Below are positions 1 to 64,000 of a DNA stretch of 64,000 nt, in pieces. Below the pieces are notes generated by a model. It was not told the DNA's origin. It made no database searches and worked only from the letters and a program-made list of their open reading frames with translations. Positions within the stretch are counted from its first letter, which is position 1; the number at the start of each line of letters is the position of its first letter. The DNA lies in the IMG/VR virus record IMGVR_UViG_3300027969_000080, positions 1 to 64,000 of that record; one strand, given 5' to 3'. Both the position numbers and the translations under genes were made by a program. Source of the stretch: a virus.

Positions 1-2
1 AT

Positions 3-79
3 GCCCTGGTAGCGCAATTGGTAGAGGCAATGGTCTAAGAAGCCATCAAGTGCGAGTTCGAATCTCGCCTAGGGCACCA
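3..79 (+). tRNA. tRNA with anticodon AAG (nominally Leu)
   Basis: A seven-pair acceptor stem (GCCCTGG with CTAGGGC), a discriminator A and an encoded CCA are visible. The anticodon arm has a five-pair stem and the loop CTAAGAA, giving anticodon AAG. The T arm GCGAG/CTCGC with TTCGAAT loop is intact. The variable region is short, unlike normal tRNA-Leu, so the amino-acid identity is uncertain. The D-arm region has an extra base. Confidence 0.75.
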
Positions 80-90
80 AACAAATTTAC

Positions 91-169
91 GCCCCGCTGG
101 ACAAATCTGGCAAAGTCGCTTCTCTCAAAAGGAAGAGTTCTCTCGGTTCGACTCCGAGGCGGGGTACCA
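91..169 (+). tRNA. tRNA with anticodon CAA (nominally Leu)
   Basis: Acceptor GCCCCGC pairs with GCGGGGT (first pair G-U), followed by A-CCA. The anticodon stem CTTCT/GGAAG holds the loop CTCAAAA, giving CAA. The T stem CTCGG/CCGAG is perfect. The variable region is only six bases, so this is a class I shape although CAA would be read as leucine. Confidence 0.7.
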
Positions 170-174
170 ATTAT

Positions 175-266
175 GGAGAGTAATGCAGGTGGGATGGTCC
201 GCCGACGAGCCTTGAAAACTCGGTTCTCAGAAATGGGATGGGGTTCGACTCCTCTGCTCTCCGCCA
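175..266 (+). tRNA. tRNA-Ser(TGA)
   Basis: Class II tRNA with long variable arm. Acceptor GGAGAGT/GCTCTCC, discriminator G, CCA encoded. Anticodon loop CTTGAAA gives TGA, with one C-A mismatch closing the stem. A second Ser(TGA) gene lies at 5463-5552. Confidence 0.88.
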
Positions 267-270
267 AATT

Positions 271-418
271 TCAAGCTAGACGATAAGATCGAGTCCCAAA
301 TAATCTAGCACAGTCGGGGTTGGCTGTGTGACACCGCACACGATTATGAGGTAGTCTAAACTCTTTTATGCGAGACAAACTAGTGAGGCTGTGTAACGAC
401 AGATAGCTAGCTGCTTGA
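271..418 (+). ncRNA. Candidate end-paired structured RNA
   Basis: This 150-base stretch has no reading frame. Its ends can pair (TCAAG at 271-275 with CTTGA at 414-418, then CTAG with CTAG, with a three-base bulge). Inside are short hairpins such as CACAG...CTGTG and GTGTG...CACAC. It lies directly after tRNA-Ser and resembles other end-paired RNAs in the tRNA cluster. The helix is short, so the call is weak. Confidence 0.3.
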
Positions 419-426
419 AAACTTAT

Positions 427-1074
427 TCATGGTTTACGAAACCACCAGAAGCATCCTTGTACAAATAGTTGTGCATTGTATGCTTTTGCTATGTTATCAA
501 CTAATTCAGGATTGACACCTGGAAGCCTTCTTCGTTTTTCTCTGATATCAGGTTGCTCAGAATCGTTTATCCATTCTTCAGATTTATAATCGTGGCCGCA
601 TACTATGCCACCACTGCGAACTTTTGTGCTCCAGTACATGGCATTATCTGCGCCACAATCATCAAAGTATAAATCGCATTGAGTATTAGAAAATACATCA
701 GTCATATTTTTGTTTTCATGTTGAAAATGAATACGGTGTAGGTCAATCTTATCTTTCATGTGTTTAGTATTATGCATGAACCAATCTTCAGTCGTTAATT
801 CTTCTAGCGGGCGATCATGCCAGAATTCAGTAGAACCGTCTGGTAAAGTAGTATGTCCATCTGATATAAAATCTTCTAATACAATGAAGGTTGCATCGGA
901 TCTTATTTTATTCATTAGTACTATACTACCGCCGATGAAACTACCTAGTTCAATAACTACCGGATTAGGCGGTAATGTAGTCACTAAAGCACTAAGAGAT
1001 AATTGTTCATTTGCGCTCATAGCACAAAATGGTACATGTAAGTTATCCCATGTGGCATTTTTAATGTATATCAT
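427..1074 (-). CDS. Class I SAM-dependent methyltransferase-like protein
   Basis: A 215-residue protein with a Rossmann-type SAM-binding motif (VVIELGSFIGGS, about residues 39-50), an acidic DLYFDDC strand near residue 134 and a GGIVCGHDY segment near 155. This is the layout of Methyltransf_24-type enzymes; the substrate is unknown. The frame stays open upstream into the opposite-strand tRNA-Phe, but the ATG at 1074 is preferred because it starts five bases after a GATAAATA late-promoter box and avoids the tRNA. It is the only minus-strand gene inside the tRNA cluster. No Shine-Dalgarno sequence is visible, so the mRNA may be leaderless. Confidence 0.72.
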   Translation of the reverse strand: MIYIKNATWDNLHVPFCAMSANEQLSLSALVTTLPPNPVVIELGSFIGGSIVLMNKIRSDATFIVLEDFISDGHTTLPDGSTEFWHDRPLEELTTEDWFMHNTKHMKDKIDLHRIHFQHENKNMTDVFSNTQCDLYFDDCGADNAMYWSTKVRSGGIVCGHDYKSEEWINDSEQPDIREKRRRLPGVNPELVDNIAKAYNAQLFVQGCFWWFRKP

Positions 1075-1079
1075 AAATT

Positions 1080-1087
1080 TATTTATC
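1080..1087 (-). promoter_or_regulatory. T4-type late promoter box
   Basis: GATAAATA on the minus strand, matching the T4-like late consensus TATAAATA in seven of eight bases, five bases upstream of the methyltransferase ATG. Confidence 0.5.
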
Positions 1088-1117
1088 GTGCAGCTTTGGC
1101 TGTGTGAAAACCTATAA

Positions 1118-1194
1118 GCCATAGTAGCTCCAATCGGTAGAGCAGCGGACTGAAAATTCGTGTGTTGCTGGTTCAAATCCAGCCTATGGCACCA
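1118..1194 (+). tRNA. tRNA-Phe(GAA)
   Basis: Acceptor GCCATAG/CTATGGC, discriminator A, CCA encoded. Anticodon loop CTGAAAA gives GAA. The T arm GCTGG/CCAGC is perfect. Confidence 0.92.
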
Positions 1195-1201
1195 AGTATC
1201 T

Positions 1202-1276
1202 CTCGCTATAGTTCAACGGATAGAACGATTCTCTCCTAAAGAATAGATATAGGTTCAATTCCTATTGGTGAGACCA
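1202..1276 (+). tRNA. tRNA-Arg(CCT)
   Basis: Acceptor CTCGCTA/TGGTGAG with two wobble pairs, A-CCA tail. Anticodon stem ATTCT/AGAAT and loop CTCCTAA give CCT, reading AGG. Only seven bases follow tRNA-Phe, so the two are probably cotranscribed. Confidence 0.9.
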
Positions 1277-1334
1277 ACATATACATAGTTTATGCACAAT
1301 AAGTATATAGTTACTGTGTAATAAGACAAAAGTA

Positions 1335-1364
1335 TTGACTGGACCTAAACAGACTAAATATTAG
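1335..1364 (+). promoter_or_regulatory. Weak sigma-70-like promoter
   Basis: TTGACT and TATTAG separated by 18 bases, upstream of the small membrane-protein gene at 1385. Both boxes are imperfect compared with the other early promoters of the window. Confidence 0.3.
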
Positions 1365-1384
1365 TTTGTGAAAGGAACAAAAAT

Positions 1385-1624
1385 ATGGAAGCAATGAACA
1401 AAGGATTCGCCATCGCAGGCGGTTTTCTAAGTAGCGTTTTAGACTTAGGTGTAAAACTTTTAGCGGTAGGTGTTATTCTACAAATCATCTTCGGAGCAGC
1501 AGTACCATTCATCGGATTGGATATTCTTGCTAACGTGATTAAATTCATCACAGCACTTGGTAGCCAAGGCTTAGTTGGATTGGTTGCGATCGGAGTTTTA
1601 GGTTGGTCTTTCAACCGTAAGTAA
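1385..1624 (+). CDS. Small hydrophobic membrane protein
   Basis: A 79-residue protein dominated by hydrophobic segments (roughly residues 25-42 and 62-74, plus a third near 44-58) and ending in a basic NRK tail. I do not recognise a family. The ATG at 1385 follows AAAGGAAC at good spacing. It has its own terminator at 1651-1670, so it is a single-gene unit between tRNA genes. A role in the host or virion membrane is only a guess from composition. Confidence 0.75.
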   Translation: MEAMNKGFAIAGGFLSSVLDLGVKLLAVGVILQIIFGAAVPFIGLDILANVIKFITALGSQGLVGLVAIGVLGWSFNRK

Positions 1625-1650
1625 AACTACGATAACACACTCTCACAAGA

Positions 1651-1670
1651 ACCCGCTAGTCGGGTTTTTG
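1651..1670 (+). terminator. Rho-independent terminator
   Basis: Stem ACCCG/CGGGT with a five-base loop followed by TTTTTG, directly downstream of the small membrane-protein gene. Confidence 0.8.
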
Positions 1671-1676
1671 TTTGGC

Positions 1677-1705
1677 TTGACAATAATTCAGTTATGTGTT
1701 ATAGT
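1677..1705 (+). promoter_or_regulatory. Sigma-70 promoter for tRNA-Arg(CCG)
   Basis: TTGACA, 17-base spacer, TATAGT. The -10 box ends eight bases before the mature tRNA 5' end, so the primary transcript has almost no leader. Confidence 0.75.
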
Positions 1706-1712
1706 TATGTAT

Positions 1713-1787
1713 GGGTCGTTAGTGCAATGGATAGCATACAAGTTTCCGATACTTGTGATGCAAGTTCGATTCTTGCACGACTTACCA
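1713..1787 (+). tRNA. tRNA-Arg(CCG)
   Basis: Acceptor GGGTCGT pairs with ACGACTT using two G-U pairs at the end; A-CCA tail. Anticodon stem CAAGT/ACTTG with loop TTCCGAT gives CCG, reading CGG. The two terminal G-U pairs are unusual. Confidence 0.88.
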
Positions 1788-1830
1788 AGAGTAAATAAGA
1801 TTAGTGACAACAACAGAAAAGGAGTTTAGT

Positions 1831-2391
1831 ATGACTGTTCTAGCACTAGATATTTCAGGAGTTCCAAGACAATGGATCTCGCACGATGACGCGATCACAT
1901 ACCACGCAAAAGATGCGGTAGCATGGAGCATGGGTGAAGTTGTGGCTAAGTATCGTGGAGGTTTTCAAAACACCGGAGACCAAAGTTATATCGAAACTAC
2001 CAGTATCATTGCTGTTAAAGGTCACGGATTCAACCCATACAAGCATGCCAATGTAGCATTGACTAACAGGACATTGTTTGGACGGGACCGACAGGTGTGT
2101 GCATACTGTGGTAAACATCACGGTAACTATCATCACTTAAGCAGGGACCATATTGTCCCTAAATTTTTAGGTGGTGAGAACACTTGGATGAATGTTGTTA
2201 CTGCATGTAAAGAATGTAACAGTAAGAAAGGTCATAAGACATTGAAAGAAGCCCGCATGGAACTTCTGTATGCGCCTTATGTTCCTAATCATTACGAAAA
2301 CATGATTTTACAACATCGTAACATCCTTGCTGACCAGATGGATTACTTGCTATCAGGTGTTCCAAAGCACAGTAGGATTCTACTAAACTAG
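1831..2391 (+). CDS. HNH endonuclease
   Basis: A 186-residue protein. The C-terminal half carries a full HNH module: a CAYCGK zinc knuckle (about residues 90-95), DHIVPKFLGG (about 108-117), and CKECNSKKG (about 129-137), i.e. paired CxxC motifs bracketing the His-containing catalytic turn. The N-terminal 80 residues are unassigned and could bind DNA. The ATG at 1831 follows AAAAGGAG. It sits alone between tRNA genes, as free-standing homing endonucleases do in T4-like phages, so a homing role is likely. The palindromic promoter at 2388-2421 starts at its stop codon. Confidence 0.85.
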   Translation: MTVLALDISGVPRQWISHDDAITYHAKDAVAWSMGEVVAKYRGGFQNTGDQSYIETTSIIAVKGHGFNPYKHANVALTNRTLFGRDRQVCAYCGKHHGNYHHLSRDHIVPKFLGGENTWMNVVTACKECNSKKGHKTLKEARMELLYAPYVPNHYENMILQHRNILADQMDYLLSGVPKHSRILLN

Positions 2392-2413
2392 GTTGACATA
2401 AAAATCAACCTAG
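2388..2413 (+). promoter_or_regulatory. Perfect inverted repeat over a promoter
   Basis: CTAGGTTGA and TCAACCTAG form a perfect nine-base inverted repeat with an eight-base spacer. It includes the -35 box and runs to two bases before the -10 box of the next promoter. Operator for a dimeric repressor, or hairpin ending the HNH transcript; it has no T-tract. Confidence 0.45.
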
Positions 2414-2421
2414 TGTATAAT
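2393..2421 (+). promoter_or_regulatory. Consensus sigma-70 promoter for tRNA-Thr/Asn
   Basis: Perfect TTGACA, 17-base spacer, perfect TATAAT. The -35 box overlaps the end of the HNH gene region. Confidence 0.85.
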
Positions 2422-2468
2422 TCATCTAAATAAACATAGTAGTGAGTAACATCACTACTATTAAAATT

Positions 2469-2543
2469 GCCCGATTGGCTCAGGGGTAGAGCAACCGCCT
2501 TGTAAGCGGTAGGTCGTCTGTTCGAATCAGACATTGGGCACCA
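2469..2543 (+). tRNA. tRNA-Thr(TGT)
   Basis: Acceptor GCCCGAT/ATTGGGC, A-CCA. Anticodon stem ACCGC/GCGGT, loop CTTGTAA, anticodon TGT. All arms are canonical. Confidence 0.94.
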
Positions 2544-2551
2544 ATTTTTAT

Positions 2552-2627
2552 TCCCCAGTAGCACAGCGGTAGTTGCAGTTGACTGTTAATCAACGTGTCG
2601 GTGGTTCGATCCCATCCTGGGGAGCCA
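2552..2627 (+). tRNA. tRNA-Asn(GTT)
   Basis: Acceptor TCCCCAG/CTGGGGA, discriminator G, CCA. Anticodon stem GTTGA/TCAAC, loop CTGTTAA, anticodon GTT. Confidence 0.94.
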
Positions 2628-2650
2628 AATATCTTTGTTAAGCATTCTGC

Positions 2651-2679
2651 TTGACAATAAATCAATTATCCTCTATAAT
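2651..2679 (+). promoter_or_regulatory. Consensus sigma-70 promoter for tRNA-Arg(TCT)
   Basis: TTGACA, 17-base spacer beginning ATAAAT, then TATAAT. All twelve box positions match consensus. Confidence 0.87.
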
Positions 2680-2700
2680 AGAGACTACTTAGAATTTAAT

Positions 2701-2775
2701 CTGGCGTTAGTTCAACGGATAGAACAGTAGCCTTCTAAGCTATAGATAGAGGTTCGATTCCTCTACGCCGGACCA
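2701..2775 (+). tRNA. tRNA-Arg(TCT)
   Basis: Acceptor CTGGCGT/ACGCCGG, A-CCA. Anticodon loop CTTCTAA gives TCT, reading AGA, a codon common in this AT-rich genome. Confidence 0.92.
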
Positions 2776-2810
2776 AATGATATAGTTGTAAAAATACAAC
2801 AAGAAAGTAT

Positions 2811-2839
2811 TTGACAATAAATGGATGTGGTGTTATACT
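2811..2839 (+). promoter_or_regulatory. Sigma-70 promoter for an intergenic RNA
   Basis: TTGACA, 17-base spacer starting ATAAATGG, then TATACT. No tRNA or credible gene follows before the next promoter at 2959, so its product is the candidate RNA at 2859-2957. Confidence 0.8.
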
Positions 2840-2858
2840 ACATGCATAAGTTGAAAAT

Positions 2859-2957
2859 CTGTTTAAAACACAGTATGACGTAGGTTGATGCTACCGTAAG
2901 GTAGACTGATACAGAGTAAAAGGCTAGTGGAAATCATACATTAAACTAGCTAAACAG
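2859..2957 (+). ncRNA. Candidate end-paired RNA with its own promoter
   Basis: CTGTTTA at 2859-2865 pairs perfectly with TAAACAG at 2951-2957 and closes a 99-base segment. Inside are the hairpins CTACC-GTAA-GGTAG (2891-2904) and GCTAG...CTAGC (2923-2950). The only ATG frame after the promoter is 13 codons. The closing helix stops one base before the -35 box of the next promoter. Function unknown. Confidence 0.45.
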
Positions 2958-2958
2958 G

Positions 2959-2987
2959 TTGACAATAAATGGTGCTTATGATATAAT
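2959..2987 (+). promoter_or_regulatory. Consensus sigma-70 promoter for RNA and tRNA run
   Basis: TTGACA, 17-base spacer starting ATAAATGG, then TATAAT. The transcript would carry the structured RNA at 3141-3224 and the tRNA-Glu/Tyr/Asp series. Confidence 0.87.
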
Positions 2988-3140
2988 CATAGTATGAGTT
3001 GAGAAATCAACAGGTTGTTTCAAAAAGCGAGACACGCTAGCGATAGCAAAAAGTCAAGCAGGAAACATTAAATGAGCAGGTCTCAGCCAAATGTTCTTTA
3101 AAATTTTATTTTCGTATAGACCCTGTTTAAGTTACAGGGA

Positions 3141-3224
3141 TCTATATGTAAACATGCTTCAGCGGGATAGACCGTGATGGATAGTTCTGTTTCGTACAGT
3201 ATCCGAAGTGTGTTTTCATATAGA
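3141..3224 (+). ncRNA. Candidate end-paired small RNA (20-position closing helix)
   Basis: Bases 3141-3160 pair with 3205-3224 over twenty positions with one T-T mismatch and two G-U pairs. The enclosed loop holds two small hairpins, CGG...CCG and GGATA/TATCC with CTGT/ACAG. A competing hairpin just upstream (TATAGA-CCCTGT at 3115-3126 with ACAGGG and TCTATA to 3146) uses the same TCTATA strand, so two folds exclude each other. The RNA ends six bases before tRNA-Glu. Size and end-pairing recall Y RNAs, but no family is recognised. Confidence 0.55.
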
Positions 3225-3229
3225 TATTT

Positions 3230-3305
3230 GCTCAGTTCGTCTAGAGGCCTAGGACAACGCCCTTTCACGGCGTGAACAGGGATTCGAATTCCCTACTGAG
3301 TACCA
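3230..3305 (+). tRNA. tRNA-Glu(TTC)
   Basis: Acceptor GCTCAGT/ACTGAGT (G-U first pair), A-CCA. Anticodon stem ACGCC/GGCGT, loop CTTTCAC, anticodon TTC. Confidence 0.92.
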
Positions 3306-3310
3306 AGTTC

Positions 3311-3394
3311 GGAGACATGGCAGAGTGGTTGATTGCAACAGACTGTAAATCTGTCCTTAATTGCGCGGTGGTTCGAATCCATCTGTCTCCACCA
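3311..3394 (+). tRNA. tRNA-Tyr(GTA)
   Basis: Class II tRNA. Acceptor GGAGACA/TGTCTCC, A-CCA. Anticodon stem ACAGA/TCTGT, loop CTGTAAA, anticodon GTA, then a long variable arm. Confidence 0.93.
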
Positions 3395-3401
3395 TATAAT
3401 T

Positions 3402-3479
3402 GCTTCGTTAGCATAGCTGGCCTAATGCGCTACCCTGTCACGGTAGAGATCAGGGGTTCAAATCCCCTACGAGGCGCCA
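3402..3479 (+). tRNA. tRNA-Asp(GTC)
   Basis: Acceptor GCTTCGT/ACGAGGC, discriminator G, CCA. Anticodon stem CTACC/GGTAG, loop CTGTCAC, anticodon GTC. Confidence 0.93.
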
Positions 3480-3486
3480 AATTTTT

Positions 3487-3557
3487 GCGCTGGATTGACA
3501 TTGCGAGTTGGATTTGAAGCCAAACGCAGACAGGTTTGATTCCTGTCAGGTGCACCA
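3487..3557 (+). tRNA. Degenerate tRNA-like element, anticodon unclear
   Basis: A normal T arm (ACAGG/CCTGT with TTTGATT loop), a mismatched acceptor (GCGCTGG/CAGGTGC, one G-A) and an encoded A-CCA are present. The D region lacks the GG of a D loop. The anticodon stem is only TTGG/CCAA with an eight-base loop ATTTGAAG, so neither TTG (Gln) nor TGA (Ser) can be read confidently. At 71 bases it is the shortest of the series. It may be a pseudo-tRNA or a diverged Gln tRNA. Confidence 0.5.
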
Positions 3558-3560
3558 AGT

Positions 3561-3739
3561 TTTGTAAGTGTAGATGTTGAGAAAGCATGGTGTCGAAAGC
3601 CATGTGAGAGAATGGTACGAGTCCAACAAAATTGCAACGCTCAAGTATCAACTATTACTACGTACCTCTATCCTGTCGGCCGCTTTAAAGAAAATACAGG
3701 TAGAATGGTAGCAATGAGTGAGGTGCTACTACTTACAAA
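3561..3739 (+). ncRNA. Candidate end-paired structured RNA
   Basis: TTTGTAAGT at 3561-3569 pairs perfectly with ACTTACAAA at 3731-3739, and the helix continues with GTAG/CTAC after a one-base bulge. The 179-base interior holds a CATGG...CCATG hairpin near 3587-3605 and a CCTGT...ACAGG pair near 3671-3700. It fills the gap between a tRNA-like element and tRNA-Gly. No open frame of note. Confidence 0.5.
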
Positions 3740-3747
3740 TTAATCAT

Positions 3748-3821
3748 GCGGGGTTCGTAAAATGGCATTACCTTAGCCTTCCAAGCTAAAGTCAGGAGTT
3801 CGATTCTCCTACCCCGCTCCA
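3748..3821 (+). tRNA. tRNA-Gly(TCC)
   Basis: Acceptor GCGGGGT/ACCCCGC, discriminator T, CCA. Anticodon stem TTAGC/GCTAA, loop CTTCCAA, anticodon TCC. Confidence 0.93.
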
Positions 3822-3827
3822 TAATGT

Positions 3828-3856
3828 TTGACATATATCTATCAATGATATATAAT
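3828..3856 (+). promoter_or_regulatory. Consensus sigma-70 promoter for tRNA-Leu(TAA)
   Basis: Perfect TTGACA, 17-base spacer, perfect TATAAT, fourteen bases before the tRNA. Confidence 0.87.
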
Positions 3857-3869
3857 AGTGAAATGAAAT

Positions 3870-3954
3870 GCGACTGTGATGAAATAGGTAGACATAGTAG
3901 ACTTAAAATCTACCGCCGAAAGGTGTACCGGTTCGATTCCGGTCAGTCGTACCA
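3870..3954 (+). tRNA. tRNA-Leu(TAA)
   Basis: Class II. Acceptor GCGACTG/CAGTCGT, A-CCA. Anticodon stem GTAGA/TCTAC, loop CTTAAAA, anticodon TAA; long variable arm CCGCCGAAAGGTG. Confidence 0.93.
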
Positions 3955-3955
3955 T

Positions 3956-4108
3956 AATATAGTGTATTCTTGTCAAAATGTTATAGGGATATAGCCTACC
4001 CTATATATAAAAGAAAGTGCTGCATATATAGATTACTTTGAATAATCTATGAACGAGGATGCACCACAAGGTACGGTGTTATGACATACACTGGGAGTAT
4101 ACTATATT
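3956..4108 (+). ncRNA. Candidate end-paired structured RNA (14-pair helix)
   Basis: Bases 3956-3969 pair with 4095-4108 over fourteen consecutive positions including two G-U pairs. Inside are TATAGGG...CCCTATA and a perfect ATAGATTA/TAATCTAT hairpin with a seven-base loop CTTTGAA, itself inside a TGCAT/ATGCA helix. The loop looks like an anticodon loop (TTG) but there is no T arm. It separates tRNA-Leu from tRNA-Met. Unknown family. Confidence 0.55.
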
Positions 4109-4117
4109 ATGGTAATT

Positions 4118-4194
4118 GCCTTCATAGCACAATTGGTTAGTGCAAACGACTCATAATCGTTAGGTTACTGGTTCGAGTCCAGTTGAAGGCACCA
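4118..4194 (+). tRNA. tRNA-Met(CAT)
   Basis: Acceptor GCCTTCA/TGAAGGC, A-CCA. Anticodon stem AACGA/TCGTT, loop CTCATAA, anticodon CAT. Elongator Met or lysidine-type Ile cannot be separated by eye. One of two CAT tRNAs. Confidence 0.9.
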
Positions 4195-4229
4195 GATATT
4201 ACGGAGAGTGACAGTTTATGCAACTGTAG

Positions 4230-4237
4230 CATAAATA
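4230..4237 (+). promoter_or_regulatory. T4-type late promoter box
   Basis: CATAAATA, 18 bases upstream of the PD-(D/E)XK nuclease ATG. Unlike most plus-strand genes, this unit has a late-type box. Confidence 0.5.
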
Positions 4238-4255
4238 CATTCATAGGAGATTGAC

Positions 4256-4699
4256 ATGAATGTAAATGAAAAAGGTACTGTAGGTCTGATTGAGGTTATC
4301 AGAGACCTAACAAAAAAAGGATATGAGTGTTTTACCCCAATTCACGACTATAGCAAAGTAGATTTGATTGCGATGGCTAATTCTTGGGAAACATTTAAGA
4401 TTCAAGTAAAGTATCGGACTACTTTTAGGAATAGAATAGAAGTAGGTTTTAACTCAGTAGTCAATGGGAAAAAAGTCCCGATGGATTTGACTGCAATTGA
4501 CGGGTGGGCAATTTATTGTCCCGAGTTAGATAAAGTCGTTTATGTTCACAAGAGTGAAGTAAACATAGAATTAGGTGGCTTTAGTTTTAGATTAGAGCCG
4601 GGAAAAAACACATTCAATACTAGCGACGGTAAGACTAGATTGAAATTGTTTGATGAATACGGAGATGTGGCCGAGTGGTCTAAGGCAGCAGGTTGCTAA
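4256..4699 (+). CDS. PD-(D/E)XK homing-type endonuclease
   Basis: A 147-residue protein with a compact PD-(D/E)XK fold signature: GTVGLIEVIRDL helix (residues 7-18), VDLIA with D36, and FKIQVKY with Q50 and K52. This is the pattern of the I-Ssp6803I-type family (PDDEXK_5), tRNA-intron homing nucleases. The ATG at 4256 follows TAGGAGA. The last thirteen codons and the stop are encoded by the first 39 bases of tRNA-Ser(GCT), so the protein C-terminus reads the acceptor, D arm and anticodon region. No intron is visible in the tRNA, so it is free-standing. Homing at tRNA loci is inference. Confidence 0.75.
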   Translation: MNVNEKGTVGLIEVIRDLTKKGYECFTPIHDYSKVDLIAMANSWETFKIQVKYRTTFRNRIEVGFNSVVNGKKVPMDLTAIDGWAIYCPELDKVVYVHKSEVNIELGGFSFRLEPGKNTFNTSDGKTRLKLFDEYGDVAEWSKAAGC

Positions 4700-4752
4700 C
4701 CTGTCGTGTCAAGTAATTGGCACCGTGAGTTCAAATCTCACCGTCTCCGCCA
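4661..4752 (+). tRNA. tRNA-Ser(GCT)
   Basis: Class II. Acceptor GGAGATG/CGTCTCC, discriminator G, CCA. Anticodon stem CAGGT/ACCTG, loop TGCTAAC region giving GCT; long variable arm. Its 5' part overlaps the end of the upstream nuclease gene. Confidence 0.92.
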
Positions 4753-4774
4753 AAGATTTTTAACAAGGAAAAAT

Positions 4775-4936
4775 ATGAAACCAAACAAGACTTTTAAAAT
4801 GAGTAAGTCATTCAAACGATTGACTAGGACACTACCATTCAATACTGGTGATCAACGACATGCATTCAAGCGAATGATGATTGATGCTCAATTGATGGGT
4901 GGAGTACGCCCGGCTAGAGAAAAGTCAGAGAAATAA
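4775..4936 (+). CDS. Small basic protein of unknown function
   Basis: A 53-residue protein rich in Lys, Arg and Met. The ATG at 4775 follows AACAAGGAAA at good spacing; a longer frame upstream would begin inside tRNA-Ser and is rejected. It lies between tRNA-Ser and tRNA-Cys in the same direction. No family recognised; the charge suggests nucleic-acid contact but that is only composition. Confidence 0.6.
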   Translation: MKPNKTFKMSKSFKRLTRTLPFNTGDQRHAFKRMMIDAQLMGGVRPAREKSEK

Positions 4937-4939
4937 TAT

Positions 4940-5017
4940 GTAGGGATGGCGGAGCGGCCCAACGCAACTGTCTGCAAAACAGTAACACCGCGAGTTCAAA
5001 TCTCGCTCCCTACTCCA
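4940..5017 (+). tRNA. tRNA-Cys(GCA)
   Basis: Acceptor GTAGGGA/TCCCTAC, discriminator T, CCA. Anticodon stem ACTGT/ACAGT, loop CTGCAAA, anticodon GCA. It starts four bases after the stop codon of the small basic protein. Confidence 0.92.
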
Positions 5018-5025
5018 AGTAAAGG

Positions 5026-5054
5026 TTGACAACAAACCTAAATTGTTGTATAAT
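5026..5054 (+). promoter_or_regulatory. Consensus sigma-70 promoter for the tRNA-Lys leader
   Basis: Perfect TTGACA, 17-base spacer, perfect TATAAT. Expected start near 5061, about 20 bases before the micro-ORF at 5082 and 110 bases before tRNA-Lys. Confidence 0.87.
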
Positions 5055-5075
5055 AAATTTTTTAACGAAAGAGGT

Positions 5076-5140
5076 AATGACATGAAACGTTCAATGAAAC
5101 GATAGTGTCATTCTTAAACCCCATGTATTGGTTTAGGGAT
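5076..5140 (+). promoter_or_regulatory. Leader hairpins enclosing a micro-ORF
   Basis: AATGACA (5076-5082) pairs perfectly with TGTCATT (5106-5112), closing a loop that holds the whole seven-codon frame. A second hairpin follows, CTTAAACC...GGTTTAGG (about 5113-5140). The layout resembles an attenuation or translation-coupled leader upstream of two tRNA-Lys genes, but no terminator T-tract is present. Confidence 0.4.
5082..5105 (+). CDS. Possible leader micro-peptide MKRSMKR
   Basis: ATG AAA CGT TCA ATG AAA CGA TAG, preceded by GAGGTAAT as a ribosome-binding site about eight bases upstream. Seven codons, four of them Lys or Arg. It sits in the leader of the tRNA-Lys(CTT)/tRNA-Lys(TTT) transcript. 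Its translation is a prediction only. Confidence 0.3.
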   Translation: MKRSMKR

Positions 5141-5172
5141 GGCACATTAAAGACAAATTTAATACTGCTTGT

Positions 5173-5247
5173 CCCTTCAAGATGTTACGGTAGCATAGCG
5201 GACTCTTAATCCGACAAGACTCAGTTCAATTCTGAGTGGAGGGACCA
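5173..5247 (+). tRNA. tRNA-Lys(CTT)
   Basis: Acceptor CCCTTCA/TGGAGGG, A-CCA. Anticodon stem GCGGA/TCCGA (first pair G-A mismatched), loop CTCTTAA, anticodon CTT. The T stem CTCAG/CTGAG is perfect. Confidence 0.85.
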
Positions 5248-5253
5248 ATATAT

Positions 5254-5329
5254 GGGGTTATGGTGAAACGGTTATCACAGCAGACTTTTAATCTGCCAGT
5301 TCCGAGTTCGAATCTCGGTGGCCCTACCA
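5254..5329 (+). tRNA. tRNA-Lys(TTT)
   Basis: Acceptor GGGGTTA/TGGCCCT with several G-U pairs, A-CCA. Anticodon stem GCAGA/TCTGC, loop CTTTTAA, anticodon TTT. Confidence 0.92.
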
Positions 5330-5334
5330 TATAA

Positions 5335-5435
5335 GAACACATTCAACGGCAAACAGGATACCTGGCAACTGGACGCAGGGGCTATCCCAAAGATGTAGGG
5401 CACTACCACCGTAAAGTCAGGAAATGAGTGTGTTC
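5335..5435 (+). ncRNA. Candidate end-paired structured RNA
   Basis: GAACACATTC (5335-5344) pairs with GAGTGTGTTC (5426-5435) over ten positions with one G-U. Inside are ACGG/CCGT (5346-5349 with 5409-5412), CAGG-ATA-CCTG (5354-5364) and CCC/GGG (5386-5400). The interior is more GC-rich than its surroundings, as expected of a structured RNA. It follows tRNA-Lys by six bases. Family unknown. Confidence 0.5.
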
Positions 5436-5462
5436 CTATATGATGACTAAATAAAGAATAAT

Positions 5463-5552
5463 GGAAGATTGGTCGAGTGGTTTATGGCTCTAGTCTTGAA
5501 AACTAGCGAATCTTAAAAGGTTCCGTGAGTTCGAATCTCACATCTTCCTCCA
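5463..5552 (+). tRNA. tRNA-Ser(TGA), second copy
   Basis: Class II. Acceptor GGAAGAT/ATCTTCC, discriminator T, CCA. Anticodon stem CTAGT/ACTAG, loop CTTGAAA, anticodon TGA. The sequence differs strongly from the copy at 175-266, so it is not a recent duplicate. Confidence 0.92.
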
Positions 5553-5557
5553 AGTTA

Positions 5558-5622
5558 AGGATCGGTTCAGCAAATTTTATACATTTGACTTTTAATCAAA
5601 ACCGTAAAAAACGATCCTGTTA
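5558..5622 (+). ncRNA. Repeat-family structured RNA, copy A
   Basis: AGGATCG (5558-5564) pairs with CGATCCT (5612-5618). The 5' arm continues GTTCAGCAAA and the 3' arm is followed by GTTA, both shared with the copies at 5929, 8588 and 8773. The centre forms TTTGA/TCAAA with loop CTTTTAA, an anticodon-like hairpin. It starts five bases after the tRNA-Ser CCA and ends two bases before tRNA-Trp. Confidence 0.6.
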
Positions 5623-5623
5623 T

Positions 5624-5698
5624 ATCTCCCTGGTGTTAGCGGCAGCACATCGGTCTCCAAAACCGCAAGGCAAGGTTCAAATCCTTGGGGGGATGCCA
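5624..5698 (+). tRNA. tRNA-Trp(CCA)
   Basis: Acceptor ATCTCCC/GGGGGAT, discriminator G, CCA. Anticodon loop CTCCAAA gives CCA; T stem CAAGG/CCTTG. Confidence 0.9.
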
Positions 5699-5708
5699 AA
5701 GAATAAAT

Positions 5709-5793
5709 GCCCTGGTGGCGAAATTGGTAGACGCACCAGATTTAGGTTCTGACGCCGAAAGGCGTGTCGGTTCGAGTCCGACCTAGGGCACCA
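5709..5793 (+). tRNA. tRNA-Leu(TAG)
   Basis: Class II with the long variable arm GACGCCGAAAGGCGT. Acceptor GCCCTGG/CTAGGGC, A-CCA. Anticodon loop TTTAGGT gives TAG. The acceptor is identical to that of the AAG tRNA at 3-79. Confidence 0.93.
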
Positions 5794-5849
5794 CAAAAAC
5801 TCGCCTTGACTGATGGCGTATAATGAGATAAGTAATCAGTCACGAATTC

Positions 5850-5923
5850 GGGGGATTAGTATAATGGGATTACGGCAGCTTTGCAAGCTGTTTATGAGAG
5901 TTCGATTCTCTCATCCTCCACCA
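5850..5923 (+). tRNA. tRNA-Ala(TGC)
   Basis: Acceptor GGGGGAT/ATCCTCC, A-CCA. Anticodon stem GCAGC/GCTGT, loop TTTGCAA, anticodon TGC. Confidence 0.92.
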
Positions 5924-5928
5924 AGTTA

Positions 5929-5990
5929 AGGATGCTTCCAGCAAATAAAACAAACTTTTATTATCAAAAAAGCAAAACAGCATCCTGTTA
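5929..5990 (+). ncRNA. Repeat-family structured RNA, copy B
   Basis: AGGATGC (5929-5935) pairs with GCATCCT (5980-5986); the 5' arm continues TTCCAGCAAA and GTTA follows the 3' arm. A GCTT...AAGC pairing and a TTTT/AAAA hairpin lie inside. The first 18 bases are identical to copy D at 8773. Flanked by tRNA-Ala and tRNA-Val. Confidence 0.6.
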
Positions 5991-5993
5991 AAT

Positions 5994-6070
5994 GCGTGAT
6001 TAGTTCAGCATGGAAGAACGCTACCCCGACACGGTAGAGGTCAAAAGTTCGAATCTTTTATCACGCACCA
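5994..6070 (+). tRNA. tRNA-Val(GAC), with C33
   Basis: Acceptor GCGTGAT/ATCACGC, A-CCA. Anticodon stem CTACC/GGTAG, loop CCGACAC, anticodon GAC. Position 33 is C instead of the nearly universal U. The stem is identical to that of tRNA-Asp(GTC) at 3402. Confidence 0.82.
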
Positions 6071-6089
6071 AGAACAACATAAATATATA

Positions 6090-6167
6090 GCGGAGTGGGG
6101 GAGTATGGTCGTCCCCGCTAGTCTCATAAGCTAGAGAACGGTGGTTCAAATCCATCCTCCGCATCCA
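6090..6167 (+). tRNA. tRNA with anticodon CAT (Met or Ile2)
   Basis: Acceptor GCGGAG pairs with CTCCGC (six pairs), then A followed by TCCA, so the CCA is offset by one base. The D arm has a strong GGGG/CCCC stem. Anticodon stem CTAGT/GCTAG, loop CTCATAA, anticodon CAT. It could be initiator, elongator or Ile2; the irregular tail is a warning. Confidence 0.75.
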
Positions 6168-6172
6168 ATACT

Positions 6173-6409
6173 ATGACAGATTACGTATTAGCTTTTTTAG
6201 CAATGTTCCTTACTGATGTTTTTTACACGTACTACCTAAAGGCAGTGCAAGATGAACAAGCATTAAGAGCAAGTAGCTGGGCAACAATCATATATATTGT
6301 TGCAGCCTTTGCAATCATAGAGTATAATACTAATCATCTGTTATTGATTCCAGCAGCACTTGGTGCGTTTTGCGGCACGTTTGTTGGAATGAAGTTGAGA
6401 AAGAAATAA
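6173..6409 (+). CDS. Small membrane protein, three predicted helices
   Basis: A 78-residue protein with hydrophobic stretches at about residues 4-22, 36-49 and 55-72 and a basic C-terminus (KLRKK). The start at 6173 lies six bases after a tRNA CCA with no clear ribosome-binding site. Not assigned to a family. Confidence 0.65.
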   Translation: MTDYVLAFLAMFLTDVFYTYYLKAVQDEQALRASSWATIIYIVAAFAIIEYNTNHLLLIPAALGAFCGTFVGMKLRKK

Positions 6410-6456
6410 TTCGGAGTGTGGTCGGAGACTAAAAATCTCAATAATTGTCCTCCGAG

Positions 6457-6464
6457 CATAAATA
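6457..6464 (+). promoter_or_regulatory. T4-type late promoter box
   Basis: CATAAATA five bases before the ATG of the HNH gene at 6470. A CGGAG...CTCCG hairpin (about 6412-6455) lies just upstream. Confidence 0.5.
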
Positions 6465-6469
6465 GATGT

Positions 6470-7051
6470 ATGGAACTCATACAATATCAAAATAATGACG
6501 GGACTTTTACTAGTCCCAAAAACGGAAAAATATATAAATCATTGAAGGCTTTTAGAGCGCATTGGTTTAACAATCCGGCTGGAGCAGGTTTTAAAGGATT
6601 AAATCTTATAAAAAAAGATTGTCAATATTGCTCAAGCAAATATGGATTGTCTAATTTAAAAAGACATGAAGAAAAATGTTATTTGAATCCTAAAAATATA
6701 AGAGAATGCTTACATTGTAGTAAACCTATTAAGGATTATGTAGGTTCAAAGGGCACATGTAGTAGAAGTTGTGCTAACAGCTTTTTTAAAGTAGGTGAGA
6801 ATAATGGAAATTTCAAAGGTGATTCATATCAATTTCTTTGTTTTTCTAATCATAAAAAAGAATGTATAGTGTGTGGAGAAAATAAAATTGTTGCGGTTCA
6901 TCATTACAACGAAAACCACGAGGACAATAGAATTGAAAATTTAGTTCCCTTGTGCCCCACACATCATCAATATATGCATAGTAGATATGCAGAAGAAATT
7001 AGACACATAGTTGATAACTATGTAAATACATTTATACTCCGGTTCGCCTAA
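6470..7051 (+). CDS. HNH homing-type endonuclease
   Basis: A 193-residue protein with three zinc-knuckle pairs: CQYC (about residues 51-54), CLHC (about 81-84) and CIVC (about 124-127), then the HNH core HHYNENHEDNRIENLVP and CPTHHQYMH (about 136-165). The ATG at 6470 is preferred over an upstream frame because it follows a CATAAATA late box by five bases. There is no ribosome-binding site. The final codons and the stop lie in the first 15 bases of tRNA-Pro, the second nuclease here whose end is encoded by a tRNA gene. Confidence 0.85.
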   Translation: MELIQYQNNDGTFTSPKNGKIYKSLKAFRAHWFNNPAGAGFKGLNLIKKDCQYCSSKYGLSNLKRHEEKCYLNPKNIRECLHCSKPIKDYVGSKGTCSRSCANSFFKVGENNGNFKGDSYQFLCFSNHKKECIVCGENKIVAVHHYNENHEDNRIENLVPLCPTHHQYMHSRYAEEIRHIVDNYVNTFILRFA

Positions 7052-7115
7052 TCTGGTTATGGCACTTGCTTTGGGAGCAAGAATAATGTGAGTTCAAATC
7101 CCACACTGGAGACCA
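7037..7115 (+). tRNA. tRNA-Pro(TGG)
   Basis: Acceptor CTCCGGT/ACTGGAG, A-CCA. Anticodon stem CTTGC/GCAAG, loop TTTGGGA, anticodon TGG. Its 5' end overlaps the HNH stop codon. Confidence 0.92.
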
Positions 7116-7131
7116 AGTAAAGGAATATGTT

Positions 7132-7320
7132 ATGAGTAAAGGTAGTAGACCAAGACCATATAGTGTTAGTCAAAAAGAATATCTAGATAAGTTTGATGCA
7201 ATCTTTCGCAAGCCCTCACCTAGAGAGATTGAGGATGCCCAAATAGAGCAAGAAGCATTTGACAAGATAGAAGAAAAGATGTATACTGCAAAGATAGAAG
7301 GAGATAAACAATGCAAGTAA
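7132..7320 (+). CDS. Hypothetical protein, 62 aa
   Basis: Charged, Glu/Lys-rich, probably helical in its second half. The ATG at 7132 follows AAAGGAATATGTT. The frame overlaps the next gene by ten bases, indicating translational coupling to the parvulin gene. No family recognised. Confidence 0.65.
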   Translation: MSKGSRPRPYSVSQKEYLDKFDAIFRKPSPREIEDAQIEQEAFDKIEEKMYTAKIEGDKQCK

Positions 7321-7580
7321 GAGCAAAACATATTTTAGTAGAATCATTGAACACCGCAGTAACTTTAAAAGAAAAGATTGCGATGGGAGAAGATTTTGGT
7401 GCATTAGCAAAACTTCATAGCAAGTGTCCGAGTGGACAGAATGGTGGAGATTTGGGAATGTTTAGTCGTGGACAGATGGTAAAGCCGTTTGAAGATGTTG
7501 CGTTTGGTAGTGATGTTGGCCAAGTAAGTGGCCCAGTACAAACACAATTCGGTTATCATTTGATTCAACGAACAGGATAA
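7311..7580 (+). CDS. Parvulin-type peptidyl-prolyl isomerase
   Basis: An 89-residue protein that is a complete PpiC/rotamase domain and nothing else. Hallmarks are RAKHILVES (residues 4-12), FGALAKLHSKCPSGQNGGDLGMF (about 29-51), MVKPFEDVAF and the C-terminal TQFGYHLIQRTG. Parvulins catalyse cis-trans isomerisation at prolyl bonds. No signal peptide is present, so it should act in the cytoplasm, perhaps on fibre or structural proteins (inference). The start overlaps the upstream gene. Confidence 0.9.
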   Translation: MQVRAKHILVESLNTAVTLKEKIAMGEDFGALAKLHSKCPSGQNGGDLGMFSRGQMVKPFEDVAFGSDVGQVSGPVQTQFGYHLIQRTG

Positions 7581-7587
7581 AAATTTT

Positions 7588-7662
7588 GCCTCGTTAACTC
7601 AGCGGTAGAGTAGCGCCTTTACACGGCGAATGTCGGCGGTTCAATCCCGTCACGAGGTACCA
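7588..7662 (+). tRNA. tRNA-Val(TAC)
   Basis: Acceptor GCCTCGT/ACGAGGT, A-CCA. Anticodon loop TTTACAC gives TAC; stem CGCC/GGCG with a terminal G-A mismatch. Confidence 0.9.
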
Positions 7663-7671
7663 GGTTAGTAA

Positions 7672-7745
7672 GCGGGTATGATGTAATGGTAGCTTGTGAC
7701 CTTGCCAAGGTTAGCGTGAGAGTTCGATTCTCTCTACCCGCTCCA
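7672..7745 (+). tRNA. tRNA-Gly(GCC)
   Basis: Acceptor GCGGGTA/TACCCGC, discriminator T, CCA. Anticodon stem TGACC/GGTTA, loop TTGCCAA, anticodon GCC. Last tRNA of the cluster. Confidence 0.92.
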
Positions 7746-7755
7746 AAGATAAATT

Positions 7756-8310
7756 ATGGCACATCAACAACAATTTGATTTTATTCAAACATTGAAAACA
7801 AAATATCCATCACACTTTGCTAATGCAAAGGTGTTAGAGGTAGGTAGTCTCAATATCAATGGGTCAATACGACAATTCTTCACTGAGTGTGATTACTTGG
7901 GAATTGATGTTGGCCCGGGACTTGATGTTGATTTAGTTTGCGAAGGTCAAAAATTATATCATCCAGATGAAACGTATGATACAGTTGGCAGCTGTGAATG
8001 TTTTGAACACAATCCATATTGGGTAGAGACATTTGTCAATATGCATAGGATGACTAAACGTAATGGTCTAGTGTTTATGTCTTGTGCTACAACAGGTAGA
8101 GCCGAACACGGTACTACTCGTACTAGTCCACAAGATAGTCCATTGACAGTTACGAATGGTTGGGAATATTATAAAAACTTAACCGAACAAGATTTTAGAA
8201 AACATATTTTTTACATGGATATTGACAAAATGTTTAGTGAATATGAATTTATAGTGGGTGCGCCGCATCCCGATTTATATTTCTATGGCATTAAAAAGGA
8301 GATAGTATGA
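7756..8310 (+). CDS. Class I SAM-dependent methyltransferase
   Basis: A 184-residue protein. Motif I is VLEVGSLNINGS (residues 26-37), followed by an acidic strand YLGIDVGPGLDVD and by the post-I region YDTVGSCECFEHNPYW, typical of Methyltransf_11/25 enzymes acting on small molecules or sugars. Substrate unknown. The ATG at 7756 is ten bases after tRNA-Gly. It overlaps rpoZ by the ATGA arrangement, so omega translation is coupled to it. Confidence 0.82.
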   Translation: MAHQQQFDFIQTLKTKYPSHFANAKVLEVGSLNINGSIRQFFTECDYLGIDVGPGLDVDLVCEGQKLYHPDETYDTVGSCECFEHNPYWVETFVNMHRMTKRNGLVFMSCATTGRAEHGTTRTSPQDSPLTVTNGWEYYKNLTEQDFRKHIFYMDIDKMFSEYEFIVGAPHPDLYFYGIKKEIV

Positions 8311-8525
8311 CTGAAAGCAGAGCAAGATACACTAGCCAAGAGGCTGTAGAGATGATTGGTAATCGATTTGATATGGTTCTAATCGCTTGCATTAGAGTAA
8401 GGGAACTCAAGCGTGGTCATAGGCCTAAACTTGATAATCCTTTAAAGGCAGGACCCACAGTGGTTGCACTGATGGAAATTGAAAAAGGCCTAGTAGGCCG
8501 AGAATATCTTAAACAAGTAAGATAA
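8307..8525 (+). CDS. rpoZ: RNA polymerase omega subunit homologue
   Basis: A 72-residue protein matching bacterial omega along most of its length: YTSQEAVEMIGNRFDMVLIA (residues 8-27) corresponds to the conserved N-terminal helix block of RpoZ, and TVVALMEIEKGLVG (about 51-64) to the TVxALREIExGL block. Omega binds the C-terminal region of beta-prime and assists assembly and ppGpp response in bacteria. It is shorter than E. coli omega (91 residues), lacking the variable tail. It is cotranslated with the methyltransferase (ATGA overlap). A phage copy could replace or compete with host omega; that is inference. Confidence 0.9.
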   Translation: MTESRARYTSQEAVEMIGNRFDMVLIACIRVRELKRGHRPKLDNPLKAGPTVVALMEIEKGLVGREYLKQVR

Positions 8526-8540
8526 GTTACCCAAAATGTA

Positions 8541-8569
8541 TATACAACAACTGGATGTTGTTGTATAAT
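8541..8569 (+). promoter_or_regulatory. Sigma-70-like promoter before the RNA/Ro60-like unit
   Basis: Perfect TATAAT at 8564-8569 with a poor -35 (TATACA) 17 bases upstream. A perfect inverted repeat CAACAAC-TGGAT-GTTGTTG (8545-8563) fills the spacer and ends at the -10 box, an operator-like position. The weak -35 suggests regulated use. Confidence 0.55.
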
Positions 8570-8587
8570 ACACGTATTGAAGATTAA

Positions 8588-8760
8588 AGGATAGGTTCAG
8601 CAACACTATATTACTATAGGCTGATTTACTTTCTCTGTTATTAACTGGAGCCTGAAAGGGCGTTGAAGGTTGGTAACAATGCGTAAGCAAGGATCGTATT
8701 TCTAGAGGAGTTTCGATAAGTCTCCTCAATAAAAACAAAAAGTAGACAACTATCCTGTTA
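8588..8760 (+). ncRNA. Repeat-family structured RNA, copy C (long form)
   Basis: AGGATAG (8588-8594) pairs with CTATCCT (8750-8756). The 5' arm continues GTTCAGCAA and GTTA follows the 3' arm, as in copies A, B and D. Unlike them, it carries about 110 extra bases with hairpins CTATA-TTAC-TATAG, GGCT...AGCC and GAGGAG...CTCCTC (8705-8727). It begins about 12 bases after the expected transcription start. Confidence 0.6.
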
Positions 8761-8772
8761 TTTTTTATATTT

Positions 8773-8829
8773 AGGATGCTTCCAGCAAATTTTAAACTTT
8801 TATTGAAAAAAAGCAAAAAGCATCCTGTT
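8773..8829 (+). ncRNA. Repeat-family structured RNA, copy D
   Basis: AGGATGC (8773-8779) pairs with GCATCCT (8820-8826), followed by GTT. The 5' arm TTCCAGCAAAT matches copy B; an inner GCTT...AAGC pairing is possible. It ends about 15 bases before the ribosome-binding site of the Ro60-like gene, so it could act in cis on that gene or be released as a small RNA. Confidence 0.6.
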
Positions 8830-8857
8830 GCATAATACACACAGAAAGGAGAAAACT

Positions 8858-10276
8858 ATGCAATTCGCAAACGCAATTTTAAACCAAGAGGCTCGTACCA
8901 CTAATGGTATGAAGGCTCGTCAATCAACCGCTAACGCATGTGTTGATTTGTTCTATAACATCGGTGCAAGCCGTGGTAAGAACATCATCCCGCAATTCAC
9001 TGCGGCTTATGTAGAAAATGCAGACCTAGCATTGCGTATCGTCCAATGGGCGCGTGATGTTCGTGGTGGTGCAGGTGAACGTGAATTGTTCCGTCAAGTC
9101 ATGTTGCACTTGGAAAAGACTAACCCAGCTGATGCTGTCCGTCTTATGTCTAAGGTGCCAGAACTTGGTCGTTTTGACGATTTGCTAGTTTTCCAAACCA
9201 GCGATATGAAGGCTAATGCCTACACTTTGCTTGGTGACTACTTGCGTCAAAGCAACGGTCTTGCTGCTAAGTGGACTCCACGTAAGGGCGTGATCGCGGC
9301 TGAGATCCGTGACTTCTTCGGTATGACTCCAAAGCAATATCGTAAGACTCTTGTTGGTATGACTACTGTCGTTGAAACACAAATGTGTGCAAATGACTGG
9401 GATAACATCAACTACAGTCACGTTCCAAGTGTAGCGCATAGTCGTTACAAGAAGGCTTTCGGTCGTCATGGTACAACTTATGTTGAGTACATCAACAAGT
9501 TGGTCAAGGGTGAGGCAGGTGTGAAGATCAATGCTAACGCAATCTTCCCACACGATGTGTTGAAGGGCCGTATCACTGGATATGGTTCAGCATTAAACTG
9601 GTCTAAGACCGAGTTGGATGCAATCGAAGCACAATGGAATGCATTGCCTAACTACGTTGGTGACGCTAATGTGTTGCCTCTAGTTGACGTTAGTGGCTCT
9701 ATGACCAGCAAGGCTGGCACAAAGGGTGACACTACTTGCCTAGAAATCGCAGTTAGTTTGGGATTGTATTTTGCTGATAAGAACAAGGGTAAGTTCAAGG
9801 ACTGTTTCTTGACTTTCAGCGACAAGCCAAAGTTGATGAACCTCAAGGGGCCTATCAACAAGAAGATTGACCAAATGGTCAGTTCTGATTGGGGCATGAG
9901 TACAAACCTACATGGTGCGTTCACTCAAATCCTTGACACTGCTGTCAAGAACAAGGTTTCACAAGCAGAAATGCCTGAGACACTGATGATTTTCTCTGAC
10001 ATGCAATTTAACGCTTGCGTTAGGTATGATGACAGTGCGATGGAAATGATTGCTCGTAAGTACGCCGAAGCAGGTTACGATTTGCCTAAGGTAGTTTTCT
10101 GGAACTTGAATAGTAGCGGAAACGCTCCAGTCAAGTTCGACAAGGGCGGTACCGCTCTCGTGTCAGGATTCAGTCCAGCAATCGCTGCTAGCGTATTGGG
10201 TGCAGACCCAGATGCATTCAGCCCAGAGGCTATCATGCTCAAGGCTGTGATGAACAGTCGCTACGATTTGATGTAA
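8858..10276 (+). CDS. Ro60-like RNA-binding protein (TROVE/DUF2828-type with vWA domain)
   Basis: A 472-residue protein. Residues 10-110 form the helical-repeat entry of TROVE/DUF2828 proteins (NGMKARQST, LFYNIGASRGK, WARDVRGGAGERELFR, PELGRFDDLL). A von Willebrand A domain follows from about 270, with MIDAS motif DVSGS at 277-281 and IFSDMQF near 374. Ro60 proteins are rings that bind Y RNAs and misfolded RNAs. The ATG at 8858 follows AAAGGAG; the in-frame upstream ATG lies inside RNA copy D and is rejected. Its 5' leader contains structured RNA copies C and D. Codon use is less AT-rich than in neighbours, fitting high expression. Confidence 0.8.
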   Translation: MQFANAILNQEARTTNGMKARQSTANACVDLFYNIGASRGKNIIPQFTAAYVENADLALRIVQWARDVRGGAGERELFRQVMLHLEKTNPADAVRLMSKVPELGRFDDLLVFQTSDMKANAYTLLGDYLRQSNGLAAKWTPRKGVIAAEIRDFFGMTPKQYRKTLVGMTTVVETQMCANDWDNINYSHVPSVAHSRYKKAFGRHGTTYVEYINKLVKGEAGVKINANAIFPHDVLKGRITGYGSALNWSKTELDAIEAQWNALPNYVGDANVLPLVDVSGSMTSKAGTKGDTTCLEIAVSLGLYFADKNKGKFKDCFLTFSDKPKLMNLKGPINKKIDQMVSSDWGMSTNLHGAFTQILDTAVKNKVSQAEMPETLMIFSDMQFNACVRYDDSAMEMIARKYAEAGYDLPKVVFWNLNSSGNAPVKFDKGGTALVSGFSPAIAASVLGADPDAFSPEAIMLKAVMNSRYDLM

Positions 10277-10292
10277 CAGTCAATGATTCAAA

Positions 10293-10318
10293 CAATGCCC
10301 GGTTCGTCCGGGCATTGC
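10293..10318 (+). terminator. Terminator-like hairpin
   Basis: Stem CAATGCCCGG/CCGGGCATTG with a short loop immediately after the Ro60-like gene. There is no T-tract, so it may instead be a 3'-end stabiliser. Confidence 0.5.
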
Positions 10319-10324
10319 CATATC

Positions 10325-10353
10325 TTGACAAATAATGGTGAAGGTGATATAAT
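10325..10353 (+). promoter_or_regulatory. Consensus sigma-70 promoter
   Basis: TTGACA, 17-base spacer, TATAAT. The -10 box is six bases before the ATG at 10360, so transcription should start at or next to the start codon. Confidence 0.87.
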
Positions 10354-10359
10354 ATGTCT

Positions 10360-10668
10360 ATGCGTAAATTAAGCGAGAACGGAAAAGTAGCAGTATTATA
10401 CAGCCCTGACTTTGGTGCAGGATGGTACACATGGAATCAAGACCATCCAGAGATATTGTTCGACCCTGCAATGGTAAAACTTGTAGAGAAGGGACAGTAT
10501 GATGAATTGGCTACTTATGTAGAATTGAAGTATCCTGGCATATATACAGGTGGATTGAGTAATTTGCAGGTAGAATGGATAGAAGAAGGTAAAAAATTCC
10601 GTGTAGTAGAATACGACGGTGATGAAAGTATACAAGTAGAAGATGATATAGATTGGATGATAGCATAA
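10360..10668 (+). CDS. Hypothetical protein, about 102 aa
   Basis: The protein begins MRKLSENGKVAVLYSPDFGAG and ends with an acidic tail (about residues 88-102). An ATG six bases earlier (10354) is also in frame, but the promoter -10 box would put the transcription start at 10360, so this ATG is preferred and the mRNA would be leaderless. The stop overlaps the next ATG by one base (TAATG). The recurring FGAGW and FRVVEYDGDESI segments suggest a compact beta-rich fold; family not recognised. Confidence 0.75.
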   Translation: MRKLSENGKVAVLYSPDFGAGWYTWNQDHPEILFDPAMVKLVEKGQYDELATYVELKYPGIYTGGLSNLQVEWIEEGKKFRVVEYDGDESIQVEDDIDWMIA

Positions 10669-10889
10669 TGTATAAAGTAAAGACAAAAGAACAACAACAA
10701 GAATTTTTATCATTAGATTTGGCTATGGAATATGCCAAGCTAATCAATGAGTTCGTAACCATCAGTGGTGGCGAGTTTGAGATTGTAGGACGATTCGGTG
10801 TCGATAGTGTGATAGATGGAAAGACTCCTGATGGAGTAGCATACACTTGGAACAAGGCAAGCAGAATCGGCCGAGTAAAAAGGAACTAG
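10668..10889 (+). CDS. Hypothetical protein, 73 aa
   Basis: Starts at the TAATG overlap with the preceding gene, so it is translationally coupled. The central ISGGEFEIVGRFGVDSV suggests a small alpha/beta fold. Basic C-terminus. No family recognised. Confidence 0.75.
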   Translation: MYKVKTKEQQQEFLSLDLAMEYAKLINEFVTISGGEFEIVGRFGVDSVIDGKTPDGVAYTWNKASRIGRVKRN

Positions 10890-10892
10890 TAT

Positions 10893-11027
10893 ATGGCTAA
10901 TAAAAAACAAGGTAATCTGACAGGTCCACCACAGTGGTGGAAGCACTTAAAAGATTGGAAGCGAGTGTTCTGGAAAACAGAACGACAAGCACAAAAGAAA
11001 GATATCTCTAAAAGAGAAAAGGAATAA
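10893..11027 (+). CDS. Hypothetical small protein, 44 aa
   Basis: A short frame starting ATG GCT AAT AAA at 10893, preceded by AAAAGGAACTAGTAT, ending two bases before the next ATG. The product is Lys/Trp-rich (PPQWWKHLKDWKRVFWK) with a charged tail. It fits the operon spacing exactly, which supports it despite its size. Confidence 0.65.
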   Translation: MANKKQGNLTGPPQWWKHLKDWKRVFWKTERQAQKKDISKREKE

Positions 11028-11028
11028 T

Positions 11029-11619
11029 ATGCCATCAGTATTTTTAGTTAGTGATACACACTTTGGCCATGCTGGAGTATGTAGATTTACAGAGAGTGAC
11101 GGAGTAACAAAGATTCGCCCATGGACTGATCCAGCGGAGATGGATGAGGAAATGGTCAAACGTTGGAACGAAACTGTTAAGCCAACTGATAAAGTATATC
11201 ACTTAGGTGATGTGGTCATCAACAAAAAAGCATTACCGACGATGGCTCGCTTAAACGGTGATAAAGTATTGATCCGTGGTAATCACGATATCTTCCCTGA
11301 TAGTGAATATCGTAAGTACTTTAGAGAATTACGTGCATACCATGTTATGAATGGAATGATCTTAAGTCATATCCCGATTCATACAGAATCGTTAGGTCGC
11401 TTTGGTGTCAACATTCACGGACACTTACATTCAGCTAGAGTTATGAAATCTGGAAATGCATCTGGAGAGTATGTCACTAAAGTGATTGATCCTAGATATC
11501 ATTGTGTATGTGTTGAGCAAACTGACTTCAAACCTATCTTATTCGAAGATGTTATCAAACGTATCGAAGCCGAAGGTGGTAGTGTTGGATTTCGCAATGG
11601 CAATGGGCCAACGATGTAA
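11029..11619 (+). CDS. Calcineurin-like metallophosphoesterase
   Basis: A 196-residue protein with the metal-binding set of the family: D9-x-H11 with H14 (SDTHFGH), GD at 60-61 (HLGDVV), GNHD at 84-87, H114 (LSHIPIH) and GHLH at 131-134. These residues coordinate a dinuclear metal centre for phosphoester hydrolysis. The size suits a single-domain phage phosphodiesterase; substrate unknown. Start at 11029, one base after the previous stop. Followed by a strong terminator, so it ends this early operon. Confidence 0.92.
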   Translation: MPSVFLVSDTHFGHAGVCRFTESDGVTKIRPWTDPAEMDEEMVKRWNETVKPTDKVYHLGDVVINKKALPTMARLNGDKVLIRGNHDIFPDSEYRKYFRELRAYHVMNGMILSHIPIHTESLGRFGVNIHGHLHSARVMKSGNASGEYVTKVIDPRYHCVCVEQTDFKPILFEDVIKRIEAEGGSVGFRNGNGPTM

Positions 11620-11635
11620 TAGTCGCTAAAAGAAA

Positions 11636-11660
11636 ATAGGACCTTCGGGTCCTATTTTTA
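11636..11660 (+). terminator. Rho-independent terminator
   Basis: ATAGGACC-TTCG-GGTCCTAT followed by TTTTTAT. UUCG loop and eight-pair stem. Confidence 0.9.
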
Positions 11661-11690
11661 TGGTTAAAATTTGTGTTTTTATAATATACG

Positions 11691-11698
11691 CATAAATA
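11691..11698 (+). promoter_or_regulatory. T4-type late promoter box
   Basis: CATAAATA eight bases before the ATG of the GNAT-like gene. One of few late-type boxes on the plus strand. Confidence 0.5.
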
Positions 11699-11706
11699 AC
11701 ATTATC

Positions 11707-12165
11707 ATGTTTCAATTCATTACAGACCTATCACACACCTTATTAAGTTTTATCAAAGACGATCCTGTTCGTCCTGAGATACCTACAGATTTTAGAGTAA
11801 GCGACGGCAGAGTTGTCGCTGCACTAACTGATGAAGAACAACAACCAGAAGCAATGGTTTGTGTTAGCTTCCATGACTTTGTTCCTGAAGGCATTGAAGA
11901 TTTGAAGAAAACTGCTCAAGTGCCCACAACGGCAATATTCTATACTATCTGGAGTTACAAGTCAGGTAAAGGGGCTGAGTTGTTAATTCAAGCGGTCAAA
12001 GGGATACAGGAGAAATATCCCAGCGTTACAAGATTTGTCACATTGAGTCCTAAATCTAATCTAGCCCGTAGATTCCATCTAAAGAACGGGGCTATTGTTT
12101 TCCGTGAAAACATAGACACTACCAACTACGAATACCTGACTGAGATTCCGCTAACTAATAGTTGA
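11707..12165 (+). CDS. GNAT-like acetyltransferase
   Basis: A 152-residue protein. The central part reads FYTIWSYKSGKGAELLIQAVKGI (about residues 79-101), which suits the beta4-P-loop-alpha3 acetyl-CoA site of GNAT enzymes, and LSPKSNLARRFHLKNGAIVF (about 118-137) matches the usual 'N-x-x-A-x-x-F/Y-x-x-x-G-F' C-terminal signature. Start at 11707 lacks a ribosome-binding site but follows a late-type box. Possible targets, including host proteins, cannot be inferred. Confidence 0.65.
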   Translation: MFQFITDLSHTLLSFIKDDPVRPEIPTDFRVSDGRVVAALTDEEQQPEAMVCVSFHDFVPEGIEDLKKTAQVPTTAIFYTIWSYKSGKGAELLIQAVKGIQEKYPSVTRFVTLSPKSNLARRFHLKNGAIVFRENIDTTNYEYLTEIPLTNS

Positions 12166-12167
12166 AA

Positions 12168-12196
12168 ACTATAGTTGCAACAACTATAGTTGCAAA
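12168..12196 (+). repeat. Tandem 14-base repeat with internal palindromes
   Basis: AACTATAGTTGCAA occurs twice in tandem. Each unit contains the palindrome AACTATAGTT. It lies between the GNAT-like gene and the promoter at 12217, an operator-like place. Confidence 0.5.
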
Positions 12197-12216
12197 AATT
12201 GATAGTATTCCGTAGC

Positions 12217-12245
12217 TTGACATTAAATGGAATAGGATGTATAAT
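12217..12245 (+). promoter_or_regulatory. Consensus sigma-70 promoter
   Basis: TTGACA, 17-base spacer beginning TTAAATGG, then TATAAT, six bases before the ATG at 12252. Same -10-to-ATG geometry as at 10353. Confidence 0.87.
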
Positions 12246-12251
12246 ACATCT

Positions 12252-12593
12252 ATGAACAGTCAGAAAGCACCCCGTAAGCGCAGAACAGATCGTAATCAGG
12301 TCCTGTACTATATCCAAGATGTAGTTACACAGGAAACTTATATCGGTTTGACTGCATTGTCATACAAAGGTAATGCGTTTCTTACACTACGCCGTCGTAT
12401 GCAAAAGCATATGCAACGGGCCTTGACTGAGAACAAGAATTGGGGCCTGTCTCGTGCATTGCGTGAACATGGTGCCGAGCGTTTTGTATTCGGTGTGATT
12501 GAGATTGTGCGTGGTAAGCGTCCTGCACATGAGCGTGAGACAGAATTGATTAACACATTGCAACCAGCATTGAACACTTTTGGAGTTAAGTAA
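12252..12593 (+). CDS. GIY-YIG nuclease-domain protein
   Basis: A 113-residue protein. It has LYYI (residues 18-21) and YIG (30-32) as the GIY-YIG pair, an arginine-rich helix LRRRMQKHM (46-54), a conserved WGLSRALREHG (64-74), ERETELI with the candidate metal-ligand Glu (94-100), and LQPALN ending with the family Asn. A basic N-terminus (APRKRRTDR) could bind DNA. The ATG at 12252 is where the promoter should initiate, so a leaderless mRNA is predicted. The stop overlaps the next ATG. Confidence 0.8.
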   Translation: MNSQKAPRKRRTDRNQVLYYIQDVVTQETYIGLTALSYKGNAFLTLRRRMQKHMQRALTENKNWGLSRALREHGAERFVFGVIEIVRGKRPAHERETELINTLQPALNTFGVK

Positions 12594-12787
12594 TGACTAT
12601 CAATGACGCATACAAATATGCTATGCTTATTCGTAAGCAGGCAAAATTGTATCATAATATTCGTTTTGCCGAAGTAGAGGCAAAGATGAAAGAAGAAGGA
12701 CATCCTGAGGCTGATATCAAGTTAGTTAAGGATTGGATCAATCACTTTGCTAGCGGTAAAGCAAAACCAAAATGGGTAGAACAATGA
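12593..12787 (+). CDS. Hypothetical protein, 64 aa
   Basis: Starts on the TAATG overlap with the GIY-YIG gene and ends on an ATGA overlap with the next gene. The product is charged and helical (EVEAKMKEEGHPEADIKLVKDWI). Not recognised. Confidence 0.75.
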   Translation: MTINDAYKYAMLIRKQAKLYHNIRFAEVEAKMKEEGHPEADIKLVKDWINHFASGKAKPKWVEQ

Positions 12788-13041
12788 ACCACAGAATGCA
12801 AGAACTTTATGATCTGGCTGACAAGTTTGCCAAAGAAAATCGTGTACAAAGCATTGATGCCCCAGGCAACAACTATTTTGAATTGTTTCACGAAAAGTTT
12901 GGTGAGTTGATTGTGCGAGACTGCATAGATGTTGCTAAAAACTGGGATGATCAATTGGTAAATTCCAATCTTGTTAAAGAATCAAATGCGGTAGGCATTG
13001 TGGCATATAGAATTGCACGAAGATTTGGAGTTGAAGAATGA
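12784..13041 (+). CDS. Hypothetical protein, 85 aa
   Basis: Start chosen at 12784 because it makes the ATGA overlap with the previous stop. The product starts MNHRMQELYDLADKFAKENR and resembles the small conserved proteins common in large phages, but I cannot name its family. Ends on another ATGA overlap. Confidence 0.78.
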   Translation: MNHRMQELYDLADKFAKENRVQSIDAPGNNYFELFHEKFGELIVRDCIDVAKNWDDQLVNSNLVKESNAVGIVAYRIARRFGVEE

Positions 13042-13325
13042 ACGATTTTATGTATGAACAACAACGGGAATCTATCACCGAAGATTGGGGTGATGAAATA
13101 TCGTTGGCTCTACTTTCAGAAAAATTAAATCTGCCCCGGGTGTCCTACAGGATCTATTATTCCAAGGACAACCTAACTCGCAGAATTTTTATCTTTCGTG
13201 GCAACTGTACACCAGCTGAGACTGCGATAATGTTAGGTTTGGGATTTACTTTTGCTAGTGATGGCGATACAGAAAACATCCCCGATCAACCAGTAGAGGA
13301 AGTAGAAGAGGAAGTCAAAGAATGA
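13038..13325 (+). CDS. Hypothetical protein, 95 aa, acidic tail
   Basis: ATGA overlaps at both ends. The C-terminus is strongly acidic (PVEEVEEEVKE). A beta-rich middle (RVSYRIYYSKDNLTRRIFIFRG) is visible. Not recognised. Confidence 0.78.
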   Translation: MNDFMYEQQRESITEDWGDEISLALLSEKLNLPRVSYRIYYSKDNLTRRIFIFRGNCTPAETAIMLGLGFTFASDGDTENIPDQPVEEVEEEVKE

Positions 13326-13618
13326 TTGATTACAAATTCATTGGTTGGAAAAATACTGATGGCTCAGACAAGGTGTGGGGTGCCATCTACATGGAAGACA
13401 GAACTAAGATCCGTCCTAAAGTATTGATCTTCTGGGGCCGTCGTGGTAAGAAACTGCAAACCAAGATGGATCGTGAAGGTTGGGACTTAGATAAATTGGT
13501 TCGAGAAAAACAAGGTAAAGGTTATAACACAATTTATGACTATGAACTGAAAACAGTCTATCCAGAATTTGAAAGTGATCTGGAAAAGACCACAATGTGG
13601 GCACTACTTAAACTATGA
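13322..13618 (+). CDS. WGR-domain-like protein, 98 aa
   Basis: The protein contains FWGRRGKKLQTKM (about residues 37-49), then a helix LDKLVREKQGKGYNTIYDY (about 56-74). This matches the WGR domain pattern: Trp-Gly-Arg followed by a Lys/Phe-rich strand, a helix with 'K', then a GY turn. WGR domains bind nucleic acids or partner proteins in bacteria and PARPs. The assignment is by eye. ATGA-coupled to both neighbours. Confidence 0.55.
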   Translation: MIDYKFIGWKNTDGSDKVWGAIYMEDRTKIRPKVLIFWGRRGKKLQTKMDREGWDLDKLVREKQGKGYNTIYDYELKTVYPEFESDLEKTTMWALLKL

Positions 13619-13827
13619 AAACCAAAGAACAAATCATCACCGATATGTGCTATAGCTATAGACATGATTATGGGCTACGCAAAGATCCTATCGATGACCC
13701 ATCTTGGACAAGTGGAATGACAGAGCAGGATGCCAAAATGCTTTACAAAACGATGGAACAGATATATAATAACAACATTGAACCCCTTATTGAATATTAC
13801 AAAGGAAAACAAAATGTTTCTAAGTGA
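13615..13827 (+). CDS. Hypothetical protein, 70 aa
   Basis: ATGA overlap at its start and 14-base overlap with the next gene. Helical and polar, begins MKTKEQIITDMCYSYRHDYG. Not recognised. Confidence 0.75.
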   Translation: MKTKEQIITDMCYSYRHDYGLRKDPIDDPSWTSGMTEQDAKMLYKTMEQIYNNNIEPLIEYYKGKQNVSK

Positions 13828-14338
13828 AATTAACAACGCATATCAACATAAAATCACCGGTGGAGATGGTTATGGTTGGGACTGTTATGGTTCTAACACA
13901 TGGTCTATTGACTATACTAGTAAGTACGCACATGGCTATGTAATCTTTGATACAGTAACTCAAAGAGTTTATGAAGTGAATGTTAGCCCGGCTTTTGGTT
14001 CTTGGGGCACTGATGAACATGAACCAAAGCCCTATCGTTATATTGATCCAGACTATCGTCTATCACATTATACTGAGGCAAAGGATCGTCATGTTGATGC
14101 TGACCAAGCATGGGATGATGTAAAGTGGGTTGACCTAGAAACTGAAGAAGATTTCATCGAAAAGGCAACTAAGATGTTCAATGGTGAAGGTTTTGATACC
14201 CGTATTCAAGTGCCCGTTGAACTAGATGATGATACACTATTGAAACTGACTATGGAAGCACATAAGCGTGATATCACATTGAACAAACTGATTGAGGAAA
14301 TACTACGTGAATTGATTGTCAACGGTCCAGTAGCTTAA
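13814..14338 (+). CDS. Protein with C-terminal ribbon-helix-helix-like segment, 174 aa
   Basis: The start at 13814 follows AAAGGAAAAC. The N-terminal 130 residues are aromatic and acidic (GGDGYGWDCYGSNTW). The C-terminus reads VPVELDDDTLLKLTMEAHKRDITLNKLIEEILRELI in separate blocks that fit a beta-strand plus two helices as in Arc/MetJ-type ribbon-helix-helix proteins; the ITLNKLIEEIL helix is the clearest part. DNA binding or a toxin-antitoxin-like role is possible but unproven. It ends the overlapping operon. Confidence 0.7.
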   Translation: MFLSEINNAYQHKITGGDGYGWDCYGSNTWSIDYTSKYAHGYVIFDTVTQRVYEVNVSPAFGSWGTDEHEPKPYRYIDPDYRLSHYTEAKDRHVDADQAWDDVKWVDLETEEDFIEKATKMFNGEGFDTRIQVPVELDDDTLLKLTMEAHKRDITLNKLIEEILRELIVNGPVA

Positions 14339-14359
14339 CTCGTTATATAGGAGAATATT

Positions 14360-14740
14360 ATGAAAAAACTTTCTGTGGTAATCGTATCATTAGCATTAAG
14401 TGTTAATTCATTCGCTGGTGGCAAAGATGATTGGGTAGCACCATTCATTGTAGGTGGAATAGTTGGGGCAGTTGTTGTCAACAACATGAAACAACAAGAA
14501 CGACCTGTTAATGTAATTCGTGTTGACCCGGGATTTGATTGTCGTAGAGGTGTAGATTATCCTCACCATGCTTGTTATAATCGCCGTGAACCGAATGTGG
14601 CATATCCAGTAGCTAGTTATAGTGCTGCTCCGGTATATTTTAATTCATTCCCATCAGGTACTCCACCGCGTGGTTATCACTTTGAACAAGTTTATTTTGA
14701 GAATTGTAATTGTCTCAAATGGACTATGGCACAAGATTAA
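14360..14740 (+). CDS. Exported protein with signal peptide, 126 aa
   Basis: N-terminus MKKLSVVIVSLALSVNSFAG is a standard Sec signal peptide with a cleavage site after SFA (about residue 19). The mature part has a further hydrophobic stretch (FIVGGIVGAVVVNNM, about 30-44), then a Pro/Tyr-rich region with four cysteines (C54, C63 and the CNC near 117-119). The start follows TAGGAGA. Likely periplasmic or envelope-associated during infection; function unknown. Confidence 0.8.
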   Translation: MKKLSVVIVSLALSVNSFAGGKDDWVAPFIVGGIVGAVVVNNMKQQERPVNVIRVDPGFDCRRGVDYPHHACYNRREPNVAYPVASYSAAPVYFNSFPSGTPPRGYHFEQVYFENCNCLKWTMAQD

Positions 14741-14741
14741 T

Positions 14742-14930
14742 ATGAATGTACAACAAAGATTGTTTATGTTAACATTGCAACTACGTATTTTATATTTTAT
14801 GGCATCAGTTAAATCAGTTTGGCGTTCACTATATACAACCAGTGTGTGGTCTTATTTGATGTTTCATGGGTCATTGATTATAGCTAGTTTGTTCGGTATG
14901 GTTTTAGTAGTAAGTAACATTTTTAATTAA
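14742..14930 (+). CDS. Small membrane protein, 62 aa
   Basis: ATG at 14742, directly after the preceding stop. A transmembrane helix is predicted at about residues 38-60. The N-terminal half is basic, suggesting an N-in orientation. Not recognised. Confidence 0.6.
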   Translation: MNVQQRLFMLTLQLRILYFMASVKSVWRSLYTTSVWSYLMFHGSLIIASLFGMVLVVSNIFN

Positions 14931-14938
14931 GGAATAGT

Positions 14939-15463
14939 ATGGGTAAGAAGAAAAGAATTGAATCAAAGATTGAACCTAGCAATCTTGAACCACTGTGGGC
15001 CAAGACAGGTGATAACTCTTGGATAGCAACATTGCAAGAGGATCCAGAGACAGGTGATATGATTCTGCCATTGCCAGAAGATTTAATGGAATCACAAGGC
15101 TTTGAAGTTGGTGATATACTGAAATGGAAAGATAATAAAGACGGGTCTTACAGTATTAGTAAGAAAGTATCCGAAGAGACTGAGTGGGTATTAGTTGAAT
15201 GCGTTAGTACATTCCGTCAACGCTATATGGTTGAAGTTCCCAAAGGTAAAACTCTATGGGCATTGGATACTGTAACAATGGAAGAAGCCAAAGAGTTTAG
15301 CCAAGAACATATTGGTGAACAGATTATCAGTCACCGTACTGTATCTAAGAAGGAAGCATTAGAATTGTGCGACCAAGATAATGCTTACACAAAGTCTTGG
15401 GACAAAGAAACAAAAATGAAAAACTTTTTCACTACATGGGAAGAACAGAATGGAAACGATTGA
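14939..15463 (+). CDS. Protein with AbrB-like segment, 174 aa
   Basis: The start follows AAGGAATAGT. Residues 40-75 (ILPLPEDLMESQGFEVGDILKW) fit the swapped-hairpin AbrB/SpoVT fold used by antitoxins and transition-state regulators, in particular 'LPxxLxxxLGxxxGDxLxw'. The rest is acidic and helical. Such proteins are frequent in T4-like phages with no defined role. The stop overlaps the next start by 14 bases. Confidence 0.65.
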   Translation: MGKKKRIESKIEPSNLEPLWAKTGDNSWIATLQEDPETGDMILPLPEDLMESQGFEVGDILKWKDNKDGSYSISKKVSEETEWVLVECVSTFRQRYMVEVPKGKTLWALDTVTMEEAKEFSQEHIGEQIISHRTVSKKEALELCDQDNAYTKSWDKETKMKNFFTTWEEQNGND

Positions 15464-15776
15464 TGTATTAGAAGTTCCTTATCAGCCCGCTAAAGATTGG
15501 AGTGATAAAGAATGGAATAAGTTTACCAAATGGTTGAATGGTATGCTTAAGGTAAACGAAAATGTTACTGTTACCTTTACCAAACAGGATGGTACTGAAC
15601 GTGTAATGAATTGTACATTAAAGCCAGAACTATTGCCCGAAGCAAAGCCATTGGCTGAAGGTAAAACTCCGCGTAAAGAATCAACCACAAGCATCCGTGT
15701 GTTTGATAATGATTTAAAAGAGTGGCGTAGTTTCACTACAAAAAATGTCACTAGAGTAGAATTCAGTATTCCTTAA
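15450..15776 (+). CDS. WYL_2/DUF2693-like small protein, 108 aa
   Basis: The sequence VTVTFTKQDGTERVMNCTLKP (in two blocks, about residues 39-59) followed by a variable loop and IRVFDNDLKEWRSFTTKNV (about 82-100) is the layout of the Sm-like/SH3-barrel WYL_2 family common in T4-like phages. Function in phages is unknown. Translationally coupled to the AbrB-like gene. Confidence 0.75.
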   Translation: METIDVLEVPYQPAKDWSDKEWNKFTKWLNGMLKVNENVTVTFTKQDGTERVMNCTLKPELLPEAKPLAEGKTPRKESTTSIRVFDNDLKEWRSFTTKNVTRVEFSIP

Positions 15777-15787
15777 AGGTAAGACAA

Positions 15788-16372
15788 ATGTTTAATATTA
15801 ATTTATATAATCCAGATTTTGTGATTGACTGTTCCAAATTAATAGATAGTAAAGATATCTATTCGGTAATGAGAAATCAAGGGATCGTAAAAGCCTATGT
15901 GTATGGCATGTGTTTTAAACCTGGACCACTAGTAGCACATGATTTTTCTAAAGTTGGAAAAAGTTGCCCAGATTTGGGTGAAAAGAGAGAATACCAAGTT
16001 GGTGAGCGTATTACAAGACAATTAAGTTGGGTTCCGGGTTGGGCCGGCCCACATGTGCGTAGTGACCATGGTGCAGATTTTTGGTTTGGTATTGTTTATG
16101 ATTTGATACCAAAGGGATTGTTACCGGCAACTTTTAACAAGGATGATGTAACAATTGCTGTTTGGGATGTTTCTAAAAGAATGCCTATGGCAGATATTTA
16201 TGGCGGTGAAGAACAAGCAACTGGTTGGGCTGAAGGAGAGTTAGCACATCAATATAAAAATATTTTTGGTAGACTTCCTCATCTTAATAAACAAGACCCT
16301 TCGCAAGGTAAGCACTACAAGAAAGGGTATGTACAAAAATCTATACTAGACCAATTTGTTCAATTTACTTGA
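15788..16372 (+). CDS. GIY-YIG-like protein, 194 aa
   Basis: The region VKAYVYGM...FSKVGKS...GERITRQLSWVPGW (about residues 34-80) resembles the core of GIY-YIG proteins of the T5orf172/MUG113 type: a Y-x-Y/G strand, a VGKS turn and an arginine helix. The tail GKHYKKGY is basic. The match is by eye. The start follows AAAGGTAAGACAA. Its stop TGA is embedded in the -35 box of the next promoter. Confidence 0.5.
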   Translation: MFNINLYNPDFVIDCSKLIDSKDIYSVMRNQGIVKAYVYGMCFKPGPLVAHDFSKVGKSCPDLGEKREYQVGERITRQLSWVPGWAGPHVRSDHGADFWFGIVYDLIPKGLLPATFNKDDVTIAVWDVSKRMPMADIYGGEEQATGWAEGELAHQYKNIFGRLPHLNKQDPSQGKHYKKGYVQKSILDQFVQFT

Positions 16373-16397
16373 CAATAAATGGGTAGTGTGCTATACT
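16369..16397 (+). promoter_or_regulatory. Sigma-70 promoter
   Basis: TTGACA, 17-base spacer beginning ATAAATGGG, then TATACT, seven bases before the ATG at 16405. The -35 box contains the stop codon of the preceding gene. Confidence 0.85.
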
Positions 16398-16404
16398 ATG
16401 GGTT

Positions 16405-16557
16405 ATGAAAAAGCAAACACTCTCATTCGTTATTGAACAGCCCAAACACAGGGCTCACCGTGTGTTGTTTCAGAACAACACACCTTTCAAACCCAAGTCT
16501 GTACAATCCAAACTATTGTACAAGCGCAAACCTAAACATTCCAAACAGGAGTTGTGA
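16405..16557 (+). CDS. Lys/Arg-rich small protein, 50 aa
   Basis: ATG AAA AAG CAA ACA at 16405, stop TGA at 16555-16557. The product is strongly basic (about 13 Lys/Arg and 3 His). The start is seven bases from the promoter -10 box, so the mRNA would be leaderless. The next gene starts two bases after its stop and its ribosome-binding site CAGGAG lies in this frame's last codons, which supports the call. Confidence 0.6.
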   Translation: MKKQTLSFVIEQPKHRAHRVLFQNNTPFKPKSVQSKLLYKRKPKHSKQEL

Positions 16558-16558
16558 T

Positions 16559-16762
16559 ATGAATGCACATTTGATTACACTAGACCGCTTACTACAGATA
16601 CACGATTGGCATTATGAGTTTAGTGATGACCACAGAGTCTGGCAGCGTGGCGTGGATCAATGGGATAGTATCAAAAAAGAACAGAAAAGATTGTTTGATT
16701 CGGGGCTAGCCACAGTAGAGGAAGTCCAAAAATTGACTAATAAATACGCCCCCAAATATTGA
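16559..16762 (+). CDS. Hypothetical protein, 67 aa
   Basis: ATG at 16559 after CAGGAGTTGTGAT. The product contains LDRLLQIHDWHYEFSDDHRVWQRG, a pattern seen in many small phage proteins of unknown role. The stop is embedded in the TTGACA of the next promoter. Confidence 0.75.
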   Translation: MNAHLITLDRLLQIHDWHYEFSDDHRVWQRGVDQWDSIKKEQKRLFDSGLATVEEVQKLTNKYAPKY

Positions 16763-16787
16763 CAATAAATGGTTCTAGGTGTATAAT
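16759..16787 (+). promoter_or_regulatory. Consensus sigma-70 promoter
   Basis: TTGACA, 17-base spacer beginning ATAAATGG, TATAAT. Upstream of the two-helix membrane protein gene at 16817. Confidence 0.88.
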
Positions 16788-16816
16788 ACTCGTATTAACA
16801 TATAAAGGAAATCAAA

Positions 16817-17065
16817 ATGAATTTGAAACTAAAAGCGGCACTATATACCGCAGGTCTTGTCGTAACAATAGTTGGTGCCAGTTTACTGGTTAGTTATATC
16901 GCTAGCATAATGACCGCAACACAGGCTGTATACATACTTGGTGTATTTTGTATTAGTGGATTGGTATACACAATGTATGGAGTTATGCTGGCCCGTATGG
17001 AATACAACGAAAGTTTGAACGAAAGTTTGAAACGGATGAATGAGAAATCGGTTGACATTAAATGA
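16817..17065 (+). CDS. Two-helix membrane protein, 82 aa
   Basis: Hydrophobic helices at about residues 8-30 and 37-58, then a charged tail (NESLNESLKRMNEKS). The start follows AAAGGAAATCAAA. The -35 box of the next promoter lies inside its last codons. Not recognised. Confidence 0.75.
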   Translation: MNLKLKAALYTAGLVVTIVGASLLVSYIASIMTATQAVYILGVFCISGLVYTMYGVMLARMEYNESLNESLKRMNEKSVDIK

Positions 17066-17107
17066 GTTTGGGTATATAATAGAGTCTTAATCAGTTAACT
17101 AAAGGAG
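17051..17107 (+). repeat. Duplicated promoter-leader module, copy 1
   Basis: About 57 bases covering -35, -10, the untranslated leader and the ribosome-binding site AGGAGTT are almost identical to 17771-17827; I count about six differences. Confidence 0.8.
17052..17080 (+). promoter_or_regulatory. Consensus sigma-70 promoter
   Basis: TTGACA, 17-base spacer beginning TTAAATG, TATAAT, upstream of the gene at 17113. Confidence 0.88.
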
Positions 17108-17112
17108 TTTTT

Positions 17113-17391
17113 ATGACTGACATTTCTGAAATCAATCGTGCTATCATCTCTGGCAATTTTACTAATGACCAACTGACTAGCATCATTGATGCCGTCAAGT
17201 TTGCCCGTGCCCAGATCGCACAACAAAACAAGTACACCTTGACTGTCGGCACTAAAGTGAAATTCACTAATAGCCGTAGCGGTATGGTAATCATAGGCGA
17301 TGTGCAAAAAATCAATCGCAAGTTTGTTATCGTCAAGACTGGTCCATTGAACACATGGCGTGTTCCGGCTAACATGTTGTCTGCTGCTTAA
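17113..17391 (+). CDS. Hypothetical protein with KOW/SH3-like segment, 92 aa
   Basis: Helical N-terminus (INRAIISGNFTNDQLTSIIDAVKFARAQI) followed by a beta-rich half: VGTKVKFTNSRSGMVIIGDVQKINRKFVIVKT and WRVPANML. That half looks like a small SH3 or KOW barrel ('V.F...R.G....G.V..I..K.V.V'). Common in T4-like phages, role unknown. The start follows AAAGGAGTTTTT. Confidence 0.75.
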   Translation: MTDISEINRAIISGNFTNDQLTSIIDAVKFARAQIAQQNKYTLTVGTKVKFTNSRSGMVIIGDVQKINRKFVIVKTGPLNTWRVPANMLSAA

Positions 17392-17401
17392 GGAGTAAAT
17401 C

Positions 17402-17617
17402 ATGGATAAAGTTTTTGTTGTAGTAGGTGCCGCAATCGTAGGTATTGCTGGTATTGTATTTCTTAGTTTTCTATTGAGTTGGCCCGTGATGTGGCTCTGG
17501 AATAACGCACTAGTTGGAGCCGTTGTCGGTGTCAACGAAGTGTCTTGGGTCCAAGCATGGGGTATTTCGGTCTTGTTTGGGTTGTTGTTTAAATCTAATG
17601 TGAGCACCTCAAAATGA
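17402..17617 (+). CDS. Two-helix membrane protein, 71 aa
   Basis: Hydrophobic segments at about residues 4-29 and 49-64. Start follows AAGGAGTAAATC. ATGA overlap with the next gene. Not recognised beyond its membrane character. Confidence 0.75.
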   Translation: MDKVFVVVGAAIVGIAGIVFLSFLLSWPVMWLWNNALVGAVVGVNEVSWVQAWGISVLFGLLFKSNVSTSK

Positions 17618-17775
17618 GCAAGATGGCTGAACTATATTACGACATTGAACTGATGCTAGAGCAGGGTGATCACCCTACTAAAATCTCTAAGATGCTGGAA
17701 ATCCCTCTAGGAATGGTCTATGATGTACTAGAATCTTTCCCTGACCCTGATCAAGAATTGAGTACCGAAGGTTGA
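17614..17775 (+). CDS. Small helix-turn-helix-like protein, 53 aa
   Basis: A 53-residue product MSKMAELYYDIELMLEQGDH... starting on the ATGA overlap. Residues 21-41 (TKISKMLEIPLGMVYDVLES) fit a helix-turn-helix of the small HTH_23/'IS-type' kind. The stop TGA is part of the next promoter's -35 box. Possibly a regulator. Confidence 0.65.
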   Translation: MSKMAELYYDIELMLEQGDHPTKISKMLEIPLGMVYDVLESFPDPDQELSTEG

Positions 17776-17827
17776 CATTAAATGGTTTTGGGTATATAAT
17801 AGAGTCTTAATCAGTTAATTACAGGAG
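17771..17827 (+). repeat. Duplicated promoter-leader module, copy 2
   Basis: Near-identical to 17051-17107, including TATATAATAGAGTCTTAATC and the ribosome-binding site. Confidence 0.8.
17772..17800 (+). promoter_or_regulatory. Consensus sigma-70 promoter
   Basis: TTGACA, 17-base spacer beginning TTAAATGG, TATAAT, upstream of 17835. Confidence 0.88.
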
Positions 17828-17834
17828 TTAGTAA

Positions 17835-18248
17835 ATGGCTTATATGTGTCAAGCAAAGAAAGCAAAAATCGCCCCTAAAATCAAGGCTATTCTTGCTAAG
17901 TATAAGGTCAAAGGTTCGCTTGCTGTACGCAATCATTCCACCTTGGTATTGAATCTCAAGTCGGGTTCCATCGACTTCATCGCAAACTCCAATAAGGTTT
18001 GCACTAATAATTTCTACCAAATGGCTCGTGGTTTCATCCCCAACACTAGCGGCTACGATCAGGTCAACCCCTATCACTTCAAAGACCATTATGATGGCGT
18101 GGCTCTGGATTTTATGCGTGAAGTGTTTCATGCAATGAATGATGGCAACTGGGACAAGAGCGACATTCAATCCGACTACTTCAACGTGGGTTGGTACGTT
18201 GATGTTAACGTGGGCAAGTGGGACAAAAATTACATTGTTGAGGCTTAA
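17835..18248 (+). CDS. Hypothetical protein, 137 aa
   Basis: Start follows CAGGAGTTAGTAA. N-terminus KIAPKIKAILAKYKVKGSLAVRNHSTLVLNLKSGSIDF is a pattern conserved in several phage and plasmid proteins I cannot name; the C-terminus is aromatic and acidic (DGNWDKSDIQSDYFNVGWYVDVNVG). Soluble alpha/beta protein, role unknown. Confidence 0.78.
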   Translation: MAYMCQAKKAKIAPKIKAILAKYKVKGSLAVRNHSTLVLNLKSGSIDFIANSNKVCTNNFYQMARGFIPNTSGYDQVNPYHFKDHYDGVALDFMREVFHAMNDGNWDKSDIQSDYFNVGWYVDVNVGKWDKNYIVEA

Positions 18249-18249
18249 T

Positions 18250-18501
18250 ATGAAAATTGATTCTAAACAAATGAAGTTTTTTGAGTTCCTCATGTCCTTG
18301 AATAAAGAACAATTGCGAAAATATTTTCTTATGCTTGGACCTGAGGAATCAGAATATGTTAGCCAACTTGCAATACGAATCGGAAATCAAATGAAAATTG
18401 ATTTGAATTTAGAACTTGCTGAAATGCTTGATGGTGTTGAGGACCATGAGGAAGCAAGAAATCTCCTTAGTTACTTTACTCTTTCGGGTAAAGTGAAATG
18501 A
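18250..18501 (+). CDS. Hypothetical protein, 83 aa
   Basis: ATG at 18250 one base after the previous stop, so translation is coupled. All-helical, Leu/Glu-rich. No family recognised. Confidence 0.7.
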   Translation: MKIDSKQMKFFEFLMSLNKEQLRKYFLMLGPEESEYVSQLAIRIGNQMKIDLNLELAEMLDGVEDHEEARNLLSYFTLSGKVK

Positions 18502-18519
18502 TTTTGGTAACACAAATGG

Positions 18520-18548
18520 TTGACAACAAGTCCATTCTGTGTTATCAT
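18520..18548 (+). promoter_or_regulatory. Sigma-70 promoter
   Basis: TTGACA, 17-base spacer, TATCAT, upstream of the gene at 18611. Confidence 0.7.
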
Positions 18549-18610
18549 TATACTAGTGCTGAGTAATATCAGTACATTTTTAAACTTAGCTTTATCTTAA
18601 AGGAAACAAA

Positions 18611-19003
18611 ATGGCTAAACAAACTTTTAAAGTCGCTGGTATGACTACTAACAATGGTAATACTAAGGTTCGTTTTACTGATGATATGGTTCGCCGTATC
18701 AAGCAGTTTACAAAAGGTGGACACACTCGTGTTGACTTTGTGGACTTGCCCAGTGAGATGACTAAAATTGAGGCTCTCAATTTTCTAGCTGCTCATGCAG
18801 ACTTCCAATCACCCGCAGATCAGGCAACTATTGCTGATACTCTTGCTGACAAAACAAAGGAAGCAAACAAGGGTACTGTAAAAGTCAAGGTCGCAAAGAC
18901 CAAGGCTAAAGCAAAGCCTAGCATTGATGCTATCAAGGCTCGTGCTAAGAAAGAAGTTTCGGTAGAACAAGTTCTTGCCGAAGCAGGCGTTACTACACAG
19001 TAA
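18611..19003 (+). CDS. Basic Lys/Ala-rich protein, 130 aa
   Basis: N-terminal 60 residues look globular (FKVAGMTTNNGNTKVRFTDDMVRRIKQF). The region from about 82 to 118 is Lys/Ala-rich (KVKVAKTKAKAKPSIDAIKARAKK), like histone-tail or DNA-condensing segments. The start follows AAAGGAAACAAA. DNA binding is a composition-based guess. Confidence 0.75.
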   Translation: MAKQTFKVAGMTTNNGNTKVRFTDDMVRRIKQFTKGGHTRVDFVDLPSEMTKIEALNFLAAHADFQSPADQATIADTLADKTKEANKGTVKVKVAKTKAKAKPSIDAIKARAKKEVSVEQVLAEAGVTTQ

Positions 19004-19009
19004 TGCAAA

Positions 19010-19028
19010 GAGGGGCTATATGCCCCTA
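19010..19028 (+). terminator. Intergenic hairpin
   Basis: AGGGGC...GCCCCT between two genes, no T-tract. It may be a weak terminator or RNA processing/stability element. Confidence 0.4.
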
Positions 19029-19047
19029 CTTATAACAAAGGAAAAAT

Positions 19048-19236
19048 ATGAAACTCTCTGATAAACTTGCAAAATGCAATGACAGCCTAACTGTCAATAT
19101 GTATGACAACGGCTTTATGGTTGAAGTGTCTGGACAAAACTCCGAAAGTGATTGGAAATCTGTTAAGATTATGTGCCAAACATTGGACGAAGTCTATGCT
19201 GTAATCGCTGACGCCTCTAAAATGGAACGCAATTAA
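19048..19236 (+). CDS. Hypothetical protein, 62 aa
   Basis: Start follows AAAGGAAAAAT. Pattern VNMYDNGFMVEVSGQNSESDWKSVKIMC is a small beta-sheet followed by a helix; conserved-looking but not assigned. Confidence 0.75.
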   Translation: MKLSDKLAKCNDSLTVNMYDNGFMVEVSGQNSESDWKSVKIMCQTLDEVYAVIADASKMERN

Positions 19237-19246
19237 GGATTAATAT

Positions 19247-19459
19247 ATGGCAGTACTTGATACATACACACGGACCTACAACCCACGTAGGACTTTTAAC
19301 CCTGCAAGTATGCAAGACTTGCGTGAATTGAAACACTTTGTTGAACATCATTCATGGAAAGAAGCCTGTCCGTTTGAACTGGAAGAACCCTTCTTGGAAA
19401 TTCCAGCAATGTGTATGTCAAGATACACTGAATATATGTTAACAAAACTTAAAGCATAA
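19247..19459 (+). CDS. Hypothetical protein, 70 aa
   Basis: Start follows AAGGATTAATAT. Helix with LRELKHFVEHHSWKEACPFELEEPFLEIP, reminiscent of small phage proteins of unknown role. Last plus-strand gene of the early block. Confidence 0.72.
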   Translation: MAVLDTYTRTYNPRRTFNPASMQDLRELKHFVEHHSWKEACPFELEEPFLEIPAMCMSRYTEYMLTKLKA

Positions 19460-19486
19460 AAAGCCCCGAAAGGGGCTTTTTTATTA
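19459..19486. terminator. Bidirectional terminator
   Basis: AAAAGCCCC-GAAA-GGGGCTTTT with A- and T-tracts on both sides, placed between the convergent plus-strand and minus-strand blocks. Confidence 0.9.
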
Positions 19487-20380
19487 ACTCAATATTTCAA
19501 CCCACTTGTCAATCACATATTTCCAATCATATGATTGTGCGTGATGTTGTATCTCTAAACATCTTTGGCGATATTTTTCTGGATTATTTTTATAGTAACT
19601 TAGTAACTCTACGGTCTGTTCTATAAATTCATGTTCTTCAATAGGAACAAAATGAGCACCAATATTTCCTACTCTAGTGTAGTGTCCAACTGGTGTACTT
19701 ATAACTAATTTGCCAGCAGCGCCTGCTTCTAATAAAGGTAGTCCTGCTCCTTCTTCTGTGCTAGCAACTAGTACTGCATCTACCCTTTTATAAAACCCTG
19801 GCATAGTGATAAACGAATGATGATATGAACCAGCAGGGCTGATTTCTAATCCTGCTCGTTGTGTAGCAATCTCTAACAACCATGGTCGTTTAATCTTTTG
19901 ATGAACACCCACATCACCTAATTTCATACATCCAACCGTACGTAATGAATCATTTGGCTTACTATAAAAACTGTTAGTGTTAATACCTAATGGTGTAACA
20001 AACGCAGGTCTAGTAACACCTAACTGTGTACTGACTTCACTTAGCCATTCACTAACGGCTCCATATTTATGAAACTTGTCAAAGTCATCACGACCATGCA
20101 TCTCAATCAATTCATCCATGTCTAATTTTGAATGACTGATAACTACACATTGTCTTGCGTCAAATATTTTATAGTTATACCCTAATAATCTCCATCCATG
20201 TGGAGTAGTGACAAACAAGTCAGTAGTATCGATTAACTCTTGCATCTCTGCTAAACTATAACTTTGATTCCAAGGTAGCAATTGACAATTAAATCCATAT
20301 CCCCAAAGATACTTTGCTAGTTCATAGTGAATGGTTCCAAATGCCCATGTGGGTTCCATATAAAATACTATTTTTTTCAT
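19484..20380 (-). CDS. GT4-family glycosyltransferase
   Basis: A 298-residue GT-B-type enzyme. The C-terminal half shows VDAVLVASTEEGAGLPLLEAGAAG (about residues 203-226), the EX7E nucleotide-sugar signature of GT4, then LVISTPVGHY. The N-terminal domain (MKKIVFYMEPTWAFGTIHYELAKYL) is the acceptor side. It is ATGA-coupled to the gene at 20377. Donor and acceptor are unknown; adjacent fibre genes make virion glycosylation plausible, host glycan modification is the alternative. Confidence 0.85.
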   Translation of the reverse strand: MKKIVFYMEPTWAFGTIHYELAKYLWGYGFNCQLLPWNQSYSLAEMQELIDTTDLFVTTPHGWRLLGYNYKIFDARQCVVISHSKLDMDELIEMHGRDDFDKFHKYGAVSEWLSEVSTQLGVTRPAFVTPLGINTNSFYSKPNDSLRTVGCMKLGDVGVHQKIKRPWLLEIATQRAGLEISPAGSYHHSFITMPGFYKRVDAVLVASTEEGAGLPLLEAGAAGKLVISTPVGHYTRVGNIGAHFVPIEEHEFIEQTVELLSYYKNNPEKYRQRCLEIQHHAQSYDWKYVIDKWVEILS

Positions 20381-21210
20381 ATTGAGTCGTAGTTAATTAT
20401 TTCTCTAGTGTCCGTGTTTATAACAATTCCATCATAGTTTAAAAACTTCTTAAGTATATTTCTAAAGTGATTAAACTCAAGATTGTTTATTGATATCACA
20501 TCAAATGCAAAATATTCCTGTGTGACTAGATAGGCATTAAAATTACTTGCTATGACTTTCTTTTCAAACAATGAAGGTAACTTGTCTATATTAATAAACT
20601 CAGTATCTTTACTTAAGGCAGGAAGATAGAATAGATTTTTTATTTTTGGTAATTCAAATTTACCCCACCAATAAGCATACGTAGCCCAGAACTCACAATT
20701 ATTTCTATACTCTAAATCAAACAAGTAAGGATCTACTATCTGCTTGACGTATGTTGAATTGAACCAATAGAAGTTACCTTTGAAGTGCCAGTGCCACATA
20801 GAACCAACTAAATCAGCTCCTTGTTCTAAATGATATAAACAAGTATTGCTATTATCAACTACACCGTACATCATTAATGTTGCCCAACGTAATCCATTTT
20901 CAAATTCTAGTGTATCTGTCTTACTAGAGCCTTTGCAATGTAGATATAGTCCATAGAAGTCTGACTCGTTACTATCTTGCCACAATTTTCTTATTGCAGG
21001 GAATTCATAGTGTGATGCAGTAAAGCCACTATTGACATATTCAATGTCTAATCCATCTAAGAAATCATATGGTGTCCAATCAACTGAATGAACTATGATT
21101 ATTTTCTCGTTGTGTAGATTACTAGCTTTTAGTTTACCGATGATATGAAACAGACTGGCTTTAGTATTCGGTAACTCGTTACACGAAATGTAAATGCGAA
21201 TCGGTTTCAT
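20377..21210 (-). CDS. Glycosyltransferase-like protein, 277 aa
   Basis: Begins MKPIRIYISCNELPN. Internal motifs YGLYLHCKGSS (about residues 89-99) and GNFYWFNSTYV (about 150-160) are typical of a family of virus and bacterial glycosyltransferase-like proteins with a truncated GT-A core. The start at 21210 is chosen because the longer frame overlaps the upstream gene. It sits between a GT4 enzyme and a methyltransferase, consistent with glycan synthesis. Confidence 0.6.
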   Translation of the reverse strand: MKPIRIYISCNELPNTKASLFHIIGKLKASNLHNEKIIIVHSVDWTPYDFLDGLDIEYVNSGFTASHYEFPAIRKLWQDSNESDFYGLYLHCKGSSKTDTLEFENGLRWATLMMYGVVDNSNTCLYHLEQGADLVGSMWHWHFKGNFYWFNSTYVKQIVDPYLFDLEYRNNCEFWATYAYWWGKFELPKIKNLFYLPALSKDTEFINIDKLPSLFEKKVIASNFNAYLVTQEYFAFDVISINNLEFNHFRNILKKFLNYDGIVINTDTREIINYDSI

Positions 21211-21211
21211 A

Positions 21212-21781
21212 TCATTGTTTGAATACGCCATAGTATGCTTTGCCATAGCAACCAGATTCACGCAATGTCACTGTGCCTGAGCCTGGTAATGCAATGATAT
21301 CATCTAGCATAACTTTTGTTAACTCAAATGGATGTCCATCATGCGGTGGAATATCAATCCATTCAAATAGTCTAAGTACAGGTGCAGCATGTTTAGCATT
21401 GTTGATAATGCGTTCTACGCTTTCAACGTGTTGTAGACAGTTATAAATCCAAACTTCATCGTATCCTTCTTCATCAACTAGTTCACCTGGTTGAACATTA
21501 ACACTAATGTTATGTCCAGCATAGCGTAGTTTAGTCCATTCAGGATAATCAATTGGATCACATACTTTACCTTCAGCTAGATTCTTACACTTGAGTAGCA
21601 TAGAACTAGGGCCACCACCTATATCAAGTATGCGTTTGTTTTGTGCATCAAACGAATAACCTATGCGCGGTATTTCCATAAACTTAGCATATACATAATG
21701 CTTCTGATCCTCATCAAAAGTATTAGCGCAATTGCCCCAATACTCTATTTCAAATTTGTGGTCGTCTTGATGGTCGCTCAT
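21212..21781 (-). CDS. SAM-dependent methyltransferase
   Basis: A 189-residue protein with motif [16 protein letters not shown] (residues 50-64), an acidic VCDPIDYP after the second strand, and [12 protein letters not shown] as the motif IV region. The start at 21781 makes the ATGA overlap with the upstream glycosyltransferase. Possibly methylates a glycan made by the neighbouring enzymes (inference). Confidence 0.82.
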
Positions 21782-22896
21782 GTTGGTAACACTTTCTTCA
21801 GCCAATTCATATCTGTTCTATCTTCATGCATTTGATACCAGCCTTTTCCAGTATGTACATCTAATACCATTTGGAAGTATTCTTCATACATAGGTGCAAC
21901 ACGTTCTAGTGTATAGTTTTCACCAAACTTTCTGCAATTCTTTGGATCAATATTGTGAATGTTTTTTGCTGCCCATACAAACTGGTCGAATGTATGACAA
22001 CGATAGCCTGTGTATCCATGGACATTGTTCTCGGTGAAGCTACCCCAATCAGTTGTGATTGTAGGAGTTCCACTTAACAATAATTCAACTTGTACGCCGC
22101 CAAATGGCTCTATGTACATACTTGGAACAAACGCAGCTTTAGCGTTACTCATTAAGTCTTTGCGTTTAGCAACATCAGCATAACCTGCAAACTCTACATG
22201 AGGAGGGAATGTTAAGTTTTCTGGATTCTGCCCTGCAATGATTAGTTTAGCACCAATAGCTTCTGTTGCTTGTATCGCTACTTGAATTCCTTTGCCATTG
22301 TATACACGACCTAAGAACAAGAAGTAATCTTGCTTTTGTTCTTTGAACTCAAAGTCATCTGCATCAAAGTAGTTTGGAATAACAGCATCATACCAATCTT
22401 GTTTACAAGTACCAACTGCATCTAGACCATAGTATGCATGATAGATAGCGTAACTTTCAAATATCTTCCATCGTGCCCAATGTCCACCTGCATAACCGAT
22501 GCCGGGTTCTACAACAATCATATCAGGATGTGCATCACAGATTGGTCTTACACCTGAACCCCAGAAAGGTAATATGAAGTCATTTGGTTGTTTACGTTTG
22601 CCAACTTCTCTGATAGCATTTGCATAGAATGTTTGATACGCATGGTCGTCTGTGCTGAATTTGAAAAAGTTTTTACGCCAATCATAATCGCCGTAAGCTA
22701 TTTTCCAGTCTTCATTAGTGATTACGGTAACATGTTCATCGCAAACTAAATCGCTATCTTCATGACCATAATGAATGATTGTGTGCCCACGGGCCTTCAT
22801 CATTTTGCCGAATTTTACAACTTTTTGAGTGTAGGCGCAAGCGTTGTATTCTTTACTTGTTACCGTGTGAGGGAGGCCTAGTATGTGAAATCTCAT
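21778..22896 (-). CDS. GT4-family glycosyltransferase, 372 aa
   Basis: Full-length GT-B enzyme. C-terminal core: [20 protein letters not shown] (in blocks, about residues 192-211), [11 protein letters not shown], and [22 protein letters not shown] (about 262-283), which is the canonical E-P-F-G-x-V-x-x-E signature. The N-terminal domain carries [19 protein letters not shown]. First gene of the four-gene glycan operon. No clear promoter box directly upstream. Confidence 0.88.
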
Positions 22897-22938
22897 AGAG
22901 ATATTTAATACAGGCCTTGTGTTGCCGAAAAATAATTA

Positions 22939-23259
22939 TTAAACTGATGTTAATGTAATTGGGAATATATTGCCAGTTTTGTTCCCAACCCAGAAAATAT
23001 CAATATATCCGCCGCCCGGATAAGGATCCCAGGCATCAATAGTTGATGTAGTATTGTCCTGAAAAGTAATTATACTGCCTACCGGAAAGTTGCTAATAAC
23101 TGTGGGACTATATGGTATTCCTGCTGATACAGCAGACCAACCAGTTAACCCCCCGGTGTCGTTTAGTGGAATGACTAATACACTTGTGGTGCGTACACTT
23201 ATCCCTCCACCCATTTCTATTCCTGGTCCGATTGTTAAATGAGATACTGGTGCTGACAT
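22939..23259 (-). CDS. Small virion-type protein with iGPGI-x-x-GGGI N-terminus, 106 aa
   Basis: N-terminal HLTIGPGIEMGGGISV is shared with the next gene (MAIIIGPGIDVGGGISIS), suggesting a common attachment or assembly segment. The rest is beta-rich and ends PITLTSV. Ribosome-binding site GGAATAAG. Location among adhesins suggests a fibre component; function not known. Confidence 0.65.
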   Translation of the reverse strand: MSAPVSHLTIGPGIEMGGGISVRTTSVLVIPLNDTGGLTGWSAVSAGIPYSPTVISNFPVGSIITFQDNTTSTIDAWDPYPGGGYIDIFWVGNKTGNIFPITLTSV

Positions 23260-23302
23260 ATTCTTATTCCTTAAATTATAATGTTGTTTTGATATTCAAA
23301 AT

Positions 23303-23950
23303 TTAACCTTGCCAAGCACCGCCGGCAACTCTGTACCATATCTTGTAGTTCACAGTGTCTACTGCCACATCAATGATTTGACCATTGGTTTCAAAAATCG
23401 CATTGCCAGAATATATTTCGGTGCTGTTGGTCCAGACACTACCATCATCGTATATGCCAACGGCCTGGTTGGTACTTCCCAAATAGTCTCCATTGACAGT
23501 GCTAGTGCTGGCACTGCCCACACCAACTCCGTCATTGGACACAGAACCCGACCATGTGGTGTGAGTCACACTGAACATGCGTTTGGTACTGGGTGCAATG
23601 GCGATGTTGCCCCTGACAGCATTGTTGGCTGTAACCAGAGCCTGAGCAGTATCATCAGGATTGGTTGTCTGATACACATTGACCTCATTTGGATCATAAT
23701 CTGACCAGTACCAGTTGTTTAAAAAAGTAAATCCTGCAGGTGTACCATAGGTACTGGCTGTATTGACTATAAACTTGGCAAGAGTAGTGCCATCAAATAC
23801 GTTGACCGCAGGGTAGAGATTTTGTGGCAACCCGGCAATCACTGACAGACTGAAACCGCCTGTGTTGGTGGCAGGATCAGGAGATCCGCCACCTGCACTT
23901 ATACTAATTCCTCCGCCTACATCTATTCCTGGGCCTATTATTATTGCCAT
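23303..23950 (-). CDS. SPRY-like adhesin protein, 215 aa
   Basis: N-terminal IIIGPGIDVGGGIS as in the neighbour. The C-terminal 100 residues (VSVTHTTWSG-like strand, YLGSTNQAVGIYDDGS, GQIIDVAVDTVNYKIWYRVAGGAW) follow the SPRY/concanavalin-like pattern found in phage adhesins, where 'IDVAVDxxxxKIWYRVNGG' is diagnostic. A GATAAATA late box and AAAAGGAA precede it. Confidence 0.7.
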   Translation of the reverse strand: MAIIIGPGIDVGGGISISAGGGSPDPATNTGGFSLSVIAGLPQNLYPAVNVFDGTTLAKFIVNTASTYGTPAGFTFLNNWYWSDYDPNEVNVYQTTNPDDTAQALVTANNAVRGNIAIAPSTKRMFSVTHTTWSGSVSNDGVGVGSASTSTVNGDYLGSTNQAVGIYDDGSVWTNSTEIYSGNAIFETNGQIIDVAVDTVNYKIWYRVAGGAWQG

Positions 23951-23974
23951 ATTTGTGTTCCTTTTATATCTATG

Positions 23975-23982
23975 TATTTATC
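23975..23982 (-). promoter_or_regulatory. T4-type late promoter box
   Basis: GATAAATA, 24 bases upstream of the SPRY-like gene start, leaving room for the AAAAGGAA ribosome-binding site. Confidence 0.6.
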
Positions 23983-23984
23983 TT

Positions 23985-24824
23985 TTAAGGGTTGCTAATT
24001 GACTTTATAACCCAGAAATCACTGCTCATACTAGTGTTTTGTATCACTTGAAACGGCATATAGAAGTAACCTCTATCTCCCCAACCTGTTCCCCAACTAT
24101 TTCTAGCTATGAATGTATTGTTATTCTTATTATATCCAACTAACAATACAGCATGTCCACCTAATAATTTCTCTTTTTTAGTGTCAGGATATGGCATAAT
24201 ACCTGTTCTTGCTACAATATTAGTGTCAAAACTTGAATACACGCTAAACCCAACAGTAACTGGATATCCACTAGTAATAGCATCTATTACTTGATTAAAG
24301 TCTGCTGCTCTTTGATATGATGTAACTTTTCTTTTTGCTGCATCAATCAATGCTTCTTTTGATGGAACACTTCTAAACTTGCTAATATTGTATGGCCATA
24401 AATTTTCCGTTGGCGCACCATATGTATAACATGCTTTGATCCCATCTCTTATGTATGCACCACTATCATAATTCACTGTGCCTATAAACAATCTCTCATA
24501 GTAATAGATAAACAAGCGGCTTATGTCAAGTGTCCTATTTTGTCTTTTGTGTAGTAATTCTATCGCACCTGCTATTGCGTTACCGGTGCAGCTACCTAAA
24601 TTACCTTGGTTCTCAATTAATGAACAGTACTGTCTTAAATCAACAACATTAGATTGTGTTTTGTTTGTTAATTGATATGGGTGATCTCTTGTATCTACTT
24701 TATCACGCACCCAATGATATTTAGGAATAGTGAATAATGCTTTTGTTATTTTTTGAGTGATAGGTCTACGATGTAATCCTGGGTCTTGCTCAATGTCTAT
24801 TATTGTTTTTATATCTTGTTTCAT
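23985..24824 (-). CDS. Papain-family (C1) cysteine protease
   Basis: A 279-residue protein with the full papain set: oxyanion Q73 and nucleophile C79 in ENQGNLGSCTGNAIA, H224 in GGHAVLLVGYN and N242 in ARNSWGTGWGDRGYFYMP. A roughly 60-residue N-terminal extension precedes the domain and could be a propeptide or virion anchor. No signal peptide. It lies within the adhesin cluster and is transcribed with it, so it may be a virion enzyme or a processing protease for fibres. No late box of its own; cotranscribed with the glycine-rich gene upstream. Confidence 0.9.
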   Translation of the reverse strand: MKQDIKTIIDIEQDPGLHRRPITQKITKALFTIPKYHWVRDKVDTRDHPYQLTNKTQSNVVDLRQYCSLIENQGNLGSCTGNAIAGAIELLHKRQNRTLDISRLFIYYYERLFIGTVNYDSGAYIRDGIKACYTYGAPTENLWPYNISKFRSVPSKEALIDAAKRKVTSYQRAADFNQVIDAITSGYPVTVGFSVYSSFDTNIVARTGIMPYPDTKKEKLLGGHAVLLVGYNKNNNTFIARNSWGTGWGDRGYFYMPFQVIQNTSMSSDFWVIKSISNP

Positions 24825-24828
24825 AATT

Positions 24829-25143
24829 TTAGAAAGTTATTGATCCTGAACTAGTCCAAGTATATATTCTATAACCATTTTCAATTGACACAGTTGGACT
24901 ACCTGTAGTAGTAGATGCTGCTGCTTGTGAAGCTGGATAACGAATTATTACTACACCTTTACCGCCTGAACCACCGTTAGCGCCAGTTGAACCACTTATT
25001 AATCCTGAACCGCCACCGCCTCCACCGCCACCAGCAACCCCGATGCCACCGCCACCGCCACCAGCAACTACTAAGTAATCAATACTAGTAGGTGGTAGTA
25101 CTTTAGACGGAAAAGTTAAGAAAAAGTTTTTAACTGTGAACAT
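24829..25143 (-). CDS. Glycine-rich adhesin-tip-like protein, 104 aa
   Basis: Starts MFTVKNFFLTFPSK, similar to the start of the upstream 800-aa protein ([13 protein letters not shown]). Contains YLVVAGGGGGGIGVAGGGGGG (split blocks, about residues 23-47), as in the glycine-rich tips of T-even gp38-type adhesins, and ends GYRIYTWTSSGSITF. Probably a short receptor-recognition or fibre-tip protein. Confidence 0.65.
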   Translation of the reverse strand: MFTVKNFFLTFPSKVLPPTSIDYLVVAGGGGGGIGVAGGGGGGGGSGLISGSTGANGGSGGKGVVIIRYPASQAAASTTTGSPTVSIENGYRIYTWTSSGSITF

Positions 25144-25146
25144 ATT

Positions 25147-27549
25147 TTATCTCGCTAAAGCATACTTGAATGGGTTCTCAGCAAATGCCATATAGATATA
25201 CGTCCATCCACTAAAGTTTGCATACTCTGAATTGCGTTTAGGCTTGAACCCGTTGGACAGAATGTCAATACCATTTGAATCCACACCCTCTACTGCATTT
25301 AAATTCGGAAACAACTCATTCACCGATGCGTTATACGGGCTACGGCGGGTGTCCCAAATAGTCCACACCGTTGAACTGGTTGAGTTGCTTGAGGCTTTCA
25401 CCATCACAAACCGTGAACGGAATCCCGTGTACACAAACGGCCCATCCGTAGAGCCATTGCCCTTGTAGCTGCCAAATGCGCTGTACCCTGCTACTGCGGC
25501 AAAGACGTAGGCAACGTAGGTTCCTGTGCTTTGGTTTGTATTAGTAATTGTTCCAACGCTAAAAACTGATGATGTAGGGGCGGTACTATTCCAAACTGTG
25601 GAGTTTAATGTTTGTGCGGCTGTATCATTAAGCAATAAATAATATGCGGCAGAAGTTAGCGAAGAATGATAAACAACCCATCCATCAATCGCATTTCTAT
25701 GCTTAACAATCACCATACTTGGCGCAACACCAAGCCCGTGTCCTACTGTTGCCGCGCTACCTGTACCCGTGTAGGTCGCAATGCTGAACCCAGCCGTAGT
25801 GTTTGCGCTCACCGTGCTGGTGATAGAGCCGCTGGTGTTAGATACGTTGGTTCCAGCGTTGGCTTTCCATTGCCATGCAACGTATGTTTCGCCGCTGTTA
25901 TTGCCTTGGTCGGCGGTGTTGAGCGTAAACCCGTTGGAGTTTACCGAACTCAAAATAGAGCCAGAGTATTCCGCTTGGGTCAGGTCGCTGCACAAGACAT
26001 TGTTGATGCCACGATTGGTATCCATCAGCCTGTGGTCACGCGCCGCAGAGCGTGATTTTTGCCACACCCAATCTGGCTGCATCGCTGTGCCGTTGACCGT
26101 GTTGGCAACCGTCAGAGTCGCGCCCGTACCTGTGTAGGTTGTAGCTGCCATGTACGCTGCACCATTGGGTATCGTAGGCGTGGACAGGTTGTAGGTGTTC
26201 AGCGCGACAAAGCCAGTGGGCGGGGTGTAGCTAAATGGGCGCTGTCCGAAGTTGGCTGAGTAATTGAAATTTCCATTATTGTTTGACGAACCATTTTTAA
26301 CACCAAAAGTCCAAAGTTGACCAGCCACATGGCTGTCATAACTTGTTATGTTGATTGTTGTATAAGAACCGCCATTTACCGCCCAGCCAACAGTTTGGTT
26401 GTCTAAATCTAGTTTTACTTGAACAACATCACCCGTTGTCCAAGTAGGCGCTCCAATGTTTGCCGAAGAACTGTAAAAAACAGAACTGCTAGTCCTAATA
26501 ACAATCAATTGAGTGGCTTGGTAAAAACCACTTACATTAAAATCAAATGTACTCTGCAAAATTCCAATGGCATCTTCTAACCCCGCAGAGTTACAAGTGA
26601 ATTCTGCATACCACTTTCCAGAGGCAGAATACATTGTGGATGCAATTCCCTGATTTGAAGTTGAACTTACCGCTGTTAAGTTTCCGTTACTTGCTGTAAC
26701 CCCAGAATATTTTGCCAACGGATTCAACGTAGCGTAGTTCGCCACTGTCGCGCTTGTCAGCGTTGGCACATCCGTCATGGAATCGTAGGTGGCTCCAGCG
26801 GTCACGCTGATGTTGTTTACCGTCCAAGTGTTGCCATTACCGCTAGAGTCAGTGCCTAACGCTGCGGCAGTAGCATAGCTATTGAATTTTAAATAGAATC
26901 CGTTTGTACCGTATGTACCTGTGTATTTCTTTGGTTGCCATACCCCATACTGATTGTATGCCCCAAATGAAGATGGAGTTAATTGTTGCCCGTCAATGTT
27001 ATACATCTCTGTAAAATATTGATCTCCGTATGTTGCTTGATTATAAGACCATCTATTAATCTCGTGAAACGTTGTATTGTTCCAATTAAAATCAAAATTT
27101 TGTCCTGGGTAGTTAGCAGTTGCAAATGATGTGATTTGCGAACCGTTGACATACATTTTAATTCTGTCGCTAGCAGTAGCTTGAGTTGTATCTACTGCTA
27201 CAACAAAATGATACCAAGCTGAGGGATCACGAAAAACTGCTGTTGTTAGCACAGTCATAGCATCACCGTAAAAACGTAATTGACCAGTGGGTGACCAATT
27301 TAACCAAAACATATTCTGAAAACTAGGATCACGGTTGCCAGCACTAACAATCGTAAATTCACTTGAATCAAGTAATCCCCTTTTTATCCACATGCTGATC
27401 GTAAAGGTTCTTCTATTCCCCGCTACAGTAGGTGTACGATTTAGATATGCACTTGCGCTACTGCGAAATCTCAATGAATTGGAAATAGTATACACCCCTA
27501 ATGGATTATTAGAGGGTGCAGTTAAGCTGAAATTCTTACTTGCAAACAT
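25147..27549 (-). CDS. Large LamG/SPRY-type adhesin, 800 aa
   Basis: Residues about 20-200 form a concanavalin/LamG domain (RTFTISMWIKRG, AWYHFVVAVDTT, MYVNGSQIT, FTEMYNIDGQQLTPSSFG). Residues about 300-450 are SPRY-like (GKWYAEFTCNSAGLEDAIGI, VVQVKLDLDNQTVGWAVNGG, FGQRPFSYTPPTGF). The C-terminal 350 residues contain repeated beta units ending NGFKPKRNSEYANFSGWTYIYMAFAENPFKYA. This architecture is typical of phage receptor-binding proteins. DNA of 25,400-26,900 is more GC-rich than its neighbours, hinting at horizontal exchange. ATG overlaps the stop of the collagen-like fibre gene. Confidence 0.8.
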   Translation of the reverse strand: MFASKNFSLTAPSNNPLGVYTISNSLRFRSSASAYLNRTPTVAGNRRTFTISMWIKRGLLDSSEFTIVSAGNRDPSFQNMFWLNWSPTGQLRFYGDAMTVLTTAVFRDPSAWYHFVVAVDTTQATASDRIKMYVNGSQITSFATANYPGQNFDFNWNNTTFHEINRWSYNQATYGDQYFTEMYNIDGQQLTPSSFGAYNQYGVWQPKKYTGTYGTNGFYLKFNSYATAAALGTDSSGNGNTWTVNNISVTAGATYDSMTDVPTLTSATVANYATLNPLAKYSGVTASNGNLTAVSSTSNQGIASTMYSASGKWYAEFTCNSAGLEDAIGILQSTFDFNVSGFYQATQLIVIRTSSSVFYSSSANIGAPTWTTGDVVQVKLDLDNQTVGWAVNGGSYTTINITSYDSHVAGQLWTFGVKNGSSNNNGNFNYSANFGQRPFSYTPPTGFVALNTYNLSTPTIPNGAAYMAATTYTGTGATLTVANTVNGTAMQPDWVWQKSRSAARDHRLMDTNRGINNVLCSDLTQAEYSGSILSSVNSNGFTLNTADQGNNSGETYVAWQWKANAGTNVSNTSGSITSTVSANTTAGFSIATYTGTGSAATVGHGLGVAPSMVIVKHRNAIDGWVVYHSSLTSAAYYLLLNDTAAQTLNSTVWNSTAPTSSVFSVGTITNTNQSTGTYVAYVFAAVAGYSAFGSYKGNGSTDGPFVYTGFRSRFVMVKASSNSTSSTVWTIWDTRRSPYNASVNELFPNLNAVEGVDSNGIDILSNGFKPKRNSEYANFSGWTYIYMAFAENPFKYALAR

Positions 27550-29732
27550 TATGCATAAGCCTGAGCATAAGAACCATACCAGTTACTACCATCAGCTACG
27601 AAAGTTAATATGTCAACTGCTGATGCTGTTGAAGTTATAGTAGGTGCAAGACCATTTGGCCATTTAACACTAGTGAACGTAGCTGTAGTCATACCTGTTG
27701 CTGCTTGTGTCAACTTAAGTATAAATGATTTTCCTGCTGTAGCAGTTGGCATAGTAAATGTACATGGAGTACTTGCAGTTAATGTAGCTGTAAGAACAGT
27801 ACCGGCTGTTAATGATAATGTTGATGTAGCACCAACAGTACCTACTGCTTGTAATGTTTCTGTATAGTTAGTAACTGTTGGGTTGTTAGCTATACCAGTG
27901 ATACTTAAGTTACCAACACTTAAATTACCAGTAACACTTAAACTAGTTAATGTTCCTGTGCTAGTGATATTTGGTTGTGCTGCTGTTGTTACAGTACCTG
28001 CAGTAGTTGCTGCACCGGATAATGCACCGGTAAATGTTGTTGCACTTACATTACCAGCACTGATATTGCCACTAACATATGCTGTACCTGTAACACTTAG
28101 TGTATTGGTTGGGGCTGTATTAGCAATACCTACATTACCATCTGATTGAATACGCATTTTTTCTGAACTATTGGTAGAAAACACCATTGGGTATGCGCCG
28201 TCAGAATATAATACTCTTCCATTTGCGCCTGCTGCAAATGCGCCACCTGTTGAAGTATCTATACCTATAAAAAAGTTACCACCACCAGTACTGACTTGCA
28301 ATGCGGATTGTGCTGTTGTTGCTGAGTTAATTCTTGCATAGGTTGCGCTTGCTGAATATACTTCAAGTAGTCTACTTGGCGTACTAGTACCAATACCCAC
28401 ATTGCCATCACCTTGTATACGCATACGCTCTGATACGGTTGAAGGATAAGCCCCGCTTCCACTATAAAATCCTAAATTAACACTACCTTCTTGATTGGTG
28501 CCGTCATTAAATCCAACGATAGAACCAACTGCTCCTCTACCTGAAATTGGTCTAAATGTCAATGCAACACCATAATTACTACCCGTTGTTCCTGGTTGTT
28601 CTGCTGTTAATGTTAATGCTGATATAGTTTTTATATTTGCAGTGTTTATGGTAGTTAACGTTCCATAACTAATAGTTGCTTTACTTTCAACACTAGATGT
28701 TCCAATACTCACGTTACCACTAGTGGTACTAAATAACGAATTACCAGTAACCGTTACACTTGATAATGAACCTGTGCTAGTAATATTTGGTTGTGCTGCT
28801 GTTGTTACAGTTCCGGCTGTACCTGATGTTGCTACATTCAAGTTAGCTACTTGTGTAGTACTTGTTACTACGAAAGGAGCAGTACCTGTAGCCAATGTTG
28901 TAATATATTGACCAGTAATGTTACTAGTAGTACCTGTGTAATTTGTTGCGCTTACGTTGCCAGCACTTATATTACCGGTAACAGTCAATACACTAGTTGT
29001 TTTATTAAATGTTAGATTAGCATTGCCATTTGCAGCACTTGCATCATTAAATATGATTTGTGTATTACTACCAGCTACTGGACCAGTAGCACCCGTTGCG
29101 CCTGTCGATCCGATTGTACCTGTTGCCCCAGTTGCGCCTGTACTACCTATTGTGCCTGTAGCACCAGTTGCTCCAGTTGCACCTGTACTACCTATTGTGC
29201 CTGTAGCGCCAGTTGCGCCAGTACTACCTATTGTACCTGTAGCTCCAGTAGCACCAGTAGATCCAATCGTACCTGTTGCTCCAGTTGCACCCGTTGCGCC
29301 TGTACTACCTATTGTGCCTGTAGCACCAGTAGCACCTGTAGTGCCTACTACGCCAGTCGCGCCAGTTGCACCTGTACTTCCAATATATCCTGTGGCACCA
29401 GTTGCACCTGTAGTGCCTACTACGCCAGTCGCGCCAGTTGCACCTGTACTACCTATTGTACCAGTAGCGCCCGTCGCTCCAGTTGCACCTGTACTACCAA
29501 TCGTACCTGTAGCACCTGTTGCCCCTGTACTACCATTTGTACCTGCCGTACCAGTAGCACCTGTTGCGCCAGTACTACCATTTGTTCCGTTATTGCCAGT
29601 AGCGCCCGTAGCACCTAAACCAGTAGCACCTGTACTTCCTTGATAGCCAGTAGCGCCCGTAGCACCTTGATCACCAAGTGCTGCTGGTTCCCATTGACTA
29701 GTGGTAGTGTTATAATATTTTAGTACTGACAT
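27549..29732 (-). CDS. Collagen-like tail fibre protein, 727 aa
   Basis: N-terminal anchor [20 protein letters not shown] (1-20) shared with two further fibres. Residues about 20-220 are Gly-X-Thr collagen-type triplets, mostly GAT, GST, GTI. The remainder is beta-rich with [17 protein letters not shown] modules and two MRIQ(G/S)DGNVGI units typical of fibre shafts. No C-terminal S74 chaperone domain is visible; the protein ends [20 protein letters not shown]... and [11 protein letters not shown]-like tail. Likely trimeric virion fibre. Confidence 0.85.
29075..29690 (-). repeat. Collagen-like triplet repeat tract
   Basis: Degenerate nine-base units encoding Gly-Ala-Thr or Gly-Ser-Thr in the 727-aa fibre. 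Similar tracts in three other genes could recombine. Confidence 0.9.
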
Positions 29733-29754
29733 TTAATTATTTCTTTGTTTTATA

Positions 29755-29762
29755 TATTTATT
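29755..29762 (-). promoter_or_regulatory. T4-type late promoter box
   Basis: AATAAATA about 22 bases upstream of the 727-aa fibre gene. The surrounding 90 bases are nearly identical to those at 34945-35034. Confidence 0.5.
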
Positions 29763-29763
29763 G

Positions 29764-30036
29764 TTATTCATTTACAAAAATGTTAACAAAAACTGTATTA
29801 TCTTCTAATGCTTCAATCTCATGCCATTCATTTGCTGCAAGGTCAATTGGTTGTGTATGTTTATCTATAACTTTTTCACGACCTTCTTTACGCAAAATAC
29901 AACTTCCTGCGTTGCATACAGTAGCATGAGAAAATGTATGCTCATGTCTTGGTAATCCTTCTCCTTTGTTGGCATGGTAAACATTGAATGATGTTCCATT
30001 GTAATTAAACAGATGTGTTGGGCCAATGTTGATCAT
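29764..30036 (-). CDS. Cupin-fold protein, 90 aa
   Basis: The sequence GEGLPRHEHTFSHATVCNAGSCIL (in blocks, about residues 26-49) gives the cupin motif 1 G(X)5HXH-type pattern with H32 and H34, and WHEIEALEDNTVFVNIF is the second beta half. Cupins bind metals or small ligands. The stop/start overlaps with the next gene. Its presence between fibre genes is unexplained; it may modify or cap fibres. Confidence 0.65.
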   Translation of the reverse strand: MINIGPTHLFNYNGTSFNVYHANKGEGLPRHEHTFSHATVCNAGSCILRKEGREKVIDKHTQPIDLAANEWHEIEALEDNTVFVNIFVNE

Positions 30037-30254
30037 TAGAAACTCTGTAAGCCGTTATTTGGTAATATTATTTGTGTAATGTCAGTACGTTTTTTTATTG
30101 TACCATCTTTAAAATACCAATAGTCTGCGATTACATCATCTGTACATTCTGTCCAGTAGGTAGGATCACCTACCGGAAATACAACTTCTTCAACTTGTGC
30201 AACACGATAACCATCTAATATAGGTTCATTGGGGCAAATCAATGCATATTTCAT
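30036..30254 (-). CDS. Small fibre-associated protein, 72 aa
   Basis: MKYALICPNEPILDGYRVAQVEEVVFPVGD... with YWTECTDDVIADYWYF resembles the short proteins following tail fibre genes in T4-like and cyanophages; role uncertain, probably assembly or capping. Tightly coupled to the cupin gene. Confidence 0.55.
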   Translation of the reverse strand: MKYALICPNEPILDGYRVAQVEEVVFPVGDPTYWTECTDDVIADYWYFKDGTIKKRTDITQIILPNNGLQSF

Positions 30255-30266
30255 TATTCTATTCCT

Positions 30267-31622
30267 TTAATATTCAAATAATACAACACCAGATGCGCCG
30301 GCACCACCGCCTTGAGCGCCAGAACCGCCGCAAGCAGTATCAAAAGGTCCGCCGCTTCCGCCGCCGCCATAAGCGCCGCCGGCGATTGATCTAGCATTGT
30401 CTCCACTACCAGCAGTACTAGCACCTCCACCAAAAATTGAACTGCCACCTGCTCCACCTCTAATATTACCGGTACCACCTTGGTTAATACTTCCAAGAGT
30501 GCCACCTTGCCCTTTTATATTCATATCACCATTGGAACCAATACCGCCACTGCCGGTGGCACTGACAGTTGTAATAGACTGAGTACCTGAAGCAACGCTA
30601 GATGTGCCACCGGCACCTCCAACTGTTACCGCTAATGTATTGCCGGGCGTTAATCCACTAAGCCATTTAATAGCTGCACCACCCCCTCCCCCACCATTGC
30701 CGCCGCCAGTAGTACCATTACAAGCACTACCATTGCCGCCACCGCCCACAATGGTCATTTTGACTTTAGTGACACCTGCAGGTATAGTGAATGTGCCGTT
30801 AGAAGTAAAAACAGTTGAAGATAAGCCACCAGTAGTTCCACCTGATCCAGTAGCACCTGCTGCTCCGGTTGCACCAGAAAATCCAGTTGCACCTGTTGCA
30901 CCGGGACCAGTAGCACCTGTTGTACCTGTTAAACCTGTAGCACCCGTTGCCCCGGTACTACCTATTGTACCAGTAGCACCCGTTGCCCCAGTTGCACCTG
31001 TACTACCAATCGTACCTGTAGCACCCGTTGCTCCAGTAGCGCCTGTAGATCCAATCGTACCTGTTGCTCCGGTAGCACCTGTTGCTCCCGTACTACCAAT
31101 TGTTCCAGTTGCACCAGTAGCACCTGTACTGCCTATAGTACCCGTAGCGCCTGTTGTACCCTGCGCTCCCGCATCAACTATTGTCCACGCAGTAAATGTA
31201 CCAGAACCACCACTATTAGATATAGTAACAGTCATTATTACGCCACCAAATGTAGCAATAGTACCTTCGATAAAATTAGCAGGAGTTGCAGTATTAAATA
31301 CTCTTACACGTTGTCCAACAGTAAATGCACTAGCAGATGCTAATAAGTTAGTAGTTAATGTAAATGTTCCACTTGATGCAATAGTTTGACTACTTGTAGA
31401 TGTTAATCCAAAATACCCTAACCCTGTTGCTCCAGTAGCGCCTGTAGTACCTAAGTAGCCAGTTGCACCTGTAGCACCCGTTGCACCAGTTGTTCCAATA
31501 TAGCCAGTTGCACCTGTAGCACCTAAACCGGTAGCACCAGTTGCGCCGGTAGTACCTTGACTACCAAGGGCTACAGGTTCCCATTGGCTAGTGCCGGTGT
31601 TATAAGTCTTTAATATTGTCAT
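30267..31622 (-). CDS. Collagen-like fibre with glycine-rich tip, 451 aa
   Basis: N-terminal anchor [20 protein letters not shown] matches the two other fibres. Collagen-type triplets run at about residues 17-67 and 152-257, separated by a beta insert. The C-terminal 190 residues start with [21 protein letters not shown] and continue as long polyglycine runs, the gp38/S16-type adhesin fold in which polyglycine helices support receptor-binding loops. Likely receptor-binding fibre. Confidence 0.82.
30850..31570 (-). repeat. Collagen-like triplet repeat tracts
   Basis: Two tracts (30850-31165 and 31420-31570) of Gly-Ala-Thr-type units in the 451-aa fibre. Confidence 0.88.
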
Positions 31623-31631
31623 TTAGTTATG

Positions 31632-31639
31632 TATTTATT
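31632..31639 (-). promoter_or_regulatory. T4-type late promoter box
   Basis: AATAAATA nine bases upstream of the 451-aa fibre ATG; no ribosome-binding site in between. Confidence 0.45.
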
Positions 31640-31886
31640 GAGAATTATTTATGTTCAATGTAGCCTGATATGCTGTAATAACTTCAGGTGTCCATGTTAC
31701 ATTGCAAATAGCTGCAACTTTAGCAGGTTGATTAGTAAGGACTTGGCCCGGTGTTAAACTTGTGCGGTGATAAGTTTGTGCTAATGTATTACCATCTTCT
31801 ATGATGCGAGTTGCCTCACGATAAAGTATAGTGCCGTTCTCAGTAACAGTTATTTGATCTACTACAGTTTCTTTTGTTATTGCCAT
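31635..31886 (-). CDS. Small fibre-cluster protein, 83 aa
   Basis: MAITKETVVDQITVTENGTILYREATRIIEDG... is a common phage small-protein pattern that I have seen linked to tail fibre loci ('YHRTSLTPGQ'); function unassigned. Preceded by AAGGAAAATGCAA. It may assist fibre assembly. Confidence 0.65.
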   Translation of the reverse strand: MAITKETVVDQITVTENGTILYREATRIIEDGNTLAQTYHRTSLTPGQVLTNQPAKVAAICNVTWTPEVITAYQATLNINNSQ

Positions 31887-31909
31887 TGCATTTTCCTTAT
31901 TAGTTAATT

Positions 31910-34900
31910 TTAATCTACCCAGTACGTAGCAGATCCTGAAGCGTATGTTATGGTGGTTGTTTCTTGAGAACCACCAATATAGACATACAACACGGAACGA
32001 TTTCCAGTAAGTGTCATTAAACTTTGAATTCTTGTTGCGGGTCCATTTGTTCCCATATTACCGACAATTGATACTTCACTGTAAGTACCTACGTTAAATG
32101 GCAAACCAGAAACATACTGCGTTGTACCGGCAGCAAGAGAACTTCCACCATCACACTTAAACCAAATAGTTACTTGTTTTCCAATTTTTACATAAGTGCC
32201 ACTTTTAACGGTAAATGTTCCTGCGCCATTATTACTATCCACATTCGGTGTCCAAGTACCTTCTTCATAATCATCTAGCGTGTTAACATCAGTTGATGCA
32301 GATTGAGTAGCAGGGAATTTAATACCCATGCCAGATGTTGGCACAGCACCACCAAGACCTATGCCAAATGTATTAATCCTTACACGTTCAGAAGTGGTGC
32401 TAGCTGCGGTTGTATTGAATGTAATTGGTCCATTATTTTGTAAAGCTAATACGTTTACGCTATTGGCACCTCCCCACGCACTGTATGTTGAACCACCTGC
32501 AGCAATTTCTGCTTGCGGTGATGTTGAGTTATATAGTCTTAGTGACGATGCGCTTGCAGACGCGCCAGTTGATATAGCAACTTGAGTATCACCTGTTGCA
32601 CGATAAACAGCAAATCCTTGCCCTGATAAGTATGAAGATGGTGAACTTGTTCCAATTCCTACATTGCCACCGGCATCGATAAAAACTTTAGGACTATTTG
32701 AAGCAGCAGAAGGAACAGCCATATTCAATATTGGTGTAAACGGACCACCTGCTACTCCACCTGTACTTCCGTTGATTATCTGTCCAATTGAAAATGTACC
32801 AGCAGCACCTAACCCAGAGTCATATATCCATTGCTGCCAAGTTTGATTAGTATTATTTAAATTGTTTAATGCCAATAATGCACCACCGGTTCCTGCAACT
32901 CCAACCCCGTTAATTGGTTGACCACTAAAAGTGCTTGATGTAGTACCTACCAAAAGGCTGCCAGTGGAGTCGATACGCACACGTTCAGTATTACTAATAA
33001 ACCAAGCGTGATATAAACTTCCGATGCTCTGTTGATAAAACAACCCAGCCAAAGCAGATAACAAAATATCATTATTTCCAGAACGATATTTAAGATACCT
33101 ATCAGCGTTTGCGCCTAAGAAATAACTAGAGTTAGATGGTACGTTTACGTCCCCGTTTACATCTAGCTTGTATGCCGGTGAAGTAGTCCCAATCCCTACG
33201 TTACCGCCAACCAATACCATTTGAGCAGTAGTTGGCACTGCGCCAGTGTATGCTGAGAAATTCAATCGTGCATTAGAAGAAGTTGCAGCAGTTGTCCATA
33301 TTCTTGCAGCATCTGTTGAGTTAAAACCGCCAGTGTCATTGACACCAAATTGCAATAATGGAGCAGCAGCACCAACTGATATATCTTGTATAGATATTTT
33401 TGCAGCGCCGGCTGTAGCTGATACTACAGATAACTTTCCATATGTGCTTGGAGAACTTGTGCCAATTCCTACATTGCTACCATCCCATACTAGATTAGCA
33501 CTAGCACCAGCTGATCCGCTATTATTAAATATAATTTGTGTATTACTACCAGCTACTGGACCAGTTGCCCCTATTGCCCCAGTTGCTCCAGTACTACCAA
33601 TCGTACCTGTTGCACCTGTTGCTCCAGTAGATCCAATCGTACCAGTTGCACCTGTTGCTCCGGTAGCACCTGTACTTCCTATTGTACCAGTTGCACCTGT
33701 TGCCCCAGTTGCTCCAGTACTACCAATCGTACCTGTTGCACCTGTTGCGCCATACGATCCTGTTACAGATGTGTCAGCCCAAAGTATACTTGTATTTGCT
33801 GGTGCTGTTGCTTGTGTCACAATACCCGGTACACCTGTTGCACCAGTGGCCCCTGTTGTACCTACATATCCAGTTGCACCTGTTGTTCCTTGTGCGCCAG
33901 TTGCACCCGTTGCGCCAGTTGTACCTACATATCCAGTAGCACCAGTAGCACCTGTTGTTCCTACTACACCTGTTGCACCAGTAGCACCAGTACTACCTAT
34001 ATAACCAGTAGCGCCTGTTGCACCAGTACTACCTATTGTACCAGTGGCACCTGTAGCACCTGATGCTCCTGTATAGCCAGTAGCACCAGTAGCACCTTGA
34101 ATACCTACTGCGCCTGCTAAGTTTACAGACCAGGCAGCATATGTACCTGAACCAGTAAAAGTATTTTTAACAAATAACAATGCACCTGTGCCCGGGGTAT
34201 AACTGATTACAGTTCCATATTGAATGTTACTTACATTATACGCTACAATAATATCTTGTCCGGTAGTATAATCAACATTTAAATCAACTACTGTAATAGT
34301 TTGATTACCAGAATTACCTAAAGTAAATGATGTATTTGATGTAGTAGAATATTTGTCTCCATCTGCACCTGATGCACCTGTACTGCCTATAGTACCCGTA
34401 GCGCCTGTTGCACCTGTACTACCTATAGTACCCGTAGCGCCTGTTGCACCTGTACTACCTATTGTACCTGTTGCTCCTGTAGCGCCAGTTGTTCCTACAA
34501 CACCAGTAGCGCCTGTAGCACCTGTTGTTCCAACATATCCTGTAGCGCCAGTGGCACCAGTTGTTCCTTGAAAGCCTGTAGCGCCAGTACTACCTAATCC
34601 AGTAGCACCAGTAGCACCCGTTGCGCCTGTGCTACCTCGTGTACCAGTTGCACCAGTAGCACCCGTTAGGCCTGTAGCGCCTGCTGATCCTGTAGCAGTA
34701 GTATCAACCCATAGTATGTTTGTATTTGCTGGTGCAGTTGATTGCGCTATTATACCTTGAGCACCTGTAGCACCTGTTGTTCCAATATAACCAGTAGCAC
34801 CTGTTGCTCCTGTACTTCCAATATAACCAGTACTGCCAGTGGCACCTAATCCAGTAGCACCCGTTGCCCCAGTACTACCTATTGTTCCAGTAGCACCAGT

Positions 34901-35005
34901 GGCACCTAATCCAGTAGCACCCGTTGCCCCAGTTGTACCTTGATTACCAAGTGATGCTGGAACCCATTGACTAGTGGTAGTGTTATAATATTTTAGTACT
35001 GACAT
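31910..35005 (-). CDS. Collagen-like tail fibre protein, 1031 aa
   Basis: N-terminal anchor [20 protein letters not shown]. Collagen-type triplets at about residues 15-215 and 298-487, interrupted by an [13 protein letters not shown] insert that recurs in the 1,922-aa fibre. The C-terminal half has several [10 protein letters not shown] and [10 protein letters not shown] units of fibre shafts, then a domain [29 protein letters not shown]...[11 protein letters not shown], a known phage fibre C-terminal pattern. Likely trimeric side or long tail fibre. Confidence 0.85.
33545..34960 (-). repeat. Collagen-like triplet repeat tracts
   Basis: Two tracts (about 33545-34110 and 34360-34960) in the 1031-aa fibre encoding mainly GATGAT and GSTGAT. 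Confidence 0.88.
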
Positions 35006-35025
35006 TTAGTTATTTCTTTATTATA

Positions 35026-35033
35026 TATTTATT
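35026..35033 (-). promoter_or_regulatory. T4-type late promoter box
   Basis: AATAAATA about 20 bases upstream of the 1031-aa fibre. Confidence 0.5.
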
Positions 35034-35256
35034 GCGTAACGGTTATAGCCTTTAGTTCGTCAATGGTTGTAGCTATATCTGCTAAGTTGGTTATGTCTCG
35101 TAGTCTTTGTTTTTCAGCTACGATTGCAGAAGTGTCGGCACCTGTTTCTAACGCACGTTGAAATGCTACATCTTGTATAGTAAGCAACGGGCCACGTTCT
35201 TTTCGCAAGCGAGTTTTAGTAATTTCTTTAGCTTTATCTATATTGATAGTGATCAT
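35029..35256 (-). CDS. Fibre-cluster small protein, 75 aa
   Basis: Start chosen at 35256 to give the ATGA overlap with the upstream gene. Helical and charged; RLRDITNLADIATTIDELKAI recalls tail-fibre-assembly-like proteins that end with a short coiled helix. Function tentative. Confidence 0.6.
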   Translation of the reverse strand: MITINIDKAKEITKTRLRKERGPLLTIQDVAFQRALETGADTSAIVAEKQRLRDITNLADIATTIDELKAITVTQ

Positions 35257-35504
35257 TTTTGCTCCTGTTCTAAGTGCCATGCTTCTGAACCAATCCCGTA
35301 ACCATCGGGGTTAGCAAAATCTGCTTCCCAAGCATCATAAAACTCAAAATCGTTTGGTATTTGTGACCTATCAATGATGTGATAGGGAATTCCAGCTGGT
35401 ACATCTTTACGTGCGATTTCTTCAATAGAAATACCACAATTAGGTGCAGGTATCACTAATGTGACACCACCTGTTTCTGATTCATGTATAATTACCTTTG
35501 ACAT
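35253..35504 (-). CDS. Fibre-cluster small protein, 83 aa
   Basis: MSKVIIHESETGGVTLVIPAPNCGISIEEIARKDVPAG... matches a widespread phage protein type next to fibre genes ('IPYHIIDRSQIP', 'FYDAWEAD'). Probably a chaperone or baseplate accessory; unproven. ATGA coupled to the following gene. Confidence 0.65.
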   Translation of the reverse strand: MSKVIIHESETGGVTLVIPAPNCGISIEEIARKDVPAGIPYHIIDRSQIPNDFEFYDAWEADFANPDGYGIGSEAWHLEQEQK

Positions 35505-35512
35505 AATTTTCC

Positions 35513-41284
<5,772 letters not shown>

Positions 41285-41300
41285 TTATACCTTTTATTAT

Positions 41301-42581
41301 TTACCAAGGTGTCAATGCAATTCTCTGCCATATATCACTACCTACATAATATGTTGCGGTAGTAGCAGTTGAATTTGAACTGACTGCAACAGTTGTTCCG
41401 GCTACACCGTTTGTTCTTGATTGGCTAACTGTAATGTTTGGGCTAGATACTGTCTTAATATAATAAACTGTATTTGATATTAATCCACCTATATTGCCGT
41501 TAAATATTATAGGTTCATTTACTGCACTTGTTATACTAGACAAATTACCTGATAATGTAATGACATTACCGCTGCTAGTTGTGCTAGTAACACTAGTAAC
41601 ACATGCGGTAGCATTATATGAATCAGTAGCTACATATACATATGATACTGGATTAGCATACATAGTTCCAGAACCACCTGCTAAGTTTACATTTGCACCA
41701 CCAATAGTTGTTGAAACAGTAAAATATGTATTAGCAGACACATTTCTAACATAGTATGTAGTGCCTGCTGTGATATTAGCTTCAATACTAGTGCCAGTAA
41801 ATATCACAGGCAAATCAGTATACAATTGAGTAGTATCACTAACACTAAAGTAATCTGCTGCGTTAGTAGTTGAAATTGTCAATTGATTAAATGATGGACC
41901 AACTGCCACATCGCCTGTTACATCACCTTGCAATCCAGTTGGTGGAACAATTCTTTGCTGTATTTGTGTGGCTGCTCTTGGTCTATTGATTGGGCTAATA
42001 TATAATGTATTGCCACAATCAGTAGTAGTAATTAAGTAATTAAGTTGCGTTACCCCTGCAGGAGCAGTTACTGTAACTAATCCACCTATATTAGAGAAAT
42101 TCTCAAGTGTGCTAATACCGTTGTTGTTAGCATTTGCTACTACAATATTACCGGAGAAAGTAATTACTGCTAATGAATTAGATACTGATATGTTTAATTG
42201 TACATTAGCTTGTGTTCCGGCAGGTGCCCAACTACCAAAGTTAAACGTAGTGTTTGATGCTACTGCACCATATTGAACATCACCTAAACTAGTATCAACT
42301 AACACAGTACCGGCTAATGCATTGCCCAAATTGTATGTAGTTGATCTAAAACTTCTAACACTTGCATTGCTAATAAGAGTATTAGCCATATCATTGTTTA
42401 ATGTAGTTCCAGTTAACGCTTGTTTAACTACTACTTTGTTTTGTAAATCTGTGATTTCAGTTCCAGCTGTGTTTAAGTTGGTAACGATAGATGCAAAGTT
42501 ATCTCTGAACCCTTGACTGTTATTGTTAACACCAGGCACTGGATAGTTTACATTGATTGAATTTGTGTTTATGGTACTCAT
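41301..42581 (-). CDS. Virion structural protein, 426 aa
   Basis: Begins MSTINTNSINVNYPVPGVNNNSQGF and contains RDNFASIVTNLNTAGTEITDLQNKV, a coiled segment frequent at the N-terminus of T4-like cyanophage and related structural proteins. The rest is beta-rich with repeated ITAGTTYYV and SNTVYYIKTVS units. Fibre or baseplate-associated; precise T4 counterpart not recognised. A near-consensus CTAAATA box lies at about 42603-42609. Confidence 0.65.
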   Translation of the reverse strand: MSTINTNSINVNYPVPGVNNNSQGFRDNFASIVTNLNTAGTEITDLQNKVVVKQALTGTTLNNDMANTLISNASVRSFRSTTYNLGNALAGTVLVDTSLGDVQYGAVASNTTFNFGSWAPAGTQANVQLNISVSNSLAVITFSGNIVVANANNNGISTLENFSNIGGLVTVTAPAGVTQLNYLITTTDCGNTLYISPINRPRAATQIQQRIVPPTGLQGDVTGDVAVGPSFNQLTISTTNAADYFSVSDTTQLYTDLPVIFTGTSIEANITAGTTYYVRNVSANTYFTVSTTIGGANVNLAGGSGTMYANPVSYVYVATDSYNATACVTSVTSTTSSGNVITLSGNLSSITSAVNEPIIFNGNIGGLISNTVYYIKTVSSPNITVSQSRTNGVAGTTVAVSSNSTATTATYYVGSDIWQRIALTPW

Positions 42582-42605
42582 TGTTTTATTCCGTTATATA
42601 TATAT

Positions 42606-45164
42606 TTAGTATTGTGCATTATTCGGAAGAATAGTTTCTCTTGGGAATAACACATAAAAATCTTGACTGTTAAGAGGATTTGGTACAGGGTTAGCACTAG
42701 GTAAACCCGTCCAAGCAGGCGGATTTAAATTATTGTCCCAATCGTAGGTGATACTCTTATTAACTGAGAATCTATCAATATTAAAATTGATTTCATTTAA
42801 TGAATACTTAACAAATTGTGCTTGTCCAGTTGTATAACTAGTATAACCCCAATTTTCTTCTATGTTAGCTTTAACTATATCAGCAAAACCAGGCTTTGTA
42901 TAACAGATAACCCATGCTTGAGTATAACCTAATGTTCCACCTGCTATGCCTGCTGCACGATTAGTAGGAGTATCAGGCTGTTGGCTTGTCATCCATAATG
43001 GTAATAATGTACTATTGTAAACTTGCCCTAATACATTTGCTACACGATTACGCATGTTGTATAAACTATTTGGATACAATGTTCTAGCAAATCCAGGCGT
43101 TAAACTAGTATAAAATTCTAAATTGCCAGTTAAATCGTCAGCGAAACTTGTAAAAATATCTGTTACACTAGTATACCATGGGCCTAAATTTAAGTTTATT
43201 GGTCTTGGCCAATATATACTGCTCTCAATACTAACACCCTGTGGATTGACTAAATTATCTATTACACTACTATATACTACTTCATAAATTACATCGCCGT
43301 TTTCATCTTTTGCTACAGCAGTTTTTAATTCACCTAATATTATATTTCTCCAATAGTGATTTCTTGTTACAGCAGCAATATATTGTTGTATGTCACTAGC
43401 ATAAATCCCGTACGCATGTTCATATATAATACTAGTTGCTTTACCAAAATAAACATCATTTGGTCTATATATTACAGCAGGTGGAATTAGTTCGTCATTA
43501 TCTAATAAAGTAGCTAACAATTGTCTATCTTGTATACTTGGTGCTGCTTCAATATAAAGTATATCAGTTGGTTGACTATATTCTTGATAAACAGTAACAG
43601 TGAACGTTTTAGTTGATTGTATTATTGAATAAATAGGAGAATATGCTTGTATAGTGAATGTAAAATCAGTACTCATTCCACCTTCTAAGAATACATCTGT
43701 TGGTTGATTAGCTACGATTCCCGTTATTTCCCCGTTATCTAACAATATTAAGTTAGGAGGTAATGTTCCAGAGTCTACTCTATACTGTAAACTTACATCA
43801 GATTCTGCTAATACTTTTAATATACTGGGTGTACCATTGAATACAGTTCCTAAATTAGAACTAGTTACCCATGTTATATCACCTACTATATCTAATGCAA
43901 GATTAAATCCAAAGTTAAAGACGGGAGATCCTATATTTTCTCTACCTTTTTTAACTGCTTGTGCGGTGAATCTATAAGTATTGATTCCCGGTAATGATAA
44001 TATGGGTGTACCTGTTATCCAACCAGTAGTACTACTATATGTTATTCCTGGCGGCAAACCAGTGCAAATATATGAAAGGTCGTTGCTGTCAAAATCATAC
44101 CCAATCAATTTAAATGCAAAATAGTTGTCACTTTGTGCAGTACCTATTTCTGCATTTTGACTAGGTGGTATAGGTGGTAACAGATAATAACCATAATATA
44201 TATCAGTATCTGGAGGATTGATAACCAATGGTCGTGTGTTCAATATAGTAGGTGGTCTAGTATTTGGTGGGTTACCTGGACCACCTTGACTTACTGATAA
44301 GTTTTGATTTATAACTGTTATTGAATATGATTGTGTAGTATTGCCTAATCTACTAACTAATCTTAACACAAAATTGTATGACCTAATTGTAGGTGAACCA
44401 GTTGATGTTTGTGGTAATGTTACCGACATTGCTCCAACGTCATCTGATAATGAAAATGTACTACCATTCTGAGATACTGATATTGAAAATGCATTCAATG
44501 TAGTATCAACTTCTTTAACATAATATACTTGACCGGGTGAAATAGTACTGATAGTATCACCAGTAAAATAAACAGGTCTTCCGGGCGTCACTCCGGATAC
44601 AGTTAAACAATACACATAATCATTTGCAGCTAAGGTCGATGTTGCAAGTGTGGTAACAATTGGCAATGTTTCCTCACTCAATGGAGGATTAGGATAACCT
44701 TGAATTAATCCTTTATAATTAATTTCTAATCCAGGTGGTATTGTGCCTTCTTGCAATTCAACTACAGCAGGATTTGATGTATCTGGATCAGTGTATTCTA
44801 TTTGTAATTGAGTCCAAACACTATCTATTGTAGATAATAATATACCACTTGGAGTAGTAAACTGAGGCAATGCTGAACCTGAAATCAATATAGAAAAAGT
44901 TCTATCTCTTATGTTACCTAAATTATCAGTTGCTCTTATTGTAAATACAGTGGTAGTATCTTGTAAAACAAGTACAGGGATACCAGTTATATAACCGGTT
45001 ACTGAGTTTAATGATAGATTGTCAGGTAATGTGCCTGCTAATAATATATATCCTACCGTAACAGCCGGGCTTACTGGCTCTGCTAATATTGAAAATGATA
45101 TTGAATATCCGTAAGGATATGATCCTAAAGAGCCTGCTGGTGTAATCCAAGTTGGTTGTGCCAT
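42606..45164 (-). CDS. Virion protein with putative-Ig (He_PIG) domains, 852 aa
   Basis: At least four He_PIG-type modules are visible by their 'LPPGLxxxxxTGxITGxP' pattern: LPDNLSLNSVTGYITGIP, IPPGLEINYKGLIQGYP, LPPGITYSSTTGWITGTP and LPPNLILLDNGEITGIV. These Ig-like folds occur in phage baseplates and fibres and bind carbohydrates. The C-terminal 300 residues (RPNDVYFGKATSIIYEHAYG, YDWDNNLNPPAW) are unique. Probably baseplate or fibre-attachment protein. Cotranscribed with the endolysin gene upstream. Confidence 0.7.
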   Translation of the reverse strand: MAQPTWITPAGSLGSYPYGYSISFSILAEPVSPAVTVGYILLAGTLPDNLSLNSVTGYITGIPVLVLQDTTTVFTIRATDNLGNIRDRTFSILISGSALPQFTTPSGILLSTIDSVWTQLQIEYTDPDTSNPAVVELQEGTIPPGLEINYKGLIQGYPNPPLSEETLPIVTTLATSTLAANDYVYCLTVSGVTPGRPVYFTGDTISTISPGQVYYVKEVDTTLNAFSISVSQNGSTFSLSDDVGAMSVTLPQTSTGSPTIRSYNFVLRLVSRLGNTTQSYSITVINQNLSVSQGGPGNPPNTRPPTILNTRPLVINPPDTDIYYGYYLLPPIPPSQNAEIGTAQSDNYFAFKLIGYDFDSNDLSYICTGLPPGITYSSTTGWITGTPILSLPGINTYRFTAQAVKKGRENIGSPVFNFGFNLALDIVGDITWVTSSNLGTVFNGTPSILKVLAESDVSLQYRVDSGTLPPNLILLDNGEITGIVANQPTDVFLEGGMSTDFTFTIQAYSPIYSIIQSTKTFTVTVYQEYSQPTDILYIEAAPSIQDRQLLATLLDNDELIPPAVIYRPNDVYFGKATSIIYEHAYGIYASDIQQYIAAVTRNHYWRNIILGELKTAVAKDENGDVIYEVVYSSVIDNLVNPQGVSIESSIYWPRPINLNLGPWYTSVTDIFTSFADDLTGNLEFYTSLTPGFARTLYPNSLYNMRNRVANVLGQVYNSTLLPLWMTSQQPDTPTNRAAGIAGGTLGYTQAWVICYTKPGFADIVKANIEENWGYTSYTTGQAQFVKYSLNEINFNIDRFSVNKSITYDWDNNLNPPAWTGLPSANPVPNPLNSQDFYVLFPRETILPNNAQY

Positions 45165-45165
45165 G

Positions 45166-45786
45166 TTATGTTGTTAAGTAATGCATCGCTATGTCATAGT
45201 GATGCTTCCTATCTTCTAACCCAATAGTACCACCATTGATACGTTTGGTTAGTGTCACGAAATCACCACTATCACAATATTGATTTAGTTTATTGTTATC
45301 CCAAAACCATCCTGCACTTGATACAGCACCGTTTGGTGTTTCTAGGTAAGCTACTGTATCTTCTAAACTCATTCCTAAATCATTTGCAAATTTTGTATAG
45401 TTATCACGCCCGGTCAATTGAATCAATCCACGGCCACAAAAACGATATCCATCACCACTTGACTCGTCACCATTCTTCATGCGATTAGCATAAACACGGT
45501 TAGCAATCTTCTCTGGTTTTTTAGCATATTGATTTGCTATTTCATCATTGTGGAAATATTTACCAAATGTACCACGTAAACCCTTAGAACTATAGTTTAG
45601 ATTTTCTTTGATAGCAGTATAACCACCACTCTCGTGTGCTGTCTGTGCTAAGAAGCCTGCTAGTCGTGCAGGATTATCGTTCATCTCATAATACTCTGCC
45701 ACTGTGTTTAGTGGTTCTAAGTATCCCTCAAGTATACTTACTTTTGTCTTTGGACACATATGTGTTAATAAATCTAATGTTACCAT
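45166..45786 (-). CDS. GH19 chitinase-like endolysin
   Basis: A 206-residue protein. AHESGGYTAIKENLNYSSKGL (in blocks, residues 50-70) has the catalytic Glu E52 and second acid E61 of phage GH19 muramidase-type lysins; YRFCGRGLIQLTGRDNYTKF is the family's substrate-cleft motif. It should cleave peptidoglycan at lysis or, given its place among baseplate genes, at DNA injection. The start at 45786 follows TAGGAAAT. No signal peptide or holin gene is seen next to it. Confidence 0.9.
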   Translation of the reverse strand: MVTLDLLTHMCPKTKVSILEGYLEPLNTVAEYYEMNDNPARLAGFLAQTAHESGGYTAIKENLNYSSKGLRGTFGKYFHNDEIANQYAKKPEKIANRVYANRMKNGDESSGDGYRFCGRGLIQLTGRDNYTKFANDLGMSLEDTVAYLETPNGAVSSAGWFWDNNKLNQYCDSGDFVTLTKRINGGTIGLEDRKHHYDIAMHYLTT

Positions 45787-45797
45787 ATTATTTCCTA

Positions 45798-48700
45798 TTA
45801 TGCGTATGTTGCACCTATTGTATACCATTGCGTAGTAGTAGGAGCCATGTATTGTAATGTAGCATTAGCCCCTTGCGTAAATGCTGCGTTAGCTGCTTGA
45901 CTATTAATTATACCATTGGTTTGTGGATATACTAACAAACTATTTGCACTATTATTAGTAATGTAAACTACTGTTCCTGCTACTGCTGCTGGTAATCTAA
46001 CACCTGTACCAGAATTCACTGTACTTACTATATTAATTTCTGTAGTTAATCCTGTTGCTTGTGCTTGTGTTGTTCCATTAGCAGATATACCAGTAGTAAC
46101 AGCGCGTGTTATGTAAGCAGTAGCTGTTATGTTTGCTGCCTGAACAGTTCCACTCGCAGTTACATTACCTGAGAATGTGGTGGCAGATATTGTGTTGGTT
46201 GCCAAATTAAATGATATACCAGTTGGACCAACCGCATGTGCATAATTTCCACTAGTACTACCACTGATAACTACTGGATAATATGTACCGGTTGTTTGTG
46301 CTGTAATTGCACCAAAATCACTTACATTAGCATATGCAACATTTAAGTTTGCTACACGGGTAGTGCTTTGTACACTTAGTGGTGCAGTACTTGTTGCTAC
46401 ATTACTAGTGAATGTTGTGGCCGTAACTGTTGCATTTACATTTAATCCTGTTAATGTACCAAGTGATGTAACATTAGGTTGACCATTACTTGCAGTATTG
46501 AATGTGGCTTGAACGTAATTGGCTTGTAATAAATTAGCACCTGCTAGTTGTGATGAACCACCGCTCATTGTGATATTACCATTGGCAGCAAATGTAAGAC
46601 TTGTGAATGAAGTACTGACACTTGTAATATTTGGTTGAGCGGCAGTTGTTACTGTACCGGCTGTAGTAGCACTACCTGCACTTACAGCGTATGTTGCATT
46701 GGCTACGGTTCCAGTAACATTAGCACCTACTAATGAACTTAATCCATTGCCGTTGCCAGTAAATACACCTGTGTTTGCTGTAAATGCAACCGCAGTGACT
46801 GTACCATTAACTCCCAATGATGTTAATGTACCAACACTAGTAATATTACCCTGTGCTGCTGTTGTCACGGTACCAGCAGTAGTTGCTGCACCTGACAATG
46901 CACCAACAAATGTAGTAGCAGTAATAGAAGCATTACCTAAATTAGCACTGATACTTGTATTGATTACCGCAGATGAATTACCATTTGCTGATGAAGTAGA
47001 AAATGTTGGGTATACTGTCGTAGAAGTAGATGTATTCTGTAATAGTGCAGCAGCGTTAGTTGCGCTACCTACGGTACCAGTAACATTAGCACCGACCAAC
47101 GAACTTAATCCATTGCCATTACCAGTAAATACACCTGTATTTGCAGTAAATGCTACCGCAGTTACTGTGCCGTTAACGCCAAGTGATGTTAATGTACCAA
47201 CACTTGTAATATTTGGTTGAGCCGCAGTTGTTACAGTGCCTGCTGTAGTAGCACTGCCTGCTGTTGCTACACTTAGATTAGCTACTTGTGTCGTACTTGT
47301 TACAACAAATGGTGCAGTACCGCCGGCGACATTAGATATAAATTGTGGACTAGTTACATTAGCACTTGCTAATACTTGCGCCGTGCCTAAGTTACCTACA
47401 TTAGCATTACCATTTGCATTTAATGTACCAGTAATATTAGCACCAGTGCCAGTTGCTATAATTGTAGTAACCCCTGCTGCCGTAATGTTTACATTGCCAT
47501 TTGATGATGGGATGCTTATATTACTGTTACCATTTGCTAGTATACCGCCTATGTTACCTGTAATATTACCAACGAATGTAGTAGCAATCAATGCCCCATT
47601 CGCTAAGTTAGCACTAATTAGTGTATTACTTCCAAGAGCATAATTACCACTAGCACTTGCACTTACAAATACTGGATTCCATGTACCAGTAGTTTGTGTT
47701 GTTACCACGCTAAAGTCACTTACATTAGCATATGAAACATTTAAGTTTGCTACACGATTGGTACTTTGTACACTAAATGGTGCACCAGTCGCAGTTGCTA
47801 TATTAGATATAAATTGAGGACTTGTTACATTAGCACTTGCTAATACTTGTGCTGTGCCTAAATTAAGTACATTAGCATTACCGGATACATTTGCTGTACC
47901 AGTAATATTAGCACCAGTTGATGTAACAACTAATCTGTTTGCACCTGTAACTGCAATAGCAATATTAGCATTGGCAGTTATTGATACATTGCTATTTCCG
48001 TTTTGTAGTAAACTACTGTTGATAGTAGTAATGTTACCAGTAGTAATGATAGCAGTAGCTGTACCTAAATTACCAACATTAGCATTTCCTGTCCCGGTGT
48101 TTAATGTACCGGTAATGTTGGCACCAGTGCCAGTTACTGTTACTATGCTTGCATTACCCGCTACCCCAATTGTAATATTTCCATTGATTGTACTAATATC
48201 GACATTGCTGGTTCCGTTTGCAATTGAGTTAGCTGCACCATGTAATCTACCTACAAAGTAATTGGCAATTGCACTATTACCTAAGTTAGCATTGGCAGAA
48301 GTTAAATCGCCACTAAGGTTAGCATATGACCCGTCTACATTACCTAACCAACTTAAACCCCTAGCATTACCTAAATTATTATATGTTACTACATCACTAC
48401 TAATACTTACATTACTACCAAATGCAAATTCGCTATTGCTATTGTCCCATCCCATAAACGCAGTAACCGGAGTAGTAGTGTAATATTGTAATGCACTACC
48501 TCTATCTTTTCCGTCATTACTTGTTAATGGTGCACCATTAACGCCGCCGCCCAATGATATAATTGGATCTTCGACATTGAATGAATCAACATTATAATAT
48601 GTTGTATTACCTGCAACTATCAAATTACCTGCCATGTAGTTATTAGCGCCACCAAAGTAAGTACTACCATTTGCAATGTACAATGAATATGGATTAGTAA

Positions 48701-50093
48701 TTAATGTAGTTCCTGAATTTGCTGGACTGTTTGCTATATAAAAAGTTGCTGCATTTGTAAATGTCACTGTTGCGTTAGTTGCTGTTAGTGTTGGCTGAGC
48801 AATTGCATGTATTGCACCATTTGTTATGGTTGCACTTGCCAATGCTACATTATCTGTATATGTACTGGATAACGCACGAATACCTAAATTACCAGTTATA
48901 GTTGATACATTAGCATTACCTGTGGCTGCCCCTGTAATATTAAAATTATTTGCTTGTACTCTTCCATTGCCACCTGTAGTAGATATATTACCTGCTGTAA
49001 CTATATCACCAGTAATATTTGCTATACCTGAAATGTTTGCACCAGTTGAAGTAGCTGATATTGTAGCAGTTGTGTTGCCTGCAACAAAGATAGAAACTGT
49101 TGTATTTGCACCTATAGTAACATTACTATTACCATTTTGTATTAATGGAATATTAGCACTAGTAGTAAATATACCTTGTTCAGCACCTATGTTACCGACA
49201 TTAGCATTACCTGATATATTAGCAGTACCTGTAATATTAGCACCAGTGTCACTAACTACCATTGTGCTATTGCTAATGGCAGTAAATGTAATATTTGAAT
49301 TATTTGTAATAGAAATATTACTATTACCATTTGCTAATGTGCCTATAAAATTAGCACTGATTGTATTACCCGCTACTGTTAACAATGGAGTTTGTAATAA
49401 ACCGTTTGCGGTAGTAAAAGTAAATCCTGAGTTACCAGAGAATTTACCTAAATTACTTCCACTACCTTGAAATTGAACTTCGGCAGCATTACCACCGGCA
49501 ACACCATTACCTGCTGTAACCGCTGACCAAGATAAATTACCTGCACCGTCAGTAACGATAGTATATCCAGCGCCGCCGCCCGGGATATGTAAATTACTTA
49601 CGCTAGATATGTATGTATTTGAACCAGTAAAATTTGCACGACCTGCAACATTCAAACTAGTTAAATTTCCAAAACTTGTTAAGTTAGCTTGATAATTTGA
49701 ATTGCTTGATAAGTTACCATTAAAAATTGATAATCCATTATTAACATCGGCAAAATAGTTAGAGTATACTTGGTCAGGATTAATATCAATTACTAATGTC
49801 TGACTAGACTGTGTAATTAATGCATTGCTTCCAGTATTACCGCCCCTACCCATTTTTAATGTGCTAGTAGAAACTTGTAAACATGCAAGATTGGCAGAAA
49901 CTACAACATTGCCAGTTGGGAAATTAACTGTAATACCTGCACCTGGTGTCCTGTTAATAGAAGTTACAGTAGTATTTGCGTTCGCACCAAAAAGTTGGTC
50001 AAAGTTGTTCTGTACTTTATTGAAGGCTGTGCGTATTGCATCTGCTGAAGGATCATCTGGAAACGTTCCAAAGTCTATGTTTTGTTGGCTCAT
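45798..50093 (-). CDS. Large beta-helical virion protein, 1431 aa
   Basis: N-terminus MSQQNIDFGTFPDDPSADAIR then FNKVQNNFDQLFG, a helix common in phage fibre/baseplate proteins. The remaining 1,350 residues are Asn/Gly/Thr-rich repeats of the type GNANVGNLGTAQVLASANV and [19 protein letters not shown], consistent with a repetitive beta-structure shaft. The end (NNSANSLLVYPQTNGIINSQ, ATLQYMAPTTTQWYTIGATYA) fits a common fibre C-terminal domain. Preceded by two late boxes. Confidence 0.75.
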   Translation of the reverse strand: MSQQNIDFGTFPDDPSADAIRTAFNKVQNNFDQLFGANANTTVTSINRTPGAGITVNFPTGNVVVSANLACLQVSTSTLKMGRGGNTGSNALITQSSQTLVIDINPDQVYSNYFADVNNGLSIFNGNLSSNSNYQANLTSFGNLTSLNVAGRANFTGSNTYISSVSNLHIPGGGAGYTIVTDGAGNLSWSAVTAGNGVAGGNAAEVQFQGSGSNLGKFSGNSGFTFTTANGLLQTPLLTVAGNTISANFIGTLANGNSNISITNNSNITFTAISNSTMVVSDTGANITGTANISGNANVGNIGAEQGIFTTSANIPLIQNGNSNVTIGANTTVSIFVAGNTTATISATSTGANISGIANITGDIVTAGNISTTGGNGRVQANNFNITGAATGNANVSTITGNLGIRALSSTYTDNVALASATITNGAIHAIAQPTLTATNATVTFTNAATFYIANSPANSGTTLITNPYSLYIANGSTYFGGANNYMAGNLIVAGNTTYYNVDSFNVEDPIISLGGGVNGAPLTSNDGKDRGSALQYYTTTPVTAFMGWDNSNSEFAFGSNVSISSDVVTYNNLGNARGLSWLGNVDGSYANLSGDLTSANANLGNSAIANYFVGRLHGAANSIANGTSNVDISTINGNITIGVAGNASIVTVTGTGANITGTLNTGTGNANVGNLGTATAIITTGNITTINSSLLQNGNSNVSITANANIAIAVTGANRLVVTSTGANITGTANVSGNANVLNLGTAQVLASANVTSPQFISNIATATGAPFSVQSTNRVANLNVSYANVSDFSVVTTQTTGTWNPVFVSASASGNYALGSNTLISANLANGALIATTFVGNITGNIGGILANGNSNISIPSSNGNVNITAAGVTTIIATGTGANITGTLNANGNANVGNLGTAQVLASANVTSPQFISNVAGGTAPFVVTSTTQVANLSVATAGSATTAGTVTTAAQPNITSVGTLTSLGVNGTVTAVAFTANTGVFTGNGNGLSSLVGANVTGTVGSATNAAALLQNTSTSTTVYPTFSTSSANGNSSAVINTSISANLGNASITATTFVGALSGAATTAGTVTTAAQGNITSVGTLTSLGVNGTVTAVAFTANTGVFTGNGNGLSSLVGANVTGTVANATYAVSAGSATTAGTVTTAAQPNITSVSTSFTSLTFAANGNITMSGGSSQLAGANLLQANYVQATFNTASNGQPNVTSLGTLTGLNVNATVTATTFTSNVATSTAPLSVQSTTRVANLNVAYANVSDFGAITAQTTGTYYPVVISGSTSGNYAHAVGPTGISFNLATNTISATTFSGNVTASGTVQAANITATAYITRAVTTGISANGTTQAQATGLTTEINIVSTVNSGTGVRLPAAVAGTVVYITNNSANSLLVYPQTNGIINSQAANAAFTQGANATLQYMAPTTTQWYTIGATYA

Positions 50094-50105
50094 GTTTGTG
50101 TTACC

Positions 50106-50124
50106 TATTTATAATGTATTTATC
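50106..50124 (-). promoter_or_regulatory. Tandem T4-type late promoter boxes
   Basis: TATAAATA at 50106-50113 (perfect consensus) and GATAAATA at 50117-50124. The ribosome-binding site TAGGTAAC follows the first. Confidence 0.65.
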
Positions 50125-50146
50125 GTTTTTTAAGAAACGGTGAACC

Positions 50147-50173
50147 AAAAAAATACCCGACTATCGCCGGGCA
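50147..50173 (-). terminator. Rho-independent terminator
   Basis: On the minus strand, TGCCCGG...GTCGGGTA followed by seven T residues, just after the stop of the 852-aa acidic protein. Confidence 0.85.
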
Positions 50174-50190
50174 TTTTAAGTACGGTTTTG

Positions 50191-52749
50191 TTATAGACCG
50201 CTTAACTTTAAATAGTCTTTTAACAAATCAGTAGACTCTTTCATTGGGCTACCTAATCCATCAACTCCCATGCGAGATGATTGACCAGACACAACTGGAA
50301 TAGTTGTTTGACCAGTAGATTTTTGTTTATTCAATCCACCACTGATAACTTTAGTCATAAAGTCAATGTCAGCTTCAAATGCTGCATCTGTGCCGTTTTT
50401 ACCGGCTTCATTAGCCCATTCGTCTAGCTTCTTTTCTTTTTTGTCTTTCTTGTCATCATACTCAATGTCTTTTTTTACTTTCTTACCAGCTTCTTCTGCC
50501 TTGTCATCATCTTTACCTTTATGACCTTCGTCATATTCGATATCTTTAGCGACTTTTTTAGCGGCTCTTTCTGCTTTGTCATCTTTCTCACTAGTAGATT
50601 CTTCTGATAAGAATGCTAATTTCTTGTAAAGATTAGCAAAAGATTCTGCTACTGTTTCACATTTACAAGGACTGCAATCACATTTTTTGCAAGTGTCATT
50701 TGCATTACCTTCTGCTACGTTTTCAGTATCATCTGCATCAGTCTCTGCTTCAGCTTCGTCATCGCCATCTTCAGATACTGGTTTTGAATATATTTGACCT
50801 TCTTCTTCATCTTCTCCTGCATCTGCGGTTGCTAATGCACTGTTAGCTGCTGCATTACCGGCAACATCAGCATTAGTATTATCAGCACCAGAATCCGGGG
50901 CATTTTCAGCAACTTCAAATTCCATTTGATCTTCTGATTCTTGTTCACCCATAACTGATTGTTGACCAGAACCACATTGATGATTCTCTTCCATCATACC
51001 GCCACATTCATTGCAAGTTTCTTCTTCACCGTGCATGTGACCTTCTTCAGACCCTTCTTCATCTGCGTAGTCGCCACCACTTTGCATCTCACCGCCAGAT
51101 AACTTCTTCATCAATGCCATCATGCCGTCATGGTCATCAACTACTTCAATTCCACCTGGTGCTTGTGTTGAGCCTTGTGGTGCGCCGTACCCATTTTGTT
51201 CATCACCACCAAATAAACCCATGCCTGCTGATTTGATGATAGATAATAATTGGTCTGCTTCACCGTCTTGCGCTGATACACTTACTGAATCAGGAGATCC
51301 TTGTTGACCTTTGCTGATTGAAACAGTCATGCCTTCTGAAACTTTTTCTTCGCTTTCAAGTAGTGCATTCAATTGCTTGTCCAATGATTCAAATGCAAAT
51401 TCTTCTAAATTTGAATCATAGCGTGTTCTATCAGTAAATGTATTTCCACCTACTTTAAATTTACTACCGTGTGGTGTTTTAGCAAGACCGGCAGTGAAAG
51501 CATTGCCTTCGTCCATACCCATATCATCAGCACCATAGCTAGCCATTGTGCCTACTTCAGATGATACTTCATCAACTGCTGTACGACCTAAGATTGGCAT
51601 CTGACCATAGCACTCATCTAGTCCTTCTTTAAAGCCGTCGTGATAATGTCTTGCTTCTTCCATATCATCGTGTGTGCAATTGTATGGCATTTTTCTTAAA
51701 GCATGACTTTTGCCTTCAAGCCTTGCTGCTTGTAATCCGTGTTCCATACCTTCTTTCACTTTCTTTTTATCTTTTACGGCTTTTTTCATTGGCTCTTTTT
51801 TGTCACCGTCTTTATCCATATCTAAGAAGTCTGGTTTAGCAGCTTCTTTTACTTCTTTCTTAGCGAAAGGATTAACACCTTTCTTGCCTTCTAATACATC
51901 ACGACTAGGAGTGCTTAGTGGACTTGATTGAGCAAAGTGCTGTGGCGCATCAGCTTCATGCATCTTGCTTAATGTCTTAGCAAGTTGTGCTTGCTTTTCT
52001 GTCTTAGCCGAATAATCTTCTTTGTGTGCTAACACCTTTGCTCTAAACTGAGCAGGAGTCATATTATGTGATTTTGCTTTTGCAGTGAATGCACCTTTAT
52101 TTTTGGTAGCATCTTTGATCCAATTATCGCCTGTTTCTTTCATTGGTGCAACTTGTGAACCTGCACCTGCTGCAGGGGTAGCACCTGGAGTTTGTTGAGT
52201 AGGAGCTGCGCCCGGCTTTTGCATTGACATTGTACCATTCTTAGCAGCTTGAACTACGGCTGGGTCTTGTGTAGTGATAGCTGGCATATTAGGATTAGCA
52301 GGATCTTTAATCATAAATGCAGGTTTTGATGCCATTTGTTGTTGTTGCTTTTGTTGTGCTGTAGCAGGCATTGGTTGTACGGCTAACCCTGCTTCATTTA
52401 CTGCTTTGTCCATATTATCAAAGTATTCTTTGAGACTATGTTTAACACTAGGCTTGCCACTTGGCTTAGGTGCTTTACCCATACCCATTGCTTGGCTTAA
52501 TGCTGAACTATCATATTTTTTAACTTCACCTGATGAATCAGCGGCCTTTGGAGGACGACCTTTGCCACGCTTAACAGCAGGAGCATCACTCATCTTAGAT
52601 AGACTTGCACGACCAATTGGTTTACCGTATTGATCGGTAACATCTTCTGAACCGTGTCTATTTCCATAACCGCCAGGGCCTGCTTTGTGAATAGTTGATC
52701 CGCTTTCGCTTAATTGGTCAAATGATTTTAATATATCTCTAATATCCAT
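50191..52749 (-). CDS. Large acidic protein with Cys clusters and AT-hook-like motif, 852 aa
   Basis: Begins MDIRDILKSFDQLSESGST. RGKGRPPKAADS at about residues 61-72 resembles an AT-hook (GRP core). The middle and end are very rich in Asp, Glu, Gln and Lys. Two cysteine clusters are present: CNECGGMMEENHQCG (about 583-597) and CKKCDCSPCKCE (about 690-701), potential zinc knuckles. The C-terminus has charged repeats DIEYDEGHKGKDDDK/DIEYDDKKDKKEK. It lies between gp16/gp4-type genes and fibres; a scaffold, core or DNA-packaging role is possible but not established. Confidence 0.7.
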   Translation of the reverse strand: MDIRDILKSFDQLSESGSTIHKAGPGGYGNRHGSEDVTDQYGKPIGRASLSKMSDAPAVKRGKGRPPKAADSSGEVKKYDSSALSQAMGMGKAPKPSGKPSVKHSLKEYFDNMDKAVNEAGLAVQPMPATAQQKQQQQMASKPAFMIKDPANPNMPAITTQDPAVVQAAKNGTMSMQKPGAAPTQQTPGATPAAGAGSQVAPMKETGDNWIKDATKNKGAFTAKAKSHNMTPAQFRAKVLAHKEDYSAKTEKQAQLAKTLSKMHEADAPQHFAQSSPLSTPSRDVLEGKKGVNPFAKKEVKEAAKPDFLDMDKDGDKKEPMKKAVKDKKKVKEGMEHGLQAARLEGKSHALRKMPYNCTHDDMEEARHYHDGFKEGLDECYGQMPILGRTAVDEVSSEVGTMASYGADDMGMDEGNAFTAGLAKTPHGSKFKVGGNTFTDRTRYDSNLEEFAFESLDKQLNALLESEEKVSEGMTVSISKGQQGSPDSVSVSAQDGEADQLLSIIKSAGMGLFGGDEQNGYGAPQGSTQAPGGIEVVDDHDGMMALMKKLSGGEMQSGGDYADEEGSEEGHMHGEEETCNECGGMMEENHQCGSGQQSVMGEQESEDQMEFEVAENAPDSGADNTNADVAGNAAANSALATADAGEDEEEGQIYSKPVSEDGDDEAEAETDADDTENVAEGNANDTCKKCDCSPCKCETVAESFANLYKKLAFLSEESTSEKDDKAERAAKKVAKDIEYDEGHKGKDDDKAEEAGKKVKKDIEYDDKKDKKEKKLDEWANEAGKNGTDAAFEADIDFMTKVISGGLNKQKSTGQTTIPVVSGQSSRMGVDGLGSPMKESTDLLKDYLKLSGL

Positions 52750-52759
52750 TTTCTTTTCC

Positions 52760-53389
52760 TTAACGGTTATATGCTGCGCCAGTCTTTGGCTTTGGTGGCA
52801 TCTTAATAGTACTCATTGGACTTTTATCGCCCATTTTCTTATCATCTAGATATGGCTTGAACGGGTCAAACGAATCTGGTGTTTCTTTTCCTGCGTAAGG
52901 AATATCAATCATACTGTCTTTAGTTTGTTCCTTGATTGATTGTAAATATGAATCACCATATGCTTTGCTTGCTGCTTTAGCATCTGGTTGCTCACCCATT
53001 TTTTCTTGGTCAAGCAATGGGCTATTTTTCATTTCGTCCTCATATCCAGCCATTTCACTATCAACACTTTCATCATAGTCAGTAGATACCATACGCACCA
53101 TGTTAACATTGTAACCACATAGTTGAGCAATCTGTTGTATCATTGGTTCTGTAGCTGGATATCTAAATTCAGCTTTAATCAATGTTACACTTTCATTCTC
53201 TAAATTAGGGAAACCATATGGAGATTTCTGTATTGGGGTACTTTTTGGTTCACTTATTTCCACTGGGTCAAACTTCTTTAGATTGAACTTAAACATATCT
53301 ATAAAGTTTTTATCAATGGTGCCGGCAATTTTGATAGTATAATTGTAAGTATGTATACTTTCCATAATATGTTGTTTAAGGCTTCGCAT
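52760..53389 (-). CDS. Hypothetical structural-cluster protein, 209 aa
   Basis: Starts MRSLKQHIMESIHTYNYTIKIAG. A globular N-terminal domain (to about 110, with FRYPATEPMIQQIAQLCGYN) is followed by an acidic, Lys-rich, low-complexity tail. The layout (folded domain plus acidic tail, next to the 852-aa acidic protein) hints that both belong to one head-assembly process. T4 counterpart not recognised. Preceded by a GATAAATA late box and AGGAATAA. Confidence 0.65.
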   Translation of the reverse strand: MRSLKQHIMESIHTYNYTIKIAGTIDKNFIDMFKFNLKKFDPVEISEPKSTPIQKSPYGFPNLENESVTLIKAEFRYPATEPMIQQIAQLCGYNVNMVRMVSTDYDESVDSEMAGYEDEMKNSPLLDQEKMGEQPDAKAASKAYGDSYLQSIKEQTKDSMIDIPYAGKETPDSFDPFKPYLDDKKMGDKSPMSTIKMPPKPKTGAAYNR

Positions 53390-53408
53390 GTTTTATTCCT
53401 GTATATCT

Positions 53409-53416
53409 TATTTATC
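53409..53416 (-). promoter_or_regulatory. T4-type late promoter box
   Basis: GATAAATA 19 bases upstream of the 209-aa protein start. Confidence 0.6.
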
Positions 53417-53419
53417 TTT

Positions 53420-53896
53420 TTAAGTGGATTTTGATGCCAACATCTTAAGCAACTCGTTTCTGTCAAGTTCTCTACCTTCTCCTACAGGAGTAGCTTCAAT
53501 CTCTTTCTCTCTACTTGCTTCTTTTTGATCTAATTGTGCTTTCTTTAGCTGTAAATCAATCATCTTTAGCTTCTTATTTAGTTTGGCAGTCTTTGCTGTG
53601 ATTGCATGACCAAGCATAGTTCCAGCGACATTGAATATTTCGCTAGCATATCTACTGTCAACTTGCATCCCTAAGTCCATCAAGTCTTTATAGCTATCTT
53701 GTGCTAGTGTAGCAAGACTATCCATCTCATCATCTGCGGCTTCTAATCCACGTACTTGAGGTAATGCTTGTTCTATTTTTGATAGACTATCTAATGCTTC
53801 AGTGGTGATTTCCTGTGCATTGTCTGGGGTTGGTTTTGCCAAGCTGTCAATATCGTCTTGGGGAAGTTCAAAGAGTTCTTCTAGTTTTTTGGTCAT
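53420..53896 (-). CDS. 16: Terminase small subunit-like protein (gp16 type)
   Basis: A 158-residue, all-helical protein. Segments LDSLSKIEQALPQVRGLEAADDEMD, SYKDLMDLGMQVDSRYASEIFNVAGTML and KLNKKLKMIDLQLKKAQLDQ follow the helical pattern of T4-like gp16 small terminases, which form a ring and recruit gp17 for DNA packaging. The large subunit gp17 is not in the window. The identification is by pattern. It overlaps closely with gp4-type gene in the same operon. Confidence 0.65.
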   Translation of the reverse strand: MTKKLEELFELPQDDIDSLAKPTPDNAQEITTEALDSLSKIEQALPQVRGLEAADDEMDSLATLAQDSYKDLMDLGMQVDSRYASEIFNVAGTMLGHAITAKTAKLNKKLKMIDLQLKKAQLDQKEASREKEIEATPVGEGRELDRNELLKMLASKST

Positions 53897-53908
53897 AAAA
53901 GTATTTAG

Positions 53909-54346
53909 TTACTTTCGTGACCCGTTTCTAAAAAGGTCATCTTCTGTGATTACTCTAAAAGAAAAACCTTGCACTTTACAATATGCCATTGCCGATTGCC
54001 ATTTAGCATGGTTTACTGCTACCACAGCCCTATCTCTTGCGCTTGCTACTCTGCTTTCAATCAGACTTTGTTTTTTAGGTTTAATTTCTACAACTTCTGC
54101 TAATTGTTTGCCATACTTGTTTTGATATACAACAAAAAAATCTGGTATATAATTATGAATTTTACCATCTAATGGACTACGATATGGGATAGCCATTGAT
54201 TCACTTGCCCAATGTGTCACGTTTTTATTAGTGTCACAAAAGGTCATGAATGTTAGTTCCCACCCTGATCTATATTTAGGTTTATGCTTACCTACATACT
54301 TTTGTGGGTTTTTAGGAGTAAATATACCTTGTGCCCAATTAGCCAT
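53909..54346 (-). CDS. 4: Head-completion nuclease, T4 gp4-like
   Basis: A 145-residue TnsA-type endonuclease-fold protein: YRSGWELTFMTFCDTNKNVTHWASES (in blocks, about residues 26-51), IPYRSPLDGKIHNYIPDFFV (53-72, with PDF catalytic Asp) and EVVEIKPKKQS (about 83-93, E-x-K). This is the conserved sequence of T4 gp4/head completion proteins, which trim or protect DNA ends on the head. All three active-site elements (E, D, ExK) are present. Confidence 0.9.
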   Translation of the reverse strand: MANWAQGIFTPKNPQKYVGKHKPKYRSGWELTFMTFCDTNKNVTHWASESMAIPYRSPLDGKIHNYIPDFFVVYQNKYGKQLAEVVEIKPKKQSLIESRVASARDRAVVAVNHAKWQSAMAYCKVQGFSFRVITEDDLFRNGSRK

Positions 54347-54348
54347 GA

Positions 54349-54714
54349 TTATTGCACAATGTTTCGTGCGACTGATTGATTTGGTCTTGGTAAAACACTA
54401 GTACCATACAGTGTAGTTTTGTTTTTAAAACTATTAAGATAGTATGCAAGTATTTGATTTATTTCCATCTTTTGTTTACCCTTAAGTTGATTTAATAAAT
54501 CAAGAACTGGTATTTGAGTTTGTTGTGAAATTCTGAATAAAATAACAGTAAAATTATCAGCTATATCTACTGAATCACATATTGAAGTAAAGTATGAATG
54601 TACGATATCATACTCATTAGGATTAACTATGAGGTTAAAAGAATAAAACGAATCAAAAATTCTGATTGTTTTATCTATTGAGTTAGATTTACGGTTGTCT
54701 ATTACGCTTGCCAT
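54349..54714 (-). CDS. Conserved T4-like structural-cluster protein, 121 aa
   Basis: Contains RKSNSIDKTIRIFDSFYSFNLIVNPNEYDIVHSYF and YYLNSFKNKTTLYG (in blocks), a pattern conserved in marine T4-like phages between tail and head-completion genes; I do not know the function. Starts four bases after a GATAAATA late box with no ribosome-binding site, so the mRNA may be leaderless. Stop lies two bases before gp4 start. Confidence 0.65.
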   Translation of the reverse strand: MASVIDNRKSNSIDKTIRIFDSFYSFNLIVNPNEYDIVHSYFTSICDSVDIADNFTVILFRISQQTQIPVLDLLNQLKGKQKMEINQILAYYLNSFKNKTTLYGTSVLPRPNQSVARNIVQ

Positions 54715-54718
54715 ATTT

Positions 54719-54726
54719 TATTTATC
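54719..54726 (-). promoter_or_regulatory. T4-type late promoter box
   Basis: GATAAATA four bases upstream of the 121-aa protein ATG, overlapping the stop codon of the upstream gene. Confidence 0.55.
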
Positions 54727-56050
54727 AATCAATAATTTGATTTCTATTTTTACCATATTGTTGGAACGCATAACTAGGAACTTGATATCCAGCTGGTTTG
54801 GCTCCTAATTGTTCAGGGCCTTGTTGTGCGTTTACAGGTTGACTTGCTTTATTTTCTGTTGCAGTAGTTTCACCCGAAGCAGGGAATGTGAATGGATTAT
54901 TTCTAGTATTGCTTTGTTCTACCCCATTTGGCAATCCAGCAACGACTGGCGAAGGTGCTACATTTAATGTATTAGGATTTTTAATTGAATCATACGCAAC
55001 TACACTAGGGTTATTTCTGCCACTACCATACCCATAGCCTACTATTGCTCCTGTACTACTAGTAACTGCGCCGCCTGCACTATCTACTAAATTTTGTGGT
55101 CCGGGAACAGGACCATTTGCACCCTTAGGTGTTATAGTACTTAATCGTCTATCATAGCTTCCGTCATCACCAAATCCAGTAGGTATATTACTTGGATCCC
55201 GCCCATCGATTGCACCTTCGTTATAAACTACTGTTTCATAATCTATGGACATTTGATTTTCCATAGTGCCTGTGTTTTGAGCATAGTCATATGTATCATG
55301 TGTAAATCTTGTTATGATAGGGTTTATTAAAGTATAAGCAGAAAACAGATGACGGTTAAATCCAAAGATAGTGATATTCTTAAAGAAAGGAATTTTAACT
55401 CCATCTGCGTTTTGATTCTCGCCTATATAACCCCAATCAGTGTTCCCTGTATTAGAAGGTTTATATTGTGTTCTATCATTGTATCTAGCTTCAGTTGGAA
55501 TTATTATTGTGCCGCCTCCACCTTGTACTGGGGTGCCACCGGCACCTCTGTTACCGGAAAATACTACTTCAGGAGTTGTACCATCAAAGTAATAATAATT
55601 GTAATATGCTTTCCACAATGCTCTTATAGTTCCGCCTAGATTAGGCGTGCCCAATCCTGAACCATTGTCATCGTGAAATGTAACATCTATTGGATCGTAT
55701 TTGATTTTTGTTTGTACAATTCTCTTACGATTGTACTGATTCAGTATAGCAGTTTCAATATTAAAACTAGGAAGTTTAACTGATTTAACTAGTACGCCGT
55801 AATCATTACTAACTGCGCCCGGAAATGCTTCAGGGTTTATTTTGAAATAAACATGAAATAAGTATTTAAATTTGGGGGCGTTTCGATAATCGCCGTTTTT
55901 AAAGCCAGGGCCACCGCCTCCCCTAAATACTTTACTTGCGTGAGTGTAATCACGCAAGGTAGCTTGCCCGGATGTGGTTTGTCCCGGACGGTTTGGCAAA
56001 ACACGCTGTATATTATTAGGTAGACTATTGTTATTAAAAGTATCAGCCAT
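54725..56050 (-). CDS. Tail-tube-fold protein, possible tube initiator, 441 aa
   Basis: Residues about 58-270 resemble T4-like tube-fold proteins: KFKYLFHVYFKINPEAFPG (59-77), VLVKSVKLPSFNIETAILNQYNRKR (in blocks, 86-110) and DVTFHDDNG (122-130) are the beta-strands and loop of gp19/gp54-type proteins. The C-terminal 170 residues are low-complexity Gly/Pro/Asn. Two tube-fold genes in tandem (this and gp19) suggest that this one is a gp48/gp54-like initiator or a tube decoration; not resolved by eye. Confidence 0.6.
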   Translation of the reverse strand: MADTFNNNSLPNNIQRVLPNRPGQTTSGQATLRDYTHASKVFRGGGGPGFKNGDYRNAPKFKYLFHVYFKINPEAFPGAVSNDYGVLVKSVKLPSFNIETAILNQYNRKRIVQTKIKYDPIDVTFHDDNGSGLGTPNLGGTIRALWKAYYNYYYFDGTTPEVVFSGNRGAGGTPVQGGGGTIIIPTEARYNDRTQYKPSNTGNTDWGYIGENQNADGVKIPFFKNITIFGFNRHLFSAYTLINPIITRFTHDTYDYAQNTGTMENQMSIDYETVVYNEGAIDGRDPSNIPTGFGDDGSYDRRLSTITPKGANGPVPGPQNLVDSAGGAVTSSTGAIVGYGYGSGRNNPSVVAYDSIKNPNTLNVAPSPVVAGLPNGVEQSNTRNNPFTFPASGETTATENKASQPVNAQQGPEQLGAKPAGYQVPSYAFQQYGKNRNQIID

Positions 56051-56071
56051 ATTTAATAGCCAACTAAAATA

Positions 56072-56710
56072 TTATAGACTACCACCAATACCAGTAGCGA
56101 TATCTCCAACTGTTCTCTGAATAGCTTCACCTACACCTACTAGACCGCCACCAGCTGATTGAATTGCATTATCATAGCGTAATGTTAGTGCAATAGTTAC
56201 TGCTTCGTTAGTTGCATAGTTCAATGTGTTATAGTTTGCAGTTTGAATAAAGCAACCATATAATTCCCATGTTTCTAACACAACAGGACCTTGGGTTCCA
56301 TTGCCGCCGTCTAGTATTTCAATATCAGTTTGAAATTTATAATCTTGACCACTAGCTGCACTTGCTTGTTCAACAAAGTCCATTTGCTTCTGTAATTGTT
56401 GTCCTACTAATGCAGACACAGTACCAGATGCATCATCACGAATGTTAATAGCAAGTGTTTGCCATGTTGCTTTACCTGCCAAATACATAGTTGAGTTATA
56501 TACTGGTATTGTTATTTCTTGAAATTGTACTTGTGGTCTAGCGCAGTCAATAACTTGCTTAGTTAAACTTACGGTATCACCAGCAGTTCCAATATTTAAA
56601 AAATTTACTCTGAACCTAAATTGTAGTTTAGGCATTAATAAGCCCTGATTGCCGCCGGCATTATCAGATGCTACTGTCATGTTGAACAATGATTGTGAGG
56701 CTGTTGCCAT
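56072..56710 (-). CDS. 19: Tail tube protein, T4 gp19-like
   Basis: A 212-residue protein. PKLQFRFRVNFLNIG (28-42), QVIDCARPQVQFQEITIPVYNSTMYLAGKATW (in blocks, 52-83), INIRDDASG and LETWELYGCFIQTANYNTLNYA (about 145-166) are the conserved blocks of T4-like gp19. It forms hexameric rings of the tail tube inside the sheath. Own late box (GATAAATA) and AGGAGA ribosome-binding site indicate strong expression, directly downstream of the sheath gene as in T4. Confidence 0.93.
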   Translation of the reverse strand: MATASQSLFNMTVASDNAGGNQGLLMPKLQFRFRVNFLNIGTAGDTVSLTKQVIDCARPQVQFQEITIPVYNSTMYLAGKATWQTLAINIRDDASGTVSALVGQQLQKQMDFVEQASAASGQDYKFQTDIEILDGGNGTQGPVVLETWELYGCFIQTANYNTLNYATNEAVTIALTLRYDNAIQSAGGGLVGVGEAIQRTVGDIATGIGGSL

Positions 56711-56732
56711 TTTATGTTTCTCCTGTTAATAT

Positions 56733-56740
56733 TATTTATC
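56733..56740 (-). promoter_or_regulatory. T4-type late promoter box
   Basis: GATAAATA 22 bases upstream of the tail-tube gene, with an ACAGGAGA ribosome-binding site in between. Confidence 0.65.
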
Positions 56741-56750
56741 TTAAATCAAA

Positions 56751-56772
56751 GATAACCCCTTTCGGGGTCATC
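56751..56772 (-). terminator. Terminator-like hairpin after the sheath gene
   Basis: On the minus strand GATGACCCC-GAAA-GGGGTTATC then TTTG. It lies between the sheath stop codon and the tube promoter; T-tract short. Confidence 0.6.
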
Positions 56773-59700
56773 TTATAATGCTTTTATCTCACCTGTGTTT
56801 AATACTCTAACTGGAATATAAATGAATTCAGCTGCCTTGACTGGTTCGATTGCAACATCTACCCACAACTCATTCCTATCTATTCTTGCAGGAGTATTGT
56901 TTGATTGATCACAAATTACAAGATAATCATATATGCCTCGTTTTGCAACTAAATCAATCATCAATGTTTGTATTACACCTTGAATCTGATTACGTGTTAA
57001 CGCATCGTTTGGCTCAAATACAAACGGTCTTGACGCTAACTCTAGTTGCCTACGAATATAAGCAATCAATCTAGCAACATTGGTTCTATCTAATGCACTT
57101 TGACTATCGTAACTTGTCTTGTTACCATAATTTAACAATCCAACACCAGTGAAGAATACTAATGGATTGATAAAGTTAATATATAATACATCACGAATTC
57201 CTAAGCGGGTCTTGATAGTTATAAATTCACCTGTAGTACTATCTAAATATCCAATGTTTGTAGCATTGTCAATGTTACCTCTACGTGTACCTGCTGCTGC
57301 TAACCAAGGATACGCAATTGTATCATTGCGTAAGAAAGTACGTAACATCATGTGACTTGGTGGAACTGCAACAATATTACCTGATAAGTCTGAAGTCAAT
57401 CCACTTGGATAGAACAAACCTAAGTAAGTATTGCGTGTTACACAACCTTCTTCACCTGTACTTGTAGCACCAGCTGCATTAGTTGCCCATGCTTGAATTG
57501 CAGTTGCAGTTGCTGGTAATCTCATTGGAGTATCACCTAGTATGTATGCTGTCTCACCGCGATCTGCGTTCAATACAACCATGTTAGGTTGTAGTTCTGG
57601 ATAGTTAGGTGTAGCCATCAAGTTAAAGAAGTTATCTTGATCACGCAAATCAGTATTAGTATCAATTGCTGAACGCAATGCTTTTACAACCATTTGACGT
57701 TGTGCTTTACGACCCATATATGGACTACCATTTGATTGTAAACCACTTACACTTAACCATGTTGCAGTCTCTGTTGGAAGAGGACCATCTGGGTATTTTG
57801 TGCCAGTGAAATAGTTTGATTGATACTCTTTAACATTGTATCCTGAACGGCGTGTGTTGAATAATAACATACCAGTTGGATATAGTGCAGGATCGGGTGC
57901 ATCTAAATCTAAGTAGTCACTAGTTAAAAGACTAGTGATTGTTGGAATAGGATCATCAACCACATTAGTGACGCCATTTGTTGCCCAACGTGCATCAGCA
58001 AACAATACACCAGTTGAACTAGTTTGGTTGCTATTATCAATCAATACCCACATATCTGTTGCACTGACAGTATCATACTGCCAACGACTGATAACTGGGT
58101 AATTTTCTAAATCGCTTGTGTCAATCCACAAGTCACCGTAAACTAATGCAGTGTCATCACTTTGCAAAGTTGGCTCAGTAGCACTAATGATAGGACCATT
58201 TGGATCTGTTGCATTTACGCCTGTAAATGAAGGGAAACCATTATTATCATAATTTATGTTTTTATAACCATTCCATTGACCATTGGCTTGAACCATGATA
58301 TCAACTTCATCAACCACGCTATAGTACCATGGTGTTCCGTTCGCTGGATTTGCAACTGGTGCTATTTCGTTTATCGTGTATGTTAAGTAACCCCAATTAC
58401 TTATTTGTGTATTGAAAACATTATTTGCGTTTCCAGAAACAAAAGTCACCGCAGTTACTCCGCCGCTTCCATTTACTGATACAACTTCTAATACCAAATC
58501 ATTTGTAGTAGTTGAACCTCCTAATAAAGCACCGCTTGTAGTTAATGTATTGCCAACTGAATAACCTGTGCCAGCTGCGGTTACTCCATTTCCAGTAATT
58601 TGATATGTATCAAAAACATTAGTAGAAACTTGAATTGTGCAATTTGAGCCGGCTCCACCTGTTGTTGCTATTCCAGTATAAACATTTGTTTGGGCTGGCC
58701 CTATTTTTGTATAAGCTGTATTTAGAGTATAGTCTAATCCAACTTGAGTTAAAATACCAGCACTTTTACCTTGATTAGCACCTGCAGTTTGAATGTAATC
58801 ATTTAATATGATTTGACCGCCCTCAGTGTGAGTTAATACAATTGCTCCGTCACTGTTGACTTCAGCACTAGTATAGTCTATACTCTGTGCAGACCAAGCT
58901 GTGACAAATTGCGTAGGAGTACAACTATCTGGAATAGTAACTTGATATTGACTTGATAATATGTTACTGTTTGGAATACTTGTTTGTACATATAATACTG
59001 CTGAACCTAAGCTATAGTTTAAATTAACAATAAAATTAGTTTCAGATCCTGTACAGACTGTAGGCCCAGCCGCTAGTTTTGTAAAAATGAACGTAGGAGA
59101 AGTTGACCCAATTCCTACCCCATTTAAATTATTAAATGAATTGTATTGTCCATATATACTTCCAACCGGAACTGCTTGTCCACCAGTAGCATCTAAACTA
59201 GAATCAATATCCCAATCGTCCATTGCTAGATTGACAGTTTGTGCAGTCCATGCAGCAGTCACTGCATTATATTTTGATATAATAGGATTTAAACCAAGAC
59301 CGTTTGACCCAACTTTAATCCAAACTGAACCTGTTGGGTGAGGATATTGTTGACTACTGGTCCATAGTGGCATTTCTGCTGAAGTACCATATTCAACTTT
59401 TGGTTGATAATAAATTCCTGTATCTATACCTAAATCATCTAATACAGTTCCTGTCCCAGTTACAATTTCAAAATATGGATTATCTGTAGTAGGTTGTGAT
59501 GAATATATATTTAATTTACCTGACACAACTGAAGCATTCACGTAACTATACCCTAAATTATTAATTGCTGTTGCAACACCGGCAACATTATTGTTAGTAG
59601 AAGCCGGAACAGTTACTGTAATATTAAATAAATTGTTCACACTTATGATAAAAGTATCGGCTGCGGTTAATGTAGGATTAGAATTTGTTCCTTGCACGGT

Positions 59701-60369
59701 TGGCCAAGAGTTTGCCCAGCTTCTACTACCTAATAATACCCAATTATTACCTATTGATTTATAAAAATATTGATTACCGGCTCCATAGCTTGCACTATAG
59801 TTAGGAACAACACAATAATCACCAATATTTCCAATACTATCTGCTGGATAATTACCTGTCAGATACGCTGTATCATTAATAACTATAGGAGTCTTTACAC
59901 TAAAAGTACCAGTGGTAGCATTAAATTGATAAATGCCCCAAGCACTGGTAGTAATATTTTGCCAGTATTCATTAGCAGTCGGTGCACCAGACGGACGACC
60001 AACTGTACCTACGAACGCGGCTAAATCAATATCTGCTCTCAAGCAGTATACACGATTGGTAACACCAAGTGCAGAATATGCAGCTAATAAGCCATATTCA
60101 TTTAACTCGTAACCTTGAATAGGTGTGCCATTGGTTGTTGTGTAGAAGAAAGGTACCCCATAGAAATCTGCTAAGTCTTTTTGACTTGTGATTTGATATA
60201 GTTTCCCTGCGTTAGCAGCAGTAGTACCAGCAGCTACACCAGTTCCAGAAGGATTTGATTTATTTTGTGCTGTTGCGAAAACTACTAGCGGTACTGAATT
60301 AGTTGCGGCTGGTAAATATTGACTTTGGTCAATGATTGTTACTTGTACGCCTGGAGATGTTAATGCCAT
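56773..60369 (-). CDS. 18: Tail sheath protein, T4 gp18-like, extended
   Basis: A 1198-residue sheath. N-terminus MALTSPGVQVTIIDQSQYLPAATNSVPLVVFATAQNKSNP and C-terminus (RNDTIAYPWLAAAGTRRG, VLYINFINPLVFFTGVGLLNYGNKT, FVFEPNDALTRNQIQGVIQ, IEPVKAAEFIYIPVRVLNTG) match the conserved sheath core that hexamerises around the tube and contracts. T4 gp18 is 659 residues; here several hundred residues (about 135-800) are inserted between the two core halves and are Thr/Asn/Gly-rich beta structure, probably outer surface decorations. Late box at 60422. Confidence 0.93.
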   Translation of the reverse strand: MALTSPGVQVTIIDQSQYLPAATNSVPLVVFATAQNKSNPSGTGVAAGTTAANAGKLYQITSQKDLADFYGVPFFYTTTNGTPIQGYELNEYGLLAAYSALGVTNRVYCLRADIDLAAFVGTVGRPSGAPTANEYWQNITTSAWGIYQFNATTGTFSVKTPIVINDTAYLTGNYPADSIGNIGDYCVVPNYSASYGAGNQYFYKSIGNNWVLLGSRSWANSWPTVQGTNSNPTLTAADTFIISVNNLFNITVTVPASTNNNVAGVATAINNLGYSYVNASVVSGKLNIYSSQPTTDNPYFEIVTGTGTVLDDLGIDTGIYYQPKVEYGTSAEMPLWTSSQQYPHPTGSVWIKVGSNGLGLNPIISKYNAVTAAWTAQTVNLAMDDWDIDSSLDATGGQAVPVGSIYGQYNSFNNLNGVGIGSTSPTFIFTKLAAGPTVCTGSETNFIVNLNYSLGSAVLYVQTSIPNSNILSSQYQVTIPDSCTPTQFVTAWSAQSIDYTSAEVNSDGAIVLTHTEGGQIILNDYIQTAGANQGKSAGILTQVGLDYTLNTAYTKIGPAQTNVYTGIATTGGAGSNCTIQVSTNVFDTYQITGNGVTAAGTGYSVGNTLTTSGALLGGSTTTNDLVLEVVSVNGSGGVTAVTFVSGNANNVFNTQISNWGYLTYTINEIAPVANPANGTPWYYSVVDEVDIMVQANGQWNGYKNINYDNNGFPSFTGVNATDPNGPIISATEPTLQSDDTALVYGDLWIDTSDLENYPVISRWQYDTVSATDMWVLIDNSNQTSSTGVLFADARWATNGVTNVVDDPIPTITSLLTSDYLDLDAPDPALYPTGMLLFNTRRSGYNVKEYQSNYFTGTKYPDGPLPTETATWLSVSGLQSNGSPYMGRKAQRQMVVKALRSAIDTNTDLRDQDNFFNLMATPNYPELQPNMVVLNADRGETAYILGDTPMRLPATATAIQAWATNAAGATSTGEEGCVTRNTYLGLFYPSGLTSDLSGNIVAVPPSHMMLRTFLRNDTIAYPWLAAAGTRRGNIDNATNIGYLDSTTGEFITIKTRLGIRDVLYINFINPLVFFTGVGLLNYGNKTSYDSQSALDRTNVARLIAYIRRQLELASRPFVFEPNDALTRNQIQGVIQTLMIDLVAKRGIYDYLVICDQSNNTPARIDRNELWVDVAIEPVKAAEFIYIPVRVLNTGEIKAL

Positions 60370-60421
60370 TTTATTTTTCCTTTAGTAAAATTATGAGGTT
60401 TACAACCTGATTGCATACTAT

Positions 60422-60429
60422 TATTTATG
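60422..60429 (-). promoter_or_regulatory. T4-type late promoter box
   Basis: CATAAATA 52 bases upstream of the sheath gene; the long leader contains AAAGGAAAAAT. Confidence 0.5.
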
Positions 60430-60474
60430 AATAAATTGAAAAAAGTCGGTATAATAAAACCTTCGAAGGTTAAC

Positions 60475-60482
60475 TATAAATA
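60475..60482 (+). promoter_or_regulatory. T4-type late promoter box, plus strand
   Basis: Perfect TATAAATA four bases before the ATG at 60487; divergent from the sheath promoter. Confidence 0.65.
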
Positions 60483-60486
60483 CATT

Positions 60487-60840
60487 ATGATACTTCAACG
60501 TCCAATCTGTAAAAAATGTAACAGGAATCATGCGGCCGTAAACTATAAGCGCAATGAAGTCACACATTATAGAAGCATATGTGATGAATGCGGTAAGAAA
60601 AAGAAAAAGCAAAAACCACTCAAAGCTAACTGGACTAAGAGTGGTTACAAGAAAAAAGCCACATGCGATTTATGTGGCTTTAAAAGTCTATATCTATCAC
60701 AGATAACTGTATTTCACATTGATGGGAATCTAGAACACATTGAGCATACTAATCTACGCAGCATATGCTTAAACTGTGTAGAAGTAGTTAAGAAAAAAGA
60801 TGTTACTTGGCGCCGGGGAGACCTTGAGATTGACTATTAA
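60487..60840 (+). CDS. HNH-like zinc-ribbon protein, 117 aa
   Basis: MILQRPICKKCNRNHAAVNY then CDECGKKKKKQ, CDLCGFKSLYLSQITVFHIDGNLEHIEHTNLRSICLNC: four CxxC knuckles with an HNH-like H-x-D...N...H region between the third and fourth (about residues 77-101). A related protein occurs in T4-like cyanophages next to structural genes. Only plus-strand gene in the late region. The ATG at 60487, not the upstream ATG at 60427, is preferred because it follows a perfect late box. Its 3' end overlaps the convergent dNMP kinase gene by 38 bases. Confidence 0.72.
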   Translation: MILQRPICKKCNRNHAAVNYKRNEVTHYRSICDECGKKKKKQKPLKANWTKSGYKKKATCDLCGFKSLYLSQITVFHIDGNLEHIEHTNLRSICLNCVEVVKKKDVTWRRGDLEIDY

Positions 60841-61462
60841 TTATCTCATAAATCTTATTGTGTAAATCGTCAATTGTAGTGTTATTCTCTACGATGAAAT
60901 CGTAGTTTAATCCTATACTACTATACTCGCTAGCATGAATTTTTAGTCTGTCTAACTTAGTTTTACTCACTGACCAACTAGCATTGCCATTTGGTCCTTT
61001 ATTATATGATACCGCAGCATCGTACCATTTAGGATCAGGTCCGCGCTTTACTCGTAGTGCTATTCCGTTTGCATTTTTGATAGCAGCAACCTCATTATCA
61101 AACCTACAGTCTGTGATTACAATATCTTCTTTAGTATTTATTAGCTTGTGTTCTACGCTAGCAACCCAGATATCATTGTGAAAGTGATTGCGACATACGT
61201 CTGTGCCCCAATATTGTAGTACCCACCTTGGTGTGATGTCCATTCCTAGACGATTGCTCCACCACTCGTCACGCTTTTCACGCCATGTTCTACTAGCTTT
61301 TGTCGTACCTTCTAGATATTCTCGGTCCCAACCAAAGACTGCTGCTACTGCATCTTTGAGACTAGCAGCAAAGCTAACTCGTTTAAAACCATGATGTGTT
61401 GTGAGATAGTCGGCAATCGTGTCTTTACCTGAACCAATCAAACCAGTGATGCCAATAATCAT
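60803..61462 (-). CDS. 1: Deoxynucleoside monophosphate kinase, T4 gp1-like
   Basis: A 219-residue P-loop kinase: MIIGITGLIGSGKDTIADYL with GLIGSGKDT as the Walker A loop (residues 7-15); FAASLKDAVAAVFGWDREYLEG and RFDNEVAAIKNANGIALRVKR match the T4 gene-1 family, which phosphorylates dTMP, dGMP and hydroxymethyl-dCMP. The start at 61462 follows CAGGAG. Supplies dNTPs for phage DNA synthesis. It overlaps the convergent HNH-like gene. Confidence 0.88.
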   Translation of the reverse strand: MIIGITGLIGSGKDTIADYLTTHHGFKRVSFAASLKDAVAAVFGWDREYLEGTTKASRTWREKRDEWWSNRLGMDITPRWVLQYWGTDVCRNHFHNDIWVASVEHKLINTKEDIVITDCRFDNEVAAIKNANGIALRVKRGPDPKWYDAAVSYNKGPNGNASWSVSKTKLDRLKIHASEYSSIGLNYDFIVENNTTIDDLHNKIYEIINSQSQGLPGAK

Positions 61463-61525
61463 AAAAGAAAACTCCTGTAACATACTTATTATATTACAGT
61501 AATGTGAAAAAGAAAAGAGTTTAGG

Positions 61526-62323
61526 TTAACCTTGTACCCATGTCAATGGCTGACTGTAATCCACATATTTCTTCAATTCTTCGATTAGTAGTTCCATCGC
61601 TGCTTTGCCCTCTGCTTTCATAGCAGTACCGTTCAATGTCGTGCCGCCACCTGGACCGGCGATAGTGCTAAATTTCTCACGGGCTTCACCGATGATTAAT
61701 TTAAGATTAGCTAAGATAAAGTCACCAATCCAAACACCAGCCCCAGGATCCTGCAGTAATATTTCTTCTGTCTTTTGTACGTCAGCCCATATCAATACAC
61801 GCTCACCGGATCCTTTTGGATCACGCACAATACGCAATACTTTAGACACTGGGTTGAATGTGTATGTCACATAACCACCGAACATCCTTGCTGCTAACTC
61901 AACATAACCTGCATAAAAGTCATATGTTGCCATACCACCTGCATAGTTATAGTTCAACAAGTAGGTGTTTAAAATAGCACTGCTGAACGGATCAAAACTG
62001 CTACTTGATGGGCCAGTTTCTAAACCAATCGTTCTACGGAAAATACTACGCACATTGATAAACTCAGCAGGTAGAGTGTAAGTATCTACATTCTTCTCAA
62101 TGGTCATTAGAATATAAGATTCTTCTGTAGCAGCTTGTGCCCGTTGACGATAGACCTTGATAGCGTAGTTGTACGCTGCCTCGTAATGTTGAGGGTCCAA
62201 TTCTAAATCAATAATACCGTCGCCTAAACGAAATGCTATGTTTTTGAAAAGACCTTCTTTTAACTCATCTAAAGTTAGACCAGATGGGGTAGAAAGAGGA
62301 CTAGCGGTTGGATATGTTGACAT
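61526..62323 (-). CDS. 13: Neck protein, T4 gp13-like
   Basis: A 265-residue protein. ELKEGLFKNIAFRLGDGIIDLELDPQHYEAAYNYAIKVYRQR (in blocks, about 20-61), TIEKNVDTYTLPAEFINVRSIFRR and VWIGDFILANLKLIIGEAREKFS match T4-like neck/head-completion proteins of the gp13 type. The neck connects the packaged head to the tail. Own GATAAATA late box. Assignment to gp13 rather than gp14 is by sequence impression. Confidence 0.65.
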   Translation of the reverse strand: MSTYPTASPLSTPSGLTLDELKEGLFKNIAFRLGDGIIDLELDPQHYEAAYNYAIKVYRQRAQAATEESYILMTIEKNVDTYTLPAEFINVRSIFRRTIGLETGPSSSSFDPFSSAILNTYLLNYNYAGGMATYDFYAGYVELAARMFGGYVTYTFNPVSKVLRIVRDPKGSGERVLIWADVQKTEEILLQDPGAGVWIGDFILANLKLIIGEAREKFSTIAGPGGGTTLNGTAMKAEGKAAMELLIEELKKYVDYSQPLTWVQG

Positions 62324-62342
62324 AAGTGTTACCTAATAGTAT

Positions 62343-62350
62343 TATTTATC
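62343..62350 (-). promoter_or_regulatory. T4-type late promoter box
   Basis: GATAAATA 19 bases upstream of the gp13-like gene; the ribosome-binding site TTAGGTAAC lies between. Confidence 0.62.
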
Positions 62351-62357
62351 AGGTAAC

Positions 62358-62552
62358 TTATGGATTGGGAGATTTACCCTTCATGAACCTCAAGAAAGGT
62401 ATTTCAGTTTCATCTACAAGCCGTGTTCTACCATCAAGGTGAGTGTATCCGTGTTTTGATTCTTTTTCGCAAACTGGACATAACCACCTTTCACCTAAAT
62501 ATAAGATTAACCAGACATGGCAATCGTCACAACTAGGACGACCTAAACCCAT
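62358..62552 (-). CDS. Zinc-ribbon small protein, 64 aa
   Basis: CDDCHVWLILYLGERWLCPVC (residues 8-28) gives two CxxC pairs for one zinc. The rest is basic and polar. The start overlaps the stop of the MazG-like gene by one base. Not further assigned; small zinc ribbons are common in T4-like phages. Confidence 0.72.
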   Translation of the reverse strand: MGLGRPSCDDCHVWLILYLGERWLCPVCEKESKHGYTHLDGRTRLVDETEIPFLRFMKGKSPNP

Positions 62553-62992
62553 TACAAGTCCCCGTCTTGCCTATTCTCGCTGTAAAATGCATCAAACTGT
62601 CCACCGGGGTAACGTGATTCTAGTTTTCTTACATTCTCAGCAATCACTTCATTAGGATCTAGATTCAATGCACGACATGCATTAATCCAATACCACATAA
62701 CATCGCCTAGTTCCCGTTTCATATGGTAAACAGCATCATCGGTAAGTGCTTTTCCTTGAAAAAGAATCTTCTTGGGCACTTCGATAAACTCACCACTTTC
62801 TGCTGCTAATCCGAAACAGGCTGTAATCAGTAACGGGATGTTAACATCAGGTCCATGTTTCAATTCACCGTCAAACACTTCATAATTAGCATCTAATCGG
62901 TCGCAGGTGTCTATGAACGCAGTCAAACTAACACTGGGGTTACTAGTGACTGCTGCTACAAACTCTTGGTATTTATTTAAATCAATCTTCAT
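62552..62992 (-). CDS. MazG-like nucleotide pyrophosphohydrolase
   Basis: A 146-residue protein with the all-alpha NTP-PPase pattern: GLAAESGEFIEVPKKI (about residues 57-72, E-x-x-E metal site), ELGDVMWYWINAC (about 94-106, E-x-x-D) and EVIAENVRKLESRYP (about 115-129). MazG-like enzymes hydrolyse (d)NTPs, and in phages may affect ppGpp or clean non-canonical nucleotides. ATGA overlap upstream and TAATG overlap downstream place it in a tight operon. Confidence 0.9.
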   Translation of the reverse strand: MKIDLNKYQEFVAAVTSNPSVSLTAFIDTCDRLDANYEVFDGELKHGPDVNIPLLITACFGLAAESGEFIEVPKKILFQGKALTDDAVYHMKRELGDVMWYWINACRALNLDPNEVIAENVRKLESRYPGGQFDAFYSENRQDGDL

Positions 62993-63177
62993 ACATAATC
63001 CTTAAACATTTGTTTTCTACCTTCTTCACCTAACGTACTGTTAAAAATTTCATCAGTACGCTGTAGCATTGCACAGGCTAGCATTAGCATTTCTTCCCTA
63101 CTATCAGTCAATTCAATTGACTTGTCAATCAAAACCATTATTTCATCCATTCGGACTTTTACATGTTGTCTATCCAT
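62989..63177 (-). CDS. Hypothetical helical protein, 62 aa
   Basis: All-helical, acidic (MDRQHVKVRMDEIMVLIDKSIELTDSREEML). ATGA overlap with the MazG-like gene. Not recognised. Confidence 0.75.
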   Translation of the reverse strand: MDRQHVKVRMDEIMVLIDKSIELTDSREEMLMLACAMLQRTDEIFNSTLGEEGRKQMFKDYV

Positions 63178-63178
63178 T

Positions 63179-64000
63179 TTAGAACGCTTTCAAAATAATC
63201 ATGCTTTCGTTAAATCTTCCGTTCGGTGCTGCACCTACTGCTTTGATATCTTTGAAATACTTACGTGCAGCGGGTTTGCTTCCCATCACCTCTTTGATTT
63301 GCTCACCGGGCTTGCGTAGTGTTTTCATCTCGCTAGTGTTCGCATCAAACCCTAGCAGGGTGTTACCTTTAACACTGAACACTTTGCTGTACTCGTCAGC
63401 AATGTAATGATGCAGTTTACGCTTACCTGTATCATACACCCACGCCTCACTTGCACCGTGAAGTTTAGTAGGATGCACACTAACTAAATCAAGTTTAGCT
63501 GCAACGTCCTTGAACAACTTTAAGTACTTAAGTTTAGCAACAATCTTCTCAACTGGGATTGCTTTGCGTTTACGCGGAGCCTTGCTTGCTTTCTTGATGC
63601 TGATATAACTGTTCAAGTCACCTAGCACACCGTCAATGAATTTTAAAATGTTACGAATTTGAATCTTACCTAAAAACGCATAACCTTCTTTCAATGACTC
63701 GTCACCATCACTTAGACGCTGGAATTCATCTTGCTTACGCTTCCAGATTTCAACAATGATTGGGATATGTTGTGGCATGACATTGTATTTTGCAACAATA
63801 TCAACTGTCTTTTCTGACGCTTTGCCCTTAGTGACAAAATCGTCAATCATCCCTTCCATCTCACCTGCGGCATCTCGTGCTTTTTCACGCAATACTTCTT
63901 GAATGTTGGGTCGGGTGGATACAGTTTCTTCTTTCACAATACTAGTTTGACTAGTTTTTACTTCACTAGTGGTCAGTGATTTTACCAATCTTTTAATATC
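63179..64000 (-). CDS. Hypothetical protein, 5' end outside the window
   Basis: The frame runs without a stop to the window edge at 64,000; a TTG at 63988 could be a start but the frame stays open upstream, so the gene is treated as partial. At least 273 residues are visible. N-terminal part charged and helical (KARDAAGEMEGMIDDFVTKGKASEKTVDIVAKYNVMPQHIP), middle basic (KKASKAPRKRKAIPVEKIVAKLKYLK), C-terminus alpha/beta (EAWVYDTGKRKLHHYIADEYSKVFSVKGNTLLGFD). Found next to MazG; no family recognised. Confidence 0.72.
   Translation of the reverse strand, partial: DIKRLVKSLTTSEVKTSQTSIVKEETVSTRPNIQEVLREKARDAAGEMEGMIDDFVTKGKASEKTVDIVAKYNVMPQHIPIIVEIWKRKQDEFQRLSDGDESLKEGYAFLGKIQIRNILKFIDGVLGDLNSYISIKKASKAPRKRKAIPVEKIVAKLKYLKLFKDVAAKLDLVSVHPTKLHGASEAWVYDTGKRKLHHYIADEYSKVFSVKGNTLLGFDANTSEMKTLRKPGEQIKEVMGSKPAARKYFKDIKAVGAAPNGRFNESMIILKAF

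Follow-up and report, generated by a model that had tools for sequence, protein, structure and literature searches.

An unnamed family of end-paired CAGCAA RNAs accompanies a protein with a predicted Ro60-like fold in phages and bacteria

Does a viral gene with the layout of Ro60, lying directly behind two RNAs with paired ends, belong to a ribonucleoprotein (RNP) of the Ro60/Y RNA type? This question is raised by a locus in the IMG/VR virus record IMGVR_UViG_3300027969_000080. We analysed positions 1 to 64,000 of this record (64,000 bases, referred to as the window); the whole record has 76,075 bases and is possibly incomplete. An earlier note on this DNA had proposed that the gene encodes TROVE/DUF2828-like helices and a vWA domain with an intact MIDAS, and that the RNAs upstream of it and in the adjacent tRNA cluster are Y-RNA-like partners of its product. 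The gene is the following:

8858..10276, plus strand: gene for a Ro-like protein (DUF2828 + DUF7788, PHROG_850), based on family matches, invariant residues and AlphaFold/Foldseek

The open reading frame, which we judge to be real, extends from an ATG at 8858 to the stop at 10276 and encodes 472 aa. Searches with the product revealed the Pfam families DUF2828 (E 1.3e-28) and DUF7788 (E 9.4e-46) and identified it as PHROG_850, 'RNA-binding protein' (E 1.6e-140). Helical repeats occupy residues ~27-262 and the vWA domain residues ~272-472. The MIDAS is intact, and its residues D277, S279, S281, T349 and D381 are invariant in an alignment of 38 homologues. The 472-aa product gave no match to Pfam TROVE (PF05731) at E<=0.1, and phmmer recovered no Ro60 chain with it.

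An AlphaFold model, for which 38 sequences served as input, was confident (pLDDT 86.2, pTM 0.87) and displayed the Ro60 layout of a helical-repeat N-terminal part and a vWA domain. When the model was compared with the PDB by Foldseek, ranks one to seven were all Ro60/TROVE structures (E 1e-8 to 1.5e-6, probability 1.00; TM 0.54-0.59 by query length), a result in favour of the earlier note. Taken together with the invariant MIDAS, these matches indicate that the DUF2828/DUF7788 protein is Ro60-like in its predicted fold, ring closure aside; by sequence it is not a member of Pfam TROVE.

The protein family was detected by tblastn in at least 673 phage records from 36 host or name groups, and by pattern searches in many bacterial genome contigs, mainly of Ruminococcus and other Clostridia. 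It is the same family as the 'Ro-like RNA binding protein'/PHROG_850 of mycobacteriophages, of which JoeDirt gp52 was aligned with the homologues. The Ro-like nature of the protein is thus already an annotation in mycobacteriophages; this annotation covers the protein only, and no description of RNAs belonging to it was found in the searchable literature, where DUF2828 itself is mentioned almost nowhere (plant papers only). The gene is absent from some L2 mycobacteriophages (PMC12714340) and therefore dispensable there. In Serratia phage BF and Listeria phage LP-125 it lies near RNA ligase or RtcB-like genes, which fits an RNA repair neighbourhood.

The window contains four RNAs that share one form. 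A covariance model of their family (R1) was built on 60 short relatives, among them RNAs A, B and D. The RNAs and the elements associated with them are:

5558..5621, plus strand: RNA A, short, in the tRNA cluster between tRNA-Ser and tRNA-Trp (R1 43.6 bits, E 7.1e-9, in seed)
5584..5600, plus strand: anticodon-arm mimic within RNA A, TTTGA-CTTTTAA-TCAAA, with the loop of tRNA-Lys(UUU)
5929..5989, plus strand: RNA B, short, in the tRNA cluster between tRNA-Ala and tRNA-Val (R1 50 bits, E 1.3e-10, in seed)
8541..8569, plus strand: candidate promoter before RNA C, TATACA-17-TATAAT (consensus match only, 10/12)
8588..8759, plus strand: RNA C, medium member (20 aligned, folded homologues)
8773..8829, plus strand: RNA D, short member with CAGCAA motif and 3' GTT (R1 52.9 bits, E 2.2e-11, in seed)

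The two end-paired RNAs that had been placed directly upstream of the protein gene are RNAs C and D. Of the many more suspected in the tRNA cluster, two belong to the same family, namely RNAs A and B, which lie between tRNA genes; other hairpins of the cluster do not. All four RNAs have the form AGGAT-NN-NNN-CAGCAA ... NNATCCTGTT, and exactly four exact copies of AGGATNNNTYCAGCAA occur in the 64 kb, one in each RNA. Their ends are joined by stems between 5558-5564 and 5612-5618 (A), 5929-5936 and 5979-5986 (B), 8588-8594 and 8750-8756 (C) and 8773-8781 and 8818-8826 (D). RNA C scored weakly with R1 (14.4 bits) because of its long insert and was therefore judged by its homologues. These 20 sequences preserve the end stem; their interior is variable except for a GWGAGUUUSGA hairpin, which is conserved, and a second helix that covaries. 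The candidate promoter is one of three promoter-like sites in the 600 bases, where shuffled sequence would be expected to give 1.6. A search of the window with Rfam 15 revealed tRNAs alone at threshold, and RNAs A-D remained unnamed.

Further features were noted around these RNAs. Long inverted repeats (21 nt, 86% and 20 nt, 90% complementary) are present in the tRNA cluster at 3140-3225 and 3950-4114; these hairpins were rejected as family members and are possibly further structured RNAs. A tRNA-Sec-like match at 175-262 stayed below the cut-off (31.2 of 47 bits) and was missed by ARAGORN, and is likely an extra tRNA-like gene. The tRNA cluster also encloses an 89-aa parvulin-type peptidyl-prolyl isomerase (7311-7580; Rotamase, E 1.3e-22). 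A small open reading frame (8307-8525), flanked by a methyltransferase-like gene and RNA C, strongly matches Rpb6/omega-like RNA polymerase subunits (PF01192, E 1.8e-10); its product is a phage-borne omega-like protein.

Outside the window, members of the family are recognised by a stem of at least 7 bp joining the ends, followed by NNN-CAGCAA, a variable interior and a 3' GTT. Because the window and its close relatives had supplied the motif, pairing was assessed in loci held out from that definition. A CAGCAA copy passed if it stood after a 7-base arm and three further bases, with a perfect partner of the arm and then a G within 350 bases. In named phages 36/104 sense copies (34.6%) passed compared to 0/71 antisense copies, and in bacterial contigs 175/498 (35.1%) compared to 12/244 (4.9%); permuted hexamers reached 2.3-3.1%. 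The pairing is specific for the motif, with 40.2% for CAGCAA and 1.5-9.6% for every single-base variant. An alignment of the end stems showed compensatory changes at 7/7 pairs, but its members had been picked for pairing, so this covariation is biased and is no independent evidence; unbiased support comes from the held-out pairing and single-base-variant tests. Searches with Rfam in 17 phage and 18 bacterial loci likewise revealed no family at threshold except tRNA. The end-paired CAGCAA RNAs are a previously unnamed family absent from Rfam 15, in agreement with the earlier suggestion that a new RNA class would be implied.

Upstream of the gene in one set of loci (L001-L080) we observed a third, long size class of the family (about 190-290 nt) with a conserved interior of its own ('ccagaaaataaa', 'aaagacat'). 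The stable RNAs C and D of phage T4 (rnaC, rnaD) and those of T5 (30284-33949 of AY543070) were considered as relatives and rejected, as they lack the CAGCAA end module; these classic phage stable RNAs of tRNA clusters are still unexplained.

In the 500 bases upstream of the DUF2828 gene the density of family RNAs is 2.7 per kb in viral and 3.2 per kb in bacterial loci, and about 0.1 per kb elsewhere. Adjacency of gene and RNAs was seen in phages of Proteobacteria, Firmicutes, Actinobacteria and Cyanobacteria and on bacterial chromosomes. Gene and RNAs are paired in Synechococcus, Rhizobium, Vibrio, Felix-O1-like, Bacillus and Klebsiella phages, and also in Enterococcus, Mycobacterium, Listeria and Staphylococcus phages, so the synteny to be checked according to the earlier note extends across very diverse phages and bacteria. 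The arrangement is not fixed. In JoeDirt, SEP9 and FBKp34 the gene comes first and the RNAs follow downstream; in the window, wV8, KVP40 and BF, RNAs are found in tRNA clusters away from the gene. The distance between gene and RNAs amounts to kilobases or more in KVP40, Serratia BF and Aeh1, and adjacency is therefore common, not universal.

Searches of whole records with R1 gave a match in 19/19 gene-positive phages (best E 1.1e-9 to 9.8e-4, at least 26.6 bits). In 7/7 gene-negative phages the best E was 0.024 or worse (at most 20.3 bits); this small control set comprised T4, SPO1, phiKZ, T5, S-PM2, D29 and K, which are tRNA-bearing or classic phages and for which absence of the gene was shown. 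All 112 R1 matches at the 78 bacterial loci are on the strand of the gene. When five whole bacterial genomes (2-3.7 Mb) were searched, hardly any match fell outside the locus of the gene. A single locus can hold up to seven different RNAs. Synteny and co-occurrence together strongly support a partnership between the Ro-like protein and the CAGCAA RNAs, for no member of which binding or expression data exist.

The variable interiors of the RNAs contain pieces of tRNA. ARAGORN, set to tolerate an insert in the anticodon loop, was run on each RNA sequence after doubling, so that a tRNA spanning the junction is circularly permuted. Such permuted tRNAs were detected in 30/500 unique RNAs from phages and bacteria and in 0/2,500 shuffles and 0/500 reverse complements; 29 of the 30 come from the 113 RNAs with a length of 95-150 nt. 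In the module the T-arm precedes the acceptor 3' strand, a hairpin loop follows, and then come the acceptor 5' strand and the D-arm. In four bacterial RNAs (L233 4434-4533, L208 4537-4639, L209 3343-3437 and L187 4365-4461) an unpermuted tRNA above the Rfam tRNA cut-off was found. In a 244-nt RNA of Vibrio phage BUCT194 (L088 4558-4801) the tRNA halves are split and a copy of TTATTAACAGCAA recurs in the interior, so that it looks like an RNA nested in another RNA or in a tRNA.

Short RNAs display a different piece. A 5-bp hairpin with a 7-nt loop is present in 55 of the 147 non-redundant short RNAs, compared to 15 expected, and in 20/147 the loop is identical to the anticodon loop of a real tRNA from the same loci. 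Shuffled sequences gave a mean of 0.24 such identities (at most two in any of 200 shuffles), and permutation of the loop letters a mean of 0.92 (at most four). The copied anticodons include those for Lys, Arg, Thr, Asn, Cys, Phe, Glu, Leu, Asp and Ile, among others; the majority of short RNAs have no exact anticodon loop. As permuted tRNAs and anticodon arms occur in separate RNAs, members of the family present different tRNA pieces. RNA A is the Lys UUU example of the anticodon-loop class, and its loop recurs in 25 genuine tRNAs from the loci analysed. No clear tRNA piece was seen in RNAs B and D, and ARAGORN on the doubled sequences revealed no permuted tRNA in the four RNAs of the window, which stems from a 76-kb fragment. 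The expected Y-RNA-like tRNA module is thus found in many homologues as a permuted tRNA, whereas within the window the tRNA-like part is the anticodon arm of RNA A.

We compared these features with those of the bacterial Ro60 (Rsr)/YrlA system of Deinococcus and Salmonella (RF02553). Both systems combine a Ro60 fold of helical repeats and vWA domain, predicted in our case, with RNA genes that adjoin the protein gene and RNAs whose ends are paired. YrlA-type Y RNAs with tRNA-like domains are established (PMC8394870), and YrlA has the same permuted module as those 30 of the 500 family RNAs, with the T-arm before the D-arm and a hairpin-closed acceptor. In contrast, the protein of the window belongs to DUF2828/DUF7788 and not to Pfam TROVE, the Rfam consensus of YrlA lacks the end module with the invariant CAGCAA, and many short family RNAs have an anticodon arm, whereas the tRNA-like domain of YrlA is described with D, T and acceptor arms only (PMC8394870). 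The best RF02553 score was 28.5 bits (L054) against a cut-off of 69, and the alignment was limited to the permuted tRNA module of this RNA. For a ROT/TROVE protein of jumbo phages, Iyer et al. (2021, PMC7824862) predicted, in a single sentence and without identifying an RNA, an Ro RNP that repairs RNA and has a tRNA-like partner.

We consider it probable that the DUF2828/DUF7788 system is an RNP of the Ro60/Y RNA type that forms a branch separate from classical Rsr/YrlA, although this reading has no binding or expression data behind it. The protein, with its predicted Ro60 fold, would most likely bind the end module of the RNAs (7-bp stem, adjacent unpaired NNN-CAGCAA and 3' GTT), as inferred from its invariance and from synteny, so that the RNA ends dock on the Ro-like ring. 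The variable interior would protrude and show a tRNA-like piece, either a permuted elbow-plus-acceptor half or a lone anticodon arm, both of which are seen in the sequences. Less certain is the inferred next step, in which the complex would engage tRNA-handling proteins through these pieces. One possibility is that the RNAs act as decoy substrates and shield the tRNA supply of the phage from enzymes that act on tRNA, anticodon nucleases among them; the other is that they tether the complex to a nuclease, which would resemble the Ro60/Y RNA/PNPase machine of Deinococcus. For phages we lean towards the decoy, without direct evidence, because of the anticodon-arm class and because the tRNA-like domain of YrlA has been proposed to be able to compete for an anticodon nuclease (PMC7790460).

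If instead the RNAs were tethers and not decoys, their role would be to attach PNPase or a different nuclease to the Ro-like ring, so that structured RNA is degraded during infection. Such a role is known for Rsr/Y RNA/PNPase in Deinococcus, where the tRNA-like domain of YrlA is the part that binds PNPase (PMC8394870), and the permuted topology is shared with YrlA. Exact anticodon loops of many different tRNAs and up to seven different RNAs per locus would, however, be left unexplained, and we regard this reading as possible but doubtful. In our view a classical Rsr/YrlA system is improbable, in which the gene would merely be a Ro60 orthologue that has diverged and the RNAs would be Y RNAs already known from bacteria and phages. 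The Ro60 fold and the 'Ro-like' annotation in mycobacteriophages would suit it. In 2014 Chen et al. reportedly found that more than 250 species of bacteria and phages have likely Y RNAs close to Ro60, of which at least one in each species carries a tRNA-like domain; some DUF2828 loci may be among them. Against it stand the missing Pfam TROVE match, the low RF02553 scores confined to the tRNA module of a consensus without the CAGCAA end module, and the lack of any Rfam family but tRNA at threshold in the phage and bacterial loci searched.

Two further readings take the RNAs out of any RNP. The position of the majority of RNAs within 500 bases upstream of the gene and on its sense strand would fit cis-acting leaders of the DUF2828 mRNA that serve autoregulation, and not free RNAs. 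We give this little credence, given the RNAs downstream of the gene and in distant tRNA clusters described above and given that free RNAs are marked by pairing of their ends and by tRNA modules; an additional autoregulation is not excluded. Decayed tRNA genes or mobile repeats scattered through tRNA clusters would account for tRNA-like interiors and for positions in or near tRNA arrays, but hardly for one invariant hexamer, for stems that vary in sequence and keep their pairing over phyla, for synteny with one gene, or for tRNA arms that are intact and permuted instead of degenerate, and this origin is scarcely tenable. Our analysis thus supports the reading of the RNAs as Y-RNA-like partners of the protein and extends it beyond the earlier note, with binding and a role in infection remaining inferred.

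The end module of the family closely resembles that of the Class I RNA of dictyostelids (RF01414), a still unexplained RNA class of these slime moulds. Class I RNAs typically measure 42-65 nt and have a short stem joining their ends, a motif ending in UNACAGCAA beside the 5' arm, a conserved 3' CUG(U), a variable interior and many copies. The definition by end stem, adjacent motif of about 11 nt (T3, C6, C9, A10 and A11) and 3' CUGU is fulfilled; RNAs B and D (GCTTCCAGCAA) keep 5/5 motif positions, and A and C have a G at position 3. Differences are a distance of stem and CAGCAA that is one nucleotide longer in the Rfam alignment, and the known amoebal partner, which is the RRM protein Rnp1A. 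The definition also includes a DUSE promoter about 60 nt upstream, a eukaryotic promoter element that one would not expect in a phage. Searches with RF01414 gave 33.8 bits for RNA B (E 4.3e-6 in the 76-kb record), 26.8 bits for RNA D and at most 31.2 bits in named phages, compared to a cut-off of 41.5. In gene-bearing phages the matches are mostly on family RNAs, all below the cut-off, and T4, which has no such gene, yields a chance match of 24.3 bits. Because of these sub-threshold scores and the T4 match, homology is not shown; the RF01414 scores were rejected as insufficient proof, and the likeness is a lead, not a result. Class I RNA has been reported as absent from all other organisms tested (PMC7919456).

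A bolder conjecture, which we think more apt to fail than to hold, is that of a single ancient RNA-protein class in phages, bacteria and amoebae. Its stem-plus-CAGCAA end would dock on a DUF2828-type Ro protein, and its tRNA pieces, elbow half or anticodon arm, would serve as decoys in the fight over tRNA. Class I RNAs would be the eukaryotic branch and should then have a DUF2828-type partner.

DUF2828, labelled a 'domain of unknown function' and present in at least 673 phage records and many gut bacteria, gains a function hypothesis and an RNA partner, which would add a second, independent design of the Ro60/Y RNA particle. The family also reveals RNAs that copy single tRNA anticodon arms, a property that lends itself to direct tests with anticodon nucleases. 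If the likeness to Class I RNA reflects homology, an RNA class so far ascribed to social amoebae alone extends to phages and bacteria, and the missing protein partner of Class I RNA can be sought.
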